From NCBI RefSeq assembly GCF_000003605.2, contig NW_003111473.1:291208-334126 (forward strand): a stretch of 42,919 nt of DNA, written 5' to 3'. The stretch's first letter is position 1, and every line of letters starts with the position of its first letter. Source of the DNA: Saccoglossus kowalevskii. Lineage: Eukaryota; Hemichordata; Enteropneusta; Harrimaniidae. A program made the position numbers and the translations under genes. Of the stretch, positions 1 through 42,919 are shown piece after piece. Below the pieces are notes generated by a model that was not told the DNA's origin, did not search any database, and saw only the letters and a list, made by a program, of their open reading frames with translations.

Positions 1-330
1 GAATATTTTTGTAATTTTTGGTAAAGAGTGATATTTTCGACTTCTTGTTAAAAACCAAAAGTTCAATTGCTTTGATATTACATATATATATACTACATGT
101 AGACCTTTCTCAGATTTGTTCATTTCGTGATGATATCTTCAATTCTCTAATTTCGGTGAATATTTTTGTCATTTTTGGTAGAAAGTGATATTTTCGACTT
201 CTTGTTAAAAACCAATTGTCCGATTGCTTTGATACTATACATATTGTTCATTTTCTAATGATGTCTTCAGTTCTTTAATTGAAATGTGCATTGCTAACGG
301 CGGAGCTATCTCAGCCGATAGGCTGCTTGT
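1..330 (+). mobile_element. Pearl-like dispersed repeat, copy 1 (5' end cut by window edge)
   Basis: Two near-identical blocks (1-57 and 159-214) repeat at a 158-bp period. They are followed by a non-repeated tail that ends in GCGGAGCTATCTCAGCC and GGCTGCTTGT. The same tail occurs at 11960-12010, and in reverse at 40918-40990. A GGCTG/CAGCC hairpin sits just inside the end. A tandem core flanked by unique ends with terminal hairpins resembles the pearl/Helitron-like non-autonomous elements of bivalves; that family assignment is inference. It lies in the intron upstream of the exon at 720. Confidence 0.7.
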
Positions 331-719
331 TTTCATTCATACTTGGTATTGAAATCACTCGTGGTGAGTTGATGATGCGGATCACTTTGTTTTGTGATTT
401 GATACAAAATGTCTGACTGGCAGCCATGTTGGTTTTATTTTCATGTATCATGTATTAGTCATTTCTTTGGCATGCTTTGACCGATTTTGTTCAAAGTAGG
501 AACTAAGACAAAACAAAATGGTATACATATGTATGTTCATTAACATTTTTTTTTTGATGATTTCTGACCGACTGTCGGCCATTTAATCCCAAAGATTATG
601 TTTTAAGATTGTATACCGGTATATAACCTTTACCCATTTGCCAATAACCCCCAGCCCTACCTCCACCACCATTACCATCTTGTGATTCTCACTTACTAAA
701 TGAACATATTTGTTTACAG

Positions 720-1852
720 AGATGACAGATACAGACATCAGGGACAAACCAAAGTAGTTATTGTTCCTGTAACTGAGTTACCAGACAAATCATCGGGTGG
801 TTTGATATGGAATACATACAATGCTCAGGATGAAGTTAATGCAATATTGTCACCCAAAGAAGTGAGTGTTCTTCCCGGCATAGCTGATGATTTACATAAG
901 TAGATTGTTTTGAAAAAAATAAGCTTTATTTGAATAATAAGTAGAACAACTGCTACTAATGTGAAGGGTAGCTGAAATTTCCTTCTTTCTGTGAGTACGG
1001 TAATGGACCCACACTGATATGAGGCATATAAGGGGGGAAATATATGTGTGTACTTTCATGTGGTGTAAAGTAAAGTAAAGAAATAAAATGATTTGCAAGA
1101 GAAGCCAAACCATTATGTTTTGGTCTTTAAACGATCACTGTTTTACGACTATTTATAATCTGATTGGCCTGCTATTGACAAAACAAAAATAGTTGGTTTA
1201 GTAATTTGGCACATTTAACAATGCTTTCTGATTTAACCTCATGTTTTAATTGCAGGCTAAAGCACCAGGACAATTGCCACCTCTGACCTTGGAATCACCT
1301 CTCACTGGTACTATCCTGACTTTGCCAGGTAGTAACACAACACAAGACAATCTACTGAGAACACCAGCTAATAAAGTTCATCCACCAATGTCAAGTTCAA
1401 AGACAAGACCTCTAACACTGAGTCAGCTTATAGCCTCACCTGGTGTCCATAGCAACGATACACCTTTAGATACAACCGGTGAATTGTCAAGTCCTCAGAT
1501 GACTGACAGTTTAGAAATGGACACACAATGGGCACAGCCTGCTTTAATGGAGTCCTTATCCAATGGTGGTGTGAAATCGGTTCCTGTTAAACTGAGCTGG
1601 ACTTCTGAAGAGGGAGTCACTCCTCGTGTTGAGATACCGGAGACTAAAACCCCCCGGGAACAAGTTGAGCTGGATATGTTGTCAAGTTCAAAGCTGGAGA
1701 GAACTGCTGGGAAACCACGGAATGACGATTACGATGAAATGGATGTTGCCTACTCTGTGAAAGTGGGAGAGAATCCACAGCCTTTGATTCGTGCCATCAG
1801 AGATGAGCTGGTGAGGCTCCAAAGGAAAGGCTCAACAATATCTGAACTGTAG
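720..1852 (+). CDS. 3' end of an unrecognised gene (possibly KIAA1549-like), exons 720-861 and 1256-1852
   Basis: Two coding exons are supported. Exon 720-861 follows the acceptor TTGTTTACAG and ends at a strong GTGAGT donor in phase 0. Exon 1256-1852 follows TTTTAATTGCAG in phase 0 and ends in TAG. An alternative donor at 900 would break the frame. Together they encode about 245 C-terminal residues; the first base completes a codon begun in an exon outside the window. The tail is rich in Ser, Thr and Pro, has no membrane segment, and looks disordered. It closes with a predicted amphipathic helix (PLIRAIRDELVRLQRKG) just before the stop. That helix, and the earlier segment LIWNTYNAQDEVNAIL, faintly recall the cytoplasmic tail of the KIAA1549 family (formerly DUF3827), but this is memory and unverified. 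The existence of the exons is firm; the name is not. Confidence 0.75.
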
Positions 1853-4300
1853 GAAAGGGAACGATTACAGGCACATTGTAACTATATATCTTGTTACCAA
1901 GTTGATGATAAAAGTATTTTTTGAAAGGATGATGATTATTAAAGGTCTGTGGGGGTCTCTGGTGCTGTCAGAATATAAGTTTTGTATTTTGATGATTCAT
2001 AACCCTCATGTTCTCAAGTAATCAAGAGTGACCATTTCAAGCAATTAAATTGACACCAAATTGTGTATTAATAATAATTTTTAATAATAAGCTTCTTTTT
2101 CAGATTATTTATTTCTATGATAGTTTGTATAGATGTAAATATGTTTGTATATATTTGAAATTGTAATATTCTGATTTAAGTAAAGAGGCAATGTGGATAA
2201 CGTCAAGTAGTTTTCAGCATCTTTTTATAATAGTGTTTGATATCTTGAGAAGAATATAATATGGTTTATTGTAAAATACAAATTTAGTTTTGGCAGCAAA
2301 CATGGTAGTGTTCATTCAATGAAATACTGAACAACTCCAACACGCTTATATCCTGGATTTATCTACCCGGTACATACATTTAATTAAAAACTTGTGTTTT
2401 CAATATTTCTTTGAATGAATACTGCTACATTTGCGACCAAAATATTTTTATTTTACAGTAAATCATACCCTAAAGTTATTATCAAGATGCAATATCAACA
2501 AAATTATTTTAAAAATGCCCAAAATATATCCACATTACCTTTTTAAATGTTATATCCATGTGATGACTGAATGGACTATAGTGTGTACACTATGCAAGAT
2601 TTGTACAGTTTTTAATACAGCAATTGTATAGAATAAATACATGGTTTATAAAACAAGTAAGTTACAAAATTATACCATACTCGGTACTTTAATTTGAATG
2701 TGTGTTATTATTTCTTGAGAATTTGGGAATAATAAATCAATGTTTTAGGATTTTTAAACAATTGATTTTGAAAAAATCAAAAATAATTTACAAAATGTAT
2801 AAAAAATAATTTTGGTATGAACAGCTCTTGATCTGATATTCAGATACATCTCTAGAATCTTAAAATTAAAAGCCAGAATGAAAATAAGGGAACCTGTGGA
2901 AATTTTATGGATTTAGTTTTAAATTTAATTGCAGTTTAATGATAATGACCATTCACAGTCCATATTGTTAATATTTGAACATAATTTATAGTTTTTTAAA
3001 AAACAATTTTTTTATTTCTCATGAAAATTCCCCTATTTTCATAATCCTGTTTTTTATTCCCTTGAGAAAGCAGACTGTAAACTGCTTATTATAGCATTAT
3101 TCTAAAATCAACATACAAAATAAAAGTATCTAAGTTTTGTTTTAAATTTTTTTTTTATTTTTCACATTTATTCGTTTCTATTGATTATTGTGGCAAAATA
3201 TTAAAATTATTTTGGTATATCTTGTCAATCAAAGCTATTTGATTTAGATTAATGTCAGAATCACAATGTATTTGTTACATTGTAAAACACGTCTGCATGT
3301 TTTAAAGTAGCTTTAAACGTCCATTGCATCATATCTGATACCAAACAGTGAGTCTATGATTGCTTTGTTATTCAAAGGATTATAGAAACTATGTAATCTT
3401 ATCCAGGTGCCTTTTTTGTTGCTCTATCCTGACTGACAAATGGTATAATCAGATTTATTTTTCATATGGTGTGATAATAGAAACAATCTGTAGTTTTGCA
3501 CAGTTCTTTAGTTTGATGTCAACCTGTACCATATTCATATCTTGAGACTGCAATATGTTTTCTATTATGATGTATTGCTGTATTGTGAACATTAAATTTG
3601 CTTTTTTCCCCACTATAAATGTTGAGATCAATACCTTATACAGCCTGGAAAAACAAGAAAACCATTAATTCACAATAAAATGCTACAATCAGTAATGTAG
3701 TTTTGTTTTCAAGTTAGAGGGAAATATGGTAATGCAGGTGGTCCTAGTACAACTGGAAAGCCACTATCTGTTCAGGTATCTTTGTTTTTTTCACAAACTA
3801 GGTGGTATCCAAAGAAAGTGGTAGTTTTGGTACCAACCAATGTCTACATCACTATAATTGTTAAAAAGGTAACTACCAATATTAACAGTACTAAGGATAA
3901 ATATGTATATATGCTATTTTTTTAGAATGAATGACCAATGGTATTAAGTGTTGTCATCTTTTGAATATTCAGGATTTATAATACAGGATTTATGTAGTGG
4001 AATTCTAAAAATTACATTTTTGGGCCTTGAAAAGTCTTTGAAGTTTACTGTAAGAAATCCTGGTATGGAATTCCATCACTATTTTACATTCTAATAACCT
4101 GTCTCCTTTTTTCTCTCTGTCTCTTTAGTGATAATCTTATAAAGCTGTGTGAATATTGTTTTTATATGCGTCATTCAAATTTTTATGTCAATATATTTAA
4201 AATTGTACATTTTGGGATACTACCCTGGTGTCTCCAAGTTTGTATATTTGTACATTTCTTTAATACAATATCTTCTGAATAAACTGTGACAAACATATAA
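1853..4300 (+). other. Probable long 3'UTR of the gene ending at 1852
   Basis: This is AT-rich sequence with no convincing exon on either strand. AATAAA occurs at 2632-2637 and again at 4278-4283, the latter followed by a typical AT-rich end. Either could be the cleavage site, giving a 3'UTR of about 0.8 or 2.4 kb. Short open frames here (for example 2431-2631) have low-complexity AT-driven composition and are not reported as genes. Confidence 0.4.
4278..4283 (+). terminator. Candidate polyadenylation signal AATAAA
   Basis: A canonical hexamer in a T-rich then A-rich context, downstream of the stop at 1852 with no intervening gene. The earlier hexamer at 2632-2637 is an alternative. Confidence 0.35.
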
Positions 4301-7300
4301 ATTATAACGTAAAGTGTTATAACTTTGCATATAAGCTCGCTTGATTATGTGTTTATGAAATTGCGCCCTCTATTGACATTTTATCGAAATGAAATATGCT
4401 TATTTATTTATTCTGGGTTCGTCAATACAATGGTGGTGTTGGAGACTGTCAGCTGTGTGAAAACAAATTTTAACAAGGTCAAAATTTTCTGATTACAAAT
4501 TACATTTGTATGCTCTAATAGTTGTCGATCATTTAGTTTTTTCTATAATTTCATGCAGATATTTAATAATATAAAGATCTGAACATGGAATGAAAAATAT
4601 TCAGTAAAAATTTGGTTATGGTAAAATAATTAAATTGATTAAGAATTGTTATTTAGTTGATATATGCTCGGTAACTGGTTTGCAATAACCAAAACATACG
4701 TAATGACGTTGTTCACAACTTCTGTTATTAAACATTTATGTGTTCATGTAAACAACAACTGGTTTGCATGAGCTAGAGTGGATCAATGAGCGACATTACT
4801 TATCAGACATTGACATGCTGATTGTGACGCTCCACTCATAGGTTGAAATCGTTTTTGAACCACAGTATAGAAATTGGATCGAACATATTTTACCAAAAGT
4901 GACAAAAATACTAATATTAGAAAATTAAAGTTATCACGAAATTAACAAATCTGAAGGAGAACCGCTCAATGGACCTTCCTGGAAAGTATCAACGCCGTAT
5001 ATAGTTTTAAAGAAGATGAAAACGTTGGCACAGACTGGCAACGACCGCGGACGGTACTGTGGTAATCTTCGAGATTCACAGTCAATCCCACAAGTCGATT
5101 CGTCACAATTCATTTTCGTTCCAATACATTTTCGCCACATTGCCTTACTAATCTCGTGCAGGATGGTGTCGATTTCTATGTTGGTGTGCAGTGGGTTGTT
5201 AATATTCTAAGTCTTGTCGATTTCGATCGCGGGTTCGGCCAACCGTGTTTATTAGATACTGACACGCCTACTACAAAATATGAGTGCCTGCAATTACACT
5301 ATGATCTTGAAATATTAATAACTTGATTTAACGATTGACACATTGGCGTACCGCAAAGTGTGATACAATAAACGACTTGAGCTCAGTCTTCGCAGTGCTG
5401 TGGTATGCACGATGAGTGCGTGGCCACGATTAAGGTAGATAAGTTTGTTGTTCGGATTTTGTTGGGTGATCTACTGCCGAGTTATTTATTCAATACATCT
5501 AAGGATTACAATATTTGCGTGAAAGAATTTTTAGTTAATTGGAAGATTTTTTTTATTTACTATCTACGCAAGTTGGACCAGCCTGACTTCGCAGCAGTCC
5601 AGGGCGCCACTCACGCCAACTTGTCAGGCTAAAGTTGGACACGAAAAGAATTTTGATTTACTCTCTAGTTGGCACACTATTTGCACATTGGGAGTTAAAT
5701 TTTAGACAAAACAATTCTGGAGGGAAATTATTCAAAATTAGAAAGTGATTTACTTTTACATATTATTTTATTTTGTTAATCATTTCAATAAGAAATAGCA
5801 AATATATTGAAACTTTTTGAAATAGTTTAAAATGTCAAAACAAATTTCAAATCACTTATTCTTACGCATGTAAGATTATTAGACAATTGTTTAAAAGCTC
5901 TTTAATGATTAACATGAATAAATAGCTGAAAGTGTCTTACAATGAAATTAATGTGAAAATATTTGCACTAAATTTGGGGAAAACGAAACAATCGCCAACA
6001 TACGGGCGTTTTGAAAGTGACTGAAATTGTGTTATGTTTAGTCAAGTAACATATTCCGCATAATATGTAATATTGTACTCCCAAAACTTCAATAAAGAAT
6101 GTTCTGAAATTTGTGTCAGTTTCACTTAAAAATGCATTTTTGGATTTGTTACCAAAAACAACTTGAAAACAACAAATCAATTATGAGCAAAACATGATGC
6201 ACTGATTGACTTTTAAGGAGACTGGCACGGTGTTAGTTCGTATCAGTCACGGACGAACATGTAAATTAAGCTGTTATCTGGGGTCCATATTTTACAGAGT
6301 AAACAAAAATATGCACACTAACTTGTTGACATTATTTCTTGTTGAGAATAATCATCATAAAGATTTGGAATCACTTCAGTCGGTTGTATTAGTATCATTT
6401 AGTGATGCCAGTCACATATTATCAATTTGGATGATAAGATAACAAAAATAATAATGATAGCTAACAAAACTATTAATTTTTTAGTTTTTAAAGATAGCTG
6501 GATGATGTGTGTCAGATTTGTATATCGATGGTGGACTTAAAATGTAGAACGCAATCCTCTGTAGAATGTATGTGCATCTGTGAAATACTAGTTACGTACT
6601 AACAGTAGTTAGTACTCCTGCGGGCGCAAACGTACGGGGAGTCAGTTAACTTCATAGGAAATTCCATCTGGACATTGCAATATGTGAGGAACTTTCCTGT
6701 TGGCGTTATAAACTGATTTAAGTTAAAAAAAACAAAAAAAACACACACTTTCCTGCGTTTTGCACCAATCTCACTTTCCCTGATTTTGGACTATTTATTT
6801 TTTGTTTAGATACGAACTATAAATAAGTTTTCTATTTTAAATTAAAGTAATATTATAACACGGCTAAAGTTTTTCGTGTCATTTATGAGAACGAAGAAGG
6901 CATCGCTGATACGTTACAGTTGAGTCGAAGCATATATACAAGATATAACTTGATACGTCGAACAAACCTGTCAACAAGCAAGCTGCTCTCTGATTAGTCT
7001 GACTGTTAGGTATTAGGGCAGGGTAGCCAATCAGGCACGATCTTTTAAGTAGCTTCGCATTGACTCCAACGTTGTGCGCCCCGCACCTCAGACGAACGGT
7101 GAGGTAAATTAGTTTCAAAATGCGTATAAAAACTGTTACAACGTAAGGTTGTTACCATGGACATTGCAACATTCTTATGACTATACAAAAGTTGTAATTT
7201 ACCCGTACAAATCTTATTTGCACCCGCTGCAACAGTCTGGTGGAATTAAATAGGGATATTGCATGACTGAAAGGTAGTATTGACAGGAAAGTTGCAATTT

Positions 7301-7438
7301 ACCCACACGAATCTATGGTTCGAGTTCGAGTATTAATAAAAAAATGCTTCATACTCCTAGTGTGTTTCCAAGAATACAAATGAACTTTTTGTAATCCATA
7401 CCCAGAAATACTATACAATTTTATTTGTAAATGTGTAG
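4300..7438. other. Intergenic or intronic stretch with no supported gene
   Basis: Several 60-80 codon open frames are present (for example 5405-5632 on +, 6879-7118 on -), but none shows paired splice sites or a recognisable motif. Features seen: the repeat relics near 4.9-5.14 kb, a CCAAT-like ATCAGGCACG neighbourhood near 7030, and a TATAAAA at about 7125. These last two could mark a promoter for a downstream + strand transcript, which I cannot confirm. A ~28-bp direct repeat (AAAGTTGYAATTTACCC) occurs near 7186 and 7290. Confidence 0.3.
4884..4980 (-). repeat. Degraded fragment of the pearl-like repeat
   Basis: The stretch containing ACCAAAAGTGACAAAAATA, TTAGAAAATTAAAG and AACAAATCTGAAGGAG matches, with many changes, the 158-bp core monomer seen at 41040-41460 in the same orientation. 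It is followed at 5090-5140 by a degenerate run of the TTCGTCCCA-type short repeat found at 16.3 and 16.8 kb. Confidence 0.45.
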
Positions 7439-7950
7439 TGAGCCACCGGAAGGATGTGATTGAAGCTGGGGAGCAATTTCAACAAATCACCAGAGGTAAG
7501 CAGAGTACGGTACTGGATACAGTTGGAAAATAATTGTATTGCTGTGCTGGCGAGGAAACATTTACTTTCACTATCTAAATCCTGTTCACCTATTGTGGAA
7601 GCATTAGCAAACGAATTAGCAAAATGCTACTAAACGAAACGAAAAGAAAACTACAAACTATATTAAATATGCAGGACAGGTCTCATTTGAAATTCAGCAA
7701 ATGTATTATTGAACAGACATAATGAACAGCTAATTTGCATAATATTAACATCCAGTTCATTCGCATTCAGTACAAGTTACAGTTCAATCATACACGCATT
7801 ACTTTTATGATCGTCTACAAATTCTTTTTTTTTTTAATTCTCGCTCCTCAACACTAACGTTTTGCAGTCCACTTTGAAACGGGGATTAATGAAGAAAACG
7901 AATTCAAGAGACATTTGGAGAAGAACGTCGCCGGGGAACGTCGACAGTAA
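7439..7950 (+). CDS. Unrecognised gene, last two coding exons (7439-7495, 7868-7950)
   Basis: Exon 7439-7495 lies between an acceptor (AAATGTGTAG) and a strong GTAAGC donor. Exon 7868-7950 follows a long T-tract and TTTTGCAG and ends in TAA. Both junctions are phase 1, so the frame stays open across the splice. The joined peptide reads VIEAGEQFQQIT then HFETGINEENEFKRHLEKNV before a short basic end: a charged, amphipathic composition typical of real coding sequence, unlike the surrounding AT-rich frames. Only about 46 residues are visible. Upstream exons were not found, so the start and the family are unknown. The exons could also belong to an alternative 5' part of the LDLa gene that starts 276 bp downstream, but the in-frame stop argues for a separate C-terminus. 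Confidence 0.45.
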
Positions 7951-8225
7951 TATAATTTAAAGCGATTTCTCCTATTTAATCGATCAGACAAACTTGAGCA
8001 CATGACCAAATTACTTAAAACAAAGTTAAGTTATCCTTGCTCAGTTAAGCTTTGTCGTTCTATTCTGTGAATACAACAAACTGAAACCTGGAAGTAAAAG
8101 TCACAACGAGTGTATTGAAACTAATAAGTTAAGGGGTGTTTAAAATCTTACTCCGCCTAAGGGGACAATTTGTATTAAGGTCATCACGAAGAAATGACAC
8201 TCGCATTCAATGGAAACGATGAGCT

Positions 8226-10697
8226 ATGTGCAAATCGTGGAAGTGTATTCTTATTTGGGTACTAGTTTTAGTCATATCACCGTCTAGAGGTTTGTTAATA
8301 ACATATGCGCATTTTTGGCGTGAGTTTTTGTGGCTGTCTTTTTTGATATATGTAAAAAAAACTATCCCTAGTTGATCACTGTAGCCTGTAGCAATGTTTT
8401 TGTTTACATTTATTTTGTGGATGTCATATTAAGTTAGTACGTATGACCATGTAGTACATTGATATTGGTGTCAGAAACTACATTAAATGTTGCCATGGAC
8501 ATACAACCGTATATGTCGATCCATGTTTAATACTATGTTCTATGTTCAATGTTCAACATTAAGAGTTACTAGTACCGGTGTGTCGGCTTACTCCAGTGTA
8601 GTGGGTGGGTGTGGCATTAATGTGCATATAGTAATAAAACGCAGGCCCAGATTCTAAAATTAATCTTATCATGTTTATGTCTTGCCATTATTTTTCTCTT
8701 CTTACTTTTTATTCAAAGTATAATAAATGGATTGTTTAAGTTGATAAACTGTGATACTGTACTAGATCAAAAATAACATATCAATGTTATTGTTATTCCA
8801 TCCTGCTGGAGTCCAGAGGCTGATGCACAACTTTCCTTTTACTGTTTATTTTTTGTAAAAAGAAATTAACCAGACAAATTCCTCCAGATTTCAAAATAAA
8901 AGTTTTTGAGTGTGCAGGGGAAAAATCTAAAATAAACTTATTGTCAAACACGATAATACTTTTATTGAGGAAAACTTTTCAATTCAAAACACCTACTGTT
9001 TGCTCCATTATATAAGCAACATTAGTTAATGCTGTGCTGCAGACAATTCTAACATCGGTTGACACTATTATGCAGACATACTAACATAGTCTATGTTTTA
9101 TTAATCTCTCCTACAGCTTCAATTCCTCGTCCATCATGTGCAGATAATGATTTTATTTGTGATGACGGACAATGTTTAAATAAGGATTGGGAATGTGATG
9201 GATCTGAAGATTGCCAAGATGCCTCAGATGAAGTGAACTGTTGTACGTATTGTTAAAGGCCTCCTAACCACATAGTTATTAATAACTGCATAGATAACTA
9301 TTGTAAACTTAAATCCACATATATCTTTCAGTCATGCACCTTAAAATCAATTGCGTTGGAACCATGTGAATGAGCACCATTGTTTTTCTAGAGTGAGTTG
9401 CTGTTGTCAAACAATTGATAAAATTTCTCTATTCATCTCATGGCATCGGCTTCAAATATAAATGTAGTGGAATAATGTATGAACAGAAAAACATGTATTA
9501 GGACATTCTAGTTCATTGTGTGATATGTTTCACACTCAGTAATTCATTAGTGTATGACATTATGATATTCTATCTGTATTATAGTTGTAAACTCAAGTGC
9601 AGACATTATAAACTGTCCAGATACTGACAATATATTTGTATGCGATGATGGAAGAACATGTATCAAAAGTGACAATGTATGTGATGGTGTAAAAGACTGT
9701 TTAGATGGCATAGACGAACAATGTGGTGAGCTCTTATTACATTGATATTGTCAAATAGATGCTGCTATTAAGAACTTTTCAGACAGTCTGTTAGGACTGG
9801 TTTCTGTGTCAAAATCTCCCATCTCTACGTAACAAAACCAATAAATAATAGATATTAATAACTATACAAACTGACAGGTGTTATGTCAAGTCAACGATTA
9901 TCAGAAAATAAACAAATATACAGAATCAAAGAAAATAATTTTCAATTACATTTAGACGTACTCTTGTGGTACATATATTACTTATATGAACGGTCAAGGA
10001 TTTCCATGCTTAGTAAGGCAAAAGAATGTTTACAACAGTTCAGGTGATGTCATCATTTTTTTGTGGTTCAGGGTTCAGTGCAAGTGATGTCATCATTCTT
10101 TGTGGTTCAGTGCAAGTAATTTCATTATTCTTTGTGGTTCAGTGTGAGTGATTTCATCATTCTTTGTGGTTCAGTGCACGTGATGTCATTCTTTGTGGTT
10201 CAGTGTGAGTGATGTCATCATTCTTTGTGGTTCTCGTACTGCTCAAAATACATAATCAATATTCATCAAAACTATACATTTACATAGAAATTTCAAAAAC
10301 TTTGAAGTAGTGAGGTAAGTGCAACACTTTAAGTAACTTTCCCCATTTTTTGATGTGTTTCCCAAGCTTCCCCGTTTTATTCGCAATATAAAATCACAAG
10401 AAACATCTTCACCAACTATGTCATTACATCATAATTCATTCAAGTTTATGTGTTTTTATTACAGCAATAAATACCTCTGCATCAGGAATGACAACCACCA
10501 TCATTATATTATCAGTTATTGTTTTGTTTCTTGGCGGCTCCCTCTTTGCAATGTTGGTGTACACTCAGCAAAGACATAATGTTAGTATTCAAAGAAGACA
10601 TCACAGAGGTCATAGAAGGTCAAGAGAAATTGAATTTGTCAGCAGTCCAGATATGTTCAATGTAACAAACAATGAAGAAAGTCTGACAGTGCTGTGA
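8226..10697 (+). CDS. Two-LDLa type I membrane protein, complete (4 exons, 187 aa)
   Basis: Exons 8226-8289, 9117-9242, 9585-9725 and 10465-10697 total 564 nt and join in frame, all at phase 1 junctions, the usual pattern for LDL-receptor class A exons. Residues 1-22 form a signal peptide (hydrophobic [12 protein letters not shown]). LDLa 1 spans Cys 29, 36, 41, 48, 54, 63; LDLa 2 spans Cys 74, 83, 89, 96, 102, 110. Both carry the acidic calcium-binding signature ([13 protein letters not shown] and [13 protein letters not shown]). N66 and N113 sit in N-glycosylation sequons. Residues 121-142 form one membrane helix, followed by a His/Arg-rich cytoplasmic stretch and a C-terminus ending TVL, which fits a class I PDZ ligand. 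By family such modules bind basic ligands in a calcium-dependent way; the ligand here is unknown. The overall size resembles small receptors of the CD320 or LDLRAD type, without a clear ortholog. The start was chosen because the overlapping ATG at 8219 runs into a stop within the exon. Confidence 0.88.
10042..10236 (+). repeat. ~35-bp minisatellite in the last LDLa-gene intron
   Basis: Five to six imperfect copies of a unit built around GTCATCATTCTTTGTGG and TTCAGTGNNAGTGAT lie in the intron between 9725 and 10465. Units differ by small deletions. Confidence 0.8.
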
Positions 10698-10736
10698 CTG
10701 GCGATGAAGAAAGTCTGACAGTGCTGTAACTGGCAA
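10672..10736 (+). repeat. 32-bp tandem duplication spanning a stop codon
   Basis: The segment GAAGAAAGTCTGACAGTGCT followed by GTRACTGGCRATG occurs twice in direct succession. The first copy holds the last codons and TGA stop of the LDLa protein (10695-10697); the second lies wholly in the 3'UTR. Confidence 0.85.
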
Positions 10737-10903
10737 TGGGATTTTTAACATACAATTTATTATCAGCAATGCTTGGCTCTGACCATGGGGTAGGCAAGAC
10801 AGCCAAATTTGCATGGTCAAGCGTCAAATACAGTAAAAATATGCAGCATATGTTGTACAATGTATTAAATTCTAAGTTCAGAAAACATGATAAATATGTC
10901 TGT

Positions 10904-10961
10904 AATGTATTACATTGTATTACATTGTATTACATCATATTACATTGTATTACATTGTAGC
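10904..10961 (+). repeat. 10-bp tandem repeat (TATTACATTG)n
   Basis: About five to six copies of TATTACATTG with one CATCA variant, in the presumed 3'UTR of the LDLa gene. Confidence 0.85.
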
Positions 10962-11025
10962 CTTACCATTACCTATAAGTTGAGTTGTGTTATAAATGTT
11001 ATGATGCAGCAGTCACATACAGTTG

Positions 11026-11175
11026 ACATGTGGTCAAGGTCATGTGCAATCGACATGTCAAGGTCATGTGCAACCAACCTGTGACCAAGGTCATGGGCAG
11101 TCGTCATGTCAAGGACATGTACAAACGACATGTCAAGGTCATGTGCAATCGACCTGTGACCAAGGTCACATGCAA
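11026..11175 (+). repeat. ~25-bp repeat carrying AAGGTCA half-sites
   Basis: Six imperfect copies of a ~25-bp unit contain TCAAGGTCA or CCAAGGTCA at 11034, 11058, 11085, 11133 and 11160, with a TCAAGGACA variant at 11109. TCAAGGTCA is the extended half-site bound by monomeric nuclear receptors such as ERR/FTZ-F1 types; a regulatory role here is only a possibility. Confidence 0.75.
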
Positions 11176-11187
11176 ATCATCATCAGG

Positions 11188-11313
11188 TTGGTGATTTAGG
11201 TTATGCCTTGATTTAGGTTATGATTTGATTTAGGTTATGCCTTGATTTAGGTTATGCCTTGATTTAGGTTATGCCTTGATTTAGGTTATGCCTTGATTTA
11301 GGTTATGATTTGT
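11188..11313 (+). repeat. 17-bp tandem repeat (GATTTAGGTTATGCCTT)n
   Basis: About seven copies of a 17-bp unit with TGATT/GCCTT variation. The array supplies the first in-frame stop (11281-11283) for the minus-strand open frame described next. Confidence 0.85.
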
Positions 11314-11522
11314 AAGTAACAAGTAACTCCACTTGACGTACGTGTTCTTTGAATTCCCAGACACCCTCATATTCATGCAAGGTGTCCAGTTTTTATCATG
11401 AATATTTGCCTGATTTATTGTTCCACATTTGAAGTGAATAGCATCAATGATTTTTCTTTTCTTACCATTGACACCATTGTTTTCATTGAGAAACCTTGTG
11501 GGAATTATTCGATGAAGTAAAC
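11281..11522 (-). CDS. Exon-like open frame, minus strand, unrecognised
   Basis: On the minus strand a good acceptor (TTTAATATTTTTCAG) ends at 11523. It is followed in phase 1 by 79 sense codons to a TAA at 11283-11281. The first ~65 residues have balanced coding-like composition (for example RKIIDAIHFKCGTINQANIH and DKNWTPCMNMRVSGN). The rest is read through the 17-bp repeat and may not be coding. A GTACGT donor near 11341 would end the exon before the repeat. It has no ATG near its start, so it must be an internal or terminal exon. I do not recognise the family. It overlaps the presumed 3' region of the + strand LDLa gene, tail to tail. Confidence 0.35.
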
Positions 11523-11576
11523 CTGAAAAATATTAAAGAAATATTATGAAATATAGTCATTGATTATTACTATGGA

Positions 11577-11582
11577 AATAAA
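11577..11582 (+). terminator. Candidate polyadenylation signal AATAAA
   Basis: The first canonical hexamer after the LDLa stop at 10697. Use by that gene would give a ~0.9-kb 3'UTR containing four small tandem arrays. Unverified. Confidence 0.25.
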
Positions 11583-11704
11583 TTCTTATTAACATTGAGA
11601 ATTCTAAGGTCATATTTTCAATTATAAATATTTGTATGATTTCAATACATTCAATTCATTGCGACTTTAAATATCATGAACTTACTACTACTACTACTAT
11701 ATTT

Positions 11705-12010
11705 TTAGCTCTGCTGTCAACTTTATCGAGTGGAGCTTATCGTCTGTCGTCACCATTCGCATCAACGTTTTATTTTTTCGACTTCTTCTTGGAAACTACT
11801 ATTCTGATTGATTTGATACTTGATGTACCTTGGGTAGACCTCTCTTAGATTTGTTCATTTTGTGATGATATCTTTAATTCTCTAATTTTTTATATATATA
11901 TAGGTACTACAAGTGTACCTCTCAGATTTGTTCATTTGTGATATCTTCAATTCTTTAATTGAAATGTGCATTGCTAACAGCGGAGCTATCTTGGCCAAGA
12001 GACTGCTTGT
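11705..12010 (+). mobile_element. Pearl-like dispersed repeat, copy 2 (short)
   Basis: It starts TTAGCTCTGCTGTCAACTTT, passes a GTGGAGC half of the end hairpin, contains one shortened core monomer (AGATTTGTTCATTTTGTGATG), and ends GCGGAGCTATCTTGGCC then CTGCTTGT. Both ends match copy 3 (40918-41615, reversed), so this is a full-ended copy with a reduced tandem core. Confidence 0.75.
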
Positions 12011-12074
12011 AAATCCTCATTTGGACTGAGCCTGAAATTAGAGCTATTCAAATTGGGTTACATCTGCCCTGCCC

Positions 12075-12215
12075 TCAGATATGCTTTGACTGATCTTGTT
12101 CAAACTTAACAAAAAGACCACATATAATTACTTACATATACACATTGATTTTCTTTACCATTTGGGTATGGCTGACTGGCTGTCATTTTGGTTCTGTTAT
12201 GCTAATTTCTCTGGA
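12075..12215 (+). repeat. Second dispersed repeat family, copy at 12.1 kb
   Basis: The pair of motifs ATGCTTTGACTGATCTTGTT and GACTGGCTGTCATTTTGG recurs in different order at 400-510 and, reversed, at 23350-23435 (CAAAATGGCTGCCAGTCAGT). It sits right after a pearl-like element in both 1-510 and 11705-12215, so it may be part of a larger composite repeat. Confidence 0.5.
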
Positions 12216-12344
12216 ATATAATAACCTCAATTCAATGCATGGAGTCCTCTATTTACAACTACATGTGACTTGTACTGCACATTGAAATCTACCATACTAC
12301 TGAAAACACCAAACACGAACTGTGTTGTCAATGCTTTTTAATTT

Positions 12345-12350
12345 TTTATT
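12345..12350 (-). terminator. Candidate minus-strand polyadenylation signal
   Basis: TTTATT on + reads AATAAA on the minus strand, about 240 bp past the stop of the exon-like frame at 12692-12592, in very AT-rich sequence. Confidence 0.3.
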
Positions 12351-12591
12351 CATAACATTATACATGTACAGATATATATATATGAAATTTCATACTTTGC
12401 ATGATAATCAAATGTTCTGTATTACAATCAGTATTTTTATACAGTTTTTTAAATAACTTATTTTAGAATATTACATAAATATATTCAATTCTTTCTACTA
12501 ACTTTTAAAAGTGTATGCATATTTTGTCAATAGTTCATTTAGCGTGTAAAATAAATTATCACTAATATTAATATTTCTGTACTGCCTGTCA

Positions 12592-12692
12592 TCAGCAGAA
12601 TGTGCAACATTTGTGTTGATGAACATTCAAATTTCCACAATTAATAAATTCAATGAGCTCTTCTAATGGAAATGGCAAGTATGATTTTTGAC
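12592..12692 (-). CDS. Probable terminal exon of a minus-strand gene, unrecognised
   Basis: Minus-strand acceptor TATTGCACCCAG ends at 12693. A phase 1 frame then encodes 32 residues, including YLPFPLEELIEFINCGNL and a Cys-rich end HKCCTFC, before TGA at 12594-12592. An AATAAA follows about 240 bp downstream on the same strand. The composition is coding-like and the layout fits a last exon. The PFPLEEL...C...C pattern is loosely like C-termini of some leucine-rich-repeat proteins, but this is too weak to name it. Its partner exons were not identified; the exon-like frame at 11522 does not continue it, because this one terminates. Confidence 0.4.
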
Positions 12693-12784
12693 CTGGGTGC
12701 AATATGCATTAATTACCACCGGTGATTCCTTTGATGACTTCAAATCACCTAATAAATACCTAATTAAATTTTGGTAAGATCTCG

Positions 12785-12848
12785 GTCGCCATCTTTCTTT
12801 ATATGAGACCCATATCTCATGCATGTACGACAACCACCGCCTTTTAAC
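12785..12848. repeat. Short dispersed repeat, copy 1 (partner 17738-17804)
   Basis: GTCGCCATCTTTCTTTATAT, ATCTCATGCATGTACG and CAACCACCGCCTTTTA match 17738-17804 at most positions. On the minus strand both copies contain AAAGATGGCGAC, a start-codon-like context. Confidence 0.55.
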
Positions 12849-12890
12849 AATTTTTGGTCAACAAAAAATACTGAGGAATTTCAAAATTTC

Positions 12891-13100
12891 AGATTAGATC
12901 AAAAAGAAAACTATTTACCGGTAGTACAAAATACAGGTAATTTGACAAACCTGGTATTGAAGATTAGATCAAAAAGAAAACTATTTACCGGTAGTACAAA
13001 ATACAGGTAATTTGACAAACCTGGTATTGAAGATTAGATCAAAAAGAAAACTATTTACCGGTAGTACAAAATACAGGTAATTTGACAAACCTGGTATTGA
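12891..13100 (+). repeat. 70-bp tandem repeat, three identical copies
   Basis: Units begin at 12891, 12961 and 13031 with AGATTAGATCAAAAAGAAAA. The copies appear identical, implying recent duplication. Confidence 0.95.
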
Positions 13101-13499
13101 AGATCAAAACAATCAGGCTTTGAAGAATGTCAAGAAAAATCAAAATCACATTTTTCACAAAAAATATTCAAGAACAGGTGATTGTCATTGTATATAATCC
13201 CCTTACTGTAATCAACATTTGAGAACAAGGAAGGGAAAACATGCCAGGTGTCTATAGCCTGAACAATGACATTTTGTTATTGGTACACTTTATCCAATAA
13301 TGGTATTCAAAATTTAATGCCGGTTAATATGAATATCATAACTTGTCTGAGTCAAAGTCTGTCCAAGATACAGGCAAGGACATACTAAAAACAACAAACA
13401 AATGGTCACTAATTTGAATAAAATAAAAAAAAACAATTGACAGATATCAGTTTTCCAACATGATTTATAATAGTCGTTTTGATTGTAAATAAACCATTT

Positions 13500-13830
13500 T
13501 CCGTACACTGCGAGAATCACGTGTTATGCGTGAAATCGAACGTAAAAACAGGACAAACAAAGGTCATAGCGTCGTAGTGGCGTCAAACATCGCGTGGGAT
13601 TCGATAAACGCGAAAATATTTTGGGGGCATTTCCATGTTTAATAATGTGCTGTATACATTTGATGATACACATGATTAAGTGAGGGTATTCGGAATCAAT
13701 ATTCCTCTGTCGAAGATCGGCCTGTCGATGTGAGCTACGAAATAAAGAAATTCGAGTTGAAAATCAAATCGTTCGATTTTTGCGGCAGACGTTCGACGTG
13801 CGTCTTTCATGCATCTCGCGAGATCTCGCA
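13500..13830. promoter_or_regulatory. CpG-dense, promoter-like region
   Basis: CpG dinucleotides are clearly denser here than in the AT-rich flanks. The palindrome TCTCGCGAGA at 13814-13823 matches the motif known from core, often bidirectional, promoters in vertebrates; whether it works the same way here is inference. Short open frames leave the region in both directions: 13526 on +, and 13810 on -. Confidence 0.4.
13676..13810 (-). CDS. Small open reading frame (44 aa) in the CpG-rich region
   Basis: It starts at an ATG immediately after TCTCGCGAGATGC on the minus strand and ends in TAA at 13678-13676. The peptide has mixed, coding-like composition (KIERFDFQLEFLYFVAHIDR) and no membrane segment. 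No splice donor of good quality was seen, so it would be a complete microprotein or a uORF of a minus-strand transcript. Unrecognised; could be chance. Confidence 0.2.
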   Translation of the reverse strand: MKDARRTSAAKIERFDFQLEFLYFVAHIDRPIFDRGILIPNTLT

Positions 13831-14208
13831 GTTGAACGGAAAATCACCTATTGTACATGTCCAAATTAAAACAAAATAGGTCAAAGATAACCCTGCATTC
13901 ATATGAATGGTCTGTGGGTTGGGATTAGAATCATAGAAACAGGTGATGTGTAGAGCTAGGTCAAAAGGTACCTTGAAATACATGTTCATTTGGTTTTTTG
14001 GATCAATCAAATCATGAAACAAAAGAAGGTGCATAGTTAGCCAAATATGTGCAACATTTAAACCAAGTTTGATTAACATTGGGACAGGGATGTTTGAGAT
14101 GTATTTTTGGGACAGTAATGGATATATATTTTCTGGTAGTGAAATAGTATTGCATGAAAAAGAACTATCGTTTCTGTCAAGGCTTCAGTTCAGTTCAATA
14201 TTACACTG

Positions 14209-14481
14209 GTTTTCATGAAGGCGTGAATTTATTTTATGGGCATTTATAAATATTTCTAAAACATATATCCTGAAGGATCATCACACTTCATTCAAATGCA
14301 ATGGCTGTTGAAAACCCTGTGAGTCTTTGCGAGCCAGTGTCAAAAGGAGTGGTTAACTGACAACAGTAGAGTTCTATACAGAAGGAATTCATCAGCTTAT
14401 TATTGGTTTAGTTGTTTTCAATCATCATTTGACATTTATAAATATTTGTTATGAAAAACAAACTCACGCCTTCATGAAACC
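14209..14481. mobile_element. ~270-bp inverted-repeat element (MITE-like)
   Basis: TTTCATGAAGGCGTGA at 14211-14226 is matched by its reverse complement at 14464-14479. Looser inverted similarity runs ~45 bp inward, including TTTATAAATATTT on both arms. There is no coding capacity and no clear target-site duplication. Confidence 0.7.
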
Positions 14482-15129
14482 TGATGTACTTTTTAATAAA
14501 AGCTTGTCTAAAAATATGGACCTTGATTTGAACATCAAGGGTTCCCTACTTGAACACTGTGGGGCATGAAATATTTTGTGAGTGATGAGCCAAAACAAGA
14601 CCCCCCCCCCAAGTATATCCCTTCTTATTTTGATTATTGTCCCAGAAACTTACCGAGCGCACGTGCCTTTATCATGATAAAATTCTAAACCCTTCGTTTT
14701 CTTCACACCTTCGTTTGCGTCAAAAAAGACTGAAAGTAACCGGGAAAATATTACGTACAATGCCCGGGTATAGTGACTGGCGGACAGACGTTGGCGTAGC
14801 TGTGGCTCATTGTCAAAATAGAGACCAAATAAGAGAAAACACAAAAATAAAAATAACAAATAAAGGTAGCGTAACGTCGGTCAGAATCTGCAGCTACCGC
14901 TTACTGTTTAGCCCGGACATTTAGTTCAAACTCAGCACCCGACTCTAAGCAATCCATCGAATTCAAGATACTTAGTCCAGGAACTAGATTTACAGGCAAC
15001 TTCACGCAATTTGGGTGTCATTTACTCTCTTTCTTCCGTATCCAGGTTCCGTACCTGTTCCGTACCATTTAAATTGTGTTTCTGCTCTACAGTTGTCCAG
15101 GGACTGTAATGTAAATAGTAGTGTGGAAT

Positions 15130-15700
15130 AAAATATTGTGTGTAGCGCTATCTACGGTCAAAAATTATAACTGCGATCGTTTTTATATCTTGTTTATGAC
15201 ACCACCAACGTTCAATATTAATCGTAATAGTAGTTTATAAATAAATAAACTCTGCTCGGACTGATAAATATGATATATAGAAGATAATATTCGGTAATCG
15301 TAGTCCTAAATAACTATTAAAAATAGCCAGATGTTTCGAGCAATGGCTCTTTATCGATAGCATAGAAGAAAATGTTATAACGTATAGGTAGAACATATAT
15401 TAATGATATATTCGTATTCGTTTTGAATGTGTCTGGATTGTTACTACGCCACCTACGTTAAATATGTTAAATCCGTTCGTTTATTTTTGTTGTTACAAAA
15501 TGTAATAGCGCCACCAGCGTTACTTCTCAAACACCCTTTGTTTTCAGACGGAACTACTAGCACCACCAACGATCACATTATCAACTTCTTTTGTTTTATT
15601 ATGGATATGTTTATTGTTATACTGCCATCATCGTTAGTACAAAAAACACGTTTCGTCTTTTGTGAGATTCCGATTATTGTATATGGCGCCACCAACACCA
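15130..15700 (+). repeat. Degenerate ~60-bp repeat with GCGCCACCAACGTT core
   Basis: Variants of GCGCCACCAACGTT occur near 15197, 15447, 15508, 15560, 15625 and 15685; the last five are spaced about 52-65 bp. The 117-codon frame through them (15427-15780) is probably a by-product of the repeat. Confidence 0.5.
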
Positions 15701-15785
15701 GGAAAATGTTCCAGTCCATGGAGGTTCATGGTCTCAGGGGCGGTAACCATTTGTTCCTCCTGCAGTGCCAGGCTACCTGAAATTG
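15685..15785. other. Coding-like island of uncertain strand
   Basis: A GC-richer stretch is open on both strands with plausible composition. On the minus strand, acceptor CAATTTCAG (ending 15774) leads into a frame containing LALQEEQMVTAPETMNLHGL. On + an ATG at 15685 opens with MAPPTPGKCSSPWRF and a GTAACC donor-like site follows. I cannot decide which, if either, is an exon. Confidence 0.25.
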
Positions 15786-16053
15786 CTGATCAACACAATT
15801 CCAGGATGTTATATAATTTGAAGACTGATATAACCAAAATCGATGAGTAGATATTTTTCTGAATAATTTGATGTGAATACGCTTGGGAGCAGACAACGGG
15901 TTGAGATTTGTTTTTGATGAGTTTTGTGTCTAAAAAAATATCGTTAAAAATGCTTAAAATATAAAATAAAGGAATTGTATCAGTAGTACGTTGTTGTACA
16001 TAATGTAACAAAAAAATCTTCAAACCGTGAAACAGATATCCACCGTCGCACTG

Positions 16054-16061
16054 TGACGTCA
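16054..16061. promoter_or_regulatory. Perfect CRE palindrome TGACGTCA
   Basis: A perfect 8-bp cAMP-response-element/ATF site next to CpG-richer sequence (16080-16280). No gene start could be tied to it. Confidence 0.2.
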
Positions 16062-16285
16062 TATGTTTACATTTTTGGCAATCAGCATGCAATGTCTGTT
16101 AACAAATGTCGCTCACTGTTTAGTACTAGCTTGTGATCTGACGTGTCAACGTTGTCAATAACAGCAACACGTAAATGTACATTCATATAACAACAACAGC
16201 ACACAATGCCCCGGGACACAACGCCGTTATTATATCCATCGAATGCGGTCTTTGTCGTCACTGCGCGCGCAATACCATAAACAAA

Positions 16286-16848
16286 TGGGGGACGGTCGAT
16301 TCGTCCCAAATCACATTCGTCCCAAGTCGTTTCGTCCCACAAGTTAATTCGTCCCAAGTCGATTCGTCCCACAAGTTGATTCGTCCCAAAGTCGATTCGT
16401 CCCACGCACTGTTTTTGCCGACGTTATATACAAATACACCTTATATGCAACGTAGAGTTATTAGTTAATAAAAACAAATACACCTTACACGCAACGTACA
16501 AGTTATTAGTTAATAAATACAAATACACCGTTCAAGTTATTAGTTAATAAATACAAATACACCGTACACGCAACGTAGAGTTATTAGTTAATAAATAAAT
16601 AAATACAAATACACCGTTCACGCAACGTGGAGTTATTAATTAGCGTGTCAGTAACAGTTGGCATAGAAATTGACCCTGCTCAAGATCGTAATGCTGACCA
16701 AAAATTAAATAAATTGGACGAATGTGAATTGGGACGAATGTGAATTGGAACGAATCGACTCGTGGGACGAATGTGAATTGGGACGAATCGACTTGTGGGA
16801 CGAATGTGTTGGGACGAATGTGAATTGGGACGAATTGACTGTGAATCA
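16286..16848. mobile_element. Foldback-like element: inverted arms of TTCGTCCCA repeats around a direct-repeat core
   Basis: The left arm (16286-16407) is a run of ~15-bp units around GATTCGTCCCAAGTC. The right arm (16713-16846) is the same motif inverted, as TGGGACGAATGTGAAT and TGGGACGAATCGACT units. Between them, 16430-16640 holds four to five direct copies of a ~55-bp unit (AAATACACC, GCAACGTAGAGTTATTAGTT). Long terminal inverted arms made of short tandem units are the hallmark of foldback elements. No terminal duplication was identified. A degenerate run of the same motif occurs at 5090-5140. Confidence 0.6.
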
Positions 16849-16892
16849 AACAAATGTGACGGCCTATTTCGACACATTGCCCTCTGAAGTTC

Positions 16893-17307
16893 AATTTATT
16901 GAAATTATGAAGAAGTGCTCTGTCGATGTTGCACAATTTATCCAGTCAGGTATGAAAATCAGAGATGAATTATACATGTAACAGCTCCACCAAACTAAGT
17001 ACTATTAGTGCTTTATAGTAGCTTTTATTCGTCACATTTTTGTTTATACGTAGTTCTTATTTGTTCGTAAATTTTTTGTTTTCTTTTGTTTTGTTTTCTT
17101 TTGTTTATACAACCATAAAAACAACTTCTGTATGGTTGCCCACTTGCATTTACAGAAAATGAAAAGCAAGTAACCACAGTTACTGCTTGCCTTGTAGACT
17201 GTCTATCCAGCCATTGGCTTTCAGGCATAATGGGTACAGGCAGAGGTACAGAACAGTTCAAAATATTACAGACTGTAATAAAAAACATTCTGTATTGCAA
17301 AAAGTAA
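16893..17307 (+). CDS. Unrecognised gene, two phase-matched exons (about 16893-16949 and 17156-17307)
   Basis: The first exon may start after the acceptor-like CCCTCTGAAG at 16892, or further upstream in the open frame that continues into the foldback arm. It encodes QFIEIMKKCSVDVAQFIQS and ends at a GTATGA donor in phase 1. The second follows CATTTACAG at 17155. It resumes in phase 1 and encodes 50 codons, including VTACLVDCLSSHWLSGIMGT and FKILQTVIKNILYCKK, then TAA. The alpha-helical, Leu/Ile/Val/Cys-rich composition looks like the C-terminal end of a helical-repeat or globular protein. I do not recognise it. The 5' part is missing: either exons lie upstream of the foldback element or the element cut the gene. 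Confidence 0.5.
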
Positions 17308-17696
17308 AGTAAGTTCTTGTCCCATTGTTTGAGTTTACATTTATTAAAGCGTGGTGGTCGTCAACATTGATTTTCCCACAATCTAAGGCGCGACTTTCTT
17401 TATCTTTGTACGTCATCTAATCATATTAGAAAGGAATATTATTTAGCATTAGAAACCTCACTGAGAAACAATGTTGAATCTTCATCACTAATGAATAGTT
17501 TTCTTTCAGGGGGGTTGAATTATAGGTTTAATTTCCTTTTTGGTGATACACTATGGAACATAAATGAAAATGTGGGAAATACCTCATCAGCTTTAATTAG
17601 GAAATATGTAACTGATTTATGGCAATATAGAAAAGAAATGATGAATGTAATTTAAACATATGTAATACTGTTTTCATGCTGCCTATACAAAGGTTG

Positions 17697-17702
17697 AATA
17701 AA
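17697..17702 (+). terminator. Candidate polyadenylation signal AATAAA
   Basis: First canonical hexamer after the stop at 17307, about 390 bp downstream. Confidence 0.35.
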
Positions 17703-17737
17703 CAAGGGTCGTCTACTCGTTGATCTGCGCAACAGTC

Positions 17738-17804
17738 TGTGTCGCCATCTTTGTTTATACATCTCGTGCATGTGTGGCGCAACAACTACTGCCCTTTAAT
17801 CTGA
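17738..17804. repeat. Short dispersed repeat, copy 2
   Basis: Partner of 12785-12848; see that entry. Confidence 0.55.
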
Positions 17805-18002
17805 AAAGAAATTAATTACTAGTAATTGGAAATGAAGGCATATTTATATTACGTTTGTGATTCATGTGCTGAATCTACGTAATAACCTAACATTTCATGT
17901 CATTTGTGTATATTTTGTCATATTTCATATACTTGCTGTATATATTGGCTGATACTCGGAAAATAAAAAAAAAATCTGTACATTTATTCCATTTGTCTCT
18001 TT

Positions 18003-19730
18003 GTTTTTATGGAGATTGTAAACCATCATGGTTTTATTCATATGGAAATTAAACGGCCATGGTTTTATTCATATGGAAATTAAACCGCCATGGTTTTTAT
18101 TCATATGGAGATTGTAAACCATCATGGTTTTATTCATATGGAGATTGTAAACCGCTGTGTTTTTTTTTTCAAATGGAGATTATAAACCACTATGGTTGTA
18201 TTCATATGGAGATTGTAAACAGCCATGGTTTTATTCATATGGAGATTGTAAACTGCCATGATTTTATTCATATGGAGATTGTAAACCGCCATGGTTTTAT
18301 TCATATGGAGATTGTAAACCGCCATGGTTTTTTTCATATGGAGATTTGTAAACCGCCATGATTTTTTTCATATGGAGATTGTAAACCGCCATGGTTTTAT
18401 TCATATGGAGATTGTAAATCGTCATGATTTTTTTTATATGGAGATTGTAAACCGCCATGGTTTTATTCATATGGAGATTGTAAACCGCCATGGTTTTATT
18501 CATATGGAGATTGTAAACCATCATGGTTTTATTCATATGGAGATTGTAAACTGCCGTGTTTTTTTTCTTCAAATGGAGATTATAAACCACTATGGTTGTA
18601 TTTATATGGAGATTGTAAACAGCCATGGTTTTATTCATATGGAGATTGTAAACACCATGATTTTATCATATGGAGATTGTAAACAACCATGATTTNNNNN
18701 NNNNNNNNNNNNNNNNNNNNNNNNNNNNNNNNNNNNNNNNNNNNNAAACCGCCATGATTTTTTTCATATGGAGATTGTAAACCGCCATGGTTTTATTCAT
18801 ATGGAGATTGTAAATCGTCATGATTTTTTTTATATGGAGATTGTAAACCGCCATGGTTTTATTCATATGGAGATTGTAAACCGCCATGGTTTTATTCATA
18901 TGGAGATTGTAAACCATCATGGTTTTATTCATATGGAGATTGTAAACTGCCGTGTTTTTTTTCTTCAAATGGAGATTATAAACCACTATGGTTGTATTTA
19001 TATGGAGATTGTAAACAGCCATGGTTTTATTCATATGGAGATTGTAAACAACCATGATTTTATTCATATGGAGATTGTAAACAACCATGATTTTATTCAT
19101 ATGGAGATTGTAAACCGCCATGGTTTGATTCATATGGAGATTGTAAACAACCATGATTTTATTCATATGGAGATTGTAAACCGCCATGGTTTGATTCATA
19201 TGGAGATTGTAAACCGTCATGATTTTTTTCATATGGAGATTGTAAACCGCCATGGTTTGATTCATATGGAGATTGTAAACAGCCATGGTTTTATTCATAT
19301 GGAGATTGTAAACAACCATGATTTTATTCATATGGAGATTGTAAACCGCCATGGTTTGATTCATATGGAGATTGTAAACCGTCATGATTTTTTTCATATG
19401 GAGATTGTAAACCGCCATGGTTTGATTCATATGGAGATTGTAAACAGCCATGGTTTTATTCATATGGAGATTGTAAACAACCATGATTTTATTCATATGG
19501 AGATTGTAAACCGCCATGGTTTTATTCATATGGAGATTGTAAACCGCCATGGTTTTATTCATATGGAGATTGTAAACCATCATGGTTTTATTCATATGGA
19601 AATTGTAAAATACCATAGTTTTTTTTTTCCATATAGAGATTGTAAACTTCCATGGTTTTATTCATATGAAGACTAAACCATCATGGTTTTATTCATATGG
19701 AGATTGTAAACCGCCATGGTTTTATTTATT
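18003..19730. repeat. 33-bp minisatellite, ~50 units, interrupted by an N gap
   Basis: The unit is TTCATATGGAGATTGTAAAC followed by CGCCATGGTTTTA. Because 33 is a multiple of three, both strands stay open for hundreds of codons (11-residue periodic peptides); these are artefacts of the repeat, not genes. Sub-variants form higher-order blocks: a five-unit, 165-bp block repeats around 19216 and 19381, and the segment 18360-18690 recurs after the gap at 18750-19070. On the minus strand each consensus unit contains AATAAAA and ACCATGG. Confidence 0.95.
18696..18745. other. Assembly gap (50 N)
   Basis: A run of 50 N inside the 33-bp minisatellite; true length unknown. Confidence 1.
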
Positions 19731-20123
19731 CAAGTCTCTGTAGATTCCACAAAAACAGGGCCACTGTCATGGAATTTTGCCTAAACCATGGATAACAAGT
19801 CTGTTCAAAGCTTATATAGTTGTGTCTTATGGTAATTTTTTCAAAAATTAATTTTCCATAAAGACATAACCACCAGGGTCAATTTGATTAAAGTCTGATG
19901 TAGGTATAGGCTTTTTTTTTCTTTTTTAACTTTTATACTTTTTTGTTGTCCTCTTTGTTTATTTATAATGACTATTGTATAGTTGTTACATATTTGCCAA
20001 TATTAAATTTGTTTTATTTTATATCTTGCTTTGAATTAAAAAGTCCTATACCTACACCGCATTTTAATTTTAATAATATGAGAGTACAAAAAACAAAAAA
20101 AACATTATCTTACTGAATACCTG

Positions 20124-20275
20124 GGGCTAATCTGCACTGGCTCGGAAGGTTGTAAATGATTAGCTAGTTTGAATTTGCATAACAATACTGACAATGAACG
20201 TGCATTCAACGCCACAAGTTTTTTTGTTTTTTTTAGCCAATCAGAATTCATCTTCCGAGCCAGTGCAGATCAGCC
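20124..20275. mobile_element. 152-bp MITE with 9-bp target-site duplication
   Basis: Terminal inverted repeats share CTGCACTGGCTCGGAAG (left, and reverse-complemented right). The direct repeat GAATACCTG flanks the element at 20115-20123 and 20276-20284. A perfect 9-bp duplication fits Mutator-like insertion better than hAT (8 bp). The interior is non-coding. Confidence 0.85.
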
Positions 20276-20299
20276 GAATACCTGCATAAAAAAGCAATA

Positions 20300-21840
20300 T
20301 TGACTTCATTGTCTTGGTAGTTTGTGTGTAGACCAAGTCTATGATTTTAAAAAACGGGTATTTTCGTAAGCTGTAATCAATTGTTTGTTCTTATTTTCGT
20401 ATTAATAAAAAACTTGTACCGGTAAATCCATAGACGTGGGCAAGGTGTAAAATGTAATCAGCTATTTTATTTGTCCGTAATTTGTACAAAGATCTTATTT
20501 TTTGTAAGCATATAAAGCATTTTCCACATTAAATATCGTAATTCTTACGCAATTTCCAATTTTGATTCTTAAACACAAATTATCAAATATATTATAAAAA
20601 TGTAAAATGTAATTAGGAATTTGCTTTATCTGTCGTTTTATTTCTTGTAAAAAGCCTTTTTTATTTCCTGTTACCTGTACCAGCTATCTATCTCCTTTTT
20701 CCCCTCCACAGAATAGTCACAAACAGACTGCTAATATTTGTTCCTTTCATAATCATATTATCATCTTTTAAGATGGCAACTGTAAAATCTGTATAGGAAA
20801 CCGCATCTCTAATAGAAGCTGCATCTTTACTACATCTTGGAACAATTGAGAACAAAAATTCACCATTTCTCTTATGTGCAGTTGCTCTAATAGAAGCCGC
20901 ATCACGTCTATGCATTCTACCATTTTAATAGAAGTCATGGCTTCTAATGCCGATAATGTGCTTGACTTTACCTCACATGTTATATTGCGATAAATCCAAT
21001 ATGCCACTATGGGAATTCATTGTTGTTTAAATACAATCATTTTTTTTCACAGTAACGATGTATATAACAGTATTTGCAGAGTACTATCTGATACAAGATA
21101 TGCATACCAAAATATATTGACCAATTTTAATGTTTATATTCTACCATGTAATGTACAATACTACAATAATTGAAATGAATATTAATTAATGAATAATTTA
21201 ATTTCTTGTAAATGTTAGCTTTATGGTTAAACAACTGCATGGTGCATGCAACTTGACTGAACACCATACAATTGAGACTACTGTAAAAAAACTTTATTTT
21301 CACTTGGAATTAATTTCAACTACCGGTATGTTGTCTTTTACAAACATTTTGGTTGCATACAGTTGTGATGGACACTGCCTCATAATAAAGCACAATTTTA
21401 AAAATCCATGGTCAATATATGGTTACAAAATAATCTCCTGATACTATGAGGTTATTACGAGGATACCCCAAAGTATGCACAAAGACAGTACGGCGGCAGT
21501 ATCGACCGACGCACAGCAGAGGTCAATGCGACGGCGTAATAACCTTATTATTATACATCTTTTCCATCCAAGGATACATCATGGGAATACCTAAATCTAA
21601 AAAGTTTAGAACAGAATAAGCGAACTTCTTTGTGTGGAGTCCGGTCAAACCCTGGTGGCAGCCATGTTTTTTTTTTTAGTAGAGGACGCTTACACGCGTA
21701 ATCATTCCATATTTGGAAGTCGCATTTCCTTATATGGTAGGATGAAAATACCCAGTAAAATACCGCAAAATTACGGCACTCTGTAACTTATGGCGTTACA
21801 GTGACAGATTTATAATAATGTATATCACTTGACACCTTAA
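20300..21840. other. No supported gene; minor repeats
   Basis: AT-rich sequence. A motif TCTAATAGAAGCYGCATC is repeated at about 20807 and 20887. The minus-strand frame over it (21007-20768) has no splice support. A short inverted pair AGGTTATTACG/CGTAATAACCT bounds 21449-21545 and may be a small foldback relic. Confidence 0.35.
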
Positions 21841-22040
21841 TTAATTTGCAAACAATATTGACAAAAATAATATGCTATCTAAAACGATACCTTACATTAA
21901 ATATTGCTCAGTGCTTAAGGATGCTTAACATTGTCACAATAAATATTGTATGCACGCTAGGTAATTTTTTTATTACAATGTTAGCAAAGATAAAAAACAG
22001 AGATGACAAACACAAATGTGAAAGTGTATCTAACATTCTT

Positions 22041-22580
22041 AAACCTTGTCCACTGCCACTGTATCAGATCTCTCATTGTTTAAAAACTGCAAACATGATT
22101 CAACCTTGTCCACTGCCACTGTATCAGATCTCTCATTGTTTAAAAACTGCAAACATGATTCAACCTTGTCCACTGCCACTGTATCAGATCTCTCATTGTT
22201 TAAAAACTGCAAACATGATTCAACCTTGTCCACTGCCACTGTATCAGATCTCTCATTGTTTAAAAACTGCAAACATGATTCAACCTTGTCCACTGCCACT
22301 GTATCAGATCTCTCATTGTTTAAAAACTGCAAACATGATTCAACCTTGTCCACTGCCACTGTATCAGATCTCTCATTGTTTAAAAACTGCAAACATGATT
22401 CAACCTTGTCCACTGCCACTGTATCAGATCTCTCATTGTTTAAAAACTGCAAACATGATTCAACCTTGTCCACTGCCACTGTATCAGATCTCTCATTGTT
22501 TAAAAACTGCAAACACGATTAAACCTTGTCCACTGCCACTGTATCAGATCTCTCATTGTTTAAAAACTGCAAACATGATT
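22041..22580. repeat. 60-bp tandem repeat, nine nearly identical units, overlapping the AMZ stop codon
   Basis: Units start every 60 bp from 22041 (ACCTTGTCCACTGCCACTGT core) and differ at very few bases. Sixty is a multiple of three, so all frames without stops run through. The unit at 22521-22580 encodes the last 20 residues of the minus-strand archaemetzincin; the other eight lie beyond its stop. The outermost units read TTAAACC at the junction while the inner ones read TTCAACC, which on the minus strand is the difference between TAA and GAA. Confidence 0.97.
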
Positions 22581-24547
22581 CTAACCACACAATTGAAGCT
22601 TCCATCTTCTTTGTTGGAAAATACTTCTGCACATGGTGACAGATTAGCAATAATGATTGATATCTCGTCCTGATGTTAAAATCACAGAGATGTTGAAGTT
22701 TTCTAAGGCAGATTGGACACAGAAACAGTGGCTGCGACATAGCTTCCTTTACTGAGCTGCTTTCATTCATAGCACACTCAAAGAAAACACAATGTGCCAG
22801 TCCAAATGTATGACAGACTTCATGGGTCATCACCTGGAATTATAGTAAAATTAATGTTTATTCAGAGTTGAAAAATGCCCACTAAGATTTATTCTAATTA
22901 TGCTCAGACTTATTAGTTGAATTGACACACAGTTAATTAGCACAGGGTAAGACTAAGAAAACATGAACAAACACTAAGAAATGGCTAGTCTGAGCTCAAT
23001 CTGATCTGTTTTTATGACCTTCTCTGACCTTAGTACAAACTAACAAAGTATGTGCGAATGGCTAGTATGGACTAAGCGCCATCTAGGATTACCTTTGTTC
23101 ATTTGAAATGTCACAGTGTGAGGCCTGCTTATCGCCACAGAACTCACACTGGGCAGGGGGTTCTTTCACTGCTAGAAAGGGGTAGACAAGGCAATAGTAC
23201 TGGAAATGAAATACACATAAACCAAAATATCGAGTTAAAGCTCCTAGCTTTTATACCTCTCAAAATAATTACATGAATGAATGAAATTGTGCTGTTCATA
23301 TCCAAGAAACAATTCCGAAGACATTTGAGTATCGCAATTTAGCAAATTTGAGGGGCAAAATGGCTGCCAGTCAGTCATATATGATCAAATGGTAAAGGTA
23401 TTTCTGCCAAGTTTGAATGAGATTGGCAAAGCAAGTCTTAGAATACCGGTACTCCAAGTGCAACAAAGGCATTCCCTTTTTAAATCAATATTTATTTATT
23501 TCATTCAATGGCAGTTGAATCCAGCCAGCCAATCAACAAGCAGAGTCCACGAAAACGTCATTTGAAATTTTTTAAATATTATTCAATCAGCCAATAGAAG
23601 CCCCTCAATTTGAATTGTGAAAGGAATAAATTTATTCAACTCTGACAGAGGCTATTCCGGGTTCAGTTGTTTTCAAATAATAATAACATCACCTTGATGA
23701 GTTTCCACAATATTTCTCCATCCACTTCAACAATATCATCGTATGCCTTGTTGTCATGGTAACATTGTGGTTCATAGCGTCCAAAACTGAACACAGCAGA
23801 TCGTTGTTTATAGGATGCTTCTCCAAGTACAAAGTTGAGATCGTCACTAGGGTACAAATCTGTCCACGACATACCAACGATGTAGTGAAAACGATGTTTT
23901 AAAAACTTTTTCAATTTTGTCAGCACATCAGTGACAAGCACTTGTTTCTTCCCAGTCACTTTGTGATATCGTGAGGTAACCTCCAGACTCTCCACACTGA
24001 TTTCTTCTTGTGTTTCAACTTCCATTCCATGAAAGAATGTCTTCAGAAAATCACATAGAAACTGCAGAAGAGGTATCCCACCAACCTTAAAGTCCAGAAT
24101 GTGTGACGGGAATTCTCCAATTGGTTGGAAGAAAATGATGTTTCTCTTAGAACTGAAGTTTAATGCAAACAACGAGTTCATTTCTCTCGCCACTTTCCAT
24201 TGTGGAAAGCCTTGTCTTTCGGAATTGGCGATCTTATCTTTGCAGATAAACAGTTTACTTTTATCTCTTTGAGATGACTGGGGTTTCGCCAGATTATTCC
24301 TCTCCGGAGGGGATGGATCAAGGCATGCTTCTGACATCATGAACAAATTCTGAATCTGTGTGTCGAATTTATCAATACTTCCAACCAGTACACGAACCCG
24401 GTTGTGACGAACGCGTAGATCACGTCTACAAAACATTAGTCTCACGAAGTACCAAATGAAGAATCCAAGCGTAATGAAATACAATGTGTAGAAAGAAACA
24501 ACGAACCAGTCGAACCAAACTAATACAAGATCATTATAAACGCTCAT
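22519..24547 (-). CDS. AMZ: Archaemetzincin-like metalloprotease with N-terminal membrane segment (2 exons, 389 aa)
   Basis: Exon 1 runs 24547-23693 (285 codons, donor AAG|GTGATG, phase 0) and exon 2 runs 22833-22519 (acceptor AATTCCAG, stop TAA). Residues 289-300 are HEVCHTFGLAHC, the HEXXHXXGXXHC zinc site of archaemetzincins. Cys 305, the Met 307 turn and the LCPICLRKL zinc knuckle (Cys 324, 327) follow with family spacing. Upstream, TDLYPSDDLNFVLGEAS is the conserved pre-catalytic segment. Known members are soluble aminopeptidase-like zinc proteases. Here residues ~11-39 are strongly hydrophobic and followed by CRRDLRVRHNRVR, predicting a membrane anchor with the catalytic part cytosolic. 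AMZ1 versus AMZ2 is not decided. The C-terminal 20 residues are encoded by the first unit of a 60-bp tandem array. All catalytic residues are intact. Confidence 0.9.
23114..23151. other. Perfect 9-bp hairpin CAGTGTGAG/CTCACACTG in the AMZ intron
   Basis: Inverted 9-bp arms separated by 20 bp. The CAGTG ends recall hAT termini, so this may be a deleted hAT relic. Confidence 0.4.
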
Positions 24548-24565
24548 ACTGTTATTTACTTGGCG

Positions 24566-24781
24566 TCAGGACATGACCCAAACATGGCCGTGCCTACTCA
24601 GAAATTCTCCTAGCCTCCACTCATTTTTGCCGTTGGTGGCGGATTGAGAGTCCAACGTTGATTCAACGCGTATAATAATAGTCGATGCTTGGAGAATACA
24701 ACTCAAGACGAGAAGCTGAATTGCTCGAATTACGGACATTGACTTACATAAACATCGAGTTACCAAAATGGCAACACCCAT
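24566..24781 (-). other. Upstream open frame in the AMZ 5' region
   Basis: A 71-codon frame starting in AAAATGGGTGTTGCC ends 18 bp before the AMZ start codon on the same strand. It could be a uORF in the AMZ leader, or chance. Two CCACGCC boxes (24788-24812) lie just upstream and may belong to the promoter. Confidence 0.3.
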
Positions 24782-25395
24782 ATTTTAGAAACCACGCCCA
24801 CTTTTGCAAAACCACGCCTAAATTGTAACTCGATGTTCAATTTCCAGTTAAGGTAAGATTTTAAATACCCACAATTTATTCATTTTCCAACAAATTAAAT
24901 TGTAGGCTGGTGAAAAAAATATATATCGTGAATGATGGGGTATTTTTTGTTGTTCTCAATTATTTCCAAAATCTGTGTTTTAAAACTTTAATTAACATTT
25001 ATCTATACTTCGACTTTACGAGCAACATACAACGTTAAACAAAGCAAAAATATATATTTTTACATAGGACTCTATGTGCTAGGTAAAACATGACCCGTGT
25101 AATTATGAAAAACTTTCAATCCTTTTTTGAAACTCGAGACAATGAAAACAATGTGTTGATAACTTCACATCAATAGTAGATTTATACTGAATAATGTGGT
25201 CCATGGCTCTTTGGTCATAAACACAGGGGCATGACAAGAATATAAAAGATAAAATATGTACTTTCTATTCCTTTCAACATGTAAAAGCAAATGAAGACAG
25301 AAATGGATTTATAGACGTCCGTTTTATGTTGGTAACTATCCAGCGAAAAAAAAAATCACTAACTTATTCTCTCAGTAAAGATTAGTCTTTCCTAC

Positions 25396-25431
25396 GCTAA
25401 TGGGAATGGGAATGGGAATGGGAATGGGCGC
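25396..25431 (+). repeat. Hexamer repeat (GGGAAT)n
   Basis: About five copies of GGGAAT; a simple microsatellite. Confidence 0.85.
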
Positions 25432-26771
25432 AAATGGGAATGAGATGTCAATCCCTGTCCGTCTTTAAAAACTGATAGTAATACGTTATTCAAAGCGTGC
25501 AACTTTAGTGATAGGTGTAATGATGACATGCGTGAATAATCTTCAATGTAAAATTACATTGTCTGTTCGTTTTTGTACTATGTCTTTGTAATTTACACTG
25601 CAGACTAAATTTAGGCGTGTAACATTTATAGAATTTTAGAATCTTACTTCCCCGATTCTTTACTCGTAGAAAAGATTAAGAACTTTTTGTAACAACATCA
25701 TATACAAGACCGTTAATAGGAATGTCACAATAGGAGGAGAGTTAAATGCCCCATAAAGTAACACACTGTTGCTAGGTTCGTGTGACGTAGATCACTGTTA
25801 ACAAAAAAGAGTACTGACCATCATGAACCACTGTCGTCACAGCAGTGGTACCAAATATCTGGTGTGAGTAAGCATACCTTGCTGACTAGACACCACATGA
25901 TTGGACCTGTATTGTGAGACATGTCAAGGAATAACAATTTACTCTTGACAAGGTTAACGTGGTCTATATAGAGTCGTAATTAGAAATGCTGTCTCGTATG
26001 GTTTGCTGGAACAGATCAAATTATGAAGATGAATCCATGCTATTTGCTGTGTTCTTGCTTGTATGTTCTTCGGGATAAATCAAGTAAAAAATAACTCTAA
26101 AAATCCCTGTTATTTAAACTCAAGAGGTCGTAAATGTATCTGTAAGTGTTGTTGTAACTCTTTGCAAGCTTCAAGAGGTTGGACCGGACGAATAGTTTAA
26201 ATATTTCAAGAAGTTGTTAAATAAAAAGAAAATGGTTATTTACAGTGAATTGGGTAGATATCCAATTTTATCGCTTTATTCACAAACCTAAAGAGCAAAT
26301 TGTACATGGAAATAAAGTCCATTTTTAATGATGTAAATCATCAAGAAATAATAGATTCACCTGAAACAACAACATCAGCAAAAAATGCTTGAGACGCCCC
26401 ATTAGTCCAACTATTCGTGTCTTTATCGTTGTCCTCGCCAACTGTTTAGAGTTGCAAGTCTTGCACAAATCCAGATCGCTTTTACACAAAGAAACAGCGT
26501 ATTCCACTCATTATGACAAACAAATTAAAGGTCTCGAGTACGAATCAAATGAGATAAAACACATGTTTAGCAGAGCCATGCGAGAGACGGTGCCCACACG
26601 ATGACCTCGCTCAATGAGACGAAGCTAGACAATTAGAGAATTACAAACATTAAAAATATTATCGGGATGATGATGATTGAATTCCGGGAATTGTTACTTA
26701 TTATGTTTCTATGCCCACACAGAAACATTTTATTTTTTGGAAGCAGGAAACATATCCTTACATTCCAATAA

Positions 26772-26936
26772 AATCAACGTCCTCAGCCCTGTGGGTGGTA
26801 ACCGAATCAACGTCCTCAGCCCTGTGGGTGGTAACCGAATCAACGTCCTCAGCCCTGTGGGTGGTGACCAAATCGACGTCCTCAGCCCCGTGGGTAGTGA
26901 CCGAATCAACGTCCTCAGCCCTGTGGGTGGTGTCAT
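26772..26936 (+). repeat. 33-bp tandem repeat, five units
   Basis: Units of AATCAACGTCCTCAGCCCTG plus TGGGTGGTAACCG start at 26772, 26805, 26838, 26871 and 26904. It has no relation to the 33-bp array at 18-19.7 kb. Confidence 0.93.
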
Positions 26937-27379
26937 GGTAACCGAATCAGCAAATCTTGACTCGGTGATACACATCCCCCATCAAATAAATGGATATTCT
27001 TTTGCTGAACTTGACATAAGCATGACATCACCGATGACATGGCACCACATGCACCAGATGCACCGGGACAAGTAATCCTTCAAATAATAATAATGAAACA
27101 ATACACTGCATACAGATCCAGAAAATATAGTAAAGCTATTCTGGTAAATTTGTTTTCAGTGGACGCGGTTTATTATTTTTAAAATTGTCATTTTTTATGA
27201 ATTTTTCTATCATTTCCACAAACGAACAAACAAATAAACAAAAACTGCGACCAGAAACATTATTATTTTGTTCTGGATGGACCTAATCATACACGTTCAG
27301 CGTCCAGTCAGGTGACAAGAGTGTTTGGTTCAAAGGTTAGGCACGAACAGGCCAAAGTACCATGTAGGTTGATGTCGAA

Positions 27380-30300
27380 ATGTGTATAGCTGTCATGTCT
27401 TGGTGTATGTGGTTAATCGTTACTGTCATTTTATTGTATTTACTGAGGAATATATACCTTCCTGTTCCAGTTGCATTGTATGGGAAGTACTATTCAAAAC
27501 GGGGACCATGGTACTTCGAAAAGCGAGCAGTATTTACCCTGTTGATGAAGCTCCGTAAATGGAAAGTCGAACGCAACGCTTCTCAGTCCGATGCTGCTGG
27601 CTATGGGGTTCGTTCAAGGGACAAGATAGAGGACATGGACCGTGCCCAGAAACTGGACAACACGCCCAAGGTACAGTATACCAGTGATTATTTCTATCAA
27701 TTTATAATATCAAAAAAATCATTTTTAAATCTTTAAATTAAATGCGTACAACTTCAGTGATGGTGGTATGCGTGAATAATAAATAATCCATCTTCATTGA
27801 AATTATTATCTTTCTTATTTTTTCTAAAATTTGTATCCGGGAGGATTGGAAGTTTTCAACTAATCATATGTTTCAATTGCGTGACTTTAAAATGTCAAGT
27901 TTTCAAGTTTTACCCATTTTCTCTAAATCTTTGTTCTTATAACTATTCCTTAGACAGTTATTTAGATTACATAACATTAAAGGTGAAACACTATAGGTTA
28001 TGAACCTAAGGTTCTGAAACACATTACCCATTGAACTGATCAGTTAGATCGGTTGATTATACAAATTATACATATACAAACATTTTATGAGAATAATAAT
28101 TACATATTCCTGAAGATTATTGCCCATGCACACCTGTACTGCTCACAGTTTGTGTAATACACTAACAACGATTTTTTCAAAAGTATTTAAACATTATTGT
28201 ATACTAAAACACCCTGCATTTGTCACCTCCCTCATAATTCTCAAATGGTCCATCCCTTAACAGCTTGGATGCTAATGATAGCTTTCACCTTATTATATTA
28301 TTAATGTTTCTACTATTGAGTTCTAACTTTGTTGTATTTGTTATGAAATAAATATGCCAACATGGAAAATATGGTAACTCATACCCTCCAACAATGCTAT
28401 GGCTACTAAATCTGTAGTCTTAAAATAATCTAAAGGACTTTCAATGAAGCTCCATATATTTATTAGTCATCCCTTGTGCATAGCTGCCCTGAAATTGATT
28501 GGTCAAGACCTTTTATGTATATCTGACCCCAACATTTTGATTGCTTAGTTCCTATGTACAGCTGACCTTCAGACATTGATTGGTCAGTCCCTATGTACAA
28601 CCAACCCTCAGATATTGATTGGTCAGTCCCTCTGTACAACCAACTCTCAGATATTTATTGGTCAGTCCCTGTGTACAGCTGACCTTCAAATATTTATTGG
28701 TCAGTCTCTATGTACAGCTGACCCTCTGATATTGATTGGTCAGTCCCCGTGTACAGCTGACCCTTAGATATTGATTGGTCAGTCTCTATGTACAGCTGAC
28801 CCTCAAATATTTATTGGTCAGTCCCTATGTACAGCTGACCCTCAAATATTTATTGGTCAGTCTCTATGTACAGCTGACCCTCTGATATTGATTGGTCAGT
28901 CCCCGTGTACAGCTGACCCTCAGATATTGATTGGTCAGTCCTTGTTTACAGCTGACCCTTAGATAATTAATTGTCAGTCTCTATGTAGAGACAACCCTCA
29001 GATATTGATTGGTCAGTCCCTGTGTACAGCTGGCCCTCATATATTGATTGGTCAGTCCCTGTGTTCAACTGACCCTCAGATATTGATTGGTCAGTCCCTG
29101 TGTACAGCTGACCCTCTGATATTGATTGGTCAGTCCCTGTGTACAGCTGACCCTCAAATATTGATTGGTCAGTCTCTGTGTACAACTGACCCTCTGATAT
29201 TGATTGGTCAGTCCATGTGTTCAACTGACCCTCAGATATTTATTGGTCAGTCCCTGTGTACAGCTGACCCTCAGATATTGATTGGTCAGTCTCTATGTAC
29301 AGCTGACCCTCTGATATTGATTGGTCAGTCTCTATGTACAGCTGACCCTCAGATATTGATCAGTCCCTATGTACAGCTGACCCTCTGATATTGATTGGTC
29401 AGTCCTTGTTTACAGCTGACCCTTAGATAATTAATTGTCAGTCCCTATGTAGAGACAACCCTCAGATATTGATTAGTCAGTCCCTGTGTACAGCTGGCCC
29501 TCATATATTGATTGGTCAGTCCCTGTGTACAGCTGACCCTTGGATAATTATTTGTCAGTCCCTATATGTAGAGCTGCATGACCCTCTGATATTGATTGGT
29601 CAGTCTCTATGTACAGCTGACCCTCTGATATTGATTGGTCAGTCTCTGTGTACAACTGACCCTCTGATATTGATTGGTCAGTCCATGTGTTCAACTGACC
29701 CTCAGATATTTATTGGTCAGTCCATGTGTACAGCTGACCCTCAGATATTGATTGGTCAGTCTCTATGTACAGCTGACCTTCTGATATTGATTGGTCAGTC
29801 TCTATGTACAGCTGACCCTCAGATATTGATCAGTCCCTATGTACAGCTGACCCTCTGATATTGATTGGTCAGTCCTTGTTTACAGCTGACCCTTAGATAA
29901 TTAATTGTCAGTCCCTATGTAGAGACAACCCTCAGATATTGATTGGTCAGTCCCTGTGAACAGCTGGCCCTCATATATTGATTGGTCAGTCCCTGTGTAC
30001 AGCTGACCCTCCGATATTGATCAGCCACTGTGTACAGTAAATTCTCAGATACTGATCTGTTCTGAACAAAGTTCACGGCAACCATGCTCTGTATATTTCT
30101 AATTTATTTCTAATTCTAACCTCTTGAAATGTATTTTTCTCTTATTTTTTTGAAATAAATAATAAATGTATCAACAAAGAGTTAAATAAATATACATATA
30201 CAATAGTGTACACATACAGTGTGATGTTATGGTAAAAATTAAATTGTCATATTTAAATTTCTCCCTTGTGTAATTCAATTTTGATCTGAGAGCCACAATC

Positions 30301-33300
30301 CAAATCCCCTCATGAATCTGTGAATTTATATTGTTCATTATCAATAATATTGTTTTCACATATACTGTATTGAAACCTACATATCATATAGTATTTATGT
30401 CATTCAACTAGGATTAAACTACATGCTGGTATGTATGATGCCTGAACACCATGTATGCTGAGTTAGGCAGGAACTGACTGTGTAGTCTAGTGATTTGTGC
30501 ATCAGTACTGAATTCATATCTGGACATGTGTTATTATTTGACAGGCAGTAGATGCAGTGTATTTTAATGGCTCCAACAAGGATGGTGCTTACATCATCAC
30601 TGCTGTATCCAGGAGACCAAAGAAAGTAGCTCAGCTTGTTCTCTTTCTCTACATCCCCGATGTTGGATTGTTTCAATTACCAGAGCATCCTGATTCCACT
30701 GTGTATGAATGTAACCCAGACAGACATGAAGCAGGTGGTCTTTGCATTGAAGTTGTTACCCCAATGAAAGAATGGAAAATAACATACAATGGCAAACTAA
30801 GGTGAGCAGTTTGAATCAACAATGGCAAACAGATTAAGGTAAGCAGTTTGAATCAACAATGGCAAACAGATTAAGGTAAGCAGTTTGAGTCTGCAATGGC
30901 AAACAGATTAAGGTAAGCAGTTTGAGTCGGCAATGGCAAACAGATTAAGGTAAGCAGTTTGAGTTGGCAATGGCAAACAGATTAAGGTAAGCAGTTTCAG
31001 TCGGCAATGGCAAACAGATTAAGGTAAGCAGTTTGAGTCGGCAATGGCAAACAGATTAAGGTAAGCAGTTTGAGTCGGCAATGGCAAACAGATTAAGGTA
31101 AGCAGTTTGAGTCGGCAATGGCAAACAGATTAAGGTAAGCAGTTTGAGTCGGCAATGGCAAACAGATTAAGGTAAGCAGTTTGAGTCGGCAATGGCAAAC
31201 AGATTAAGGTAAGCAGTTTGAGTTGGCAATGGCAAACAGATTAAGGTAAGCAGTTTGAGTCGGCAATGGCAAACAGATTAAGGTAAGCAGTTTGAGTCGG
31301 CAATGGCAAACAGATTAAGGTAAGCAGTTTGAGTCGGCAATGGCAAACAGATTAAGGTAAGCAGTTTGAGTCGGCAATGGCAAACAGATTAAGGTAAGCA
31401 GTTTCAGTCGGCAATGGCAAACAGATTAAGTAAGCAGTTTGAGTCGGCAATGGCAAACAGATTAAGGTAAGCAGTTTGAGTCAACAATGGCAAACAGATT
31501 AAGGTAAGCAGTTTGAATCAACAATGGCAAACAGATTAAGGTAAGCAGTTTGAGTCAACAATGGCAAACAGATTAAGTAAGCAGTTTGAATCAACAATGG
31601 CAAACAGATTAAAGTAAGCAGTTTGAGTCAACAATGGCAAACAGATTAAGTAAGCAGTTTGAGTCAACNNNNNNNNNNNNNNNNNNNNNNNNNNNNNNNN
31701 NNNNNNNNNNNNNNNNNNGTCAACAATAGCAAACAGATTAAGGTAAGCAGTTTGAATCAACAATGGCAAACAGATTAAGGTAAGCAGTTTGAGTCGGCAA
31801 TGGCAAACAGATTAAGGTAAGCTGTTGGATTTGGCAATGGCAAACAGTTTAAGGTAAGCAGTTTGAGTTGGCAATGGCCCATACAATAACTGGATTATTT
31901 CTGTATTGATAAAAGTGGTGTACTGTAAACCATTTTATTTGCACGAGACATTTCATTGAGATTAAACAGCATTTCCTGAGGGGGTGGTATTGAAATGCAT
32001 TGGTCACATCCTACCCATTATTCGTCACTGCATGTTAAAATATATACGAAAGATACATATTGTAGTCAAGTACAAATAAGAGCTAAGTGCCATGACTGGT
32101 CCATTATAGTAAAGACTTCATGATTGAGTTTCAGCAAGATACATCATAAGATTTTTTTATTTTTAGGAAAGGTCCAAGGAATGAATGGAGTGATGATGAC
32201 ACTGACCTGGTTACTGCTAAATTTGAGTTTATGTAAGATTACAATAATTAATTAATATACCCTTGATTATACTCTTTATATTCCATATAAGTTTCAAAGT
32301 TGAAATGAAGGAACACAAAATTGTCAAGGTGTTTGTATTTTACCATAATTTGGAGTACAAATTCTAGAACAATATGTCATAGCAAAGTTGAACATAAAGT
32401 TTTTTCTTTACCAATATGGTATTCTCTGTTCTCATTCATTGTAGCTGGATTAGCTATACAGATATTTATGATTTTGATGTGGATCAGCATCCGGATACCA
32501 TAATTGATGCAGTTGCTAAGCAACCATGGAGCAGAGAGTTCTTCAGGCTACTCAGAGAGTAAGTGGTGTTAATAAAATTTATATTGATATTGTGTCCAAA
32601 ATGTCTTTATTGTTCTATGACAATGTACCTGGTGTAATAGCTTTTTAGTCAAGTTTGAAAACTATCAACCTGTATAAATTATTAAACTTTACTGACTGAT
32701 GCTATTTATATATTGAATAGAATGGTCCCTGCAATCATAAATAATATTTGGTTTAATTAAAAACCTCTCAATTCCTCTTTGAAATAAAAACTGGTTACAA
32801 GTTTAAATTTTAATATTCAATTTATTGATTCAATATTGCTCACCTTCAATCAGAACATTATATATGACTTTTGATTTGCTTGTAGCATTTATAAACAAGT
32901 TCACTGTTGATGACACCCACAAATCTGATTAAATGCATGCTTGTTTCCACTCTCATATTAGCTTAATATGTTTTTATTTGATTTCAGTGCTCATCAGACA
33001 CATTATGAGCAGTTTGGTGAATGGAAAGGCAAAGTTCAACTTGAAGGTCATAATGACATTGAGTTAAATATGAAGGGCATGAGAGACCATTCATATGGTG
33101 AGTACATACCATTAAAATCTCAATTCATATGGTAGGTACATATCTCATTGTTGTATTCGGTACACCACTCATTGTGCATAGGTACACCACTCATTGTGCA
33201 TAGGTACACCACTCATTGTGCATAGGTACATGTTGGTTAAAAAGTTGTTTGAAAGATGAGGGTTACAAAGATTATTTTGCAATGCAGTTCAGTTTAGCAA

Positions 33301-36212
33301 GCAGGATTGTTGAAATAACATGCAAGGCATAGCAAAGGAACGTTAATTCAGTTTTTTACCCTTAATCTTCTTTATAAATTTATATACTGCACTATCAAGA
33401 TTTGTATTAAAGTGCTTTTCAAGAAATAATTTATTTATAAAATTACCATTCATGAGCAATCTGGATGTTGTATTAAATAATGATTTATGTTGTTTTTTAG
33501 GTCTATTGTTTTGTGTGCTATAGAGCTTAAAGCGTATAATTTGATCAGAATCTGGATTTCTAACTGTACAACTACTATTGGGAAAATGGAACATTTTTGA
33601 GAGTAACTTTGGTAATCTCATATGCAGTTATGTTGATAGAGGGATGTTGACAAGCTGAAACTTTTTTGTATAAGGCCATATGACATATAATAATGCAGTT
33701 ACCTGGAAGTCTAGAAATTGTCTTCTATTGGTAGCATGTGAGATTTGACAGGTGGCAGTAGCAGGTTTCACATTAAACTCCCCAAAAAGTGATTTGTTAC
33801 AAAGATATTGTCTTGAATTTAGTTGTAGATAATTAGGGTTTATACTAAGCACACTGAGACAAAGTGGTACACGTTATAACTTGTAGAAACTTTAGTAATG
33901 AGACTGTATGAAATGGCACAATGCAGTATTCTTGAATATTGATAGTTGTACAAAGACGATTTTGTTCCTCCTTGCATGAATCTGTCTAGAGTTATACAGT
34001 GATTTTACTATGACTGTAATTGTAGCCAAGTTCAGAGCCTTTAAAGATTGATGCACTCTGCCTCAGATACCCTAGCTGTGATTTTAAAATGTCACACATA
34101 CCATTTAGCAATATGATGTTGATCCATTAGTAACTTATATTCGTAGGTAAACACCGTGAATGGGGTGATTTTCATCGCTATGGTATTCATATGATTCACT
34201 TGGAAGATGGCACTTCAATTAATTTGGGGAAGATTTGTTTACCTGAAACCTTATCAGAGTAAGTTATTTGTTTACCAACATTATAGTCATGGATTTAGAG
34301 TGATAATCAGTCTAATTAAAAAAAAAATTAAAAACATGTACATAGTGTGACTATTCTTCATTAAACTTACGAGTATATGTATGAATAGAAGTTTGGAATG
34401 TTTAGTTTCTCCTGTTATCTATTTTAGATTCACTCGATTTACAATTTAGATTCTCCTATTAGATATTATTCAGCTAGTTCGTTCAGATTATCCAGTAATT
34501 CAAGTCAGATTATCTTGTGTTATCTAGTTTTGTCTCAGTCTGTATAAAGACAGGAACCTTTTTTCATGTTATATTATGGTGCAATGCAACATGTTAAATC
34601 TGTTTTCAGTTTATCTATTGGATATGTGATGAATACTAAGGGTAAAAAAGAAGCCATTTCCTGGACTGATATGGATCTACCAACTCTTGGTGAAGAAGGG
34701 ATACCACCAAAGGAATATCAAGTTAACTTTCTAGCAGGTGTGTTTGAATCATCTAGGCAGCCATATCTCTATTGAAACTTGAAACATAGATGTCATAGGA
34801 CACTGCACAGACCTAATAGTTTTTAGGGTAAAATCAGTACATGTTATCTAATTTGCATAATTAATTACTTTTCAGCTTTTGATATTTCAAGTAGTCACAT
34901 TCAATGAAACTTGGTACATAGATACTCTAGGACTATGCAGAGATAGAATGTTTTGGGGTAAATATTTGTGCATATTAATTACCTAATTTGCATAATTAGT
35001 TATTTTTCAGCTTTTCCACTGATATCAAGAGTACTAATCATCACATTTCAATGAGCCTAGGACTATACAGAGACCCAAATAGTTTTTGGTAAATATTTAT
35101 GCATATTAATCACCTAATTAACATAATTAACCAACTTCCACACTGATATGTCAAGTACTGATCATCACATTTGAATAAAATTTAGTACATAAATGCTCTA
35201 GGACAATAGACAGGCCTGATTAATTTTTTGGGTAAAATCTGTTCATATTAATTCCCTAATAAGCATAATAATTCATAATGTTTTAGTTCTAATCACATTT
35301 CAATGAAACTTGGTACATAGATATTACATTACGCAGGCCTTATTAGTTTTACACTCAAATCTGTTCTTATTGATTACCTGATTTGCATAATTAGTTTTCA
35401 TCTTTTCCATCAATATCTCAAGTACCAGTAATTTTTGATTAATTTTTAATGTGTCTTCAATACTCTCAGCACACAGGACTTCTTTCTAAGCTTTCTTTGA
35501 TTATAATAAGTGATGTTTTACTGCCATTGTGATATTTCCAGATGGCAGTAAGTGGTGTTTCACTGCCATGGTGATTTTTCCAGATGGCAGTAAGTGGTGT
35601 TTCACTGCCATGGTGATTTTTTCAGATGGCAGGAAGTGGTGTTTCACTGCCATGGTGATCTTTTCAGATGACAGTATTGTCAGACATTCAATGCTATTCC
35701 CATTTTTGATTGACAGGTGAGAAGAAATACAACATGAAAGTTCAAGTTCATAGGGCTCCTATATTCTACATGGGGTTTGGCTGGGAAGCTAGAATCTATG
35801 AGCAAATGGTCAGTGTCAATGTCAATGGTCAAAAGGGACGAGGAATTGCAGAGTTTTTGTACAGGTAAAATCAAACTGAATTTTTTTCAGAATTACAATT
35901 TGCATGTATATATTATATTGAGCATCTCCACCGTAATATTTGTTCACATTGAGTGAAACATTTGTAAAATAACAGAACCGTCATATATCAGTGTTCAAAG
36001 GGTCACATGACAGAAACACCCCTGTTAATTTCTAGAGATAAATGAGCATCTTTTTGTGAAATATCCTCACGAATGCCCTCAAAAATTGAAATTGACAAAA
36101 ACAGTAACATATATAGTGATCATTGATAGATTAGGTTTTGGATAACAGTATATCCTTTTATCTCAGGTATTACTTAGGATGTCCAAGAGATGCACAGTTA
36201 AGTTTTGATTAA
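27380..36212 (+). CDS. Membrane-anchored protein of a DUF7064/PEP-synthase-N-terminal-like type, complete (9 exons, 423 aa)
   Basis: Exons: 27380-27670, 30545-30801, 32167-32232, 32445-32558, 32988-33097, 34147-34258, 34610-34737, 35717-35864, 36167-36212. They total 1272 nt and keep one frame across eight GT-AG junctions with matching phases. Residues ~5-23 form an N-terminal membrane helix, then YGKYYSKRGPWYFEKRAVF. The next block, AVDAVYFNGSNKDGAYIITA, opens a beta-rich domain with WKITYNGKLR and, later, HREWGDFHRYGIHMIHLEDG and IFYMGFGWEARIYEQM. The end is YYLGCPRDAQLSFD. I recall similar blocks preceding the pyruvate-phosphate-dikinase domain in invertebrate proteins labelled putative phosphoenolpyruvate synthase, but no such kinase domain is present here, and the family link is unverified. 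Function is unknown. Introns 1 and 2 carry large minisatellites. Confidence 0.85.
28484..30062 (+). repeat. 39-bp minisatellite (~39 units) in intron 1 of the 423-aa gene
   Basis: Unit: TGATTGGTCAGTCCCTGTGT then ACAGCTGACCCTCAGATAT. ATTGG (inverted CCAAT) is kept in most units. A block of about 12 units repeats roughly every 465-470 bp, marked by the variant AGTCCTTGTTTACAG at 28937, 29401 and 29871. The 13-residue periodic frames on both strands are by-products. Confidence 0.95.
30784..31878 (+). repeat. 37-bp minisatellite built on the exon 2 splice donor
   Basis: Unit: AATGGCAAACAGATTAAG, then GTAAGCAGTTTGAGTCGGC. The first unit overlaps the end of exon 2 (AATGGCAAACTAAG) and its genuine donor GTGAGCAGTTTGAATC (30802). 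About 28 further copies follow, most with a consensus-quality AAG|GTAAGC. An N gap interrupts the array. Confidence 0.95.
31669..31718. other. Assembly gap (50 N)
   Basis: Run of 50 N inside the 37-bp array; true length unknown. Confidence 1.
33159..33224 (+). repeat. 22-bp tandem repeat, three units
   Basis: GGTACACCACTCATTGTGCA plus TA, three identical copies in intron 5. Confidence 0.93.
33343..33852 (-). pseudogene. Antisense coding-like frames in intron 5, possible retro-derived remnant
   Basis: Two successive minus-strand frames, 33852-33628 (74 codons) and 33621-33343 (92 codons), are separated by only a few bases and have mixed, coding-like composition (HATNRRQFLDFQVTALLYVI; FKLYSTQNNRPKKQHKSLFN). 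No splice sites join them. This could be a frameshifted fragment of an inserted gene or mobile-element ORF. No family motif recognised. Confidence 0.25.
34775..35430 (+). repeat. Degenerate ~125-130-bp tandem repeat, about five units, intron 7
   Basis: The motifs CATTTCAATGAAACTTGGTA, CTCTAGGACTATGCAGAG, TAATTTGCATAATTA and TTTTCAGCTTTTCCA recur in the same order with many substitutions. An old array. Confidence 0.8.
35508..35672 (+). repeat. 42-bp tandem repeat, four units, next to exon 8
   Basis: Each unit has TTTTCCAGATGGCAGTAAGT then GGTGTTTCACTGCCATGGTG. ATGGCAGT and ACTGCCAT make a hairpin within the unit. Each unit also pairs an acceptor-like TTTTCCAG with a donor-like GTAAGT six bases later. 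The array ends 45 bp before the acceptor of exon 8 (35717). Confidence 0.85.
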
Positions 36213-36444
36213 GAGAGGATGAAGGAATTCTCAAGATCTGATGTAAGGCTTCTACACTCTGATAGCAGCTGCTCAATGATGAATGAAGTGAATAATGCTA
36301 CGAACATATTTATCAAAATAAACTGACAGTGAATAATGCATGAACTTGTGCATGATTCTCTGCATATATTAATAAATTTGTCATCATACTTTTCATGGTG
36401 TGAAAAATAATTGTAAATTGGCACAAAATTGTTTATTTGCTTCA

Positions 36445-36450
36445 AATAAA
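36445..36450 (+). terminator. Candidate polyadenylation signal of the 423-aa gene
   Basis: AATAAA about 235 bp after the stop at 36212; another lies at 36371-36376. Nothing else is seen in 36213-36600. Confidence 0.4.
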
Positions 36451-36624
36451 TAATGACTATGTCAGTAGTATTTTTTAAATAATACTACATTGGCACCCAT
36501 AAATATGCCAGAAAACGATTATTAAAGTAATGTTGATATGGGCTAATACAGTCACCGCTAATATAGGTGTCGAACAGAGCAAACGTGGTGCCACAATATA
36601 TACAAATTGTAAATTTGTATCAAT

Positions 36625-37340
36625 AGTTGTGTTCACGTTACACGAAGTACGGGCTAAGATTTAAGCTGATTTAGGCTTATCTAGCATATTTGCATTTCGG
36701 CTAGACCCAATTGCGTCCACGCACAGGGAGGGCCAGTCATTAGCACGGGCTAAGGGGCGTCATCAGTTAGTGCCCTTTGGCAAGCCGCTATTTACGAACG
36801 AAAAAATAAATGACACGCGCGAGGTTCTATTTCTGCTGCTGACATGTTTTGTTCTAATTTTGAAGCGACGTGCACAGGAACGTGAGAAGACGATCCCAAC
36901 TTATTTGGATGAACAGGAATAGTATACAACGGCGTAATAGAATACAGAGTTTTATTAATGCATGTTGTAGACAGCGAACCAAATTTATTTTGTCTACGAT
37001 TGGTGCTACTGTATGCTCTACTACAGTGACCCGATCAGTGTGGAAGCGTGTACACTGAGCTCGGTTGCCATTTTGGGAATGAAAAAGTTGTATATATTTG
37101 ATCATGTGCATAATGTTCACACCCAAAGGTCGCTGCAGAGGGTGCTTAGCCCTGGGCTAAGTGTTCGCGCACATTTCGCTAGCCCGTGCTAAGGTCTAGA
37201 CCGCGTCTTAAATTCAGATCAGATTTAACCCGTACTTAGCATTCCTTAGCTCGTACTAAGCGTTCACGCACGTTTGCTTAGCACGGGCTAAGGAATTTGA
37301 TGTCTTAGCCCGTGCTAAGGAGCTGTGTGTGAACGCAACT
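36625..37340. mobile_element. ~716-bp TIR element rich in TTAGCCCGTGCTAAG palindromes
   Basis: The ends AGTTGTGTTCAC (left) and GTGAACGCAACT (right) are inverted. The similarity continues to CGGGCTAAGA, giving ~35-bp imperfect TIRs. Subterminal regions repeat near-palindromic CTTAGCACGGGCTAAG in both orientations. Flanks allow an AAT (3-bp) or TA (2-bp) target duplication. The interior is CpG-richer than its surroundings, with short basic open frames (36870-37058) but no transposase signature: a non-autonomous DNA transposon, superfamily undecided. Confidence 0.75.
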
Positions 37341-37690
37341 AATCTGGCTGGATCCATAGTGCTAAAGTTACGCAAGGTCATTTAATCATGCATTCTGTTT
37401 TTCAGTATCTTGATAAAAAATCCATACCCAGTTACCAAATTATGATTTTATATTGAAGAATTTTCTAATGAATAAAATCAATATAAATACTTAGACAATA
37501 TCTGTGATTTTGTACACATTTTTGTTTAAAGATGACCAAATCTTACTGGAATATTGTTTTAGACACAATTACATGGGTGACCCTACACCTGGCTAATGTC
37601 ACATATATTTGAAAACTAAGGGTTGAGTCGTTGCCATTATAAAGCATGACGTACAATTTTCAGACTTTGTCCAAACATGGACTAATAAAA

Positions 37691-38240
37691 AGACTGGCAA
37701 AGTCTAGACTTTTTTTGTTTTACAAAAAGAAATAGTTATTTTAGTCCTTTCAACGTGATCGAAAAAAACTAACATGACTGCTAAAGAAATCCCGACTGGC
37801 CGCATCTGTGGGTATTTGACTGCTATTAATTATGCATGATGTCATTGATTATTCATGAGTGGATGGGTGAAAGCATTACCTCCATGGTGAAAGTAAGGCA
37901 ATACTTTCATCCGTGTTTACTGAAAACAAGTCGATGTAAATGTCCAATATATACAAGTAGCCTTTCAAAATGACCTGGACCTCTCAAGTGAAAGGTCATG
38001 TATATTAACATAGATAAGATATGACGTATACAACTGCAGTCGTTGTCAATGCTAATCAACATCTGTTAATTAGCATAATCACCGGAGTTTTTTCTCTCCA
38101 ACACATGACGATGCCTGCAGATGCGTCCAGTCGGGATTTCATTCGCAGTCACGCTAGTTTTCGCGAACCCGTTAAAAAGGCTAAATTGACAATTATATTT
38201 TTTTTGTAAAACAAAAAAGAATTCCAGACTTTGTCAGTCT
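37691..38240. mobile_element. 550-bp TIR element
   Basis: AGACTGGCAAAGTCT at 37691 and the inverse of AGACTTTGTCAGTCT ending 38240 are terminal inverted repeats, extending inward through TTTTTTGTTTTACAAAAA on both arms (~40 bp). The flanks share only AAAA. The interior is non-coding. Confidence 0.75.
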
Positions 38241-40277
38241 AAAATCTCATTTACTGAATTAGAACAATTTTAAAAGTGGATGTCAAGGTAGCGTACAACT
38301 TGTCATAGCACCAACATTCTTCTCATTCAATGAACAAAATAAATTATAGTCATTCAATATGTTACCAACATTTAATAAAATTATTACTTTGCACAACTCC
38401 CATCACCACTGTGAGTGATACAAACAATACATACAGTACATTGTTATTAAATCATCTTTTCATATCTTCTAATAAAATTAGTGTAAAAATATAAATTTCA
38501 ATCAACCATGGTTTGGTCAGTGCAAAATGAAAATATTAATTACTTACAATCAATGTGCATGATTTGAAGCGGTTTGGACTTTGATTTAAAACATAATCAC
38601 TGCATTTATTTGAAAGCAGGTTTGAAACAAGTCTTGTTATACATTTTATCAAATGACTGGGAGAAAAAAAAAAAATAATCACACTTGCAATCAGTAACAC
38701 CTGAGAATATTTGAAATCTACTTTGATGTATTGCTGGCAAAATGAATGGGACATGTAAAATGAACTTAAACCCTGCATTCACGTGAACTCAGGTTAGTGA
38801 TGAAAATAAAATTACAGATTACACCATAATACATGTCTGAAAACTATTGAAGTAATTAGTCTTATATTGTCATGATGCTTCAAGATGTTGTTGTTGGTTG
38901 CAGATGTGATTTACAATGAGTGTTTCAATTTTATTACTAAATTAACATAAAATTCCATTTCATCCAATCACACTTCCGTTTTAATGCAAAGAATTAGGCA
39001 TCAAATAAAAAGCTTAACACAGCTATCTTGTCTTAATCAACACAAGATGCAAATACTCCAGTTTTCATCATTCAAAGAGAAAACCATTCTGATACTTTTC
39101 ATCAAATTTTATACAATACACGATATGACACATAGCAGTCCTTTGAACATAGTGGTGTCCAGCAATGTGCATTGTAGTCAGTTGCATCCAGGAATTCGTC
39201 TAAACTGACCAAGACTTGTGTATCAGTTATAACTGCATTTTACACAACTGTGGAGAGCTTATATGTCATATTGTTTTTTTTCAACATAAGACATAGTGCA
39301 GTGTTTGTGAAAAGAAAAAAAAAAATTACTTGTACCATCTGTTAAGTTTGAGTCGTTTTGTTGAGGGTAGCTACTTTTCTGTCAAATGTCACCTGCGTAT
39401 TATGCAAATATGGTAGTTTCTGATTGGCCTAATCTGGTTATTGCAGAAATAGATCCTAGTTATGCGAATTATGTCACCGGTTAAAACAAGTAGTTGGTGC
39501 TGTTTTGTTTGTGTCATATGCTAGAGATGCAAGTTATTTTAATTGTGTGGTCATTTTACTATATACCCTGTTTACATCATATCCAAGGAATTTCACTCAA
39601 TCGTAAACAATCACGGACCTGGTTCAAAATTTCATATCTGTGAAGTGGTACATAATTTATTGATCACAAGATGGTCCCTTGTTATAGACATCATTTATGT
39701 CGTTGATTTATACTGAATTACAGTGACTTGATGTATGAAATATTAGCTTGACCACTGCACTTGTTGCTGATATTGACATTTACAGCCCAGAGAAATTATT
39801 ATTAGGTCAATGTTTTTCTAATCAGTGTGCCCTCTAAACCGACATAATGTGCAAAGAAATTTGCTGTGACGAAAATAGTTGTGCTAATTTGGTAAAATGA
39901 AATTCACATTTTATAAACAAAGTAAACATAAATACAAAGAAAATCTAGCCACAACATTTTTGCTATACAGTCATGTACAATTTAATTTTTTTCTTGGTGA
40001 CAAACCTCCCCAGCAGTCAACAAGTTGACTCAACTCAATTTTAGGGGGTTTCATTTGACTCAGGATTCCTACAAAATCAGTCCTCTTAGAGGGCACACTG
40101 TTTCTAATGTAGAGGTATTTTACAGCAATCTTATCTGTTTTACACACACTGTTGTCTCCAACATATCCATGTCCATGTCAACTGCTCAATCAAATAATGG
40201 TTTAGGATTCCTGCACAAATATAGCAATGATAATATAGCAAATCTTGCAGCTCATTAAAAATAAATTAGTATATGTG
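38241..40277 (-). other. Presumed 3'UTR and downstream of the TTC17-like gene
   Basis: AT-rich, no supported exon. It contains the hAT MITE (39823-40100) and a lone octamer ATGCAAAT near 39401 with a nearby GATTGGCC. Minus-strand AATAAA hexamers occur but none stands out. Small frames such as 38778-38536 look random. Confidence 0.35.
39823..40100. mobile_element. 278-bp hAT-type MITE with 8-bp target-site duplication
   Basis: Ends are CAGTGTGCCCTCTAA and its reverse complement (TTAGAGGGCACACTG). Perfect direct repeats TTTCTAAT flank at 39815-39822 and 40101-40108. CAGTG termini with 8-bp duplications are standard for hAT elements. Non-autonomous. Confidence 0.93.
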
Positions 40278-40849
40278 TTATTTCTTGTTACTGCTTTGCT
40301 GTATATGACACTGTATTGTCTTCATTCTTTCCAAAGCAGGTTGGAACCCTTCTTGTAACAGTAGAGTTGTTTCATAGTACTTCAGTGCTTCTATGTAGTT
40401 TCCCTGAAGTTAAAAAAAGACAGTTTTGACGACATCTATTACTTTACCTATCATAACGCATCTAAAGTATTTTGGAATTAAAGGCATAATATTGGTGGTG
40501 ATTGTAAAAAAAAAAACAGCAGTATAATAACTATTTTCATTAACATGGCTGTGTTTACATATTAGTTGATTTTGTCTTTCCCACTGGTGTAAACACTTCT
40601 GAATAAAGACTAGCCAACAAAACCACATTCTCACTTTGAATGAAGCTGTAAATAAATAATAACGAAGACAGGGTATGTTTTAGTTGCAACACAATACTAA
40701 CTTACCATTGCTGCATATATATTGGCCATAGTGAAATGATTGACTACAAGGTCTGGTGAAATTTCCAATGCCATACCAGTCACAACCAAAGCATCCTCAA
40801 ATAAACCAGCTCTATGAAAGATATTAGCCATACTGATCAGAGCAATGTC
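40278..40849 (-). CDS. TTC17: TTC17-like tetratricopeptide protein, last two coding exons
   Basis: The penultimate visible exon, 40849-40706 (acceptor TATCTCTGCAG, donor ATG|GTAAGT, 48 codons, phase 0 both sides), encodes DIALISMANIFHRAGLFEDA and LVVTGMALEISPDL then VNHFTMANIYAAM. The last exon, 40403-40278 (acceptor TTTAACTTCAG), encodes GNYIEALKYYETTLLLQEGF, then ALERMKTIQCHIQQSSNKK and TAA. Two TPR units are evident (AN...G...DAL..., then ...AL.YYE..L). The VNHFT..N.Y.AM block and the TIQCH ending match what I recall of the C-terminus of TTC17, a TPR protein linked to actin organisation and cilium formation. The rest of the gene lies beyond 40849 on the minus strand, past the pearl-like element and the 23-bp array. 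Confidence 0.82.
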
Positions 40850-40917
40850 CTGCAGAGATATAATCCATGGTCAGTTTTATGCAGTGTTTCTAATAAGTAA
40901 ATTAATAAGTTATCAAA

Positions 40918-41615
40918 ACAAGCAGCCTCTCGGCTGAGATAGCTCCTCTGTTAGCAAGACACATTTCAATTAAAGAACTGAAGATATCAATAGAAAATTA
41001 ACAATATGTATAGTATGTATAAGGAATCGTACTTGCTGTTTTCAACAAGAATTCAAAAATATAACTTTTTACCAAAAATGACAAAAAATATTCACCAAAA
41101 TTAGAGAATTGAGAATATCATCACAAAATGAACAAATCTGAGAGAGGTCCACATGTAGTACCTGTATATGTAATATCAAAGCAATCGGAATTTTGATTTT
41201 TAACAAGAAGTCAAAAATATCACGTTTTAACCAAAAATTACAAAAATATTCACCACAATTAGAGAATTGAAGATATCATCACGAAATGAACAGATCTGAG
41301 AAAGGTCCACATGTAGCATCTATATATGTAATATCAAAGCAATTGAACTTGCGGTTTTTAACAAGAAGTCAAAAATATCACTTTTTACCAAAAATTACAA
41401 AAATATTCACCAAAATTAGAGAATTGAAGATATGATCTTGAAATGAACAAATCTGAGAGAGGTCTACCATAGGTACATACACACCGAATATGAGAGCATT
41501 CAGGCGTGTAGTTTTCAAGAAGTCGGAAAAGTAAAACATTGACACGGACGACGACTGACGACGGACAATCACTCATATGATAAGCTCCGCTCGACAAAGT
41601 CAACAGCGGAGCTAA
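40918..41615 (-). mobile_element. Pearl-like dispersed repeat, copy 3 (full-ended, three core monomers)
   Basis: Read on the minus strand it begins TTAGCTCCGCTGTTGACTTT with a perfect GCTCCGCT/AGCGGAGC hairpin, runs through three ~158-bp monomers (landmarks on + at 41097, 41255 and 41413), and ends with a GCTATCTCAGCCGAGAGGCT hairpin and GCTTGT. TAGCTCCGC at one end and GCGGAGCTA near the other are subterminal inverted repeats. It lies in a TTC17 intron, directly beside the 23-bp array. Confidence 0.85.
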
Positions 41616-41642
41616 CAAAAAAAACACTATTACGCTATTACA

Positions 41643-42919
41643 TAAGTAATGGTCATTCAGAGATGCAAGTAATGGTCATTCAGAGATGCAAGTAATGGTC
41701 ATTCAGAGACACAAGTAATGGTCATTCAGAGATGCAAGTAATGGTCATTCAGAGATAAGTGTTATGGTCATTCAGAGATACAAGTAATGGTCATTCAGAG
41801 ACACAAGTAATGGTCATTCAGAGATACAAGTTATGGTCATTCAGAGATACAAGTTATGGTCATTCAGAGATACAAGTTATGGTCATTCAGAGATACAAGT
41901 TATGGTCATTCAGAGATACAAGTTATGGTCATTCAGAGACACAAGTAATGGTCAGTCAGAGACACAAGTTATGGTCATTCAGAGATACAAGTAATGGTCA
42001 TTCAGAGATAAAAGTAATGATCATTCAGAGACACAAGTAATGGTCATTCAGAGACACAAGTAATGGTCATTCAGAGACACAAGTAATGGTCATTCAGAGA
42101 TACAAGTTATGGTCATTCAGAGATACAAGTTATGGTCATTCAGAGACACAAGTAATGGTCAGTCAGAGACACAAGTTATGGTCATTCAGAGATACAAGTA
42201 ATGGTCATTCAGAGATAAAAGTAATGATCATTCAGAGACACAAGTAATGGTCATTCAGAGACACAAGTAATGGTCATTCAGAGACACAAGTAATGGTCAT
42301 TCAGAGACACAAGTAATGGCAATTCAGAGACACAAGTAATGGCAATTCAGAGACACAAGTAATGGCAATTCAAAGACACAAGTAATGGTCATTCAGAGAT
42401 ACAAGTAATGGTCATTCAGAGATACAAGTAATGGTCATTCAGAGATACAAGTAATGGCAATTCAGAGATACAAGTAATGGCAATTCAGAGATACAAGTAA
42501 TGGTCATTCAGAGACACAAGTAATGGTCATTCAGAGACACAAGTAATGGTCATTCAGAGATACAAGTAATGGTCATTCAGAGACACAAGTAATGGTCATT
42601 CAGAGACACAAGTTATGGTCATTCAGAGATACAAGTAATGGTCATTCAGAGACACAAGTAATGGTCATTCAGAGATGCAAGTAATGGTCATTCAGAGATA
42701 AGTGTTATGGTCATTCAGAGATACAAGTTATGGTCATTCAGAGACACAAGTAATGGTCATTCAGAGACACAAGTAATGGTCATTCAGAGATACAAGTAAT
42801 GGTCATTCAGAGACACAAGTAATGGTCATTCAGAGACACAAGTTATGGTCATTTAGAGATACATGTAATAGTCATTCAGAGACACAAGTAATGGTCATTC
42901 AGAGATACAAGTAATGGTT
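41643..42919 (+). repeat. 23-bp minisatellite, ~55 units, running off the window
   Basis: Unit: GTAATGGTCATTCAGAGA plus YACAA. Variants repeat at exact multiples of the unit: GTCAGTCAGA at 41951 and 42158 (207 bp, nine units); AGAGATAAGTG at 41751 and 42694 (943 bp, 41 units). This points to block duplication. It lies within the presumed upstream intron of the TTC17-like gene. Confidence 0.95.

Follow-up and report, generated by a model that had tools for sequence, protein, structure and literature searches.

We found that in a predicted DUF7064-like gene of Saccoglossus kowalevskii the junction between exon 2 and intron 2, including its 5' splice site, recurs directly downstream as a minisatellite with a 37-bp unit, in which all 27 assembled downstream units carry a donor core and from which any extension of exon 2 introduces an in-frame stop codon. 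We consider the array likely to be an exon-edge minisatellite similar to the 'mirages' described in lancelets, born by duplication and slippage at the edge of exon 2, with the first donor probably remaining the main one. The window, i.e. the whole stretch of 42,919 nucleotides that was analysed, contains the gene and the array at the positions given in Table 1.

Structure of the array

The initial annotation had placed a minisatellite starting within exon 2 and carrying its donor at 30784..31878, and we find the array there, at 30788-31878. The first repeat copy (30788-30820) joins the 3'-terminal 14 coding bases of exon 2 to the first 19 bases of the intron. It is followed by 27 assembled units, each starting with AAT[G/A]GC, the first at 30821 and the last ending at 31872, and by a fragment reaching to 31878. 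The exact consensus is present in 11 of these units, and 10 of the 37 positions vary. The sequence GTAAGC is kept in 27/27 units and the complete junction AAGGTAAGC (AAG|GTAAGC) in 23/27, bearing out the earlier statement that almost every copy keeps it; one G is missing in three units (GT at 31430, 31577 and 31650) and one unit (31614) reads AAAGTAAGC, with AAAG where the others have AAGG.

The exon copy lacks the 4-bp insert of the downstream units (AGAT in 26/27, AGTT in one), which would shift the reading frame there; this suggests coding constraint. It furthermore has GTGAGC where the array units have GTAAGC, but its intronic tail (GAATCAAC) is identical to that of the next copy, a combination to be expected if the exon part alone is constrained. 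Within the array, the tail variant AAC occurs in unit 1 and in a block formed by units 18-24. The two final units (31799 and 31836) diverge from the inner block.

The assembly interrupts the array by a gap of 50 N, into which the unit starting at 31633 runs; an unbroken series of 23 units precedes the gap and four more come after it. The step across the gap is 92 bases and matches no whole number of 36- or 37-bp units, leaving the copy number open, and the 50 N are probably a placeholder rather than a measured length. The estimate of an approximately 28-fold multiplication in the initial annotation corresponds to the junction copy plus the 27 assembled units. The gap and its out-of-register flanks could also point to an array created in the assembly by misjoined reads, which we consider extremely unlikely given the contiguous units on both sides with their individual variants and the presence of 21 separate tandem arrays in the window (30 TRF rows merged by hand), together making up 19.5% of its length; the doubt is limited to the exact length of the array.

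Table 1. Positions of the gene, its exons and the arrays discussed in the text, in coordinates of the window.
Feature	Position	Strand	Description
DUF7064-like gene	27380-35868	+	eight exons, 409 aa; predicted; modelled by eye, phases checked
Exon 1 of the DUF7064-like gene	27380..27670	+	predicted; open frame, donor AAG|GTACAG
Exon 2	30545..30801	+	phase 2 at donor; its final 14 bases (30788-30801) belong to the first repeat copy
True 5' splice site GTGAGC	30802..30807	+	junction AAG|GTGAGC; from the gene model
37-bp minisatellite	30788..31878	+	exon/intron junction copy, then 27 assembled units that each have GTAAGC
50-N assembly gap inside the 37-bp array	31669..31718		from the assembly sequence
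Exon 3	32167..32232	+	66 bp, phase 2 at both ends; from the gene model
Second donor-side duplication, end of exon 5	33089..33231	+	ATTCATATG|GTGAGTACATA recurs 34 bp on as ATTCATATGGTAGGTACATA (18/20 bases); enters a 22-bp array
42-bp array in intron 7	35507..35676	+	lies 40 bp upstream of the exon 8 acceptor; GTAAGTGGTGTT occurs in two copies

The gene and the consequence for its reading frame

The predicted gene model encodes 409 aa and replaces the 423-aa gene of the initial annotation. Its product scores 19.8 against a cut-off of 24.7 for Pfam DUF7064 and 15.2 against 27 for DUF7065, both below the gathering score, and we therefore file the gene as DUF7064 'like' only. Exon 2 searched alone was not assigned to any protein family, the search of the PDB with the protein of the gene gave no match up to E = 1, and Rfam gave no match at the gathering threshold.

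A tblastn search of the protein against 72,556 plasmid records with E up to 1e-3 returned one match, on a Sulfitobacter plasmid (E 3e-4), and the protein encoded there shows 24% identity to the gene product with E 1e-11 in a single pairwise comparison. The end of exon 2 aligns with this homologue (WKITYNGKL versus MNMRFEGEV), and a gap of eight residues lies immediately beyond the exon end. This alignment suggests the coding end being plausibly ancestral and the array derived, so that copying plausibly proceeded from the exon into the array, as judged from this one distant homologue.

Exon 2 ends in phase 2, and an extension past 30801 enters an in-frame TGA at 30803-30805, which overlaps the true donor. 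Translation confirmed the previously proposed premature stop upon use of a downstream donor: the products terminate at codon 184 for the four of 27 donors translated, and products of the remaining 23 necessarily include that TGA as well.

The copies are strong donors by U1 pairing

The only donor score used was the energy of the RNA duplex formed with the 5' end of U1. By this measure the true donor reaches -9.6 kcal/mol, the 23 copies with AAG|GTAAGC -9.5 kcal/mol and the four damaged copies -4.5 kcal/mol, while 0.3% of the 2611 other plus-strand GT sites in the window score as well as the copies. The copies are strong donors, equal to the true donor within 0.1 kcal/mol. The proposal that they are often better than the true GTGAGC does not agree with these values, and on U1 pairing we rule out copies as better donors.

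In the predicted RNA fold, for which eight of the 28 donor sites were computed, seven sites including the true donor lie above the local mean in accessibility (0.62-0.73 versus 0.48) and the eighth is at 0.40. Many near-equal donors, most of which look accessible in this model, could compete with the true donor, which speaks against the first donor dominating. The initial annotation had suggested the copies as possible decoys for U1 snRNP; in a wider form of this idea, they act as such decoys or guard against premature intronic polyadenylation without being spliced. It would fit with the 24 strong sites for U1 binding predicted within 1.1 kb, made up of the true donor plus 23 copies, and with the accessibility of seven of the eight donors examined, and we nevertheless judge it very unlikely.

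The share of pyrimidines upstream of AG dinucleotides is 0.28-0.39 in the array (105 AGs, 30839-31640) versus 0.56-0.78 at the seven real acceptors of the gene, so that the array supplies donors but poor acceptors. Acceptors, micro-exons or recursive splice points provided by the array were considered and are unlikely, as its AGs are without pyrimidine tracts.

Another reading takes the array as a functional rheostat whose length would determine what fraction of the transcripts carries the stop, and hence the output of the gene, with selection keeping the donor copies. The retention of GTAAGC in every unit and the stop following from every downstream donor are in line with it. However, if the 10 variable positions are scattered at random over the 37 positions of the unit, the six-position GTAAGC core remains invariant with P = 0.13, and the chance of no more than one variable position falling within AAGGTAAGC is P = 0.22, so that selection on the donor copies is not supported by either test; moreover, the G at -1 is lost in 4/27 copies. 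We consider a rheostat unlikely, also in the light of the comparisons made below.

Junction duplication exceeds chance

In a direct-repeat test, the 35 bases round each junction were compared with the next 68 bases for seven donors and seven acceptors, using dinucleotide shuffles as control. The exon 2 donor gave a score of 46, reached by 0/500 shuffles, and the exon 5 donor a score of 30, reached by 0/20000. Matches were thus present at two of seven donors, the remaining five giving P values of 0.15-0.96, and duplication on the acceptor side was found at none of the seven acceptors within the 68 bases tested (P 0.12-1.0). Comparing the consensus of the array with the 14 splice sites of the gene, the exon 2 junction scored 59, reached by 0/500 shuffles, and the runner-up 14; the value of 59 is inflated, the 55-base junction query having reached 11 bases into the second copy. 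The repeat of the exon 2 junction directly downstream lies far beyond the shuffles and exceeds chance.

Comparison with known exon-edge minisatellites

Lancelet 'mirages' in the Adh3 and globin genes span exon/intron borders and have many units with AG/GT signals, their lengths differ between haplotypes, and Adh3 data together with globin RT-PCR are stated by the authors to suggest regular splicing (PMC3087553), which argues against a rheostat in the comparable array described here. Further cases in lancelets are PGBD5 (PMC3902484) and, as cited in the latter source, troponin C. The array shares with the mirages of Adh3, the globins BflGb6 and BflGb9 and PGBD5 a tandem repeat spanning an exon/intron boundary, predicted in our case, and copying a splice signal, as well as edge units left out of homogenisation (here the exon copy and the units at 31799 and 31836), and its 37-bp unit falls into the range of 10-72 bp quoted for Adh3. 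It differs in residing in another gene and in having more copies than the BflGb6 haplotypes, for which 6 and 3 units are given. The G+C content of the window is about 34-35%, and that of lancelet, ~41%, lies above it.

In human ABCA7, a VNTR in intron 18 directly borders exon 18 and takes in its donor, with a donor in the 25-bp unit; transcripts retaining one unit were seen, in which the frame is shifted and a premature stop follows, and this retention was independent of VNTR length (PMC5954066). The same source describes VNTR length as inversely correlated with expression, together with more exon 19 skipping, and the alternative forms together as exceeding the canonical form in 90% of cases in one brain area and in 31% of hippocampal tissue (PMC5954066). 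As in ABCA7, the repeat unit directly adjoins the exon and includes its own donor; in contrast, the stop is immediate here, the TGA overlapping the donor, and the effects on splicing and expression, putative here, were measured for ABCA7. The ABCA7 data cut both ways for an array acting as rheostat: the correlation of length and expression favours it, and the independence of unit retention from length speaks against it. The initial annotation had proposed a truncated or decay-targeted product and a tuning of expression by array length; its frame consequence is confirmed and the proposal has a human precedent in ABCA7, where, however, skipping of the next exon rather than unit retention depends on length. 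By analogy, alternative forms exceeding the canonical form in ABCA7 caution against regarding an array of this type as harmless.

The repeat unit of the human IFI6 (6-16/G1P3) minisatellite is 12 bp long, and extra units accordingly stay in frame. This minisatellite is reported to supply several donors, of which two downstream units are used, resulting in three mRNA species (PMC4526556, citing Turri, Cuin and Porter 1995). The array in the DUF7064-like gene likewise multiplies donor sites, the use of which is predicted here, but unlike in IFI6 its 37-bp unit and the stop codon make any extension truncating. Published cases in other genes (lancelet, ABCA7, IFI6) thus already cover both this anatomy and the consequence proposed for it, and the array is a real further example.

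We favour a model according to which a short duplication covered the 14 coding bases at the exon 2 end together with the beginning of intron 2, and slippage or unequal exchange would then have enlarged it to an array with the 27 further assembled copies. The exon copy would have been fixed by coding constraint, and the intronic copies would have drifted and become homogenised. The first donor, being closest to the exon body, would probably yield most of the mature mRNA, and use of a downstream copy, the first copy being the likeliest, would give a minor transcript with the TGA right after the junction, which would be open to nonsense-mediated decay. Longer arrays may, on the analogy of ABCA7, raise skipping of the 66-bp exon 3, which would join exon 2 to the start of exon 4 at 32445 and keep the frame, exon 3 having phase 2 at both ends.

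The locus offers a natural experiment on how the spliceosome chooses one donor among about 28 alike, with each wrong choice marked by a stop. It also provides an example, perhaps from outside the lancelets, for the growth of repeats at splice junctions as raw material for new introns and possibly also for length-dependent expression.

Other arrays in the gene and in the window

The duplication at the end of exon 5 is the second on the donor side of an exon in this gene. The consensus of the 22-bp array that it enters has no match to the exon 5 junction, the link to the 22-bp units being a TRF row with period 44 and 85% matches. We compared five arrays with the 14 splice sites for an origin from splice junctions (70 comparisons, P values uncorrected). 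Against these sites the best P value was 0.088 for the 22-bp consensus, at a site other than its own exon 5 donor, and 0.064 for a 39-bp array; a 33-bp array upstream of the gene gave P 0.008, uncorrected, owing to eight matching bases next to donor 2. The 13-mer AGTAAGTGGTGTT is present exactly in two units of the 42-bp array (35547-35601) and at the exon 4 donor (32558), 3 kb apart, and the window's plus strand has no copies other than these three; the match has a P value of 0.00025 (20000 shuffles), or about 0.02 corrected for 70 comparisons, and the donor consensus accounts for some of its bases. For the 42-bp array, derivation from a junction of its own intron 7 is not shown by this comparison.

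Within the gene, three of four arrays lie at most 40 bp from a splice site (random mean 0.53, P 0.008), the 40-bp limit having been set after the distances were seen by eye; by a stricter count one of four overlaps a splice site (random mean 0.24, P 0.22). Across the window, three of 21 arrays touch a coding edge (random mean 0.84, P 0.05), the edges of two other frames being approximate. The excess of arrays at coding edges is suggestive only. The two donor-side duplications in one gene (exons 2 and 5) and two arrays over stop codons of other frames led us to consider that minisatellites here arise preferentially at exon edges, perhaps coupled to transcription or splicing, with the exon 2 array acting as a length-variable switch among full-length, stop-carrying and exon-3-skipped mRNA, a reading to which we attach little credence.

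One of the arrays over a stop codon, with a 60-bp unit (22042-22586, minus strand; 9.1 copies, 98% matches), starts within the final 20 codons of an archaemetzincin-like gene, for which Pfam Peptidase_M54 scores above the cut-off; an in-frame TAA ends copy 1 and the last copy, and the intervening copies are open in frame. In an inferred intron of this gene (22834-23692, minus strand), AGGTGATG is present at each of the two splice ends, AAG|GTGATG and CAG|GTGATG, resembling a short duplication that intron gain would leave behind. The other, a 32-bp repeat of 2.2 copies (10670-10738, plus strand), covers the last eight codons and the stop of an open reading frame, reading NEESLTVL followed by TGA, with TAA in the second copy.

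A 33-bp array at 18008-19726 comprises about 52 copies and has another 50-N gap inside; as 33 is a multiple of 3, a reading frame stays open on each strand, over 327 and 331 codons if the gap is included in the count. A 70-bp repeat at 12891-13104 has 3.1 copies with 100% matches and is therefore probably recent.
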